A stretch of 36,362 nucleotides of DNA from a virus. A program made the position numbers and the translations under genes. Every line of letters begins with the position of its first letter. The first letter of the stretch is position 1. This document shows positions 1 through 36,362 of this stretch, piece after piece. The DNA lies in the IMG/VR virus record IMGVR_UViG_3300045781_000018, positions 1-36,362 of that record. One strand, written 5' to 3'. The notes beneath the pieces were generated by a model, which worked only from the letters and a program-made list of their open reading frames with translations, did not search any database and had not been told where the DNA came from.

Positions 1-2
1 GC

Positions 3-917
3 CTCGGCACGGGCGGCACCAGCAAGTCGACGATCACCATGACCACCGCCAACAAGAGCCTGCACGGCCTGCTGTCGGAGGACAACGCCGCCGGAGCCGC
101 TGGGTCGATGCGCGTCATCGAGCTGGATTTCAAGAAATGCTCGAACGCCGGCAAGCCCGAAGCGGACGCCTACTTCCGCGCGTTGAGCCAGAATTATGGC
201 TGGATCGGCGAGGAGTTCGTCAAATACGTGGTCAGGAATTACGCCTCGGTGGCGCTGCGCGTGCAGGAGATGGTGCGCAAGATCGACGCCCACAGCATCA
301 TTACAGGCGGCGAGCGCTTCTATTCCGCGGTATTCGCCTGCAACCTGATCGCCGGCATAATCTGCGCCCAGCTCGGGCTGCTCAGCTTCGACATGAAGGC
401 GATGCGGATATGGCTGCTTGAGGTCCAGCTGCCCAAGATGCGCGGCATCCTGGTCGACGAATACACCACGCCGCTCAACACGCTCGCCAGCTACCTCGAC
501 GAGATCCAGGCCGACGTCTTCATCATCCAGGGCTCGGGCTCGAACCTCTCGCCGACGCGCTATCCCCGCGGCGCGGCGCGCGGGCGCATCGAGAACGAGC
601 ACAAGCTCATGTGGATTTCACGCGACGCCTTCCGCACCCACTGCATCAAGAAGTCGATCTCGTCGCGCGGCTGCATCGCCACGCTGGTCGAGCAGAAGGT
701 CATCGTCAACGCCGCCGCGCGCAAGGTGCTGGGGTCGGACACCGAGAGCCCAGGCGCACAGACCTATTGCTATCTGATCGACATGCGGCACCCGGAGATC
801 GCCGGCAAGGTGATGGACATCATGAAGCCGATCAAGGGCGGCATCCCTGGCCCGAGCCCGGTCCGGCAGCCGCCGAAAGCCGCCAAGCCGGACCTCAAAC
901 TGGTGGAGAACACATGA
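3..917 (+). CDS. C-terminal part of a DUF927-like phage replication ATPase/helicase (5' end outside window)
   Basis: The frame is open to the left edge, so the first ATG (39) is internal and the gene is truncated by the window. The visible part lacks the P-loop and Walker B, which would lie upstream. From memory, its pattern matches the C-terminal half of phage DUF927 proteins. A TITMTTANKSL strand and an MRVIELDF segment are followed by the helical YGWIGEEFVKYVV and GERFYSAVFACNLIAG regions. A small C-terminal domain (about residues 180-250, LMWISRDAFRTHC...ARKVLG) then resembles the winged module that ends these proteins. The tail is Pro/Lys-rich. The likely role is ATP-driven DNA unwinding or primase-helicase activity in phage replication. 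It overlaps the next gene by ATGA. A family search with the whole gene would settle the assignment; other SF3/primase-like ATPases are possible. Confidence 0.55.
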   Translation, partial: LGTGGTSKSTITMTTANKSLHGLLSEDNAAGAAGSMRVIELDFKKCSNAGKPEADAYFRALSQNYGWIGEEFVKYVVRNYASVALRVQEMVRKIDAHSIITGGERFYSAVFACNLIAGIICAQLGLLSFDMKAMRIWLLEVQLPKMRGILVDEYTTPLNTLASYLDEIQADVFIIQGSGSNLSPTRYPRGAARGRIENEHKLMWISRDAFRTHCIKKSISSRGCIATLVEQKVIVNAAARKVLGSDTESPGAQTYCYLIDMRHPEIAGKVMDIMKPIKGGIPGPSPVRQPPKAAKPDLKLVENT

Positions 918-1027
918 CCCCGCCCGACGAAATCTCGCAGCTCCACATGCGTCTCATCTTCGTGGTGTCAGCCCTCCTCGCGGGGCTGTGGATCGGCCGG
1001 CTCGTGACAACGATCTGGCCGATCTGA
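914..1027 (+). CDS. small single-pass membrane protein (37 aa)
   Basis: The start ATG overlaps the stop of the ATPase gene (ATGA), and GGTGGAG lies 5-6 nt upstream, so translational coupling is likely. The product has a short polar N-terminus (MTPPDEISQLHMR) followed by one hydrophobic segment (LIFVVSALLAGLWIGRLVTTIW, residues 13-34) and almost nothing after it. No family is recognised. Its stop codon ends one base before the stop of the convergent minus-strand late operon. It could be a small inner-membrane regulator of infection or an unrecognised lysis accessory; function is unknown. Confidence 0.6.
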   Translation: MTPPDEISQLHMRLIFVVSALLAGLWIGRLVTTIWPI

Positions 1028-2032
1028 TTATTTCGGCTGCGGGCGGGGCGCTGACGGCCCGCCCAGCTTGGCCCGCATATCCGACACGACATTGGCGGTA
1101 GACGTGGGGTTCTGGGTCTGCAGCCCCTGGAGATAGTCGCCATAGGAGCCCGAGCCGCCGCCAGCGCCGACGTTGGCGGTGCCCTGGGCGTGGTGCTCGG
1201 GCGGCTTGCCCTTCGCCTCCGGTTTGCCCTTGGGTGCCGGCATGCCCTTGCCGGGAGCCTGGGCGGGTCCGCTCTGCTGCGCCTGAACCTGCGGCGCGTT
1301 GCCCTCCATGGCCATCTTGTGCGCGCCGATCGAGTTCATCACGTCGATGAGATGCGGCCCCAGGTGGGCGGCGGCCCCGGCGTTCAGCACGGCCTCATGC
1401 GGCGCGAGCACGGCGGGCACCTTGTCGACCGCTCCTGAGCCGTGGCCAGGCACAATGCCGCCGGCCGAATAGTGGATCGGCTGCTTGTTGCGTGGGTCGT
1501 TTGGGTCGTTGGGATCAGCCGGCGGCAACGTGCTGATTGACGGACTGGCGGCGGTGGCTGCGTAAGAGCCGACGCCGGGCGCGGCGAAATTTGTGGCCGG
1601 CTGACCTGTGGCCGGAGCGGCCGGCTGACTGGCCGGGAGGCCCTTGCCTGGAAAGGTGATGAGCTTGGAGCCGGTCGGCCCGTTCGGGCGCGTCTCCACT
1701 GGCGCGTTCGGGTCCGCCTGCGGCTGGCCCATGCCGTCGCCAAAACCCGGAAGCCCCCATTGCGCGGCCTGGTGCTGCTGGATGCGGTTCATCACCGCCG
1801 CCTGAAGCGCCTGCGAGGCCGGAGCCAGGTCGGCGTGCGCGACGTCGGCCTGCGCGCCATAGAGCCCCGACTGCGCTCCATAGAGCCCGGCCTGGGCCTG
1901 CGTCTCGATCGGGAGCGCCGCGGCGCGGGCGTTGGCGAGCCCGGCGTCGGCGTTGGCCGTGGTGGTCCGCGCGTCGGCCTCCTGGCCGAGGATGCGGTAC
2001 TTGTTTTGAAGGGCTGCGTCGAAATCCACCAT
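1028..2032 (-). CDS. virion-associated protein with GGxVPGxGxxDxVPAxLxPxExVLN motif
   Basis: This is the last gene of the minus-strand late operon (334 aa). The N-terminal 110 residues are Ala/Gln-rich and helical (DAALQNKYRILGQEADARTTTANADAG). The middle is Pro/Ala-rich and disordered. Around residues 190-230 lies the motif SAGGIVPGHGSGAVDKVPAVLAP followed by HEAVLNAGAAAHLG. That motif recurs in many phage tail and virion structural proteins and may mark processing or assembly; I cannot assign a precise role. The C-terminus is Gly/Pro/Lys-rich. AGGA sits 6 nt before the ATG. The gene starts 9 nt after the stop of the coiled-coil gene, consistent with co-transcription. Confidence 0.6.
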   Translation of the reverse strand: MVDFDAALQNKYRILGQEADARTTTANADAGLANARAAALPIETQAQAGLYGAQSGLYGAQADVAHADLAPASQALQAAVMNRIQQHQAAQWGLPGFGDGMGQPQADPNAPVETRPNGPTGSKLITFPGKGLPASQPAAPATGQPATNFAAPGVGSYAATAASPSISTLPPADPNDPNDPRNKQPIHYSAGGIVPGHGSGAVDKVPAVLAPHEAVLNAGAAAHLGPHLIDVMNSIGAHKMAMEGNAPQVQAQQSGPAQAPGKGMPAPKGKPEAKGKPPEHHAQGTANVGAGGGSGSYGDYLQGLQTQNPTSTANVVSDMRAKLGGPSAPRPQPK

Positions 2033-2041
2033 GATCTGTCC

Positions 2042-3934
2042 TTATGCGCTCACACTCTGGCTGTAGCTGTCGACGCCGGAGTAGCTGTTGGAGACGGAGT
2101 TCGCAAGGCTGTAGCTCGTGGAGGACGACCAGCTCGCGGAGTTCGAGAAATGGATGGCGTTGAGCGCCGCCGCGCCGAGCTGGGCCGCGACCTGCGCGCC
2201 GCCCTTCTCCGCTTCGATGATGGCGTTCTTGTTGGCGATATAGAGGTCGCCGTTGGCCTTGGCCGCGGTGATCGCCACCTCGGCGATCTTCTCCGAGATG
2301 TTCATCGTCGCCTCCCACTCTTTTGTGAGGACTTCGTTGTAGGAGCTGATCCCCTGGATCTCGGCCTTGTAGACGTCGGCGGCGGCTTGATTGTGCTCGG
2401 CGGCGGCGCGGGCCTCCTCGGCCATGCCGGTGACGGCGGCCTTGTAGCCGTCGAGCTGGGCGGTGTAGGCGCTGACCTGGGCCTTGAAGCCTTCGATGAC
2501 CGCGGTGGCCTCCTGCGCGCCGGCATTGACCGTGGCGGCATAGGCGTCGACCTGGGTCTTGTAGACGTTCTCGACGACGCCCTGGCTCTCCACAGACGCC
2601 TTGTACGCTTCGACCTGGGCCGAGAAGGCGTTGATCTTGGCGACATAGGCCTTGATCTGCTCGGAATAGGCCTCGACGATGATCTTCTGCAGGTTGGCCT
2701 GCGTTTCGATCGCTCCCAGCTCGGCCTTGTAAATGTCGACGAACATCATCTGCACAGAGGCCTGCGCCTTATACTGCTCGACGAGCTGGGTGTTCATCTC
2801 CACTTGGGCTTTTTCCGCCTCGATCTCGGTCTTGTAGATGTCGACCTGGACCTGCGCGCCCTTCATCTTGGTGTCGAAGATTTGCGCCTGAACGGTAAAG
2901 CCCTGGAGGTTGGCCTTATAGGCTTCGACGTTGGCGTTATAGATCTGGATGGCGCTTTCCGCCACGAACTTGGCGCTCTCGAACGCGCGCTGCGCCATGT
3001 TGTTGGTATAGTCCATCAGCTTGCCCTCCAGCGCCGTGGCCTGCTCGCGCGCCTTGGTGAGGTTGTCGAGCTGCAGCTGGGCCTGCTTGACCATGATGTC
3101 GCGCGACAGGCCGGCGGTGGTGTTCTGGGTCTCGGTCTGGATCTTGAGGCGCGCGTCTAGGTAGACGCCTGGGGGAAACGCCATCCCCAAGACCTCCATG
3201 CGCTCCAGATCAGCGAGCGCGTCGGCCTGGGCGCGGTACTCGCGCTCGCGCGCGGCGTCCCACATGGCGGCCTGCACCTGCTGGTCGAGCGACAGGTAGG
3301 TGCCGTCGGTGATCGCCTGGGAGAGGTCGGCCTGCAGCGAGGTCAGCAGCGTCGAGACATAGACGCCATTCTCCTGATAGGGCATGATGTTCGGCGCGAC
3401 GGCGGTGAGCTGCGGCACCGTGACGTCGAGCGTCGGCAGCGTCACGCCATTGAAGGTCACGCTGTTGAGGCTCATCAACTGCGGCGGGACCGGCAGGGTG
3501 ATCGACAGCGTCGGCATGGTGAAATTGAGGTCGATGGCCGGAGCGTCCGGGGCCGCGCCATAGTCCGACACCGGCAGCGCGCCGAACACCAGCGAGGGCG
3601 CGATCCCCTGGAACGGTCCTGGCAGATAGCTCGACACGTTGGGGGCGATGCCGCCGAAGGCTCCAGGCTGCGTCGGCACCGTCCAGGCGACGTCGACCAG
3701 CGCTGGCATGCCGGCGGTGAGCAACGTCGGCGCGGCGGTGACTGTCGGGAAATCCGGGGTGATGAGCGGCGCGCTGCCGGTCGCCGAATACTGCAGCGAC
3801 GTCATGAAGCTGGTGGCCAGCGAGACCATCTGCTGCGTGGTGGCGTAGATCGTCGAGAGATCGCCAGCGCCGAGCACCTGCACGACAGTTGGAGCTGGCG
3901 GCGGTAGCGGGATGAGCTGCTGCGGTTCGGTCAT
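2042..3934 (-). CDS. long heptad-repeat coiled-coil virion protein (630 aa)
   Basis: Residues 1 to about 210 are Pro/Thr/Leu-rich and beta-like. From about 215 to 575 the protein is an almost uninterrupted helical rod, with Tyr or Phe recurring at multiples of seven residues (for example YKAELGAI..., AYSEQIKAY, AFSAQVEAYKA, VYKTQVDAYAATV), which is classic heptad spacing. The end is Ser/Tyr/Asn-rich (SSSTSYSLANSVSNSYSG). This architecture suits a trimeric or dimeric rod in the tail, such as a fibre or needle-like component, or a rod-shaped ejected protein; neither can be chosen from sequence alone. GAGG lies 6 nt before the ATG. No signal peptide or membrane segment is seen. Confidence 0.65.
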   Translation of the reverse strand: MTEPQQLIPLPPPAPTVVQVLGAGDLSTIYATTQQMVSLATSFMTSLQYSATGSAPLITPDFPTVTAAPTLLTAGMPALVDVAWTVPTQPGAFGGIAPNVSSYLPGPFQGIAPSLVFGALPVSDYGAAPDAPAIDLNFTMPTLSITLPVPPQLMSLNSVTFNGVTLPTLDVTVPQLTAVAPNIMPYQENGVYVSTLLTSLQADLSQAITDGTYLSLDQQVQAAMWDAAREREYRAQADALADLERMEVLGMAFPPGVYLDARLKIQTETQNTTAGLSRDIMVKQAQLQLDNLTKAREQATALEGKLMDYTNNMAQRAFESAKFVAESAIQIYNANVEAYKANLQGFTVQAQIFDTKMKGAQVQVDIYKTEIEAEKAQVEMNTQLVEQYKAQASVQMMFVDIYKAELGAIETQANLQKIIVEAYSEQIKAYVAKINAFSAQVEAYKASVESQGVVENVYKTQVDAYAATVNAGAQEATAVIEGFKAQVSAYTAQLDGYKAAVTGMAEEARAAAEHNQAAADVYKAEIQGISSYNEVLTKEWEATMNISEKIAEVAITAAKANGDLYIANKNAIIEAEKGGAQVAAQLGAAALNAIHFSNSASWSSSTSYSLANSVSNSYSGVDSYSQSVSA

Positions 3935-3965
3935 GGCGGTCCTCGTGCGGTGCTATGTTATGCGC

Positions 3966-6371
3966 TTACAATTGCGATGTCGACTGCCCGTAGAGCTTGA
4001 AGCCCCCCGGCGTTGGGAATTTCATGCCCTGGCCATAGTGGATCTTCGCCTCCATCGCGCCGATACGCCAGCCAACCGCCGGGAAATACTGCGGCTGCGC
4101 CTGCGTTGGATCGGTGTTGCCGGGCGGCGGCTTCACCGGCGTCGCGGATTTCGGGAAGCCGTCCATGATCGCGGTCCATTTGGTGCCGATGGCCGGGCCG
4201 TCCGCGCTGGTGAGCTGCACTGTCGACCCGCCGCTTGGGTCCGGCCCGTACCAGACGCCGTTTTTACCGAACCAGATGTAGCCGGTGGCGGTGTCGGTGG
4301 CGACCATCACCACGTCCCCTACGGCCAGCTCGCCGAGGTCGACGCCGGAATAGAGGCCGGTCGGCCCCATGTTTCCGCCAGGGGCCGACCGGCTGCCGGA
4401 GAGCGTCATCCACTGGGTAGCCATCGTGCCATCGAGCGGGCTCTGGCTGCCGTCGCCATAGGGCGTCAGGATCAGCGTGAAGCTGTAGCTCGTCTCCGAA
4501 ATCGCAAGGCCAGGGATAAGATCGACGCGGCCGATGATGACCGGCGAGTGATATCCGTCCTGGATTATGTCCTGAAAGCACTGGGTATAGTTGGAGATCG
4601 CCCCGGTCACGGATGATCCGAACAGATCAGAGATTGGCACCTTCACCGTTGAAAAAGGGTCGTCCAAGGGGGCGAAAAACCCGGAGGTGTATCGGAACGC
4701 CGTGGACGACGCCCCGCTGTCGCCGACGTAATAAATTGCGAAATAGCTGGGGTTCGGGTAGGCGGGCGGGACGCCGCCATCGTACACCTGGAGCGTTTGA
4801 AAATAAGGCGGCGACGCGCCGGGTTCCGGCCAATAAGTCAGCGGAGATATAGACCCGTCAGGCTGCGCGACGCCAGCGCTCGGTGGCCCCACTAACGAGG
4901 CTGTGGTGGGTGACCCTGATCCAAGAAGCGTGATTGTGACCGATCCTACTTGTGGAAACGGCGTGTCCGCGTAAACCGTCCCGCTGGCGGGGACGGCGGC
5001 GGGCGTCCCAGGCGCAGGCGTGAACACTGAGCTGTCGTAGCAAACCTGCCCCCATCCAACGCCGCCAATCGTTGCGGGGCCAAGTGTCGGTTTGGCATAA
5101 GCAGTCCGAGGATCATAACTCGCCATCCTAGACTTGTAGTCAGCCCATCCCGCGGACAGCTCGGATTGGTTGCCGATGGTCGTCATGAAGCTTTGTTCCC
5201 ACATTCCGGGGAAGTAGCCGGAACGCGGCGTCTGCTTCAATGCGCTTGTCGCCGCTGTGCTGACCAGCGCGATAGAGCGGGCCAGCAGGTTCTTCGGACC
5301 TGCTGGGTCGATATAAGGGTCAAGCCCCACCACTCTGGTGTAATCCTGAAACTTCTTCGCCGCCTTGGTAGGATCGCCAGGCAGCATATCCGCCGGCAAG
5401 TAATATCCAGGACATACCCCGATGATGGGCGTGCCCCAACTGTCGAGTAAAGTCGGCCACTCCAGATGAAACGTTGGCGCGGTGGTGGAGGTGTCATTTG
5501 AACTCGCGATAAACACCGTCGAAACGTTGGCTCCGATCTGGGGCAGGTAGTCGACATTCGGTAGAGGCACCTGCATGAGGGTCGGAGCGGCTGGCGTCGG
5601 AACCTGGATGTCGATTCCGGCAGGCACTCTGCCGCGCGGAATGGCGACGATCTCGACCTCCCAATACTGCTTGCCGGCCAAGGGCTGCGTCAAGATTGCG
5701 GACCCGCCGGTGCCTTTGCACCAATAGGCTTCGTCAATGTTGCTGAGCTGGATCAGGCTGCCCGTGCCAGGGGGCTCGGAGTGGAGCAGGATTTTCGGCA
5801 AGGATGTCGTGCCGGACGCCTGATCCGGAGTGGTTAGCGCGTTCGCGCAGACCCACAAGCCGGTCGTCGTGTCTTGCTTTGACGTCAGTCCGCTGTCGGA
5901 AGGCGAGAACACTGGGTCGAAGAACCACGCCGGGCCGTTGCATAGCAGCATATCTGGGTATGTATCGCCGCCGACTGACCCCATTCCAGGCACGGGGAAG
6001 CCAACGAAGGGCACCTTGACGTCGAACACGCCGCCTTGCTGCACAGAGTTTCCGGTTGTTCCGCCAGGGGCGTTTTCCGGCTGCACGGTTAGGCGCAATG
6101 TCTCCATGCCGGAGCTGCACGTCACCTCAATAAACAAGCCTGGCAACTGCCTGGCGACGCGCTGTTGCTGCATGTTCATGATCTGGCGCTGCTGGCGCGA
6201 GGCGAAAACGGTCTGGTTGATCGCTCCCGCGTAGCCTGCGACGATGATCTCGGCGGCGGCGAAGGCGTCATCTGCAGAGTTGTTGCGCCACCAGTCCGGA
6301 GACGCCTGAACGTCGTAGGAGACGGTGGTGGGTAGGTCCAGCGGGCCGCCGATCGGTGGCTTGAACGGCAT
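3966..6371 (-). CDS. large virion protein with SPRY-type beta domain (801 aa)
   Basis: The N-terminal 80 residues include a helical Gln/Arg-rich patch (RQQRQIMNMQQQRVARQ). A SPRY-like signature then appears in two pieces: GKQYWEVEIVA at residues 233-243, and GDVVMVATDTATGYIWFGKNGVW at 685-707. The latter is followed by YFPAVGW (762-768) and FPTPGGFKLYG (785-795), which match the end of phage SPRY domains. The roughly 440 residues between the pieces are Pro/Gly/Ser-rich beta-type sequence. SPRY domains in phages occur in particle surface proteins that contact host glycans or other ligands, so an adhesin or decoration role is inferred. The gene starts 1 nt after the preceding gene's stop. Confidence 0.65.
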   Translation of the reverse strand: MPFKPPIGGPLDLPTTVSYDVQASPDWWRNNSADDAFAAAEIIVAGYAGAINQTVFASRQQRQIMNMQQQRVARQLPGLFIEVTCSSGMETLRLTVQPENAPGGTTGNSVQQGGVFDVKVPFVGFPVPGMGSVGGDTYPDMLLCNGPAWFFDPVFSPSDSGLTSKQDTTTGLWVCANALTTPDQASGTTSLPKILLHSEPPGTGSLIQLSNIDEAYWCKGTGGSAILTQPLAGKQYWEVEIVAIPRGRVPAGIDIQVPTPAAPTLMQVPLPNVDYLPQIGANVSTVFIASSNDTSTTAPTFHLEWPTLLDSWGTPIIGVCPGYYLPADMLPGDPTKAAKKFQDYTRVVGLDPYIDPAGPKNLLARSIALVSTAATSALKQTPRSGYFPGMWEQSFMTTIGNQSELSAGWADYKSRMASYDPRTAYAKPTLGPATIGGVGWGQVCYDSSVFTPAPGTPAAVPASGTVYADTPFPQVGSVTITLLGSGSPTTASLVGPPSAGVAQPDGSISPLTYWPEPGASPPYFQTLQVYDGGVPPAYPNPSYFAIYYVGDSGASSTAFRYTSGFFAPLDDPFSTVKVPISDLFGSSVTGAISNYTQCFQDIIQDGYHSPVIIGRVDLIPGLAISETSYSFTLILTPYGDGSQSPLDGTMATQWMTLSGSRSAPGGNMGPTGLYSGVDLGELAVGDVVMVATDTATGYIWFGKNGVWYGPDPSGGSTVQLTSADGPAIGTKWTAIMDGFPKSATPVKPPPGNTDPTQAQPQYFPAVGWRIGAMEAKIHYGQGMKFPTPGGFKLYGQSTSQL

Positions 6372-6372
6372 C

Positions 6373-7545
6373 TCAGATCCGGCGGTTGGAGATCAGCGGC
6401 AGGAACTGGATGTTGTCGAGGTCGAAATCGGCCGCGGCGGTCACCAGCGCCCAGGAGAAATAGCGCGACCGCAGGCCCTTGCCCATGTCGACGCGCTTCG
6501 AGCGCATGTCGTTAGGCTTGACGGCATAGACGTACTCGACCCCGTCGCCTGTCACGAGCTTGAGGAGCACGTCGCGCGCGTCGTCCTTGATCCGCATGCC
6601 GAGATAGGCGGCTTTGAAGGCGGTGAACTTGCCATCGCCGAGGTCCATCAGCCCGCCTTGCAGCAGCGCCGGGATGTCGCTACCGGCGTCGTCCGCCCCG
6701 TTCAGCTCGAACAGCCCCTCGGAGCTGGCCCCGAGGTATTTGTGGCCAGACTTGACGAAGCTGTTGAAGCTCCAGTTGCGATATTCGGTGACGTAATTGT
6801 TGCGCGTGTTGATCGCCCAGGCGGTGAAGTTGCCGTCCGGGGTGACCCAGCCGGCGGTCAGGCGCACCGTGTCGAGCAGCGGATCGCCGGCATAGATCAT
6901 GTTCAGGATCTCGGCGTCGTCCAGCACGATCTCCTCGTCGACCTCCAGCGCGATGAGGAGCGAGTTGCCCCACAACTCGGACAGGACCAGCGCGTCGGCG
7001 GCCACCGCGGTGGCGTAATAGTTGATCGCCTGGCTGTCCCCCAGATGGATGCCATCGGTGAGCGAGCCGGAAAAGAAATTGAACATGCCGCCATTGAGCG
7101 TCACGGCCTCGTACATCGAGAGCCCGTAGCTGGCCTGCACGGCCGCGGCGTCGTTGAATTTCAGGCCCTGCAGCACGGTCAGCGCCAGCACAGGCGTGAC
7201 CAGCGTGGACAGCGTGACGACGTCGCCATAGATCACTGGATGCGCGGCGTTGATCGCGTCGGCGAAGCCCACGGCGTCGGCCTGGGAGAGCCCGTAAACC
7301 CCGATGCCGTTGATGATGTTGGTGAGCGTCACGGTGTCGGAGAATGAGCAGCCAGGCAGGTAGGCCCAGCTCGCGGACTGCGCGAAGGTGGCGGTCGAGT
7401 TGAGCTGCACCGCGAGGGCGTAGGAGAGCCCGCCGGACAAGTTGGCCTGATCGGCGAGAGAGGGCAGGTAGACGCCGTTGAGCCCGGCGGCGATCGGGGT
7501 CAGCGCGAACGCGCCCTTGACCGTAGTCATCGTGTAATTTGTCAT
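6373..7545 (-). CDS. phage virion/tail protein with conserved C-terminal beta domain (390 aa)
   Basis: The N-terminal ~240 residues are hydrophobic/beta with repeated DAV-type strands (SFSDTVTLTN, LSQADAVGF, KFNDAAAVQAS, SMYEAVTLNGG), suggesting degenerate repeats. The C-terminal ~120 residues (GHKYLGASSEGLFEL to FDLDNIQFLPLISNRRI) resemble a domain that ends many phage tail or baseplate-associated proteins, typically finishing LP(V/L)xxSRR(I/V). A perfect GGAGG lies 5 nt before the ATG. A strong GC hairpin is located between the previous gene and this start. It is a structural protein by context; which particle part it forms is not known. Confidence 0.6.
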   Translation of the reverse strand: MTNYTMTTVKGAFALTPIAAGLNGVYLPSLADQANLSGGLSYALAVQLNSTATFAQSASWAYLPGCSFSDTVTLTNIINGIGVYGLSQADAVGFADAINAAHPVIYGDVVTLSTLVTPVLALTVLQGLKFNDAAAVQASYGLSMYEAVTLNGGMFNFFSGSLTDGIHLGDSQAINYYATAVAADALVLSELWGNSLLIALEVDEEIVLDDAEILNMIYAGDPLLDTVRLTAGWVTPDGNFTAWAINTRNNYVTEYRNWSFNSFVKSGHKYLGASSEGLFELNGADDAGSDIPALLQGGLMDLGDGKFTAFKAAYLGMRIKDDARDVLLKLVTGDGVEYVYAVKPNDMRSKRVDMGKGLRSRYFSWALVTAAADFDLDNIQFLPLISNRRI

Positions 7546-7567
7546 GGCCGCCTCCTAGCCGATAAAT

Positions 7568-7596
7568 GCGCGCGGCGGCGCGTAACCGCCGCGCGC
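7568..7596 (-). terminator. strong intergenic hairpin, possible partial terminator or RNA-processing signal
   Basis: There are perfect 11-bp arms (GCGCGCGGCGG and its complement) with a 7-nt loop in the 64-nt gap between two late genes. On the minus strand the stem is followed by ATTTATC, a weak U-tract. It may attenuate read-through or protect the upstream mRNA; complete termination is unlikely because the downstream genes have no evident promoter. Confidence 0.4.
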
Positions 7597-7609
7597 CCTG
7601 TCGCGTCGC

Positions 7610-8149
7610 TTAGGACGAGGCGGCAGTGAAGGTGTAGGTGAGCAGCAGCTCGTCGGCGGTGACGACGGTCTTCGATGTGCCGAAGCGCGCCGCCGAGAAC
7701 AGCGGGCCGGTGGTGCCGCCGATGGTGGCGTTGGCGATCAGGAACGCGCCATAGATCGTCGCCGAGGCGTTGAAGGTGAAGGCGGCGCGCGAGCCCGAGT
7801 TGGTGATCGACTGGCCAGACGCCGCGGAAGGCGTCCACTGCGGGCGCGTCGAGGCGGTGTAGGCGTTGCTCTCGGTCGCGTTGCCGGCGATGGTTGCGCC
7901 GGTGTCGGTGGCCACAGGCGTATAGTTGCCGGTGAACAGTCCGAGATACCAGGAGACGTTGGGCGTCGAGCCGTTCAGGTAGACATTGAGGAGCGAGTTA
8001 AGCCCTTCGTTGACCACCGTGTTCTCGAACGAGAACTTGTCGATCGTCTCGCCACCGCGGATGATCTCGGCCTCGTAGAAGCCCTTCACCAAAATCTGCG
8101 GCTTGGGCAGCAACAGTCCCATGCCATTGTCTTCAAAACCGTCGCTCAT
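7610..8149 (-). CDS. phage virion protein with NxVxNEGLNxLL motif (179 aa)
   Basis: The protein starts with a short acidic leader, then FYEAEIIRGGETIDKFSFENTVVNEGLNSLLNVYLNG. This signature is shared by a common class of small phage structural proteins of unresolved role that I recognise only by pattern. The remainder is beta-rich (SWYLGLFTGNYTPVATDTGATIAG; AAFTFNASATIYGAFLIAN). GGAG and AGGA elements precede the ATG. It lies between the propeller-like stabilisation protein and the 390-residue tail protein, so it is probably a particle surface or tail-tip component. No enzymatic motif is visible. Confidence 0.6.
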   Translation of the reverse strand: MSDGFEDNGMGLLLPKPQILVKGFYEAEIIRGGETIDKFSFENTVVNEGLNSLLNVYLNGSTPNVSWYLGLFTGNYTPVATDTGATIAGNATESNAYTASTRPQWTPSAASGQSITNSGSRAAFTFNASATIYGAFLIANATIGGTTGPLFSAARFGTSKTVVTADELLLTYTFTAASS

Positions 8150-8159
8150 GTTCCTGCTC

Positions 8160-9290
8160 CTAGCTCCATGTGGGGGTCAGTCGGTCGCCGATCACCACGC
8201 CATCCCGCGCCGGGCTCCAGCGACCGCCGCGGATCAGCTCCGCGTCCACATAGTCGCCAATGCGCGTCGAGGCAGTCGGCGTGCCGCCGCTGTCTGTCAC
8301 AGCAATATACTGATTGATGCCATCTTGTCGACGGTACAATGCGGCTGATCGGACGGCGTCAGGGAACACCACCTTGTCTTCTGTCAGGTTATAGGCCTGG
8401 CCGCCATCTTGCGCCACGCAGAAGCCGGTCGTCGTGAGGAACGAGATGGATATTTTCATCGGCGTGTCGGCGTCGGCAGGCACCTGCGGAGGGTTGGCCA
8501 GTTCGGCTGGGATGTCGACCATCGAGCCAGGGATGACGGCGCTGTCCATGATGCGCGACCGCTTCATTTCTCCCCAACTGCCGGTCATGAACCACAGGCC
8601 CTCGTCGGTGCCGACATAAATGCCGTCGCCAACCGTGCCGAGCAGGGTGATCTCCCCCTCGAACATCCTGAAACCGCGGGTCTTATCGACAAAATTGTAG
8701 GAGAATAGCTCGGTCGCCCACAGTGTCCTGCCTTGCGCCAGATAAAGCCGGCCGTTGAAGTAGGTCATGCAGCTGGCCATCGGCGGGGCCGCCAGCAGCT
8801 TGCCGCGGATCGCCGGCAGGTTGGCCGTCGGGTTGAGCACAGGAGAGAACCACTCGCCGGCCGCATCCTGAGCGCCCCACGGCAACACCGCACCATTCTT
8901 GATCTGGCCGCTGTCCGAGCGCGACGAGTAATAGATCGTGTCGCCGACCTGCGCCCAGCACAGCGGATCGAGCCCGGCGCTGGGGTCGGAGTTGAGCCCG
9001 ACTTTCAGCACCTCGGTGGAGTAATCCGGGTTGATGATGACGAGATTATTGTTGCGCACGCCATAGATCGAGCCGTCGTTGGCCCCGAACAGGCTGTGGA
9101 TGTCGCCAGAGAGCTTTAGGGTGTAGCCTCGGCGGCGTCGCGCCTGCCCGGCGTCGTCCAGGTCTATGTTCACCGCCGACGCCAGCTCAGACGGGCTCAA
9201 CCGCTCGGCTGTCACGGTGTTGCGCAGCCCGGTGAACTTGCCGAAGGTGATAGCCTCCGGAGGTGCGTTTGGGTTAGGCGGTGGGGGCAC
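8160..9290 (-). CDS. stabilisation/adaptor-like protein, probable beta-propeller (376 aa, GTG start)
   Basis: The N-terminal segment FGKFTGLRNTVTAERLSPSELASAVNIDLDDAGQARRRRGYTL is the signature of podovirus stabilisation or neck proteins with a propeller-like body (P22 gp10-like by analogy). Repeated beta blades follow: HSLFGANDGSIYGVRNNNL, CMTYFNGRLYLAQGRTLWATE, GTVGDGIYVGTDEGLWFMTG. The start is GTG at 9290, supported by GAGG 6 nt upstream, and overlaps the end of the membrane/coiled-coil gene by 17 nt; there is no in-frame ATG nearby. The likely function is to close the neck and hold the tail spikes or fibres after packaging. Confidence 0.65.
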   Translation of the reverse strand: MPPPPNPNAPPEAITFGKFTGLRNTVTAERLSPSELASAVNIDLDDAGQARRRRGYTLKLSGDIHSLFGANDGSIYGVRNNNLVIINPDYSTEVLKVGLNSDPSAGLDPLCWAQVGDTIYYSSRSDSGQIKNGAVLPWGAQDAAGEWFSPVLNPTANLPAIRGKLLAAPPMASCMTYFNGRLYLAQGRTLWATELFSYNFVDKTRGFRMFEGEITLLGTVGDGIYVGTDEGLWFMTGSWGEMKRSRIMDSAVIPGSMVDIPAELANPPQVPADADTPMKISISFLTTTGFCVAQDGGQAYNLTEDKVVFPDAVRSAALYRRQDGINQYIAVTDSGGTPTASTRIGDYVDAELIRGGRWSPARDGVVIGDRLTPTWS

Positions 9291-9717
9291 TCGATGCCTC
9301 TATGTTCCAGAGCATGAACCGATCGCAACCGTGGCAGATCGTCCTCTGCCTGTCCAGCACCTTGCGCAGCGAGATGACCTCCGTGCGCAACGATGTCACC
9401 TCCATCAGAAGATCGTCGACACGCTTGTCGTATCCGTCCATCAGCGCCTCAAAGCGCCGGGTCATGGCGTCGGTCTGCTCGACATTCTCGGTGTGGATGA
9501 TCTGGCGCTCGGACAGATCCCTGTTGTCAATGCGCGCCAGCTCGGCGACGGCCGCGCTGCGCATGGTGGCCTTGTAGGTGATGATCGCAGCCATGATTGG
9601 AGCGAACATCGTTCCGACCAGCACCTTGTTGGTCGCAACCCAGCCTGCGCCGTCATAGACCCAGTCTAGGATCGGCGCGGCCACTGGGCCAAAACGATAG
9701 AACAGCTCCGCATCCAT
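9274..9717 (-). CDS. membrane-anchored coiled-coil protein of the lysis cassette (147 aa)
   Basis: One transmembrane segment is seen at residues ~31-48 (KVLVGTMFAPIMAAIITY). It is followed by a charged helical region (60-127, LSERQIIHTENVEQTDAMTRR; LLMEVTSLRTEVISLRKVL) with heptad character. A CHGC pair lies at 128-131 near the C-terminus. It follows the o-spanin by 22 nt and precedes the propeller-like protein. The layout (TM plus coiled coil) could mean a second inner-membrane spanin-like subunit, an antiholin-type regulator or a membrane-associated injection factor; sequence alone does not decide. AGGA stands 8 nt before the ATG. Confidence 0.6.
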   Translation of the reverse strand: MDAELFYRFGPVAAPILDWVYDGAGWVATNKVLVGTMFAPIMAAIITYKATMRSAAVAELARIDNRDLSERQIIHTENVEQTDAMTRRFEALMDGYDKRVDDLLMEVTSLRTEVISLRKVLDRQRTICHGCDRFMLWNIEASSAPTA

Positions 9718-9739
9718 CAGGTCATTCCTAGTCAGCGCA

Positions 9740-10060
9740 TCATTGTTCGTTCTGGATCACATTACGGACAATGCCAAGCTTTCTGCGGCAGTCGTCGCCA
9801 GCGGCGCGCAACCCGATGATATAGCTCGCGGTCTGCCTGATGGTCTTGACCTTGTCGCCGTTCGGCTCCGGCGAGCAACCCAGTGTCGCGCCAGGAATGA
9901 TGTCGGCAAGGCGCTGTTTTTCGGCGACAGGCGGCGCGGAAACCACAACGGGGGCCGGATCTTGGGCGCATCCACCAAGACACAGACAGATGACGCCGAA
10001 GATCACCAGCACCTCAAAGGCGACGAGCGCTCGGAAAAAAGCCTTGTGGTCGCCGCTCAT
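9740..10060 (-). CDS. o-spanin-like outer-membrane lipoprotein (Rz1 type)
   Basis: The N-terminal hydrophobic signal (residues 9-29) ends in a lipobox LGGC, with Cys31 as the lipidation site. The mature part is 76 residues, begins CAQDPAPVVVSAPPV (Pro-rich as in Rz1 proteins) and ends in a helix with TASYIIGLRAAGDDCRRKL. It overlaps the i-spanin gene by ATGA. Spanin pairs link inner and outer membranes and destroy the outer membrane at the end of lysis in Gram-negative hosts. Position after holin, endolysin and i-spanin, plus the lipobox, make this assignment firm in role; a family name needs a search. Confidence 0.8.
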   Translation of the reverse strand: MSGDHKAFFRALVAFEVLVIFGVICLCLGGCAQDPAPVVVSAPPVAEKQRLADIIPGATLGCSPEPNGDKVKTIRQTASYIIGLRAAGDDCRRKLGIVRNVIQNEQ

Positions 10061-10527
10061 TTCTTGCTCCTCGCGATGGCGTCCAGGATCAGTCCAGGGG
10101 CCGGGCGGTCAGCGTCGGCCGATGCCTTGTTGATCTCGCCGAGGATCGCGTTAAATTCGGCCTTGCTCGCATCGGCCGCGGTGACCTCACGATCGAGATC
10201 GGCCTTGACGCGCGCCATGTTGGCGTCGTCCTCGGCCTTCGCCTTGGTGACCGCGTCGATCTGCGCCTTCTCGTCGGCGCGGTTGATGGCGTCGAGGTCG
10301 GCGGCGTGCTGGGCGTTGAGCTTGCCTATGGCGAGTTGGCAGGAGGAGGTGGCGGAACGGTAGCCCTCCCCCCAAATGTACGTTGCCGCGGCAGCGAAGA
10401 TGACCGCCGAGAGCAGATAATGCTTAAAGGGCACTGGCACATAGATAATGACTGCCAGGGCGCTCGCCGCCAGGAGCACCAGAAGAAGTCCGTTAACAAC
10501 CTCGGGAAAGAGCGCAAAGAGCTGCAT
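10057..10527 (-). CDS. i-spanin-like inner-membrane protein (Rz type)
   Basis: The ATG at 10527 is chosen because GGAGAG lies 5 nt upstream; the longer open frame runs through the endolysin gene in another frame. The 156-residue product has two hydrophobic segments (about 11-31 and 37-52). These are followed by a long charged helix (DLDAINRADEKAQIDAVTKAK; MARVKADLDREVTAADASK), as expected for an Rz-type protein that spans the periplasm. Two hydrophobic segments instead of the usual one is a departure from classical Rz. The start lies 2 nt after the endolysin stop, and the stop overlaps the o-spanin start. Confidence 0.7.
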   Translation of the reverse strand: MQLFALFPEVVNGLLLVLLAASALAVIIYVPVPFKHYLLSAVIFAAAATYIWGEGYRSATSSCQLAIGKLNAQHAADLDAINRADEKAQIDAVTKAKAEDDANMARVKADLDREVTAADASKAEFNAILGEINKASADADRPAPGLILDAIARSKK

Positions 10528-10528
10528 A

Positions 10529-11005
10529 TCACTCTCCAAGACATAGGCGGCGCTCAGCTTGGCGACGGTGGGTGAGCCCCGGAAAGGTGATGCCGGCGGC
10601 GCGGTCGAAGTGTAGCAGGTCGTCGCAGGCTTTCTGCGTGCGGCCGGCGTTGAAATCCCTGGCCACCGACGAGCGGCAGAAGCCGCCGGTCCCGATGTTG
10701 TAAGCCAGGGACAGGAAGGCGATCGCCTGGCCGTTGGTGGTGGGATAAGTGACGCACTTGTCGAGCGCATCGGCGTCTTTGCCGAGATCCTGACGCAGCA
10801 ATTCCTTGCACTGCGTCAGGCTCTCGCGCATGCCAGGGCGCACACCAGCGGTGTGGCCATAGCAATCGGTCCAAGGCTTGCCGCGCGTGGCGGGGTCCGG
10901 GTAGGCGTTGATGCGCAGTCCCTCCTCGCCGCCTATGAAGGTCGTGGCGAGAATGGTGAGCACCGAGCCCTGCGCGAGGCGCTTCTTGATTGGGGTCGGC
11001 GTCAT
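10529..11005 (-). CDS. GH24 endolysin (phage lysozyme), probably SAR type
   Basis: This is a muramidase that cleaves the MurNAc-GlcNAc bond of peptidoglycan. Residues 25-52 carry the family motif GGEEGLRINAYPDPATRGKP then WTDCYGHT. The catalytic triad reads as Glu28, Asp37 and Thr46. A mid region QAIAFLSLAYNIGTGGFCRSS and a C-terminal LTHRRQAERRLCLGE fit the family; length (158 aa) is normal. The N-terminus has basic residues followed by a weakly hydrophobic GSVLTILATTFIGG stretch, typical of signal-arrest-release endolysins that reach the periplasm by Sec and are freed by membrane depolarisation. It overlaps the holin stop by ATGA. Confidence 0.88.
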   Translation of the reverse strand: MTPTPIKKRLAQGSVLTILATTFIGGEEGLRINAYPDPATRGKPWTDCYGHTAGVRPGMRESLTQCKELLRQDLGKDADALDKCVTYPTTNGQAIAFLSLAYNIGTGGFCRSSVARDFNAGRTQKACDDLLHFDRAAGITFPGLTHRRQAERRLCLGE

Positions 11006-11346
11006 TCGTCGACACCGGGCTGCTTGGTGAGCCGGGCGAGGCCGAGGGTGATCCCCATGACAAGGCCGCCGGAAATGAAGATCCAGCGCGGCAGCGTGTC
11101 GATCAGCGCGTCCCAGATGGCGAACACGCTGGTCAGGACGATGTAGAAAAGCGCCAGCCGGATCGTCCAGAGCTGGCGGATTTTGATGCGCCAGTCCTGA
11201 ATGAAATGGGCGTCGAGATAGGCCAGGAAGCGCATGTTCTCGCGGTGCCAGAGCGTGATCTTGGCGACGATGGCGTCTTCGGCGTCTTCGGGCGCGAGCG
11301 TCGGAATATCACACGACACTGGCGTTGGCTTTGTTTGCCAGAACAT
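11002..11346 (-). CDS. holin-like membrane protein (114 aa)
   Basis: The start at 11346 is set by GAGGGGGT about 5 nt upstream; the longer open frame is non-coding N-terminally. A charged N-terminal helical region (20-60, DAEDAIVAKITLWHRENMRF) is followed by two transmembrane segments (62-79 and 86-104) separated by a short turn containing DALIDTLPR, and a short polar tail. This matches class II-type holins with an extended cytoplasmic N-terminus. The ATGA overlap with the endolysin gene supports a role in timing lysis. It overlaps the preceding Ig-like gene by 38 nt. No particular holin family is recognised. Confidence 0.7.
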   Translation of the reverse strand: MFWQTKPTPVSCDIPTLAPEDAEDAIVAKITLWHRENMRFLAYLDAHFIQDWRIKIRQLWTIRLALFYIVLTSVFAIWDALIDTLPRWIFISGGLVMGITLGLARLTKQPGVDE

Positions 11347-11614
11347 GAAATACCCCCTCGGTGGCCGCCTGCAAAGGCCCTGAGCCGGTGATGACCCACT
11401 CCACCTTTCCGGCTGCGGCGTTGCTGCTGTCCCAAGACCCAGACCAGACGTTGTCAGATCCAAGCACCAGCGGAACATTGTCGGTCTGAAGCTGACCTGC
11501 AACGTTCTTATATACCAGCACAGCCTCGGCTGTCGAGGGCTGAAGCCCGGACCCGTCGTTGGCTGTAAACGTGGTGGCGCAGACGATGTTGTTCTTGCGG
11601 ATGAAGCGAGACAT
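11309..11614 (-). CDS. small Ig-like beta-sandwich virion protein (101 aa)
   Basis: The start ATG at 11614 overlaps by one base the TAA of the preceding gene (TAATG), so translation is probably coupled. The sequence TTFTANDGSGLQPSTAEAVL, then VPLVLGSDNVWSGSWDSSNA, then GKVEWVITGSGPLQAATEGVFHV has the strand pattern of small Ig-like domains found in phage particle proteins (xxGxWxaxWDSS...G.v.W.i.g). Its end overlaps the holin gene by 38 nt in another frame. It probably decorates a fibre or the particle; the exact role is unknown. Confidence 0.6.
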   Translation of the reverse strand: MSRFIRKNNIVCATTFTANDGSGLQPSTAEAVLVYKNVAGQLQTDNVPLVLGSDNVWSGSWDSSNAAAGKVEWVITGSGPLQAATEGVFHVLANKANASVV

Positions 11615-12423
11615 TATAGCCCCCATTTCGTGTTGACAGTGGCCACGTTGAACGACGCCTTCGCGGTGCCCTTGGTGATTATCGGTCGCGGCGGCATCGG
11701 TGGGGCTACCCATCCGATCGCGAGATATTCAAAAGTAGCACCATAGCTATGCAGTGTGAATGCTTTGCTGGATGCCATCAGGGTCACGATGACGTCGAGC
11801 GACCCTGATGGCCAGGCCAGGACGATGGCTCCGGCATCCGGGATCAGCAGCCGACTGCGCAACAAGGCGGCGTTCTGCGGCGTGATTGTGATCGCGCCCT
11901 GGCTCGGCTGTAAGCCTTTCGTGGTCCCGAGCTGCGCCGGCTCGCCAGAGAGCGCGACGAGGCCGGAGCCTGTAGCGAGTAGAGAGCCTTTGGTCAGCGA
12001 CGCCGATCCGAAGATGGTGATCTCGCCAACCGCCGCGCCGAGCAGCCGGTCGTCGGAAAGCTCCCCTCCTGGCCACGCCAGTGTGATCGCGCCCGGCGCT
12101 CCAGCGATCTGGTAGGAGCGGCTGAATGTCTGTGCGCCGCCGTAAAGCGCGAAGCCCGAAGGCAGCGCCGAGACCTGCGAGGCCTTGAGCAACGAGGCGT
12201 TGACAGGCGTCACGCTCACGAACCCAGGCGTGGCGACCAGGAGGCTGTCGCGCAGCAGGCTTGTTGGTGCGCCGCTGATGTTTGTCGCGCCGGCCTGCGC
12301 GATCACGGCGCGGCCATAGAGCAGCATGGCGTCGCCGCCGCTGACCGAAATGGAGCTGGCGCTGACCGGAATGGACAGCGCCAGTTCTTGTAGGTTTTGC
12401 TGATAGAGGGTGAGCAATGACAT
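11614..12423 (-). CDS. 22-residue-repeat beta protein, short paralogue (269 aa)
   Basis: From about residue 55 to 205 the protein is made of ~7 repeats of about 22 residues. Their form is L-x-A-x-x-G-x-I/F-x-L/I-x-x-x-x-A-x-L-x-x-x-R/S, for example IAGAPGAITLAWPGGELSDDR and LQPSQGAITITPQNAALLRSR. The same repeat builds the 405-residue protein encoded at 14397-15614, so the two are paralogues or share a module. The C-terminal ~60 residues are different (FEYLAIGWVAPPMPPRPIITK). Regular short hydrophobic repeats suggest a beta-solenoid or fibrous shaft. Neighbours are tail/fibre-type genes and the lysis cassette. AAGGGG precedes the ATG by 8 nt. Confidence 0.65.
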   Translation of the reverse strand: MSLLTLYQQNLQELALSIPVSASSISVSGGDAMLLYGRAVIAQAGATNISGAPTSLLRDSLLVATPGFVSVTPVNASLLKASQVSALPSGFALYGGAQTFSRSYQIAGAPGAITLAWPGGELSDDRLLGAAVGEITIFGSASLTKGSLLATGSGLVALSGEPAQLGTTKGLQPSQGAITITPQNAALLRSRLLIPDAGAIVLAWPSGSLDVIVTLMASSKAFTLHSYGATFEYLAIGWVAPPMPPRPIITKGTAKASFNVATVNTKWGL

Positions 12424-12456
12424 TCAGCCCGCCCCTTCGCGGCCGGAGAGGGCCGG

Positions 12457-13101
12457 TTACGCCGGCATTTCAGCCCAGATCAGCGAGGCGTCGATCGAGC
12501 CGCCGGTCAGAGCCGCCGACAGGCCATAGGCGAGATAGCCGCCGGGCGGCACGATGATCGCGCCCTTCAGGTCGTCGAGCAGCTGGGAGGTAATTTCCGC
12601 TGCGGCCGCAACCGCCTGGATGCCGACAGACGGCGCGACGAGGCCGGAGGCCACCGCGCCTGTGTTGACGGTGTTGACCATCGCCAGCGCCGCCGAGCCG
12701 GTGGTCGCCTGGGAATACATCTGCTTCGGGCTCGTCGATGCGCCGGTCGGAGCGGTGTTGCCTTGCGCCGCCGAGTAGAAGCCCAGCGAGGCGTTGGCTG
12801 CGGCGGTGCCGAAGTTGCGGATCGCAGCGCGCGCCTGCATGATCACGAGGTCGACGCCGGAGCCGGCCGGGTTGTAAAGGCCGAAGATCGGGGTGCCGGC
12901 CGCGCCGCCGGAGAAGGCAGTCGGGTTGATGGCGAGCGCCGATGCCGAGAACACCATGCCAGACTTGACAAGGGCATGGTACTGCGGGCCGGCTTCCGAC
13001 ACGAGGCCTTCGCCGAACAGGCCGCCGGGGGCGTAAGCTCCAGAGGTGCGAGACTTGCCAAGAAGCGCGCCGGCAAGGGCGGGAAGGAAGTTCAGGTTCA
13101 T
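12457..13101 (-). CDS. phage structural protein, Ala/Gly-rich (214 aa)
   Basis: The protein has a helical N-terminus (FLPALAGALLGKSRTSGAYAP) and a beta-rich body: GTPIFGLYNPAGSGVDLVIMQARAAI; SLGFYSAAQGNTAPTGAS. The end is PPGGYLAYGLSAALTGGSIDASLIWAEMPA. This ending (GS...aslxWxExP) is seen in small phage particle proteins; I know the pattern but not a defined function. GAGGAG stands 6 nt before the ATG, one of the best ribosome sites in the operon, hinting at high expression and a multi-copy component. There is no enzymatic motif or signal peptide. Confidence 0.55.
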   Translation of the reverse strand: MNLNFLPALAGALLGKSRTSGAYAPGGLFGEGLVSEAGPQYHALVKSGMVFSASALAINPTAFSGGAAGTPIFGLYNPAGSGVDLVIMQARAAIRNFGTAAANASLGFYSAAQGNTAPTGASTSPKQMYSQATTGSAALAMVNTVNTGAVASGLVAPSVGIQAVAAAAEITSQLLDDLKGAIIVPPGGYLAYGLSAALTGGSIDASLIWAEMPA

Positions 13102-13111
13102 AACGATCTCC

Positions 13112-14395
13112 TCAATTGGGCATGTTGTTGAATGCGTTGGTCTGGACGTCTGCGAGCAGGCTGTCCGGCTCGTCTACGTTGGTCCCGCCGGTGATGGCGA
13201 GCGTTTCCCTGGCATAGATCGCCAAGACGCGGGTGAGGCCGATCAGCTCGGTCAAAAGTTCTGGAACAGAGCGCTCTGCGCCGTTGGCCGGAGCCGGACG
13301 CAGCAGCAACGCTCCGTTCTGGTCCAGCTGCGCCGCGCGCGCCACGAGCGCCTGGTCGAGGCCGCTGAGCAGCACAGGCGCGATGGTCGACTGCGCGGCG
13401 GTCTGCGACGTGTTGAGCACGCCGTTGGGGTAGTATTTGGCGTTGTACTGACCCCATTGATAGCCGATGGCCAGCGCTCCGACCTGCTGTGTGTTGCCGT
13501 TGGTGTCGGTCTGGATGCGGCGGATCAGCACGCCTGGATCGACGCCGGCCATGACCAGCGGGAAGGTCGCTCCGGCCGCAGAGGCTGCTGCCACGGTTCC
13601 GCCGACCGCCAACGCGCCAGCCAGGCCAGAGGACGCTGGCGCGGTGTTGGCGATGAGGCCGATGTTTACGGGCAAGTTGCTCATGCCGCCCAGCGGGTGC
13701 GGCGCGGCGCGCAGATAGATGGTGGCGATGCCGTTCGCGGTCGCGGTGAGCCGCGCAAACCGGCCAGCCGCGGCAAACTTCGTGACGGTCGACGCCGTGA
13801 TGCCTGTGTTGGCGACTGAGGTGCCGGTGGCCGAGCCTGGCAGGGTCGCCCAGGTGGCGAGATCCCCGCTGCAGGCGACGCTGCCTGTCAGCGTGTTGCT
13901 CGTTGCGACCTCGAACGACTGGTAGCCGGAGGTGTCGATGATCACCGCCTGGCCGCTCAGCATGTTGAACACCAAAGGGATGGCGTCCGACTGCATTTGC
14001 GCGCCAACACTGTCATGTTTGGGCAGGTTCGAGATGAATGTCGTGAGCGCTAGACCGTTGCTCGGGTCGAGCAGACTCTCCAGCCAGCTTACCCCGCCGT
14101 AGTCGCCGTTCGGGTCACCCGTGAGCACCACGAACAACGGGGCGTCACTGGACTTAGCGCCGAGCGTGCCGCTGTCGCTGACCTGCAGATTGCCGAGGCT
14201 ATCGACCTGCGCCGGCAGGCTGTTCGGCCCTCCGTCATAAATCGCGAAAGGCGCTGGGTTGTTCAGGCTGACGAGAAATTCGCCATACTCGCCGCCGCAG
14301 TCGAGCTGCACCACCTGGGTCTTGGCGGCCCCGCGGTCGATGTCGCGGACGGTGTCGCCGCCTAGACCTGGGTTGAGGGGTGTGTTGTCGCTCAT
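13112..14395 (-). CDS. tail-associated beta-sandwich protein (427 aa)
   Basis: The N-terminal part reads like a particle-attachment region (TQVVQLDCGGEYGEFLVSLNN; DSLGNLQVSDSG). In the centre, AVIIDTSGYQSFEVATSNTL then GSVACSGDLATWATLPGSA then FAAAGRFARLTATANGIATIYLR resembles discoidin/jelly-roll-like domains of phage proteins that recognise carbohydrate or form the virion surface. The C-terminal ~100 residues turn helical (VPELLTELIGLTRVLAIYARE). It ends 10 nt before the 214-residue gene and starts 1 nt after the repeat protein's stop, so the set is clearly co-translated. Role inferred from context only. Confidence 0.55.
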   Translation of the reverse strand: MSDNTPLNPGLGGDTVRDIDRGAAKTQVVQLDCGGEYGEFLVSLNNPAPFAIYDGGPNSLPAQVDSLGNLQVSDSGTLGAKSSDAPLFVVLTGDPNGDYGGVSWLESLLDPSNGLALTTFISNLPKHDSVGAQMQSDAIPLVFNMLSGQAVIIDTSGYQSFEVATSNTLTGSVACSGDLATWATLPGSATGTSVANTGITASTVTKFAAAGRFARLTATANGIATIYLRAAPHPLGGMSNLPVNIGLIANTAPASSGLAGALAVGGTVAAASAAGATFPLVMAGVDPGVLIRRIQTDTNGNTQQVGALAIGYQWGQYNAKYYPNGVLNTSQTAAQSTIAPVLLSGLDQALVARAAQLDQNGALLLRPAPANGAERSVPELLTELIGLTRVLAIYARETLAITGGTNVDEPDSLLADVQTNAFNNMPN

Positions 14396-14396
14396 C

Positions 14397-15614
14397 TCAA
14401 TCCAGCCACGTCGGTTGCAGTGTTGATGCGTGTGGAGACCATGTCACCTCCATGTTGGACTGTCTAGCCCAGGATGCCGTTATGTCTGCTCCAGGCTCAA
14501 ATCTATAGACTGATAAGCCGTGCAACTGGAAGGCACCTGTGTGCGCCTGCAGCACGCGAAGTCGCGTTGCGGCGACAGGAAGCGTGTGCACGAGGTAGCT
14601 GGCGGGCTGCGCGTGCAGCGGTCGCAGGTAGGTGACGCCAGCGCTCGCTGCGGTGATGTTGTAAGCCGCAGAGGCCGCCGTTAGCCTCCTGGTTCGCACA
14701 GGCGCGATGGCTGGGCCGAGCACGTTGAAGGCCCCTACGCCCGCGGTCAGCTGGCTCGCGCGCAACAAGGTGGTGCTCGCCGCCGAAAGCACGATGGCAC
14801 CAGGGGATGACACCATGCGCCGCAGCACTTTGAGGTTGGCGTCCGACGGCGTCACCACATAGGCCCCGGGCCAGGTCGCGCCGACGCCGTTGAGGGGAGC
14901 CTGGATGTTGATCGACACGAAATTGACCACGAAACTCGCTGACATCGCCGTCAACACGCGGTCGTGGCTGAGCCCGGCGGCTCCTGGGGTCAGGCTGATC
15001 GCCGCGGCGCGCGCGATCAGGGTCTGCTGGCCGGTTCCGGCGTCTGATCCAGCCAGCACAAACGCCCCTGGGGCCGCAACAAGCCTGTAATTCTGGGCCA
15101 ACTCCGCTGGCGATCCGGCGAGCGCATAGGCCGACGCCGCAGCCCCAAGCACATGGTTGTATGGCGTGCTGACCGGCGACCCGGAGAGGGTGAAAGCGCC
15201 AGAGACAGCGTTCACCACATGCTTGGAGATCGAGCCGGCGGCGACGCCTGTGATCGAGAAGGCCCCAGTCGCGGCGTTGAGGCTGATGCCGGCGAACAAC
15301 CCGGCGCTCTGGCCAGTGATCTGGATGGTTCCGGCCGCGGCGGCAAGCGCGCGATGGCTGATGAGGGTCGCCGCCTGTCCCGTGAGCGTAAAACTCCCGG
15401 TCGTGGCGTCAATAACCGTCCCGCCATCCGCGCCGGACACGATGATCGTCCCCGAAACAGCGGTCAGCGTGTAGAGCCCGCTGGAGACCGAGCCGGAGGC
15501 GTCGAAGCCGGTCAGCGTGATCGTCGCCGCGACAGCGGTCAGCGTGGTCAGCACGCTGGGCGGCGTGCTGTCCTGGCCGATCGCATATTGTCCTAGCGCG
15601 CCATGACCGAGCAC
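14397..15614 (-). CDS. 22-residue-repeat beta protein, long paralogue (405 aa, GTG start)
   Basis: Roughly 14 tandem repeats of about 22 residues cover most of the protein, e.g. LAAAAGTIQITGQSAGLFAG, LNAATGAFSITGVAAGSISK and LVAAPGAFVLAGSDAGTGQQ. One longer divergent unit near the middle contains NIQAPLNGVGATWPGAYVV. Conserved positions are Leu1, Ala3, Gly/Ala6, a hydrophobic strand at 8-10 and small residues at 11-14. The last ~45 residues, rich in Trp (SWARQSNMEVTWSPHAS), differ. The start is GTG at 15614, supported by AGGA 6 nt upstream; no in-frame ATG is near. It is probably a fibrous or solenoid tail component. Confidence 0.65.
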   Translation of the reverse strand: MLGHGALGQYAIGQDSTPPSVLTTLTAVAATITLTGFDASGSVSSGLYTLTAVSGTIIVSGADGGTVIDATTGSFTLTGQAATLISHRALAAAAGTIQITGQSAGLFAGISLNAATGAFSITGVAAGSISKHVVNAVSGAFTLSGSPVSTPYNHVLGAAASAYALAGSPAELAQNYRLVAAPGAFVLAGSDAGTGQQTLIARAAAISLTPGAAGLSHDRVLTAMSASFVVNFVSINIQAPLNGVGATWPGAYVVTPSDANLKVLRRMVSSPGAIVLSAASTTLLRASQLTAGVGAFNVLGPAIAPVRTRRLTAASAAYNITAASAGVTYLRPLHAQPASYLVHTLPVAATRLRVLQAHTGAFQLHGLSVYRFEPGADITASWARQSNMEVTWSPHASTLQPTWLD

Positions 15615-15623
15615 TGGCTATCC

Positions 15624-17060
15624 TTATGCGATGTCGGTGGTGGTGAGGATCGTTCCGGAACCGCTTGTGATCGGGGACGCGGTCGCCGTTCCAAGCGGCA
15701 CCCAGGTGCTGCCGTCGTTCGAGCCGGAAACGCCGAAACTGCCGGGGCACTCGTTGGTCACGCCGACGGAGAACCGCAGCCGCTGCGGGACAAAGCCTGA
15801 AGCGAACTGCCAAACAATTGTGTGGCTATCTCCACTGGCTGAGTAGGAGTTCCCCAGCACACCGTTGACATAGGTCGTTGTGTAAATCGTGCTGGCGCTG
15901 TCGAGCGCGGCGCAATCGGCGATGTTGATCGCGCCGGCAACCGTGCCGCTCATCGCCACCTTGAGATAGCTGTAAGTCGTTCCCGACACATAGCCGCCGC
16001 CAGACGTGCTGCCAAAGGCCCAGCCGCTGCCTTCGACGTATTCAAGAGGGTAGTTTCCCCCGGATGTCGGAAGGGTCAACCCGAGCGCCGCGACGATCTC
16101 GGAGGAGGTGAGGCCTGCGCCGCTGCCCGGCATCCACTTGCCTTCAGACGCCGAATAGACCAGCACCTGACCGTCAGTCGGCGGCGTGGCCCCGTTGACG
16201 TCGTTGAGCAGGCTGTAATTGGCCGTGGTCGTCGCCCCGGTGATGGCGACGGTCTGCGTCTCGCCCGCGGACCATGAGGCGAATGTCACCGTGCCGATGA
16301 TGGTGAAGGTGGTGCCGTCGTTCGACCCCTCGACCGTCAGGCCGAGCGGGGTCTGAGGGACGTTGCCGCCGGTTGGGAGCGCCTGCATGAGGATCTGCAC
16401 CGGAGCGACAGCACCGGAGAAGCTGAAATCGAACCAGCAGGGGCTGCCGGAGGTGTCGTTGGAGCCCCAGCCAGCCGTCGCGCTTGTCGGAAGCGAGGCC
16501 ACATAGGTTTCCCACGCGCTGACCGACGCCGGGGTCAGCGCCATGCCCTCTTGATTGTAAAGCTCGCAGAGGGCGAATGAATAGGCACCGCCGCCGCCGT
16601 TCGAGGTGAACGCCAGGCGGATGGTGGTGAAGCCGGTGATGGCCGGAGCCATCAGGTACAGGCCCGCGGGCTCCCACTTTCCGGAAATGCCGTTGACGAT
16701 GAGCGCCTGGTTCGCCGTCGGCGAGCTGGCCGCGGCCACGTCGCTGAGCTGGTGCAGCGCGGTCACGAGGTCTTCCGCCGCCACGGTGATGAACACCTGG
16801 GCGCTGCCGGAGAGCGCGATCGCCGCGTTGGCGTTGGTCGACTTCAGCACGGTGCGCGTCAAGGTCGTGCCAGACGCGGTGTAGACGCCGTAGCCGATCT
16901 CGGAGTTGGCCCCGTCCTGGATCGCGTAGGTGACGGTGTCGCCGTCGCTCGCCCCCGCCCCGGCGAAGGAGAGGAAGCCGGAGGCCGCAGCGCCCAACGT
17001 GATCGTGCCAGTGCCTGTCGTGGAGGTGGTCATCCTGGCCAGATTATAGTGTGTGCTCAC
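15624..17060 (-). CDS. tail-fibre/spike-like protein with F5/8-type modules (478 aa, GTG start)
   Basis: Residues 15-92 (GTGTITLGAAASGFLSFAGA, DGDTVTYAIQDG, TASGTTLTRTVLKSTN, AQVFIT) form a common N-terminal virion-anchoring domain of phage fibres. Two copies of a short fibre repeat follow (LSDVAAASSPTANQALIV...KWEPA at 106-132 and LNDVNGATPPTDGQVLVY...KWMPG at 286-312). Two discoidin-like segments carry SNDGTTFTIIGT (246-257) and SNDGSTWVPLG (near the end), usual in F5/8 type C carbohydrate-binding folds. The likely role is host-surface recognition. The start is GTG at 17060 with GGAG 6 nt upstream. Confidence 0.7.
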   Translation of the reverse strand: MSTHYNLARMTTSTTGTGTITLGAAASGFLSFAGAGASDGDTVTYAIQDGANSEIGYGVYTASGTTLTRTVLKSTNANAAIALSGSAQVFITVAAEDLVTALHQLSDVAAASSPTANQALIVNGISGKWEPAGLYLMAPAITGFTTIRLAFTSNGGGGAYSFALCELYNQEGMALTPASVSAWETYVASLPTSATAGWGSNDTSGSPCWFDFSFSGAVAPVQILMQALPTGGNVPQTPLGLTVEGSNDGTTFTIIGTVTFASWSAGETQTVAITGATTTANYSLLNDVNGATPPTDGQVLVYSASEGKWMPGSGAGLTSSEIVAALGLTLPTSGGNYPLEYVEGSGWAFGSTSGGGYVSGTTYSYLKVAMSGTVAGAINIADCAALDSASTIYTTTYVNGVLGNSYSASGDSHTIVWQFASGFVPQRLRFSVGVTNECPGSFGVSGSNDGSTWVPLGTATASPITSGSGTILTTTDIA

Positions 17061-17082
17061 TGCGGTCTCCGTTCAGAGAGAG

Positions 17083-17105
17083 AAAACCTAACGATTACAT
17101 TAGGT
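17083..17105 (-). terminator. weak hairpin plus T-tract overlapping the stop of the preceding gene
   Basis: The arms ACCTAA/TTAGGT (6 bp, 8-nt loop) include the TAA stop of the 143-residue gene. On the minus strand they are followed by TTTTCTCTCTC. The stem is short, so this is at most a leaky terminator before the fibre gene. Confidence 0.25.
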
Positions 17106-17531
17106 AACAGTAAACACGCCATTCACCGCGTCGAAGGCGATCTGGAACTGCTCGCCGATGGCGAGGGTGACCGAGGAGCCGTAATCGTACCAGCCGATCA
17201 AGGGCTTGAGCGGGGTGGTCGGGGTGGCGTTGTAGAGCACGGCGTAGCGGAACGGGCCGATGGTGCCGCCGGACGCCGTCCAGGTCGCCGGGTTGCCGAG
17301 CAGGAGCTTGTCGACGCCGGCCGTCTGCACGTCCGAGGTCTGCACGGCCTGGTTGCCGCCGGCCGTATAGCCGTTGCCGGCCGTGATTTCGGCGATGTTC
17401 GACCAGATCGTGTTGGTCGCGACCGGCGCGGTGTTGGTCAGGCCGACCATCAAGGTGTTGGTGGCCAGGTTGTGCACGCCCTGGCTGAGATCCTGCACGA
17501 ACTGGTTGAACTTGTTGAATGTCGACGACAT
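17100..17531 (-). CDS. small phage virion protein (VGLTNTAP family, 143 aa)
   Basis: The N-terminus (FNKFNQFVQDLSQGVHNLAT) is an amphipathic helix, followed by the block NTLMVGLTNTAPVATNTIWS and EITAGNGYTAGG. This is a very common signature among small tailed-phage proteins of unassigned function. The rest is beta (GPFRYAVLYNATPTTPLKP; GWYDYGSSVTLAIGEQFQI). An AGGAGC ribosome site stands 7 nt before the ATG. It lies right after the giant internal protein and before the fibre gene. I regard it as a virion surface or tail component without enzymatic function. Confidence 0.6.
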   Translation of the reverse strand: MSSTFNKFNQFVQDLSQGVHNLATNTLMVGLTNTAPVATNTIWSNIAEITAGNGYTAGGNQAVQTSDVQTAGVDKLLLGNPATWTASGGTIGPFRYAVLYNATPTTPLKPLIGWYDYGSSVTLAIGEQFQIAFDAVNGVFTVT

Positions 17532-17606
17532 GGCCGATGCTCCTGAGTTGTGGTGTTAGAGAGCATCCGCCCCCTGCGCCATACGATTACACCATATTGT
17601 TGATCG

Positions 17607-20600
17607 TTAGTAGCCCAGCCTGCTGCGAATTTTCTGCTCGTTCATTCCGAAGCCTACAGGCATGCCTGTCGCGCGAGCCACTGCACCCTCGTTCTGCTGC
17701 TGCTGGATCATCTGCGGAAGTCGCTGCAGGAAGCCCTGCATCGGGTTGTCCTGCTGGAACGCCTGCGCTGCGCCAGTGGCGCTCTGCATCTCGTCCCGAT
17801 CGCCATGCGCGTGCGCCAGGAGCATGCGCTGCTTGATGTATTGCTCACGCTCGGAGCGGGCCTCCTTCAGCTCGGTGGCGGACCGAGCCTTCTCGGTGTA
17901 TTCGGCCTTGTCCTCCGGCTCGAGCCCGACCGCGCGCATCATGATGTCGGCGGTCGAGGCGTCCATCGGCAGCTTGACGCCGTCCTTGTTCTCGTAGCCG
18001 TGCTGGCTCATGCGGTAGGCCTCCAGCGGTCCCTTGATCGCCGCCGGGGCCATCTTCGCGCCGGCCACCGAGAGCGGAACGCCGTGCGCCCAGTCGCGCA
18101 TGCCCTCAATGATCGACAGCCCGCCTGCCAGCGGCGAGCCGGCCATGCCCTTGAGCCAGTCTGGGACGCTCTCCTCCAGCTTGCGCCGGTCGGTCAGAGG
18201 CTTGATGTATTTGTCGAGCAGGCTGCCGTCGCCGAGATCCGACAGGTCGAGGCCGGCGGCGCGCGGAGCGCCCTTGGCGATCACTTCGCCAGCTTCCTTG
18301 CCGAAAGTGTTGGCGAGGAAGTTGCGGTAGGAACTCTCAACGTCGTAGTCGTCCTTGCCTGTTAGGGCGTTGCCGAGGTTCGAGGCGGCCCCGGCGATGG
18401 ACGCGGCGAAGGGCAGGCCCATCGAGCCCGAGATCACCGTCGCCGCGGCGAGATGGCCGGCGAGGAACCGACGGCTCTCGGCCATCTCCTCCGCGCTCGC
18501 GCCATGCGCGCCCATGGCCGCCGCCGCCTCGCGATAAAGCTTCTCGACCATGCGGGTCTGGAAGCCGGTGAAGGACAGCATCAAGGGAGACGCCTTGCCA
18601 AACAGTCCATTCTTGCCGGTCTGGCGCGAGGTGTTCCAGGAGCCCCAGTCCATCATCGACTGGTTGATGACGTGGTCGACATACTGGTCGCGAGGCGCGA
18701 CATTGCCGTCCTTGATCGGCGTCTTGGCCTCGTGCAGATCGCGCGCCGACAGCGCCGCCACGACGCGCGAAAAAGTCTCGGCGTAAACGGCGGTCGCGTT
18801 GGCGCGCTGCATGGTCTTGGTGAAGGCGTTGACCTCGCCGCCGCGCGCCGCCGAGCCCATCTCGCGCACGAAGCCGCCGAGATCGAGGCCGCCGCGGTTG
18901 ACCACGCCCATGATGAATTTGGCGTCCTTGTCGGCGACGCCTGCATCCGCCAGCATCTTGGGGGTGATGATGGCGTCCCAGCGGTGCTGTCCTGTGGCCA
19001 TCGCCTTCATGATCTTGAAGGCCAGCGGCGTGGCGCGGCCGATGGCTTGCGCCGAGGCGACGAAGCCGTGCTTCTTGCCTAGCTCTGGCAGCAGCAGCAT
19101 CGGGATCTGCGACAGCTGCTCGATCATGTAGGCCGGCGACGCTCCGAGGAAGAACACATGGTTGGCGGCGCGCGCCTTGTCGGCGAAGTCGGTGTCGACG
19201 TTCCAGCTGCGCTCGGTCTCGCGGCGGGCCAGCTCGGTCAGAACCTGGTGCGCGGCGAGCGCCTGGTCCGGCGTGCCGGACTTGTTGAGGTTGTCGACGT
19301 CGTTGCGCATCGCCGCCATCGACTTGGAGATTTTGTCGGCGGCGGTGACGTTCGACAGGGCGTTGGCGGCGATCTGCGCACGATGGTCAAAGTTGCGCAG
19401 CATGTCCTTGTTGTAACCCTGGATGTTCTCGCGACGCTGATTGACCTTGGTGACCGAGTTGTCGGACAGCATGTCCATATACTGATCGTGCAGCTCCTGG
19501 ACATAGGTCTCCTTGGCCTTGGCCAGCGCGGCCTTGACCTCCTTGGGGGCGTCATCGGCCGGCGTGAAGGCGTCGGAGTTCTTGGCGTTCTCGGCGAGGC
19601 GCTGCAGATAGCCCGGCGCAATCTTCGACAGGATGTTCGGCTGGCCAGGAACGCCCTTGGCGACCTCCTTGGTTTTGTCCAGCTCGCCGGCCGCCTGCGC
19701 GTCGCTCATGATCTTGTGCAGCGCCGCCATCTGATCGGCGGTCTTCACGCGCATGAACACCGTGGACTTGGTGCCGATCCGGTTGAGCGCAATGTCGCCG
19801 AAGCCAGCCGCCTCCAGGCGCTTTTGCAGCTTGTCGATCTGCCCTGGATCGACCTCGCCATTAACGAGGTTGAGGTGCCCGGAGACGAAGAACTTGCCGT
19901 AGCGGCCCTGGTGGAAGTAGGGGCCTTGGTTAAGCTGCTTGACCCGGGTGTTCATGTCGCCGGTCAGCTCGGCGAGCGCGTCGATCTTCTTGCCGAGCGC
20001 CGCTTTTTCCGCGGGCTTCGCGTCGGCAAGCTGCGCCGTCAGGCCGTCGGCGTAGGTCTTGGCTGCGTCGAGCTGCTTGTTGAGGTGATCCTCCCAGAAC
20101 TTCGCCGTCGCCTCAGGGCTCTCGTGCAGGCCCGTCATGTCGTGCTGCCAGACGTCGCCGGGGTGCTGGGCGAAGACCTGGTCCTTGATGTCTGGGTAGG
20201 TCGTCGTGACGAAGCTGTGCACGACGTTGGCCATTTTCGCCATCTCGTCGCCGCGGTTCGAGGCCTTGAGCTTTTCATAGGCGTCCGCGCCGCCGAACTG
20301 CTTGACCTTGTTGTATTCGATGTTGGCCTCGCGCACCATCTGCTTGAGCTGCACGGCGTTTTTGAGGCCGTGCAGCCAGGGGTGCTGCTCCCAGACTTTT
20401 GGCGGGTCGATGTTGAAGCGGGTGTAGCCCATGGTGTTCTGCAGAGGCTCCTCCAGCTTCGGCTGGGCCTTGATCGCCTGCGCCGCGGCGTCGCGTCCGA
20501 TCTTGTGCGTCTGGTTGTAGCGGGCGCTCTGCACCTCGCGATCGTGGCGGGCCAGCACGAAATCCTTCAGCGACGGCATGAGCTTGCCCCACATATCCGC

Positions 20601-23600
20601 GATGTGGGTGACCGTGTTGAAGCCGAGCACGGTGCCGCGCGCGCCGAATTTCATGTTGAGCTTGCCCAGGCCCTCGTCACGCAGCCAGGTCTTGCTGGCC
20701 GCCAGGAGGTCGTCCATGTTCGAGACCTTGCCGCGGATCTCGGCGTGCTGGTCCTGGATCGAGCCGGTGCGCGGCTCATCCATCAATGTGTGGCCGGCGG
20801 CCACGACCTCGTCGAGCACCGAGCGCGTGCGCTCCGGCATCCCGAGCATCTTGGCGATCACGTCCTTGAACGCCTGCCACATTGATTTCTTAGGCTGGTT
20901 CGGCGACGGAATGTCGTCGAGCATCTTCTGGAAGCCCTTGTTGCTGAAGGCTTCCGCGACAAACTCGTGCAGGTCGGTCATGCCGTATGGCAGCGCCTTC
21001 GCCCGCTCAAGCACTTTCATTTTGTCGGTCGACATGACGCGATCGAAGATCGCCTGCATGCGCTGCGCCGCCGGGCCGCCCTTGCTGATTGCCTCATGTG
21101 TCGCCGCGTGGATGATTTCGTGCAGCATGTTGGCCTGCAGGTTACTACGGTCACCAATGTGCACGGTGTTGGTGTTCTCATCATAAGCCGCGGACAGGTC
21201 TTCGGCCTTGTGCCCGAGGTTGGTCTTGGCGTCTTCAGGGATGCCGAACTCGATCTTCGGATCGACGCCGAGACGTTGCAGCCGGACCGCCAGCTGGCGG
21301 ACAAATTCGCTGTCGCCGTTCTGCCGCAGATGCTCCAGCACGTCCTTGCCGGTGCCGCCGGCCTGGACGATATGCTCCAGGTTGACGTCGGACTGGGTGC
21401 GCGCATAGGGGTTGGAGATCTTGGCCTTCAGCGGATTGCGCGCCGCCATCAGCCGCGCCTTCACCTCGTCGATCGACAGCACTTTCGGAGCCGCCTTGTC
21501 GATGGCTCCCGCCGCCTTGGCCGCCGCGGCGTTGGCCGGCGTGTCGGTCGCCGCCGCGCGCTGGCGCATCTGTTCCTGCTTGGACTGGGCGCGCGCCGCC
21601 TGATCGGCCGCGATGCGGTCTTCCATGGCCTGCCGCTCCAGCTGCAGCTGGCTGAGCCCTTGCTTGGTGTCCTCGACGTCCTTGACGCGCCCGCCGGTCA
21701 GCGCCGACGTCGCCTGGGCGTCGGCGAGCTTGGTCTCCTGCTTGACCTGCGCCGCCGGTTTCTGCCTGGCCTGGATCTTCTTGATGGTCTGCGCCGTCGC
21801 TCCGTCTGGCGGCAGGTTCGGCATCGGGTTGGCGTCGCCGGCCGCCGCGCGTCCGCCGTCATTCGGGTCGAGCGCCGCCGGAGCGCCCTGGGTGGATTTT
21901 TCCGCGGCGCGCACGTCGGCGCTGTCGGGCAGCAGGCCATCGCGCTCGCGGGGCTTCCACACGCGGTCGTCAAACTGGTGCAGGTTGTCGACGTCCGCCG
22001 TCTCCGGCATGTGCCCGACATCGCGCTGCTCGCGGTCGAACTTGTCCAGAAATCCCTGCGGGATCGGCTGGCCCTTGCGCAGCCGGGTGCGTTCGCTCTC
22101 GGTCCAGCGGTTGAGCAGGTTCTTGCCGTCGATCAGCGCCTGCGGATCTTTCGACGCCATGCGGTCGCGGATGTCCTTGGCGGCGTCGGCGAATTTCGGG
22201 TCGTCCGAATGTTCGGCCAGCGCGTCCATGTTATGCCACAAGCCATGCTGGGCCTCGTCAATGGAGGGCGGCACCTCGCGGTTATAGGATTTATCTGGCA
22301 AGGCCTCGGCCTGCGCGTGCAGATCGGCCATCGGCTTGACGCGCGCCGCCTCGTCGTCGAAGGGCTTGGCGGCGGCCTCGGCGGCGTCCATCACGTCCTT
22401 GGCCTTGGCGCGCTGACGCTCCTGCAGCACCGAAGCCTGCTTCTGCGTGGCCTCGTTCAGCATGTTGCGCTTGTTGAGAACCTGGATGTTCTCGTCGTAT
22501 TTCGCCTTGGCGTCGGCTTTGATCTTGTCGGCCTGCGCCTGGGCGTCGGCGCGGATGTCTGACGCAGATTTCGCGGCGGCGGCGACGCGCTCAGCCGGGC
22601 TCTTGCTCTCGCCGGCCGGCGTGTCCTTGGTGATGGTGTCGTCAAGCACGCCGAAATGCTCGGCCAGCTTCTTGAAGCCGGCGGGCGGCGTCTTTCCGGC
22701 CTCGTCGTAAGTCTCAAGCTTCGCCTGCAGCTCCTTGACCGCCTCCGGGCGGCTCGCCGCGGTGAGGTCGTCGATGAACGGATGGGAGCCCTTGGGCAGC
22801 TCTCCGTAAAGCTCGCCCTTGAGCGCCATGATCTGCGGGGCGCGCGCGCCGGCCTCCTCATCCGTCCACATATAGCGCTGCTTCGGGCTGGGGATCTCAG
22901 GCTCGGCTTCGGGAGCAACCGGCTGCACGCCCTTGAAGGGCTCGTGCTGGAAGACAGCGCTTTGATCGGCGGCCGGCGCGGCGAGGTCGAGCCCCATCTG
23001 ACTGGCAGGGCGCGCAAATCCCTGCCCATCTCGCCCGTCCCCCATGAAACTTCCGGTTGGCTCCTCCTTGATCGGCAGCGGCGGCGCTTCGCCGGCTGGC
23101 GGCATGTTGATGGCGTCGACCGGAGGCGGCAGCTGGTTCTGCGCCATCTCGGCCGCGCGCTGGCGGACCTCGCCGACCGCGTCCGGGTTGCCTGGGCCGC
23201 CGAGCAGCGGCTTGCCGGCGTCGACAGGGCCGTTCTGATCCGCGCCGAAGCGCGAAGTGATCTGCAAGGTGTTGGAAGCAGGCAGCTGGGCCGGGCCTGG
23301 CTCTGGTGTGGTTGCTGGAACGGTCGCGGCGGCGGTCAGATCCTCGGTCGAGGCGTTGGGGTCGAGTTTCTTGCCGGAAATGCCGTGGATCGCGCCGCCG
23401 ATGACGCCGCCGGAGATGCCGCCCTGCAGAGCCGAGGTGACGATGTTCTGCGCCCGCTGCGCCGCCGACATATTCGGGTCCATCGTGTCGGTGAGCGCCG
23501 TGTCGACGCCGCTCTGCACGCCGCCCACCAGGGCGTTGCTGGCCGCGCCCTTGAGAACGCGAGCGCCCAAAGACCCTTCCAGGCCTTTTTTCATGACGCT

Positions 23601-24200
23601 TTCGAGCCGACCAGGCATCCAGGAGCCGATCGCCGCCTCTGGAAGCCCCAATCCGACCGCTTTGGCCGCATCTTGTTGGGACAGCTGGCCATTATTGGCC
23701 TGTTGCGCCGCCTGGACGTTGCCGCCGATGGCTCCGGGCAGCTGAACCAAACCGCCGCCAAGCGCCGCGCCGACTTTTTGGCCCAATTCGCCGTAGCCAG
23801 CCCGCTCCGCGAGCTGTCCTCCGACGCCAAAGCCCTTCATCGTCATGCCTAGGCCCGGAAGCGACTTCAAGACATTGTAGCCGATGCCGGCCGGGCTCGA
23901 ATAGTCGCCGGAATACTCAGGAATATCAGATTGCTGCGCCGCAGCGTCCTGCGCCGCCGCTTGCGCCGCCGCCCATCCTGATAGGCCCTTCATGCCTAGC
24001 GCCGAACCAATGCCCTGCACGCCGCGCGCGCTCAGCCCAGCGAACTCGCGCGCGCCAGTGGCGATCGCGGCGATGGGTGCCCAGGACTTCTGCGGCGGCG
24101 GGTTGCCGGCGTTGATCGCCGCAATTCCAGCCGCGGCATCGCCTTGCGGCAGCACCATTTGGGGCAGGTTCTGGACTGCGGGCAGGAACGGATCGGCCAT
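17607..24200 (-). CDS. giant internal virion / large polyvalent protein with zincin-type metallopeptidase motif (2197 aa)
   Basis: This is the largest gene of the window. Residues ~60-280 are Gly/Ala-rich with hydrophobic helices (GIGYNVLKSLPGLGMTMKGF; VGAALGGGLVQLPGAIGG), as in proteins ejected with DNA. Residues ~500-900 are charged coiled coil (AAKSASDIRADAQAQADKIK). A metallopeptidase motif HEIIH lies at 1027-1031 (Glu1028 the presumed base), preceded by NTVHIGDRSNLQANML; LHEFVAEAF at 1077-1085 could supply a third zinc ligand. Near 1862-1891, SPLMLSFTGFQTRMVEKLY resembles the PLxRFG-type segment of large polyvalent proteins. By family knowledge such proteins are packaged in the capsid and enter the cell with the DNA; protease action on host proteins is an inference. 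Confidence 0.75.
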   Translation of the reverse strand: MADPFLPAVQNLPQMVLPQGDAAAGIAAINAGNPPPQKSWAPIAAIATGAREFAGLSARGVQGIGSALGMKGLSGWAAAQAAAQDAAAQQSDIPEYSGDYSSPAGIGYNVLKSLPGLGMTMKGFGVGGQLAERAGYGELGQKVGAALGGGLVQLPGAIGGNVQAAQQANNGQLSQQDAAKAVGLGLPEAAIGSWMPGRLESVMKKGLEGSLGARVLKGAASNALVGGVQSGVDTALTDTMDPNMSAAQRAQNIVTSALQGGISGGVIGGAIHGISGKKLDPNASTEDLTAAATVPATTPEPGPAQLPASNTLQITSRFGADQNGPVDAGKPLLGGPGNPDAVGEVRQRAAEMAQNQLPPPVDAINMPPAGEAPPLPIKEEPTGSFMGDGRDGQGFARPASQMGLDLAAPAADQSAVFQHEPFKGVQPVAPEAEPEIPSPKQRYMWTDEEAGARAPQIMALKGELYGELPKGSHPFIDDLTAASRPEAVKELQAKLETYDEAGKTPPAGFKKLAEHFGVLDDTITKDTPAGESKSPAERVAAAAKSASDIRADAQAQADKIKADAKAKYDENIQVLNKRNMLNEATQKQASVLQERQRAKAKDVMDAAEAAAKPFDDEAARVKPMADLHAQAEALPDKSYNREVPPSIDEAQHGLWHNMDALAEHSDDPKFADAAKDIRDRMASKDPQALIDGKNLLNRWTESERTRLRKGQPIPQGFLDKFDREQRDVGHMPETADVDNLHQFDDRVWKPRERDGLLPDSADVRAAEKSTQGAPAALDPNDGGRAAAGDANPMPNLPPDGATAQTIKKIQARQKPAAQVKQETKLADAQATSALTGGRVKDVEDTKQGLSQLQLERQAMEDRIAADQAARAQSKQEQMRQRAAATDTPANAAAAKAAGAIDKAAPKVLSIDEVKARLMAARNPLKAKISNPYARTQSDVNLEHIVQAGGTGKDVLEHLRQNGDSEFVRQLAVRLQRLGVDPKIEFGIPEDAKTNLGHKAEDLSAAYDENTNTVHIGDRSNLQANMLHEIIHAATHEAISKGGPAAQRMQAIFDRVMSTDKMKVLERAKALPYGMTDLHEFVAEAFSNKGFQKMLDDIPSPNQPKKSMWQAFKDVIAKMLGMPERTRSVLDEVVAAGHTLMDEPRTGSIQDQHAEIRGKVSNMDDLLAASKTWLRDEGLGKLNMKFGARGTVLGFNTVTHIADMWGKLMPSLKDFVLARHDREVQSARYNQTHKIGRDAAAQAIKAQPKLEEPLQNTMGYTRFNIDPPKVWEQHPWLHGLKNAVQLKQMVREANIEYNKVKQFGGADAYEKLKASNRGDEMAKMANVVHSFVTTTYPDIKDQVFAQHPGDVWQHDMTGLHESPEATAKFWEDHLNKQLDAAKTYADGLTAQLADAKPAEKAALGKKIDALAELTGDMNTRVKQLNQGPYFHQGRYGKFFVSGHLNLVNGEVDPGQIDKLQKRLEAAGFGDIALNRIGTKSTVFMRVKTADQMAALHKIMSDAQAAGELDKTKEVAKGVPGQPNILSKIAPGYLQRLAENAKNSDAFTPADDAPKEVKAALAKAKETYVQELHDQYMDMLSDNSVTKVNQRRENIQGYNKDMLRNFDHRAQIAANALSNVTAADKISKSMAAMRNDVDNLNKSGTPDQALAAHQVLTELARRETERSWNVDTDFADKARAANHVFFLGASPAYMIEQLSQIPMLLLPELGKKHGFVASAQAIGRATPLAFKIMKAMATGQHRWDAIITPKMLADAGVADKDAKFIMGVVNRGGLDLGGFVREMGSAARGGEVNAFTKTMQRANATAVYAETFSRVVAALSARDLHEAKTPIKDGNVAPRDQYVDHVINQSMMDWGSWNTSRQTGKNGLFGKASPLMLSFTGFQTRMVEKLYREAAAAMGAHGASAEEMAESRRFLAGHLAAATVISGSMGLPFAASIAGAASNLGNALTGKDDYDVESSYRNFLANTFGKEAGEVIAKGAPRAAGLDLSDLGDGSLLDKYIKPLTDRRKLEESVPDWLKGMAGSPLAGGLSIIEGMRDWAHGVPLSVAGAKMAPAAIKGPLEAYRMSQHGYENKDGVKLPMDASTADIMMRAVGLEPEDKAEYTEKARSATELKEARSEREQYIKQRMLLAHAHGDRDEMQSATGAAQAFQQDNPMQGFLQRLPQMIQQQQNEGAVARATGMPVGFGMNEQKIRSRLGY

Positions 24201-24209
24201 GTTCAGTCC

Positions 24210-25139
24210 TTAACGGATCGTAGGATTATAAGACATCATCGGGAGCTTGGCGGCGTCGAGGACCGACTGGCGATACCAGGCGTCCGCGCTCACACGATTT
24301 CCCTTTTCGTCGACCGCGTATTTGCCGGCCTTCTCCGCGGCGAGACGGTTGGCGTATTCTTGCGCCAGGCTCAGATGCACGCTGTTCATCATCTGATCGG
24401 TCGGGCTCATGTTGGTCGCCGGGATCGCGCCGAGCAGCGCCATGGCGTCGCGGTGCGACATGCCCGCCAGCGCGCCTGCGAGCTGGTCCGGCCCCATCGC
24501 CAGATGGGCGTCGGTGTGGGCCTTGGAGCCGGCCGGCGGCGGTGCAGCGGGTGCTGGAGCGGGCGCTTGGGTTGGTTTGGCTGGAGCCGCCGTAGGCGCT
24601 GCGGGGCCAGGGCTCAGGCCGAAGCCCTGCATGATGCCGTGGCCGGCTTCGGTCATCGGGCCGTTATACAGGGCGCTGAGAGCGTGTCCGGCCGCATGAT
24701 AGGGGGTCATCACAGCGTCGTTGATCGCTCCGCCAACGGTGCCTGCGATGCCGCCCTGGCCGTAGAGCTGCTGGCTGCGCGCGCTATCTGCGGCGAGCTG
24801 CTGCAGGCCTGGGCTGTTCTGATAGGTCTGCGGCGAGATGGCGTCGCCGATCGCGCCGCCGGCCAGCTTGCCCGTGCCATAAGCTCCAGCCAGCAAACCT
24901 GCTGGGCCTGCCAGGCGCGCGGCCTGCATGGCGATCGGCAAGGCGGCTTCAGGAGCCAGGGCCGCAGCGGCCGGAGCCGCCACTTCAGGGACCGCCGCAG
25001 CCGCGGCGTCAGCGCCAGCCACTCCGGCTTTAAGCTTGCCGCCCAGCATGCCGAGGCCTTTGAGCGCCGCCGCGCCGCCGGCCATCCAAGGCAATGTCGA
25101 ACCCCAGCCTGCGGGTTGTGTGTTCGGATCGTCAGCCAT
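24210..25139 (-). CDS. Ala/Pro-rich internal virion protein (309 aa)
   Basis: The ATG at 25139 is preferred (AAGG 9 nt upstream), although an in-frame TTG two codons earlier overlaps the previous stop. The N-terminal half has hydrophobic Gly/Ala helices (WMAGGAAALKGLGMLGG; LAGPAGLLAGAYGTGKLAGG), similar in composition to the N-terminus of the adjacent giant protein. A Pro/Ala linker (about 180-205) is followed by a helical C-terminal domain (MGPDQLAGALAGMSHRDAMA; LAQEYANRLAAEKAGKYAVD). The context, between the neck adaptor and the giant protein, suggests a second ejected or core protein. No catalytic motif is seen. Confidence 0.6.
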   Translation of the reverse strand: MADDPNTQPAGWGSTLPWMAGGAAALKGLGMLGGKLKAGVAGADAAAAAVPEVAAPAAAALAPEAALPIAMQAARLAGPAGLLAGAYGTGKLAGGAIGDAISPQTYQNSPGLQQLAADSARSQQLYGQGGIAGTVGGAINDAVMTPYHAAGHALSALYNGPMTEAGHGIMQGFGLSPGPAAPTAAPAKPTQAPAPAPAAPPPAGSKAHTDAHLAMGPDQLAGALAGMSHRDAMALLGAIPATNMSPTDQMMNSVHLSLAQEYANRLAAEKAGKYAVDEKGNRVSADAWYRQSVLDAAKLPMMSYNPTIR

Positions 25140-25141
25140 CG

Positions 25142-25924
25142 TCAATTACCTTCCCAGGAAAATCCGTTGCGGCCGAAGCCCCACTGCATCGGGGTGAACA
25201 TCTTGCGCATGGCGCTGTCGCGCGCATCCTTGACGTGCTGGTCGAACGTCGTCTTGAAGGCTGCGGCGGCCGGGTTGTCGCCAGCATCGTGGTCGACGAC
25301 GCGCAGCGCCAGATACGCCGCCCAGTCCAGCATGTCCAGGTGGTGATCCCTGGGGATCTCCGGCACGGCGTCCATGTCGTCCTCGGTGAGGTCGTTGAGC
25401 GGCATGCGGACGACGCGCAGATTGAGGACGCTCGGGTAGGGCGCGGTCAGGTAGACCAGCGTCGGTTGCGGATAGACGCGCATCGAGACCACCGAGGTCG
25501 AGCCATCCTCGTCGAGGGACAGCTGCTCGTCAGTGGAGAACGCCACGACCTTGCCAGGCTGCAGGCTGGACAGCGAGGACGGGTCGAAGAAATAGGCGTC
25601 TGGGGTGTGGTAGGTGCCGAGCGCGGCATGGCCGGCGCGCGCCAGATCGGCGGGCTGGCCGGCGAATTTCGCGGAGATCACCTGCAGCACGCTCGGGTCA
25701 AGCTCGTAGGTGTCGGTGTTGGCGTTCAGCGTGACCTGGCAGCACTGCGGCGTGGTGCCGTCACGCAAAATGAGGCTCAACCGCGCGAACCGCCGATGAG
25801 CCTCGTTGATGTAGCGAACCAAGGTGCGGTCGGACCAGAGCCTGTCCGATGGCCCAGAGACCTGGTCGGAGCGATCACGCAGGATGTTGTCCCGCAGTTC
25901 TTCGACCAGCTCTCGTAGGATCAT
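25142..25924 (-). CDS. head-to-tail adaptor / neck protein (260 aa)
   Basis: The N-terminus MILRELVEELRDNILRDRSD followed by LWSDRTLVRYINEAHRRFAR is the typical helical start of podovirus adaptor proteins that sit under the portal (a P22 gp4 / tail-tubular-A-like role by analogy). The middle is beta (TYELDPSVLQVISAKFAG; LVYLTAPYPSVLNLRVVRMP). The C-terminal helical part (DHHLDMLDWAAYLALRVVDH, FDQHVKDARDSAMRK) completes the pattern of this class. It lies downstream of the capsid genes and upstream of the ejected proteins, where an adaptor is expected. Confidence 0.65.
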   Translation of the reverse strand: MILRELVEELRDNILRDRSDQVSGPSDRLWSDRTLVRYINEAHRRFARLSLILRDGTTPQCCQVTLNANTDTYELDPSVLQVISAKFAGQPADLARAGHAALGTYHTPDAYFFDPSSLSSLQPGKVVAFSTDEQLSLDEDGSTSVVSMRVYPQPTLVYLTAPYPSVLNLRVVRMPLNDLTEDDMDAVPEIPRDHHLDMLDWAAYLALRVVDHDAGDNPAAAAFKTTFDQHVKDARDSAMRKMFTPMQWGFGRNGFSWEGN

Positions 25925-25926
25925 CT

Positions 25927-26271
25927 TTAGGCCGCCCTTTTGCCGCCGCCCCTCACCGTCTGATACGTGAACCGCGGGCGGCTGGCGTAGTCTACAACAC
26001 GTCGGGACAAGGGGTCAATCTTTGGAACCGAGTGGATCGCATTGTCAAGGATTTCCAAGACCCCAAGCGGGAGATCGACTTCCTGGTTCGGCTGGATAAG
26101 ATAGCCGCGGCCATTGAAGCCAACGAACAGTCCCGTGGGGGGAATGGCGTCGTCCTCATTGAGGATCACGCGCACCGTCTCTGGGAGGCCTTGCGCCACC
26201 GCTGTCTTCTTTGCGCCTTTGGAGGCCGCGCCGAAGTCTTCTTCCAAATTGCCGAGGTTATTCGTCGCCAT
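25927..26271 (-). CDS. small phage head-completion-type protein (114 aa)
   Basis: Three ATGs cluster at 26280, 26277 and 26271. GAAGG abuts the first, giving the best spacing (9 nt) to 26271, so that start is used. The core LPETVRVILNEDDAIPPTGL, then FVGFNGRGYLIQPNQEVDLP and VLEILDNAIHSVPKIDP, is a pattern common in podoviral genomes between the capsid and adaptor genes; function undetermined. The C-terminus is basic (YASRPRFTYQTVRGGGKRAA). It overlaps the end of the previous gene by 14 nt. Confidence 0.55.
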   Translation of the reverse strand: MATNNLGNLEEDFGAASKGAKKTAVAQGLPETVRVILNEDDAIPPTGLFVGFNGRGYLIQPNQEVDLPLGVLEILDNAIHSVPKIDPLSRRVVDYASRPRFTYQTVRGGGKRAA

Positions 26272-26539
26272 CGTCATCATCCTTCACTGCTGCGTCAAAT
26301 GTGCTGTCAAAAGAGGAGGTTACGTCGCCGGCTGGGAGGGCCGTGTCGAGGTTGGCCTTCAACCACGCCAGGACGGCGTCGATGTTCTTGAACACGAACT
26401 CACGGTCCGGGTCTCGGTACGGCGCGGTGTTCTTGGACGAGAAATCACGGGCGTCGTTGGCCTTCTGGATTTTGGGGTCGGTCACACAAATCATGTAGCC
26501 GTTGGTCAGGCGCTTGACGCGCACGCTGTCGCTGGACAT
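26258..26539 (-). CDS. small phage protein of unknown function (93 aa)
   Basis: The start at 26539 (GAGG 8 nt upstream) is preferred. An ATG at 26569 with GAGAGGG 4 nt upstream would add ten residues and cannot be excluded. The sequence contains VKRLTNGYMICVTDPKIQKA, YRDPDREFVFKNIDAVLAWL and a strongly acidic end (VKDDDDGDE). No family is recognised. It is the first gene after the terminator at 26583-26607 and overlaps the next gene. The acidic tail and location suggest a head-associated accessory protein, but nothing more specific can be said. Confidence 0.5.
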   Translation of the reverse strand: MSSDSVRVKRLTNGYMICVTDPKIQKANDARDFSSKNTAPYRDPDREFVFKNIDAVLAWLKANLDTALPAGDVTSSFDSTFDAAVKDDDDGDE

Positions 26540-26582
26540 CGGGGCTACCTCACACGGGTTGTCGAACATCGGCCCTCTCAGG

Positions 26583-26607
26583 AAAAAGGGCGGGCCGGAG
26601 CCCGCCC
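26583..26607 (-). terminator. rho-independent terminator after the capsid/decoration genes
   Basis: An 8-bp GC stem (arms 26588-26595 and 26600-26607, 4-nt loop) is followed on the minus strand by an uninterrupted T-tract (26587-26583). It lies 29 nt after the decoration-like gene and just before the next gene. It probably reduces transcription past the capsid genes, setting the ratio of capsid to minor proteins. Confidence 0.75.
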
Positions 26608-26635
26608 AGTTGGGGTTTTTCCAGGGAGGAAAACC

Positions 26636-27025
26636 TTAGCCGAGGACGCGAACGATGATGTTCTTGGACGCCGGGAACGCCGCGGCGGACAGGATGACCG
26701 TCGAACGACCGTCGAAAGTTGCGACGGAGACCGCCGAGGTGGCGTCGAGGGTCATGGTTCCGGCGGCGACCGTCTTCAATGTGTTGGTCGCGGCAAGACC
26801 ACGGTTCCACTGCCATGTGGTGAGGTCGGTGACGTCGATCACCTCGATCTCCTGCGGCTGGAAGCCGACCGGGATGGAGACGGCGTTGCCGTCCGAGGTG
26901 AAGTTGAGCGTCAGAAGCTCAGCGCCATCGTTGTAGTAGGGGTTTCCGATGATCGTGCCGTCGCCGACATAGGTCGCGGGGAAGGCAGAACCGTGGAATG
27001 TGACATCAATAACGTCGGTGGTCAT
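26636..27025 (-). CDS. probable capsid decoration/cement protein (129 aa)
   Basis: This is a small beta-rich protein directly after the major capsid gene: VIDVTFHGSAFPATYVGDG; AELLTLNFTSDGNAVSIPVG; PQEIEVIDVTDLTTWQWNRG; ending FPASKNIIVRVLG. AGGAG lies 5 nt before the ATG, and a good terminator follows, so it is probably expressed at a level close to the capsid protein. Size, composition and position suit a head-stabilising decoration protein; this is inference from context as I do not recognise the family. Confidence 0.5.
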   Translation of the reverse strand: MTTDVIDVTFHGSAFPATYVGDGTIIGNPYYNDGAELLTLNFTSDGNAVSIPVGFQPQEIEVIDVTDLTTWQWNRGLAATNTLKTVAAGTMTLDATSAVSVATFDGRSTVILSAAAFPASKNIIVRVLG

Positions 27026-27061
27026 GGGGATCTCCTGATCCTGGAATTACGGGGCGAGGAT

Positions 27062-27082
27062 GGGGCCGCTTGTGGCGGCCCC
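27062..27082 (-). other. 8-bp GC hairpin between capsid and decoration genes
   Basis: Perfect arms GGGGCCGC/GCGGCCCC with a 5-nt loop lie just after the capsid stop. No T-tract follows on the minus strand, so it is more likely an mRNA-stabilising 3' structure or a processing site than a terminator. Confidence 0.4.
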
Positions 27083-27089
27083 TCACTCA

Positions 27090-28163
27090 TTATTGCGAGC
27101 AGGCGACTTCAAGGCGAGCCATGAAAGCGTCTTGCAGGATGACCGTGGCGGTCCAGAGCTTCCAGCCCACCGTTCCGCGCTGGCCGAGGGGGTCGCCGAT
27201 GGCCGGCTTGGGGTTGACGACCATGGGCGTCATGGACGATTTTCCCTTCAGAGGGACCATGCCGAAGGCGTCGCGGCCGAAGATCAGGATCGGATAGACG
27301 TCGAGGTTGACGCCCGAGGTCGAGCGGCCCGATGTCGAGCCCGAAGCGCCGGCCACGAAGGAGCCGATCACCGCACCGGCGTCAGCCCATGGGGCGAACA
27401 CGGTGGAGGTGAGGTAGCGGACCTGCTCCAGAGAGCCGATTTCGCCCTCGAACGGCGTGGTGTGCGGGCCGTAATCCGCCACGACCTTGAAGTTGGCGAG
27501 CGAGCGCAGATCGCTTTCGAGATCGGGGTGGCAGATCGCCATGTAGCTGGCTTCGACCGACTTCGTGTTGAAGTCCGGCGTGGAGCCGACGACCTGGGTG
27601 ATCTTCTTGGCGTTCTGGCGGTTCAGCGCCGTGGTGACGCCGCGCTGATCGACAAGCGCGATCGGCGTCGCGATCAAGGTGCGCGAGGCGACCTTGTTGG
27701 CGTAGAAGACGTTCAGACCGGCCTTGAGCACGTTGAAGCGCAAGGTCTCCACGGTCACCGCGGCCTGCTCGCCGAGGATGTCGGTGGCGTTCTGCAGGAC
27801 AGGATCGGTGTGGGTGTCTTCGATCACGTCGGTGATGGTGACGAAGTCGCCATACTGCGCGAGCTGGACGGTGTAATCCTGGTTGGCCAGGACCGAGCCG
27901 TTGGGCGTCACGCCTTCGACGAGCGGCGTGGTGGCGACCGGGATGTAGAAGCCGGAGCCGGGGGTCTGCGTGCCGGCCGAGCCGCCAGCGCCAGACAGGA
28001 AGTAGCGGCGGAACTTGGCGGTCTGCGTCGAATTGGTCGGCAGCGGATAGGTCTGGCCGAACTTTTCGATATGCAGATAGGGCATCGCGCGCTTGAGCAT
28101 GCGAACCACGGAATAGGCGGCGACTGCCGGGGAAATATCGCCATAACTGGTCATTGCCGTCAT
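27090..28163 (-). CDS. major capsid protein, N4-gp56-like (357 aa)
   Basis: The N-terminus MTSYGDISPAVAAYSVVRML then KRAMPYLHIEKFGQTYPLP and TAKFRRYF is the signature of the N4-gp56 family of HK97-fold capsid proteins. Further family-like features are the linker GVTPNGSVLANQDYTVQLAQ, a helical region with ETLRFNVLKAGLNVFYAN, a middle YMAICHPDLESDLRSLANFK, and a C-terminal GRDAFGMVPLKGK followed by GTVGWKLWTATVILQDAFMARLE. The length is usual for the family. AAGGAG stands 8 nt before the ATG at 28163. It is preceded by the scaffold gene and followed by a decoration-like gene and terminator. Confidence 0.85.
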   Translation of the reverse strand: MTAMTSYGDISPAVAAYSVVRMLKRAMPYLHIEKFGQTYPLPTNSTQTAKFRRYFLSGAGGSAGTQTPGSGFYIPVATTPLVEGVTPNGSVLANQDYTVQLAQYGDFVTITDVIEDTHTDPVLQNATDILGEQAAVTVETLRFNVLKAGLNVFYANKVASRTLIATPIALVDQRGVTTALNRQNAKKITQVVGSTPDFNTKSVEASYMAICHPDLESDLRSLANFKVVADYGPHTTPFEGEIGSLEQVRYLTSTVFAPWADAGAVIGSFVAGASGSTSGRSTSGVNLDVYPILIFGRDAFGMVPLKGKSSMTPMVVNPKPAIGDPLGQRGTVGWKLWTATVILQDAFMARLEVACSQ

Positions 28164-28185
28164 TGGACTGGCTCCTTACGAGGGG

Positions 28186-29121
28186 TCAAGATTGCCCGGC
28201 AAAGGCTGCAAAGGCGTCCTCGAATGTCGAGGGCTCACCCTTGGCCGCTACCGACCGTTTCGATCCGACTGGGGCCAGTGCGGCAGCCGCTTGTTTGGCA
28301 GCCGCAGGCAGCTCGGTTTCTTTCGCTGCGGGCGCGGCGTTGGCGGCGGCTGTGGCCGCTGGCGCTACACCTGTGGAAGCTTTGTATCGGTTGATGAGAT
28401 CAGCGACCTCAGTGACCGTCCCTTGTTCGATAACATGCTTGTAAGCCACCTGCAAGTAGGATGGTTGCGTTTCAACCCAGTCGAGCACCTTGTCACGAAC
28501 GGTGTCGTAATCTGGGGCGGCTTGATGCAGATTAGCGGTGTGCTGCTGCTCCATCACACCGAAGGCGGCGTCCTGGATGGGTTTAATCACCTTGGCGACT
28601 TCGTTAAAGATATGCTGCACGAGCACGTTGTTCTCGGCGCGGCGGCGAAGGCCCTCAGCTCGGGCTACGTCAGGAAAGTCCTTCTCGTATTCGGAGAGAA
28701 AGGTGGCCTCCTCGGCACTGAACAGCGGAGCCTGCTGCTGCGCCGGCCGGACCGGCGCGGGCTGCGGGGCCTGCTGCTGGTTCTTCTGGAGAAGATCGGC
28801 CAGCCGCTCCAGCGGGTCCGGCTTGGCGGCTTCGACAGGCTTGGCTGCCGCGGCGTCGGCTTCGACAGGCCTGGCTGCCGCGGCGTCGGCTTCAGCATTG
28901 GCGGCGGGGTCGACGAACTCGGTCTGCTCTCCGGCCGGCGGAACCACCACCGGGGCGGGGTCTGCGGCGGCTGCGGCGGGGTCTGTGGTCGTCGCGGCTG
29001 CCGGCTCGTCGGACAGCAAATCCGCGGGCGGGGCCTTGTCGCCAATGCTCGACAGCATGTCGAAGGCCTTGGTGAAATTGTCATCGTTCAGTGTGTCGTC
29101 CGTTGTTTTGATCTCGGCCAT
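28186..29121 (-). CDS. capsid scaffolding-type protein (311 aa)
   Basis: This is an acidic, Ala/Pro/Gln-rich protein immediately upstream of the capsid gene, the classical scaffold position. The N-terminal half is low complexity and disordered (PAAATTTDPAAAAADPAPVV) and includes a duplicated 10-residue unit around KPVEADAAAA. The central and C-terminal parts are helical (EEATFLSEYEKDFPDVARAE; VQHIFNEVAKVIKPIQDAAF; VADLINRYKAST), with a basic segment near the end (VGSKRSVAAKG) that may contact the capsid. The ATG at 29121 is used; a GTG three codons earlier overlaps the previous stop and is an alternative start. Confidence 0.7.
   Translation of the reverse strand: MAEIKTTDDTLNDDNFTKAFDMLSSIGDKAPPADLLSDEPAAATTTDPAAAAADPAPVVVPPAGEQTEFVDPAANAEADAAAARPVEADAAAAKPVEAAKPDPLERLADLLQKNQQQAPQPAPVRPAQQQAPLFSAEEATFLSEYEKDFPDVARAEGLRRRAENNVLVQHIFNEVAKVIKPIQDAAFGVMEQQHTANLHQAAPDYDTVRDKVLDWVETQPSYLQVAYKHVIEQGTVTEVADLINRYKASTGVAPAATAAANAAPAAKETELPAAAKQAAAALAPVGSKRSVAAKGEPSTFEDAFAAFAGQS
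28831..28890. repeat. 30-bp tandem duplication inside the scaffold gene
   Basis: Two adjacent 30-bp units differ at one base (position 11, T or C). They encode a duplicated ten-residue Ala/Pro/Glu segment and preserve the frame, consistent with recent slippage in a disordered linker. Confidence 0.9.
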
Positions 29122-29126
29122 GTCAC

Positions 29127-29372
29127 TCACTCAGGTTGGTTGGCGATTAGGTTCAGTTCGAGGAGGAGCCGTCGATAGGCCACCGCCTCGCCTTGGTATC
29201 TTGAGAGGTCTGCCGGCGCGCAGGACACCAGCGCGTCCTTAGACTGCTCCAGCTTGAGCTGGAGGAGGTCCACCAGCGCTTTGAACTCCGAGCTGCCCTG
29301 GCTCGCTTTGAGCCGGGCCAGCAGGTCCGCCGCCCGCCTGGCCTTGGCCAATACTTCCGCCGGGACCGCCAT
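29127..29372 (-). CDS. small helical protein overlapping the portal gene (81 aa)
   Basis: The protein is all-helical by composition: VLAKARRAADLLARLKASQG; FKALVDLLQLKLEQSKDALV; YRRLLLELNLIANQPE. It starts at an ATG with GGAG 6 nt upstream, inside the portal gene in another frame, giving a 134-bp overlap in which the portal encodes only low-complexity Gly/Pro/Gln sequence. Its stop overlaps the GTG that could start the scaffold gene. A small helical protein between portal and scaffold may be a portal-assembly or head-packaging factor; no family is recognised. Confidence 0.6.
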   Translation of the reverse strand: MAVPAEVLAKARRAADLLARLKASQGSSEFKALVDLLQLKLEQSKDALVSCAPADLSRYQGEAVAYRRLLLELNLIANQPE

Positions 29373-31458
29373 TGTTCACTCCGTTTTCCAGTAGTTTCAG
29401 GGAGGCGTCGATGTTCGCGACATCGGCCTGGGTCGCGCTCTTGTTGCCTTGCGCGATGTTCTTGAAGGCGTCGGCCAGCAGCTTGCGCGTGTTGGCTTCC
29501 TGCAGCGCCTGGGCGCTCTGTTGGTCCTGCGACGCCTTGGCGTTGGCGGCGGCCTGGTCGCGATCGACGTCGACCTGCGGCTTGAGCAGGTCGGTGAGGT
29601 CGCGGGTGGCGAACCGCGCCTCGATCAGCTTGCGCATGTCGACGTGCATTTCTTCCGCCGGCTTGAGCGACGCCGCGAGCTGGTCGACCTGCATGCCGCG
29701 CACCTCCTTGGCGATCAGCGATGTCGCGCCGCGCGCTATGACGTTGTAGTCGCCGTCCGGGGCCTGGTCCGGGTTGAACTTGCGGTTGAACTCGACGACG
29801 CTCTGGATCACCGACATGGTGAAGCTGTCGAAGTTGCGCACAATGTCCTTGAAGGGGAGCGCCGCGTCGCCGCGCAGCATGCTCGCGCCGGCCGCCGTCC
29901 GCATCGGCTCGCTCGGGGTCTGGGACATGTCGCCGCCGGTGGCCGGACCGACGAAGGTCTCCATGTCGGCGAACTTCATGAACAGGTCGATGACCTTCAT
30001 CAGCTCGTCGAGGTGGCTCTCGATCTCGACGTTGCGCACCGCAGGGAACTGGGCGTCCGGGCCGGAGCCCTCGCGATACCAGACCTTGTAGGCGGCGGTG
30101 GAGGAGAGATCCTGACCAAGCAGCAAGAGATCAGTATTCAGTTCGAGGTTGGGGCCGCAGATCACCGAGGCGTTATCCAGCAGCATCCTGGTGGCCGCCG
30201 AGATCGCCATCTGGGTGTCTCGAATGACGTTGGGCAGCCCCATGCCGACCGGCGAGGTGTCATCCTCGTCGAACAGGAAGGTGTGGATGGTCTGCACGTC
30301 TGCGTCGATCTTGCGCCATGGGTTGATGTCGCACTTGATGACGTTGCCGTCGATCATCCACACTTCGGCGTCGATGTCGTCGGTGAGCTTGCCCTCGGGC
30401 ACGTCGCAGCCGCACATCTGCAGCCACTCGCCGGAGATCGGGCCATGCCAGGAGATCACCTCGTATTTCAAGGTCTCCGGCTTCATCTCGTTGACGTTGA
30501 CCTTGACGCCCATCGCGCGCAGCTCGGTCTCGTAAGGCTGCGGCCGATAGTTGCCCTGCTTGTTATTGTTGAGATATTTCTTGATCTGGTCGGCGAAGAA
30601 GTCCGAGCGCTTGGCAAGGTCGCGCACCTGATGGCGGGTCATCACCGTGCGCGTGAAATAGCCGTCCATGCTCTTGAGCGTCTTGGCGCTCATGTCGGGG
30701 TAGAAGTCCCAGATCGACAGCGCCTCGAACAGCGGCTTGTAGACGGTCTTCTTCTTGACCGACGGCTGTCCGGTGGCGTCGAGAGACCACACGGCGGTCT
30801 CGCTCTTGCGCACGTAGGGTCCGCGCAGCACGCCCATGCCATAAATGACGCCGGAGCGCACGACGTCGCGATTGAGCGTGACATAGTCCTCGCTCTGGTC
30901 GCCGCCCAGCTCCATCAGCTGATCGTCGATGAGGTCGGACAGCGCCTTGGCTCGAGCCTCGGACAGCGTCTTGATCGCCGCCATGACATAGGGGAGGTCG
31001 ACGGCCTTGGCCGGCGGCGCTGGCGTTCCCGGAGCGGTCGAGGCGGCGTCGGCCTTCTGGGCGTCGGCGATAGCCTGCACGACGTCGGAGACCTTGAGGT
31101 CCGGGCTCGGATCGGCGGTGAGCTGCCAGTTGCGCTCGGTGCCCTGAAACATCAGGTTCATGAGCCTGGAGAGCACCGAGATGCACTTCACCCGGGTCAC
31201 CCGCGGGTAGGCCTTGGAGCGGTTGGCGTTCAGCTCCTTCTCGATCTCGGGGTCATAAATGCCAAGATACTGGCGCTGGTTGCGGAGCCAGCGCAGCTCC
31301 GCGATGCGCCGGTCGGAGACGTACTCCATGAACAGCCGCGACAGCTTGTCGCCGATCATCTTCAGGTCGTCGGCCTTGATGACCTTGACCGGGCTGTCCT
31401 GGGCGTCCGGCACCGGCACCGATGGCGGGGTGATGGTGGCGATGTCAGTGGTGGCCAT
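29239..31458 (-). CDS. portal protein (739 aa)
   Basis: A large portal of the podovirus type, forming the dodecameric DNA channel at one capsid vertex. Supportive segments are YVSDRRIAELRWLRNQRQYL near the N-terminus, YPRVTRVKCISVLSRLMNLM, GMGVLRGPYVRKSETAVWSL, ALSIWDFYPDMSA, TFLFDEDDTSPVGMGLPNVI, TQMAISAATRMLLDNASV and a helical C-terminal part (KPAEEMHVDMRKLIEARFAT). The last ~50 residues are Gly/Pro/Gln-rich and overlap the next gene. GAGGG stands about 5 nt before the ATG. It starts 8 nt after the large terminase stop, the expected packaging gene order. Confidence 0.82.
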   Translation of the reverse strand: MATTDIATITPPSVPVPDAQDSPVKVIKADDLKMIGDKLSRLFMEYVSDRRIAELRWLRNQRQYLGIYDPEIEKELNANRSKAYPRVTRVKCISVLSRLMNLMFQGTERNWQLTADPSPDLKVSDVVQAIADAQKADAASTAPGTPAPPAKAVDLPYVMAAIKTLSEARAKALSDLIDDQLMELGGDQSEDYVTLNRDVVRSGVIYGMGVLRGPYVRKSETAVWSLDATGQPSVKKKTVYKPLFEALSIWDFYPDMSAKTLKSMDGYFTRTVMTRHQVRDLAKRSDFFADQIKKYLNNNKQGNYRPQPYETELRAMGVKVNVNEMKPETLKYEVISWHGPISGEWLQMCGCDVPEGKLTDDIDAEVWMIDGNVIKCDINPWRKIDADVQTIHTFLFDEDDTSPVGMGLPNVIRDTQMAISAATRMLLDNASVICGPNLELNTDLLLLGQDLSSTAAYKVWYREGSGPDAQFPAVRNVEIESHLDELMKVIDLFMKFADMETFVGPATGGDMSQTPSEPMRTAAGASMLRGDAALPFKDIVRNFDSFTMSVIQSVVEFNRKFNPDQAPDGDYNVIARGATSLIAKEVRGMQVDQLAASLKPAEEMHVDMRKLIEARFATRDLTDLLKPQVDVDRDQAAANAKASQDQQSAQALQEANTRKLLADAFKNIAQGNKSATQADVANIDASLKLLENGVNNGGPGGSIGQGQAGGGPAGPAQSEPGQLGVQSAGGPPPAQAGAV

Positions 31459-31466
31459 GTGGTCCC

Positions 31467-32951
31467 TCAGCGAAAGTTGTAGGCGTTTTTGAACTGGGGA
31501 ACGACGAACTTCTGCCCGCGTCCGCCCATCTTCTGCTCACGCTCACTCAGTTTGTGGAAATATCTGCACAGATACCCGAGGCCATCGCCAGGGTGTGAGT
31601 GCTCGTTCTTTTCGGGATCGGCACCTTTGACCACACCTTTAACCACATTCATCTCATAGCGCCAGCCACCTTTCAAGGCCCTGACGACCTTGGGGCACTC
31701 CAGAGCGTCGATCTGAAGCGCAGGGCCGACTTCCGTCAACAATGTGGTGAAATGTTCGATGGCGTCCAGACGCAGCGGCAGGCGGTTGTTGGTCTCGATC
31801 ACGCAGGGCCAGTGCTTCTTGAACGCCGCCACCACGGTGCGCTCGTCGGTCTGCGTTCGGTTGTTGGCCGCCGGATCGGGCGCGATGATCAGCTGGGCGT
31901 TTGGGAAGCGCCGTCGCAGGTAGGGTTTTACCACCTCGGTGATCAGCCTCTCAGCGCCATAGCCGATCTGCACGCACTCGCCGAGCACATTCAGGACGCC
32001 ATGGCTTGTCTCCTGCCCGAAGACCAGCGCCGACCCAGCCAGGCCGGGGTCAAACCCCGCGATCAGAGGGAGGTTGGGGTTGAAGATCAGCCCTCGCTTG
32101 GCGAGGTGCATGTCCGCCTTGAAGGTGGGGACCACGGCCTTTCCAGAGATGGAAAAGCCCCACTCGCTCTCCACGAACTGCTTGACCCAGGCCTCGGACT
32201 TCCCCTTGATCTGGTTGGCGTAATAGCCTCTCCCGCCAGGCAGGTTCTCGATGTTCTCGGCCTCCAGGCTCAGGCCGGACGGCTGCACGAAATACTTGAC
32301 GTTGCGCTCCTGCTTGAGGCCAAGCATGGCCCTGCGCATGTTGGAGGGGTCGTCATAGATGTCGATCTTGTCGACGTCGTTCGAGTTGTGGAGGTAGTCG
32401 TACCACCAGTTGTCCTCGGTCGAGGTGTTGCTCGAGCCCCACATGCCCCAGTTGGTCGGCAGGGTGCCGTCCGGCAGCTTGTAGCGTCCGAGGCGGGCGC
32501 TCAGCGCATCGACGATCTCGCGGGGGATCTGAACGAACTCGTCGAGGATGGCGAAGGATATTTCCAGTGACAGCACGCGGGCCACGTCGTCCGGGGTGTC
32601 GAGCGGCCTGAACAGCACCTCGCACTCGACGTCGCCGAACTTGAGGAGGAACTTCTTGTCGGTGGCGTTCCAGTGACCGGCCTCGCCATCCTTGAACCAA
32701 TAGCCCCAGGAGACGAGGGTGGTGTCTTTAAGCTGCGGCATCGTATTTCTGACAACCACAGCGCGAGAGCGGCGCACGCCATCCCGCGACGGCTCCTGTA
32801 AGGCAGCCATATATGCAAGCTTAAAGAACAGACCAGTAGTCTTGCCAGAGCCCACCGGGCCAACGATCCAGTCATAGAACAGCTCTCCAGGCTTGTGGTC
32901 CTTGATGAAGGCCTTGATGGTCGGCGGCGGCGTGTAGTCGATGACATGCAC
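31467..32951 (-). CDS. terL: terminase large subunit (494 aa, GTG start)
   Basis: This is the ATP-driven packaging motor with a nuclease domain. Walker A GPVGSGKTT lies at 31-39, and Walker B ISFAILDEF places the acidic pair at 137-138. The coupling-type motif SSNTST lies at about 173-178. The RNase H-like nuclease is marked by AGFDPGLAGSALV (Asp301), LIIAPDPAANNRT (Asp359) and HPGDGLGYLCRYF (Asp456). Length is normal. The start is GTG at 32951 with AAGGA 8 nt upstream; there is no in-frame ATG before the P-loop. It follows the small HTH gene by 1 nt and the small terminase, and is followed by the portal. Confidence 0.9.
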   Translation of the reverse strand: MHVIDYTPPPTIKAFIKDHKPGELFYDWIVGPVGSGKTTGLFFKLAYMAALQEPSRDGVRRSRAVVVRNTMPQLKDTTLVSWGYWFKDGEAGHWNATDKKFLLKFGDVECEVLFRPLDTPDDVARVLSLEISFAILDEFVQIPREIVDALSARLGRYKLPDGTLPTNWGMWGSSNTSTEDNWWYDYLHNSNDVDKIDIYDDPSNMRRAMLGLKQERNVKYFVQPSGLSLEAENIENLPGGRGYYANQIKGKSEAWVKQFVESEWGFSISGKAVVPTFKADMHLAKRGLIFNPNLPLIAGFDPGLAGSALVFGQETSHGVLNVLGECVQIGYGAERLITEVVKPYLRRRFPNAQLIIAPDPAANNRTQTDERTVVAAFKKHWPCVIETNNRLPLRLDAIEHFTTLLTEVGPALQIDALECPKVVRALKGGWRYEMNVVKGVVKGADPEKNEHSHPGDGLGYLCRYFHKLSEREQKMGGRGQKFVVPQFKNAYNFR

Positions 32952-32952
32952 G

Positions 32953-33132
32953 CTACGCTTCCTTTCTGGGGGCTGCGTCGGCGCGCGCCCTGCCAGCCTG
33001 TTCGGCGATCACGCGCGAGACCGTGGTGAGTGTGACCCCCATGCGTTCGGCGATGGTGGTGCGCGCATAATTCTGGCGATCCATCAGGATGATCGACTTG
33101 ATCTGGCGTTCGGTCAGGGTTCTCGGCGGCAT
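32953..33132 (-). CDS. small helix-turn-helix protein between the terminase genes (59 aa)
   Basis: The ATG at 33132 is used; an in-frame TTG at 33138 overlaps the small terminase stop. The protein is nearly a bare HTH: LTERQIKSIILMDRQN, then TTIAERMGVTLTTVSRVIAE (about 26-45), then a short basic tail. The HTH is of the type seen in resolvase C-termini and small phage regulators. Position between the terminase subunits suggests DNA-site recognition in packaging or autoregulation of the late operon. It cannot be told apart from a second small-terminase-like DNA-binding subunit by sequence alone. Confidence 0.65.
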   Translation of the reverse strand: MPPRTLTERQIKSIILMDRQNYARTTIAERMGVTLTTVSRVIAEQAGRARADAAPRKEA

Positions 33133-33134
33133 GG

Positions 33135-33563
33135 TCAACCCAGGTTGATGTTGATCTGAAGGGCGGTGCCGACGCCGCCAGCGCCCGCCGCCTGGTCCTT
33201 GGACCCGTCGAGGCCCGCGGCGCGGATCGTAAACTTGATGAGGTCGGCGCGCACCGCGGCTGGCTGCTCCTTGTCCTGCGTGATGTGCCAGGAGGTCTTC
33301 AGCAGCTCCTCGGCCTGCAGGCGGGCCTTGAGCTTGAAGGTCATGCCGTCCTTCTTCAGCTCCTCGGCGTAGCCTGCGACGGCGGCGATGAAGCCTTCAT
33401 CGTGGCGCAGGGCGTCCCAGGTGGGCCTGTCGATGCCATAGCCCTCGCAGATTTCCCGCGGCGTCGCCTGACGCAGTGCGATCTCCAACGGCAGCGTCGG
33501 CGGGTAGCCGAGGCGGGCTGGGTCGGATGGGGGCTCTTGATTGATCGTGGCGAGTGAGGACAT
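33135..33563 (-). CDS. terminase small subunit-like protein (142 aa)
   Basis: The start ATG at 33563 has GGTGA 5 nt upstream; an ATG four codons earlier is possible. The protein has an N-terminal HTH-like segment (LPLEIALRQATPREICEGYG, IDRPTWDALRHDEGFIAAVA). A long helical oligomerisation region follows (ELKKDGMTFKLKARLQAEEL; AAVRADLIKFTIRAAGLDG), then a Gly/Ala-rich tail ending TALQININLG. As first gene of the late operon, directly before the HTH protein and large terminase, it should recognise the packaging start site. The sequence resembles small terminase-like proteins of podoviruses in general layout. Confidence 0.7.
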   Translation of the reverse strand: MSSLATINQEPPSDPARLGYPPTLPLEIALRQATPREICEGYGIDRPTWDALRHDEGFIAAVAGYAEELKKDGMTFKLKARLQAEELLKTSWHITQDKEQPAAVRADLIKFTIRAAGLDGSKDQAAGAGGVGTALQININLG

Positions 33564-33604
33564 GAGCGTCACCATATCGTGACGGCGGTTGCTCCGCAAC
33601 CTTT

Positions 33605-33727
33605 CCCTCTCTCTTTTGCTTCGCTCACCTGCGGCTGTCGCCGTCTACGATCGCTCGGACGCCAAGGCTTTGCGCGATCGTAGACGGCGGCTGTGAAACA
33701 GCAGGCGCAGAGAGCCACGAGAGAGGG
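33605..33727 (-). other. nested inverted-repeat structure in the late-operon leader
   Basis: An outer pair CCCTCTCTC (33605-33613) and GAGAGAGGG (33719-33727) encloses a perfect 16-bp pair (33639-33654 and 33674-33689) with a 19-nt loop. As RNA this would be a long stem with a GC-rich apical hairpin within the 5' leader of the small terminase transcript; as DNA it could be a packaging or protein-recognition site. No T-tract follows on either strand, so it is not a simple terminator. The open frame crossing it looks non-coding. Confidence 0.6.
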
Positions 33728-33730
33728 GGT

Positions 33731-33757
33731 GGGGAGACCGTTCGGCCAGGTCTCCCC
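33731..33757. other. 9-bp inverted repeat in the late-operon leader
   Basis: Perfect arms GGGGAGACC/GGTCTCCCC with a 9-nt spacer lie 3 nt from the outer stem of the nested structure. It may be an RNA hairpin of the leader or a protein-binding site. Confidence 0.55.
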
Positions 33758-33802
33758 GAAGAACATTCTAGCAGATGGGCCTACTTCAGCCGTGACCCTG
33801 AA

Positions 33803-33830
33803 GGAGGACGTCCGCGGTGCCGTGTCCTCC
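33803..33830. promoter_or_regulatory. dyad at the late promoter start point, possible operator
   Basis: Arms GGAGGAC/GTCCTCC are separated by 14 nt. The right arm ends at the expected transcription start (about 33828), so this is better placed for a DNA-binding regulator than for an RNA hairpin. Confidence 0.35.
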
Positions 33831-33834
33831 AAGT

Positions 33835-33864
33835 ATTGTATCAGGCGGGATCATGGCGTGTCAA
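33835..33864 (-). promoter_or_regulatory. near-consensus sigma70 promoter for the late operon
   Basis: On the minus strand, TTGACA (33864-33859), an 18-bp spacer and TACAAT (33840-33835) predict a start near 33828. This is about 265 nt before the small terminase ATG. It is among the best matches in the window and the only clear promoter found for the 32-kb minus-strand operon. It lies immediately after the stop of the secreted hydrolase gene. Confidence 0.75.
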
Positions 33865-33870
33865 CAGCCA

Positions 33871-34218
33871 CTAAATCTGGCGGAAGGCGATGGGGTGCCC
33901 TATGTTTCGCCAGCGGTTTCGGACCCGGTGGCCGTCGTTCCCAGAGAGCACCTTGACCCTGCGGCCGTCAACGGCGGTGACCTTGCCAACGTGATGCGGC
34001 CAGACGATGACGACGCCAGGGGCCAGGCGCGCTGGCCTCCCCAGGCGCGCCCAGGCTCGAGCCTGCCAGAGCTTCTTGTCATGCAGCCCGAAGTGCTGGC
34101 TCATATACCAGCCACACCATGCGTGCGGCCTGCTTGAAGCGTGGTGACGTGTGTGCGCGTTGGCTGCTGGGCTGAGAGCGGCGAGCATTATGCACGCAAG
34201 CATTACGATCCTGGACAT
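33871..34218 (-). CDS. secreted CHAP/NlpC-like cysteine hydrolase (115 aa)
   Basis: A clear signal peptide (MSRIVMLACIMLAALSPAAN, then A, cleavage after Ala21) is followed by a His/Arg-rich linker. The compact domain carries AWCGWYM (Cys35), ARAWARLG, PGVVIVWPHHVGKVTAV (His75/76) and LSGNDGHRVRNRWRNIG. The Cys...His...Asn/Asp order and the WPHHVG and SGNDG blocks fit small CHAP-like peptidoglycan hydrolases common, to my knowledge, in Hyphomicrobiales genomes. It could cut host wall peptides or be a host-derived morphon. AGGAGG lies about 6 nt before the ATG. It has its own promoter and ends 6 nt before the late promoter. Confidence 0.65.
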   Translation of the reverse strand: MSRIVMLACIMLAALSPAANAHTRHHASSRPHAWCGWYMSQHFGLHDKKLWQARAWARLGRPARLAPGVVIVWPHHVGKVTAVDGRRVKVLSGNDGHRVRNRWRNIGHPIAFRQI

Positions 34219-34244
34219 TCGGTCCTCCTCTTTCAGGGCGCGCA

Positions 34245-34273
34245 TATAGAGGGAGGTGTTGTGGCTAAGTCAA
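34245..34273 (-). promoter_or_regulatory. candidate promoter of the secreted hydrolase gene
   Basis: On the minus strand, TTGACT (34273-34268), a 17-bp spacer and TCTATA (34250-34245) predict a start about 20 nt before the ATG at 34218. A TATATG alternative -10 is offset by two bases. The match is moderate. Confidence 0.5.
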
Positions 34274-34286
34274 GGCTGTAAGTATT

Positions 34287-34368
34287 CACACACACCAACA
34301 CAGTATTGATTAGTGGTTTCTAAAACTCACACACACACCAACACAGTATTGATTAGTGGTTTCTAAAA
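34287..34368. repeat. 39-bp direct repeat pair containing a CA tract
   Basis: Two identical 39-bp units (34287-34325 and 34330-34368, period 43) begin with CACACACACCAACACAG and end GTGGTTTCTAAAA. They lie directly behind the -35 box of the hydrolase promoter. They may bind a regulator of the divergent control region, or be recombination or duplication remnants. Confidence 0.85.
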
Positions 34369-34479
34369 TTTTTCAAGAATTTAAACGAGCAACAGTGGAT
34401 GCACGCATGGCCCACAGCCAAAACCCCCTGCCCCCTCGCTCCACAGAAAAAAGAATGACTGCCCAAAAGTAGGTCTATG

Positions 34480-34498
34480 TTTGAGACGCTGTCTCAAA
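34480..34498. promoter_or_regulatory. palindromic operator copy 1 (TTTGAGAC-N3-GTCTCAAA)
   Basis: A perfect 8-bp inverted repeat with GCT centre. It lies upstream of the rightward promoter at 34523-34550; a half site TTTGAGAC follows at 34512-34519. The same palindrome recurs at 35299 and 36144, so it is almost certainly a protein-binding site. Confidence 0.75.
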
Positions 34499-34511
34499 GC
34501 CTGCTCGACGC

Positions 34512-34550
34512 TTTGAGACGACTTGACGTCAAGCGCCAATGTGCTAGAGT
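34512..34550 (+). promoter_or_regulatory. rightward promoter with half-operator and palindrome over the -35
   Basis: TTGACG (34523-34528), a 16-bp spacer and TAGAGT (34545-34550) are seen, with a TGC extended -10, predicting a start near 34557. The -35 lies inside a perfect 12-bp palindrome CTTGACGTCAAG (34522-34533), preceded by half-site TTTGAGAC (34512-34519). Binding at these elements would block RNA polymerase, so repression is plausible. Confidence 0.6.
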
Positions 34551-34590
34551 ATGAATGTGCAAAACCGCACTGACACAAAGGACATTCGTC

Positions 34591-35292
34591 ATGACCGCTT
34601 CCACCTTAAAGACCAATACCGCTCTTGTTTCCTTCGCCGCCTCGGCGCGCAACATGGCCAAAGCCGAAGGCAAGGTATCTGACCTTCTCGCCACGGTACG
34701 CGCCGACCTTGCGGCTTTCATCAGGGCCGGCGGAAAGCAGCCCGAAGCGCGCGCCCTGTTTTTGCAGGTCAATGTCTCCGTCATCCTTGGCGTCACCATG
34801 AAGGCTGCCGCGCTTGCCTTGTCAAAGAAAGTCCCGACCGCGACAAGCGGCGCGGGCGATGACGTGCGCACGGCTGATGAACAGAAGGCCGAGCGCAACG
34901 CTAATAAGCGCTGGTCGCGCGTGCTTGAACGCGAGGGTGTCAAGTCGACTTCCAAGAAAGGTGGCGCTCGCGTCTCCAATGTTGCAGCGAAAGACAACGC
35001 CAAGGAGGCCGAGAAAGTCTCCGAGACAAAAGATCCGGTCCCGCACGACGCGCCCTTGGCTGTCGCCATCCCCCGCGCTACGTCACGCCATGACGTTCGC
35101 TCATTCATACAGCTTGAGGCCGCGCGCTTTGAGAAATTCATGAATGCCAACGCTGCGCAGCTTGACATTGACACGCGGCCCATCCTCGCGTCGTTCATTG
35201 CAAGCGTCAAAGCCTTGCCCGTTGAGCAAGCTCCGGTTGTGGTTCCTGCCAGCGTCGTGGCAGGAAAGGCGCGTAAATCACGCGGCAAATGA
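34591..35292 (+). CDS. early-region protein of unknown function (233 aa)
   Basis: The ATG at 34591 is chosen (AAAGGA 8 nt upstream); an upstream in-frame ATG at 34555 would precede the predicted transcript start. The N-terminal ~85 residues are helical (SFAASARNMAKAEGKVSDLL; ARALFLQVNVSVILGVTMKA). A long charged, Lys/Ala-rich middle (EQKAERNANKRWSRVLERE) follows, with a helical segment HDVRSFIQLEAARFEKFMNA and a basic end (AGKARKSRGK). Basic tail and helices suggest nucleic-acid binding, but no family is recognised. It is flanked on both sides by the TTTGAGAC palindrome, raising the possibility that it is the regulator or a target of it. A strong terminator follows. Confidence 0.65.
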   Translation: MTASTLKTNTALVSFAASARNMAKAEGKVSDLLATVRADLAAFIRAGGKQPEARALFLQVNVSVILGVTMKAAALALSKKVPTATSGAGDDVRTADEQKAERNANKRWSRVLEREGVKSTSKKGGARVSNVAAKDNAKEAEKVSETKDPVPHDAPLAVAIPRATSRHDVRSFIQLEAARFEKFMNANAAQLDIDTRPILASFIASVKALPVEQAPVVVPASVVAGKARKSRGK

Positions 35293-35297
35293 TTGGA

Positions 35298-35318
35298 GTT
35301 TGAGACGGCGTCTCAAAC
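35298..35318. promoter_or_regulatory. palindromic operator copy 2, 5 nt after a stop codon
   Basis: Perfect 9-bp arms GTTTGAGAC/GTCTCAAAC with a GGC centre, located between the stop of the 233-residue gene and its terminator. No promoter is evident beside it, so it may act in looping or as an RNA hairpin. Confidence 0.7.
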
Positions 35319-35343
35319 AAGCGACACCTGACAAGACATTGAG

Positions 35344-35369
35344 AGGCCCGGCGAAAGCCGGGCCTTTTT
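35344..35369 (+). terminator. rho-independent terminator after the 233-aa gene
   Basis: A 9-bp stem AGGCCCGGC/GCCGGGCCT with a GAAA tetraloop is followed by a T run (35365-35369). This is a textbook intrinsic terminator on the plus strand. Confidence 0.88.
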
Positions 35370-35410
35370 GCGTTGGATTGAGCACTCGATCTTGTCGCCG
35401 CGCACGCCAA

Positions 35411-35500
35411 ACAAAGATCGAGTGCTGGAAATACACAGCATGATCTGATGCAAAACAAAGATCGAGTGCTGGAAATACACAGCATGATCGGATGCAAAAC
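35411..35500. repeat. 44-bp tandem repeat, two copies
   Basis: Units at 35411-35454 and 35455-35498 differ at one base. Each contains one form B and one form A motif of the array, separated by CTGGAAATACACAGC. The duplication shows that the A-B pair is the amplified unit. Confidence 0.88.
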
Positions 35501-35707
35501 GCTTCAGCACCCGATCCTGACAGTAGTAAATCAGTACGAAAATCAGACGTCACGCAGCCCAAGATCGGGTGCGCAAACCGTTTTGCATCCGATCATGACG
35601 CCAAAACAGGGCAAAACACGCCATGATCTGATGCTTAACCGGCAATAAGCACCCAGCCAATCCATGATCTGATGCGAAACCGCGCCTTGAAAACTCCAAG
35701 GAAATGA

Positions 35708-35767
35708 GGGGTCTTATCTATTCTATTTCTTTTAAAAGGTAAGATAGTTAGTTAAGACCCCATTTTT
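35708..35767 (+). terminator. long AT-rich hairpin with T-tract
   Basis: Outer arms GGGGTCTTA (35708-35716) and TAAGACCCC (35753-35761) enclose an imperfectly paired AT-rich interior and are followed by ATTTTT on the plus strand. It is probably an intrinsic terminator, though it could also be an unwinding or extruding element within the repeat region. Confidence 0.5.
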
Positions 35768-35795
35768 GAGGGGATACGCATGGGTTTTCGGAAAC

Positions 35796-35880
35796 GAACG
35801 CAAGATCTTGGTGTTCAGCACCCGATCTTGTTCAACACCCGATCAACCAAGATCTGATGCGAAACAAAGATCTTGCGTTC
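35796..35880. repeat. 14-bp inverted repeat bracketing a cluster of array motifs
   Basis: GAACGCAAGATCTT (35796-35809) and its exact complement (35867-35880) flank three further motifs of the array. The symmetric arrangement suggests a defined nucleoprotein site rather than random repeats. Confidence 0.75.
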
Positions 35881-36076
35881 AAACCCGTAAAAAAGAACCG
35901 CTATGTTTTTGCGCACTATTCGACCTTTTTGGCTAACGCATTGATCCAACTCATTAATCTCAGCACCTAAACTTGTGTTGTAGTTAGAATGTGTGTTGGG
36001 ATCAGCTGTCTCCCTACAGAACAGGCCCACACGTTTAGCACCCGTTCTCGCTTCTGGATTTTGCATCAGATCTTGC

Positions 36077-36105
36077 TTGACAACGACCTTGAACTCTGCT
36101 ATACT
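36077..36105 (+). promoter_or_regulatory. strong rightward sigma70 promoter with extended -10
   Basis: TTGACA (36077-36082), a 17-bp spacer and TATACT (36100-36105) preceded by TGC predict a start near 36112. A motif of the GATC array ends 3 bp before the -35, and palindromic operator copy 3 lies about 32 bp after the start. It drives the partial gene at 36178. Confidence 0.8.
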
Positions 36106-36143
36106 TATCCTTAATTCGAATAGTGTGTATCAAAGCGTTGGTG

Positions 36144-36162
36144 TTTGAGACGCCGTCTCAAA
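36144..36162. promoter_or_regulatory. palindromic operator copy 3 in the leader of the last gene
   Basis: TTTGAGAC-GCC-GTCTCAAA, perfect 8-bp arms, located between the promoter and the ribosome site of the gene at 36178. A bound protein would act as a roadblock; the RNA could also form a hairpin next to the ribosome site. Confidence 0.75.
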
Positions 36163-36177
36163 GAGTTGGAGAGTTTG

Positions 36178-36362
36178 ATGACAGACGAACCGAAAAAGAA
36201 AAAAGGCTGGAACAAGGGCAACACGCTGCACGGCATGTCGCAGTCAGCCACCTACCAGACATGGCGACGGCTCAAGCTCTCATGCGGCCCGACAGCCAAA
36301 CGCCCATGCAAGAAGTGGCCGCGAACAATGGACGGCCGGTGGATGGCGGACTTCATCCTCTT
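36178..36362 (+). CDS. N-terminal part of an early phage protein, possible HNH-associated type (3' end outside window)
   Basis: The start ATG has TTGGAGAG 4 nt upstream. The 61 visible residues begin with a Lys cluster (MTDEPKKKKGWNKGN), then HGMSQSATYQTWRRLKLSCG and CKKWPRTMDGRWMADFILF. The pattern G-M-S-x-S/T-x-T-Y-x-x-W-x-x-L/M-K-x-x-C ... C-x-x-W ... F resembles the short Cys-containing module found in phage proteins linked to HNH or AP2-type endonucleases. The gene runs off the window, so no active site can be checked. The strong promoter and operator indicate a regulated early gene. Confidence 0.5.
   Translation, partial: MTDEPKKKKGWNKGNTLHGMSQSATYQTWRRLKLSCGPTAKRPCKKWPRTMDGRWMADFIL

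Follow-up and report, generated by a model that had tools for sequence, protein, structure and literature searches.

A conserved structured RNA at the predicted start of a phage late operon and its possible put-like role in antitermination

Introduction

To our knowledge, RNA elements that by themselves alter RNA polymerase over many kilobases are very rare, and the put RNA of phage HK022 is the phage case that has been worked out. The putL element of HK022, which folds into two long stem-loops, is ~70 nt long; it lies immediately behind its promoter, with its first base at nucleotide 3 of the transcript, and binds the zinc-binding domain of beta'. Put precedes a long operon that contains terminators (PMC9378689). 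It is through the beta' domain that put suppresses termination in cis. The Q system of lambda has its control region, pR'-6S-tR', behind the late promoter and ahead of the structural operon. EAR and LoaP-type leader RNAs are responsible for processive antitermination in Firmicutes, where they are found in the leaders of long operons. The pRNA of phi29 (RF00044) is a phage RNA of ~100 nt with a three-way junction.

Here we describe a leader RNA of the late operon in a virus that is represented by a single record, which was analysed over its entire length of 36,362 bases (hereafter, the window). Like put, this is a structured RNA that opens a phage operon directly downstream of a promoter, with the start being predicted in the present case, and it places two stem-loops side by side, namely the P1/P2 arm and hairpin P3. 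However, the RNA is ~98 to 158 nt long and belongs to a late operon, whereas put is ~70 nt long and belongs to an early one, and the conserved motifs ACGGCAC, CUAGAA and UGGCCGAAC are those of the present RNA. As for homology, the covariance model R2 of the RNA (see below) yielded no match in the HK022 record; with filters off, scores in its early region did not exceed 7.5 bits. By analogy, the RNA may work like put, and we do not class it as put. With the lambda region it shares the position between a late promoter and a structural operon, and some relatives of the present phage even have the promoter-leader-terminator layout, but the leaders that carry the RNA contain no terminator. The EAR and LoaP-type elements are likewise leader RNAs of long operons but come from other hosts and have other folds, and the present RNA has no match in Rfam; the phi29 pRNA is similar in size, and the present RNA adjoins packaging genes, but its fold is not that of a three-way junction.

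The late operon, its promoter and its internal terminator

The late genes of the window form a run of minus-strand ORFs that extends to ~1 kb and includes a terS-like small terminase ORF (33563-33135, with ATG at 33563), the terminase large subunit gene terL (32951-31467; phrog_2, E 2.5e-25), a gene for a head-tail adaptor or portal protein (31458-29239) and the major capsid protein gene (28163-27090). Pfam and PHROG searches with the terS-like ORF gave no match; most relatives have a homologous ORF upstream of terL, 44-61% identical across the greater part of its length. Upstream of the run, on the same strand, is a sigma-70-type promoter (33864-33835) with a -35 box TTGACA (33864-33859), an 18-nt spacer and a -10 box TACAAT (33840-33835), which matches the consensus at 11 of 12 positions and is the top-scoring site of this type in a scan of the minus strand. 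Thus, the near-consensus late promoter of the original prediction is confirmed, and so is the placement of the leader ahead of the small terminase ORF, which is followed by terL. A 124-aa ORF (33871-34245, minus strand), which appears to encode a signal peptide and matches CHAP below the threshold, ends just before the promoter. Upstream of this small CHAP-like ORF, the 43-bp unit CACACACACCAACACAGTATTGATTAGTGGTTTCTAAAACTCA is present in two perfect tandem copies (34287-34368), a possible replication or regulatory site, and a 44-bp unit occurs in two copies that are 97% identical (35409-35500).

Within the operon, two genes past the capsid gene, there is a strong intrinsic terminator, GGGCGGGC-TCCG-GCCCGCCC-TTTTT (26607-26588, minus strand), which under the stricter criterion is the sole strong one on either strand of the window. 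An intrinsic terminator of a different sequence occupies the same post-capsid junction in the relative L005, and inspection revealed post-capsid GC hairpins, most of them with T tracts, in several more relatives, both RNA-bearing and RNA-less. In the 26 kb of the late strand past the terminator, neither a promoter-like site above chance nor a strong sigma-70-like promoter was found. The combination of an internal terminator with the absence of a downstream promoter means that some read-through is needed, which holds for the whole family. A specific link between the RNA and terminators inside the operon was rejected as not discriminating because RNA-less relatives carry them too; in phages of the L084 type, no strong terminator was detected by the same criterion within 20 kb.

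Relatives that carry the RNA

Terminase-based searches of IMG/VR produced ~150 loci, many of them redundant, among which the RNA was located by inspection of motifs in L016, L084 (with the near-identical L085 and L088) and L087, and later in L118. A covariance model built from the window and L118 alone (R1) recovered L087, L016 and L084 at E-values between 1.5e-7 and 4e-5; it also brought up L005 (E 0.022), the sixth lineage. A second model (R2) was built from all six lineages, so that its scores for them, 79.6 bits for the window and 54-97 bits for the other five, are high by construction. Beyond these six, R2 had no match up to E 10 among the ~150 loci and found no further convincing member in 50 whole viral records, no further member in the isolates Rollin, RHph_TM3_14A, BcepC6B and HK022, and none in 385 genomes that belong to the same class as an alphaproteobacterial MAG with a related terminase, a search that had no positive control. 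The six RNA sequences all come from metagenome contigs. A blast search of the leader against phage records returned chance matches only, and the motif-pattern matches in IMG/VR beyond the known members (L105, L156-L158 and L160-L164) were discarded as chance hits in coding- or transposon-like sequence from which the arrangement is absent.

The terminases of L016, L118 and L087 are 61-64% identical to those of the window or L005 where compared. L016 and L087 fall within one terminase clade, and the window and L005 within another, so the independent samples are fewer than six. Two further observations pertain to these loci. First, the terminase large subunit of L118 (1746-3632) appears to be interrupted by an intein within the Walker A motif (GPVG-CLAAGT...VHHN-SGKTT), and the terminase matches of L016, L018 and L205 begin only at the residue that follows this point, so interruptions at the Walker A site may recur among the loci. 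Second, a motif resembling AAATTTCAGAC...TATAACCTTC, which may be a second type of promoter, is located before and/or after the RNA in L016, L084, L087 and L118; TATAACCTTC was not found in the window.

Architecture of the RNA

The leader had been described as highly structured, and it indeed folds far better than its shuffled versions, with z = -5.1 for the minus strand and z = -5.9 for the plus strand and 0 of 200 shuffles as good in either case. Because the plus strand folds equally well, the strand is not deducible from folding energy alone. The conserved part is an RNA of the minus strand (33731-33830), ~98 nt from the predicted +1, A33828, to 33731, in which the P1-P2 arm is directly followed by hairpin P3, such that two stem-loop arms abut. 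In P1, GGAGGACA (33830-33823, with the core AGGAC at 33828-33824) pairs with UGUUCUUC (33765-33758), which adjoins P3 without a spacer; this pairing belongs to the minimum-energy fold of the window leader, as does the P2 arm (33815-33771), where GCGGA (33815-33811) pairs with UCUGC (33775-33771). P1 and P2 are joined by two single-stranded segments that stand out in alignment A7 (see below): J1/2, CGGCACC (33822-33816), reads ACGGCAC[C/U]G in all six lineages, and J2/1, UAGAA (33770-33766), has CUAG in all six and UAGAA in five. The inner loop of P2 is variable, from ~30 to 95 nt between lineages, and within the P2 arm of L118 and L087 there are inner hairpins with GNRA loops. P3 (33757-33731) is a GC-rich hairpin of 9 bp with the loop UGGCCGAAC (33748-33740); the P3 loop CUGGCCGAACG is the same in L016 and L118 and takes a variant form in the other three lineages. 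The minimum-energy folds of L016 and L087 as single sequences depart from this architecture within arm 1. A pseudoknot between CGGC in J1/2 and GCCG in the P3 loop could form in four lineages but is invariant and accordingly unsupported.

Three inverted repeats had been predicted in the leader, of which the perfect 9-bp pair (33757-33749/33739-33731) is hairpin P3, whereas the other two are present but not conserved. At the start point, the sequence does contain the dyad GGAGGAC/GUCCUCC (33830-33824/33809-33803), which competes with P1 for the same 5' bases; the relatives keep P1 rather than the dyad, which was therefore rejected as a functional element. The large nested hairpin (33605-33727, minus strand; z = -6.4) is very stable and has the perfect 16-bp inner stem (33639-33654/33674-33689, containing GATC), but it lies outside the conserved RNA, and neither its sequence nor its stems were found in the relatives, nor was there a blast match among phage records. 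The Rfam matches to this hairpin were just implausible ones of eukaryotic type (E 0.04-5), and it was likewise set aside as a functional element for lack of conservation; it could be an insertion or an RNase III site. The large hairpin that L005 has in a comparable place is unrelated. A small hairpin, GGTTGC-GGA-GCAACC (33587-33601, minus strand), seen in both the sequence and the minimum-energy fold, is located shortly before terS.

Covariation

The MAFFT alignments A2, A4 and A5 misplaced the 3' strand of P1 by at least one column and were replaced by the covariance-model alignment A7; A4, which was made from hand-trimmed copies, was left out of further use. In A7, which is fitted to the structure of the model and thus favours that structure, 87% of the paired cells are filled by pairs, a share that falls to 77.7 +/- 2.0% upon shuffling and to 35-51% with the partners displaced by 1-3 columns. 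Shuffles give a covariation score of 0.157 +/- 0.034; that of A7 is 0.300, a level reached by none of 500. Both sides change at six pairs of A7, with compensatory changes in P3 at columns 169/195 and 171/193. In the core of P1, 5 of 5 pairs are retained in all six lineages. Most of the covariation support for P1 comes from L005, in which AUGCU/AGCAU replaces AGGAC/GUUCU; in a landmark-based pairing, the P1 strands of L005 fail to pair with their counterparts in the other lineages. RNAalifold, which was given no structure, recovers P1 and P3, in agreement with the landmark-based pairing. For P2, the support is weak, with partial covariation and an alternative offered by RNAalifold.

At position 7/162 of P1, four lineages have G-U, one has A-U and another G-C. 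Read from the opposite strand, or as a cruciform, the G-U pair of these four would become a C-A mismatch, which favours an RNA of the late strand over a DNA palindrome. The proposed check, covariation in relatives, turned out positively for P1 and P3, with compensatory changes across the six lineages. By this comparison of sequences, the ~98-nt leader element is shown to be a real conserved RNA, apparently an undescribed one. With no gathering-score match to the families of Rfam 15, it is, at the level of sequence, a covariation-supported RNA family missing from that database.

A constant distance to the promoter

In all six lineages, the -10 box ends 6 nt before the P1 core, placing the -10 hexamer at -12 to -7, and TTGA is found at -35 relative to P1 (at -36 in the window). 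Given this constant spacing, the first base of the P1 core, an A in 6 of 6 lineages, is the expected start nucleotide, with the qualification that the -10 boxes are mostly weak (CATACC in L005) and the start sites accordingly are predictions. The RNA is near terS in five of the six lineages. In L005, it occupies 4320-4420 behind such a promoter, and terS is at 5121; the ~700 nt between them hold two small ORFs and another promoter-like site. This separation indicates that the RNA belongs to the promoter rather than to terS.

Among the functions originally suggested for the leader, a riboregulator of terS is weakened by the arrangement in L005, and no conserved alternative fold, either a terminator or an anti-Shine-Dalgarno structure, was seen in the RNA-bearing leaders. 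A pac site next to terS loses ground for the same separation in L005 and for the conservation of pairing on the late strand rather than of DNA sequence alone.

Leaders without the RNA

No RNA-bearing leader contains a terminator, whereas among the ~66 distinct RNA-less leaders, 10 have a strong terminator no more than 300 nt from terS, with 0.5 expected from mononucleotide shuffles. The terminase clade of the window, seven rows in all, includes two leaders with the RNA, four with a terminator and one with neither, a distribution to be read with the fork of the clade being weakly supported (90, open) and the terminator labels including three hand-assigned loci (L015, L066 and L093). Several RNA-less relatives have neither the RNA nor a leader terminator. 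These observations are suggestive of an exchange between two kinds of elongation control at the leader, with the mutual exclusion of RNA and terminator coming from few lineages. In the RNA-less leaders of L006, L014, L019, L066, L130, L190 and L205, a CCTCYCC..ACTT-like motif is found just before a strong intrinsic terminator, within 300 nt before terS and in some cases close behind a promoter-like site; this is perhaps another class of leaders or a small RNA that carries an anti-Shine-Dalgarno stretch.

Possible functions of the RNA

So what could such an RNA do? Among the options of the original prediction, the lock to the promoter in six lineages combined with the covarying stems makes antitermination of the 32-kb operon the best fit, the function itself being inferred. 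We propose, by analogy, a cis-acting RNA at the operon start that would be loaded on RNA polymerase and work in the manner of the HK022 put RNA, a reading to which we tentatively assign a probability of about 0.43. Under this scenario, the nascent RNA would fold while the polymerase leaves the promoter and would remain bound near the RNA exit channel; the elongation complex would then withstand both pausing and termination, and a single promoter could drive the late operon past its internal terminator. As with put, the action would be in cis, possibly without a phage protein. A more far-reaching version, which we regard as doubtful, is that the RNA represents a class of RNA-only processive antiterminators, unrelated to put in sequence, that begin at the late-promoter +1 in environmental phages and take the place of protein-dependent late antitermination, with a promoter-terminator leader at the corresponding site in close relatives.

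The two conserved loops between covarying stems resemble a binding site, and in lambda-type phages the corresponding places are taken by nut/N or Q systems, which depend on proteins. The leader might, then, bind a protein or a ligand (a phage antiterminator, a Nus-type factor or a riboswitch-like effector), the loops being the binding sites and the effect on elongation requiring a phage protein; we consider this unlikely, given that no conserved terminator or anti-Shine-Dalgarno alternative fold exists among these leaders. Rather unlikely, too, is a 5'-terminal stem that would stabilise the late mRNA against 5'-end-dependent decay and aid translation of the first gene. The ompA leader is an example of a stabilising 5' stem, and P1, located at the predicted +1, has the geometry of such stems, but for this purpose the stem alone would suffice, whereas the strict conservation of ACGGCAC, CUAG and the P3 loop at ~62-64% terminase identity points to specific recognition.

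A packaging role had also been envisaged for a structured RNA. The covarying stems substantiate the structured RNA, and a processed leader that yields a free ~100-nt RNA acting in trans on the motor or the portal, as phi29 pRNA does, would fit the location of a conserved structure of pRNA-like size at the head of an operon that starts with the terminase; the stable hairpin after the RNA in the window and L005 could be an RNase III processing site. Nevertheless, we deem this rival improbable: there is no match to RF00044 or any other Rfam family even at E up to 10, no terminator directly behind P3, the 5' end pairs with nt ~65 instead of a 3' end, and a promoter-locked position would be unnecessary for such a role. 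Finally, a DNA element with motifs read as DNA, either a pac/cos site or an operator overlapping the promoter, appears highly improbable, its proximity to terS in five of six lineages and the conservation of the motifs as sequence being outweighed by the compensatory changes in P1 and P3, the retained G-U pair and the roughly threefold differences in P2 length, all of which indicate RNA, and by the separation from terS in L005.

Implications

Whatever the mechanism, these phages possess an RNA family that is absent from Rfam and starts at the predicted transcription start in 6 of 6 lineages. If the put-like reading is true, this would be a second put-like family, unrelated to put in sequence, which would provide a short, testable part for terminator read-through and would imply that phages have reached the RNA-only solution more than once.

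Follow-up and report, generated by a model that had tools for sequence, protein, structure and literature searches.

The DNA analyzed here, which we call the window, is a complete IMG/VR virus record, a single contig of 36362 bases. Its late genes, among them those for the capsid, a portal-like protein and the terminase, are on the minus strand, and its early genes are on the plus strand, beginning at 34591 with a gene that we call X. A dense repeat array is placed between gene X and the following early gene (ATG at 36178). The place of the array, hereafter its seat, is about 1 kb from the point at which the late and early genes diverge, and the array is 2.4 kb from the start of the terminase gene. 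The features are listed in Table 1.

Table 1. Positions of genes and sequence elements in the window
Feature	Position	Strand	Remarks
PrimPol-DUF927 helicase, C-terminal 304 aa	3..917	+	Gene cut by contig end; C-terminal winged helix; proposed initiator
Giant protein, 2196-2197 aa	17607-24200	-	Structural region; zero cysteines
Capsid gene	27090-28163	-	Late
Portal-like gene	29239-31458	-	Late
Terminase gene	31467-32951	-	Late
Palindrome TTTGAGACGCTGTCTCAAA	34480..34498		Upstream of gene X; separate element
Gene X, 233 aa	34591..35292	+	Early; fast-evolving family, all-helical in the model
Palindrome TTTGAGACGGCGTCTCAAA	35299..35317		Directly past gene X; separate element
Left iteron set, ten AWGATCKGRTGC sites	35382..35675	both	35382-, 35414+, 35440+, 35458+, 35484+, 35507-, 35561+, 35585-, 35623+, 35664+
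Dyad, left arm GGGGTCTTA	35708..35716		Perfect 9 bp; border of AT-rich segment
Candidate DNA unwinding element	35712..35771	.	Least stable 60 bp of the contig (nearest-neighbour energy)
Dyad, right arm TAAGACCCC	35753..35761		Perfect 9-bp dyad
Right iteron set, six sites	35818..36074	both	Exact: 35818-, 35849+, 36063-; weaker: 35835-, 35963-, 36038-
Promoter-like site, TTGACA-17-TATACT	36077..36105	+	Sigma-70-type, 11/12; TG precedes second hexamer; upstream of next early gene
Palindrome TTTGAGACGCCGTCTCAAA	36144..36162		Upstream of next early gene; separate element

The GC content of the array region is 0.46, compared with 0.637 over the whole contig. Of the six ORFs (65-99 aa) that run across it, none matched a PHROGs or Pfam family at an E value of 0.1. 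A preliminary description of this DNA had called the segment AT-richer and gene-free, and these values agree with it. Two other elements were also seen nearby. At 34289-34368, in the interval that separates the late genes from the first palindrome, a sequence of 37 bp or more is directly repeated, with copies starting at 34289 and at 34332. The other is a hairpin at 35345-35369, which was read by eye and was not reported by the terminator scan.

The array and its AT-rich centre

The preliminary description had counted about sixteen copies of two related motifs in 0.7 kb. The repeats are real, but both motifs reduce to a single 12-bp consensus, AWGATCKGRTGC, which is non-palindromic. Exact copies of this unit occur 9 times in the contig, all of them within 35440-36074, and shuffled sequences contained a mean of 0.03 and at most 1. 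When one mismatch was allowed, the contig contained 17 copies, 13 in 35382-36074 and 4 elsewhere, as against a mean of 1.49 and a largest value of 4 in the shuffled whole contig. A looser cut (at most 3 mismatches from the best seed) gave 16 sites in the region, which is the number first described; the sites that this cut adds (35835, 35963 and 36038) are weaker.

The sites are arranged in both orientations, the head-to-head pair at 35561-35596 that had been described is present in the site list, and the start-to-start gaps of the 13 sites are irregular, ranging from 18 to 214 bp. That is, the two-way and irregular layout bears out the earlier opinion that the array is not a CRISPR. Within the left set, a 44-bp tandem duplication (35406-35449 and 35450-35493, 95% identical) is the source of two neighbouring sites. 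No copy of the motif was found near 918-1027 of the window, just past the helicase gene fragment.

Unwinding near 35700-35800 had been proposed as a check, and the least stable 60 bp of the contig was indeed found there, at 35712-35771. With a 100-bp window the same segment is second in rank. At the looser cut, ten array sites lie to its left and six to its right.

Two other ideas about the array were considered and rejected. The first was that Dam/GATC is its key. GATC occurs 18 times in the array region, where 2.6 are expected; however, the units of the arrays in five relatives (L109, L111, L120, L128 and the cultured Pseudomonas phage Rollin) are without GATC. As for helical phasing, the distances between plus-strand sites (18, 26, 41, 44, 62 and 77 bp), compared by hand, share no phase.

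The seat of the array in related phages

Relatives were collected by searches with the capsid, the terminase and the small terminase, and 80 of the 206 capsid matches were kept. Their contigs are 60.6-66.3 kb in length. The capsid also has similarity, at low identity, to N4-like phages. The window resembles the N4 group (Schitoviridae) in this capsid similarity and in its giant cysteine-free protein of the structural region. It differs in that the contigs of its relatives are shorter than the 70 kb of N4 and that the giant protein has 2196-2197 aa as against about 3500.

The motif of the window is not shared by these relatives. In 165 relative loci (overlapping pieces counted), AWGATCKGRTGC reached at most 2 sites (with at most 1 mismatch) per 1 kb anywhere, and its sole exact copy lies inside a coding start, in L048. 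When viral contigs were scanned for pairs of sites, 20 stretches came up, none with more than 3 sites and none an array. In the genome-contig collection, the pattern of two exact sites was found in 3 stretches, none of them a comparable array: one is a regular 16-bp tandem, and two have three sites at up to 1 mismatch. The preliminary description had also considered a common intergenic repeat of the host, and this pattern search speaks against it.

We examined the relatives by a test that is blind to the array of the window. The lowest-GC 900 bp between 1.5 and 7.5 kb upstream of the terminase was searched for repeated 12-mers and compared with 40 shuffles. The terminase was located in 97 sequences, 49 of which had 3 kb upstream, and 32 of these were distinct. 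The seats of 19 of the 32 scored above all 40 shuffles. Because late-gene windows attain similar scores, we accepted only five two-way, non-palindromic arrays with scores of 11 or more: Rollin (22), the window (19), L128 (15), G001 (13) and G002 (11), the scores of the last two being equalled by their own late-gene windows. L159 (12, a one-way simple repeat), G020 and L170 (11 and 10, palindromes), L083 (10, one-way) and others with scores of 9 or less were left out of the count. In the remaining contigs the repeats were weaker, one-way or palindromic, or none was found at the sensitivity of the test. L109, with 2947 bp upstream of its terminase, falls below the 3-kb cut and was counted apart. 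In the accepted contigs and L109, the arrays sit 2-7 kb upstream of the terminase.

Each of these arrays has a unit of its own. With up to 3 mismatches and in both orientations, there are 11 sites of ACACACCACGAC in L109, 10 of AAGGTTGTGTTG in L111/G001, 8 of TGGAAAGAATGG in L120/G002 and 8 of TCGTAGACAAAC in L128. Rollin has 9 or 10 sites of the 12-bp unit AAAAGGTAGYAA; the record ends in the same 21 bases with which it begins, and the number is 9 if the end repeats the beginning and 10 if it does not. The matches to the unit are confined to the seat in the whole maps of G002 (8 of 8) and G001 (3 of 3), and also in Rollin within the parts examined. A change of arrangement is seen in two close relatives, L168 and L170, which are 94% identical across a 370-bp core in which an AT-rich stretch is still enclosed by an inverted pair. 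Beside this core, TTTAATAGGTGT-type repeats occur four times in one orientation in L168 and twice in the other orientation in L170 (0.2-0.3 expected). The repeat unit was kept and its arrangement changed.

Some further observations were made at these loci. A short element near AACTACTATGCCG was seen by eye, in variants, in the interval from the array to the end of gene X of L168, L069, L082, L109, L159 and L073; the 8-mer ACTACTAT occurs in 6 of the 21 seats compared, where 0.27 would be expected, and the AACTACTATGCCG-like element was not seen in the window. G002, the contig of L120, encodes a tyrosine-integrase-like protein and an ArdC-type anti-restriction protein, and may therefore be temperate.

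The low stability of the seat is kept in the relatives. Nine maps that include the seat were compared, Rollin without 7.4 kb of its sequence; G006 and G013 were dropped because their contigs begin within the terminase gene or close to it. In seven of the nine, no 60-mer of the genome is less stable than the one at the seat: the window, G002, G003, G004, G005, G008 and Rollin. In G001 and G020 the 60-mer at the seat is second in rank. In 7 of 8 maps the GC content over 900 bp is also lowest at the seat, the exception being G002; Rollin was not ranked because its missing part stood as N. GC skew, for which a minimum near the seat had been suggested, is inconsistent across the relatives: in G003, G005, G008 and G020 the cumulative minimum is no more than about 4 kb away from the seat, but G001 has its maximum near the seat, the skew of G002 rises almost the whole way round, and G004 has neither extreme nearby. 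Gene orientation is a confounder of this measure. Thus, of the conservation that the preliminary description had asked for, the motif itself is not a part, but the seat and its melting minimum are kept, and arrays of other units occur in a minority of the relatives.

A PrimPol-DUF927 helicase and the proposed replication origin

The window begins inside a plus-strand gene, of which it holds the C-terminal part; the primase and ATP-binding parts and the DUF927 core lie outside the contig. The full protein of the relatives resembles a primase-polymerase apparently fused to a DUF927 helicase. DUF927 was found in 17 of the 23 records searched; the window gave no match because its gene is cut. The longer model phrog_25314 was matched in 19 of the 23, including the fragment of the window (4.6e-14). 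A profile of eight relatives matched SaPIbov1 Rep (8tch, E 1.8e-21) and SCCmec Cch (5dgk, E 1.2e-17). The protein is a member of this helicase family.

The AlphaFold model of the fragment has a mean pLDDT of 66, with 69-91 in the winged-helix blocks, and its top fold matches are 5dgk (3.6e-5) and 8tch (8.8e-4). The Z score of the model is 11.2 to 8tch_B and 8.8 to 5dgk, with an rmsd of 13-16 across both domains. The winged helix alone resembles 5vfx, an accessory protein of pCW3 bound to oriT (Z 9.0; 93 residues at rmsd 3.4). Pfam primase matches among the eight relatives are weak (LigD_Prim-Pol in 2, RepB_primase in 1); phrog primase models have matches in G001, and in the window this part of the gene lies beyond the contig end. 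G001 also has genes for a DNA polymerase of family A and for helicase and nuclease proteins.

The preliminary description had proposed looking for co-occurrence of the array with an initiator or a ParB-like gene. A ParB-like gene turned up in no more than 2 of the 22 related records searched. The DUF927 helicase is frequent, yet G002 has an array and no DUF927, with a different Prim-Pol protein instead, and the initiator module may therefore be exchanged. The helicase also occurs where no strong array of this kind was seen (G003, G004, G005 and G008). From middle to middle, the helicase (rep) gene and the seat are 22.5-28.4 kb apart in seven maps taken as circular; circularity is assumed for G003, G004, G005 and G008, the last three of which would be farther apart if linear, and the seat of G005 is placed about 1 kb off.

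SaPI Rep acts through its C-terminal domain on an iteron origin (PMC7581432), mapped Escherichia coli PICI origins always have two iteron sets on either side of an AT-rich region (PMC6092414), and fusions of primase domains with DUF927 are known in mobile elements (PMC5862659). We therefore regard the array as working like a PICI origin, because a helicase of the SaPI Rep/Cch family is combined with iterons on both sides of an AT-rich segment.

We think that the array is the origin of DNA replication of this phage, with a probability of roughly two in three (about 0.68). The preliminary description had named an iteron origin, a centromere and a multi-operator region. The iteron origin is the best supported of these, because the sites flank the least stable 60 bp, some relatives share the architecture and the place, and the SaPI Rep/Cch family includes the replication protein. 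The centromere was weakened by the scarcity of ParB-like genes, and the operator region is a minor reading.

We infer a course of initiation as follows, in which the putative link between helicase and array comes from the protein family and the layout. Copies of the PrimPol-DUF927 helicase would bind both iteron sets through the C-terminal winged helix and would melt the AT-rich segment between them. The helicase would then load itself and unwind outward, the fused primase part would begin new strands, and a DNA polymerase (of family A in G001) would extend them. Among the lineages with arrays the unit varies and the layout stays, as expected if a putative initiator and its sites change together.

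As compared with the pri-rep-ori of PICIs and SaPIs, the likeness lies in the same DUF927 helicase family (8tch, 5dgk), with an apparent primase fusion in the relatives of the window, and in two iteron sets around an AT-rich segment (PMC6092414 and PMC7581432). There are also differences. The present phage has its own capsid and terminase and is not a satellite, and its array has more sites, spread over 0.7 kb in both orientations, and is at least 22 kb from rep instead of immediately 3' of it. Because of the distance of the rep gene, we did not file the array as a member of the PICI replicons. Iterons differ between PICIs.

Iteron plasmid and lambda-type origins are similar in having repeated sites, here those of a putative initiator, beside an AT-rich unwinding element. 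Those origins have mostly direct repeats, with loading by DnaA or of a host helicase, and in the RepA/RepE type of plasmid origin the direct repeats are in one orientation with regular spacing. In contrast, the present sites are two-way with gaps of 18 to 214 bp, and the proposed initiator is the helicase itself. In the oriS and oriL of alphaherpesviruses, binding sites also stand on both sides of an AT spacer; this is an analogy of layout only, since the virus and the initiator are unrelated.

We tentatively suggest a wider reading, to which we give slightly less than an even chance. That is, this N4-related podophage lineage would use a PICI-type origin whose self-loading helicase, of the SaPI Rep family and fused to a primase, is encoded more than 22 kb away at the far end of the early region, and the iteron code would be rewritten from lineage to lineage while seat and layout are kept. 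If the codes are lineage-specific in this manner, related phages in one cell would therefore not fire each other's origins.

In the literature that we covered (most subscription papers were outside its scope), no such array is described for N4 phages, and the papers on these phages, phage iterons, SaPI origins and DUF927 describe no such origin for the group. If the reading is true, an origin and an initiator can be named for these mostly uncultured N4-related phages, a phage replicon is linked to those of SCC elements and phage satellites, and the origins, alike in layout but different in iteron code, form a natural series for measuring the co-evolution of initiator and sites. Rollin is cultured and has a strong array, and the reading is therefore testable at the bench.

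Other readings of the array and neighbouring elements

The array could instead be a multi-operator control region, on which a phage regulator switches the early promoter at 36077, perhaps between early and late transcription. We consider this unlikely and keep it as a minor reading because the last array site (36063-36074) ends 2 bases ahead of the -35 hexamer of a good promoter-like site; the seat is also near the divergence of late and early genes. However, most of the sites are 0.2-0.7 kb off that promoter and surround the melting minimum, and the early genes of G001 already bear another repeated element, the palindromes described below, at their starts.

A region for packaging or concatemer processing, comparable to the blocks of short repeats beside the T7 ends, is improbable. 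The start of the terminase gene is close, and in the window, L109 and L122 the contig ends inside the array or within 0.3 kb of it, but contig ends at arrays can reflect an assembly broken by repeats. The maps of G001, G002 and G020 continue through the seat and have their matching ends elsewhere. Moreover, the blocks adjoining the T7 ends are direct repeats, whereas the array sites point both ways.

It is quite improbable that the sites serve protein X as a nucleoid, copy-control or accessory origin protein. Gene X adjoins the array in the window and L109, the two array holders in which the profile detected it, and the profile located it close to the seat in 20 distinct contigs, one of them the window; the matches comprise 23 distinct sequences, of which the two weakest have E values of 0.003-0.004. 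It evolves fast, with 14-27% identity to the copy of the window. On the other side, the profile gave no match in the array-bearing G001, G002 and L128 or at the start of Rollin, X is retained in L037 and L081, where no array was seen, and its all-helical model has no fold match at E 0.001 in the PDB or among viral models. An ORF at the position of X in L111/G001 has a similar end, as judged by eye. A search with X as the handle gave 18 pattern stretches, 0 of them confirmed, and the X alignment has no sufficiently conserved stretch. In L037, L040 and L081, X occurs in two tandem copies.

That the array is a centromere to which a ParB-like protein binds in a plasmid-like state is very improbable: ParB-like genes exist in two relatives, G001 (C1:22555-23442) and G013 (C1:38636-39412), but phrog_1033 is missing from the other 20 of the 22 related records (some of them fragments, the window not among the 22), and the array unit is non-palindromic. 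There is hardly any chance that the array is a dispersed host repeat or a chance cluster, since, although the motif is not common to the relatives examined, its counts are far above those of shuffles and the genome-contig collection holds no comparable array in its 3 stretches.

Apart from the array taken as an origin, the window has palindromes of the form TTTGAGAC-N3-GTCTCAAA near early gene starts (3, with 0.03 expected). G001 has 10 of TTTGCGAC..GTCGCAAA, several of them 15-30 bases ahead of an early start codon. A repeated stem of their own was found in G004, G005 and G020 by script and in L109 and L128 by eye, and no stem occurred more than twice in G002, G003, G006, G007, G008 and G013. 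These palindromes may serve a virion RNA polymerase as hairpin promoters, or they may be operators. The protein of the relative StenR_269 has been assumed to be such a polymerase from its size, helix content and missing cysteine. The giant protein of the window, which is similarly placed among the structural genes, gave no sequence match in the PDB (phmmer) and none to this putative polymerase of StenR_269. In L168 (3600-4620) and L170 (1-1300), the core of the putative origin region is 94% identical and different palindromes stand at corresponding places, TTTGTTAGA..TCTAACAAA in L168 and TTTGAGAC..GTCTCAAA, the stem of the window, in L170. This difference looks like a swap of recognition specificity.
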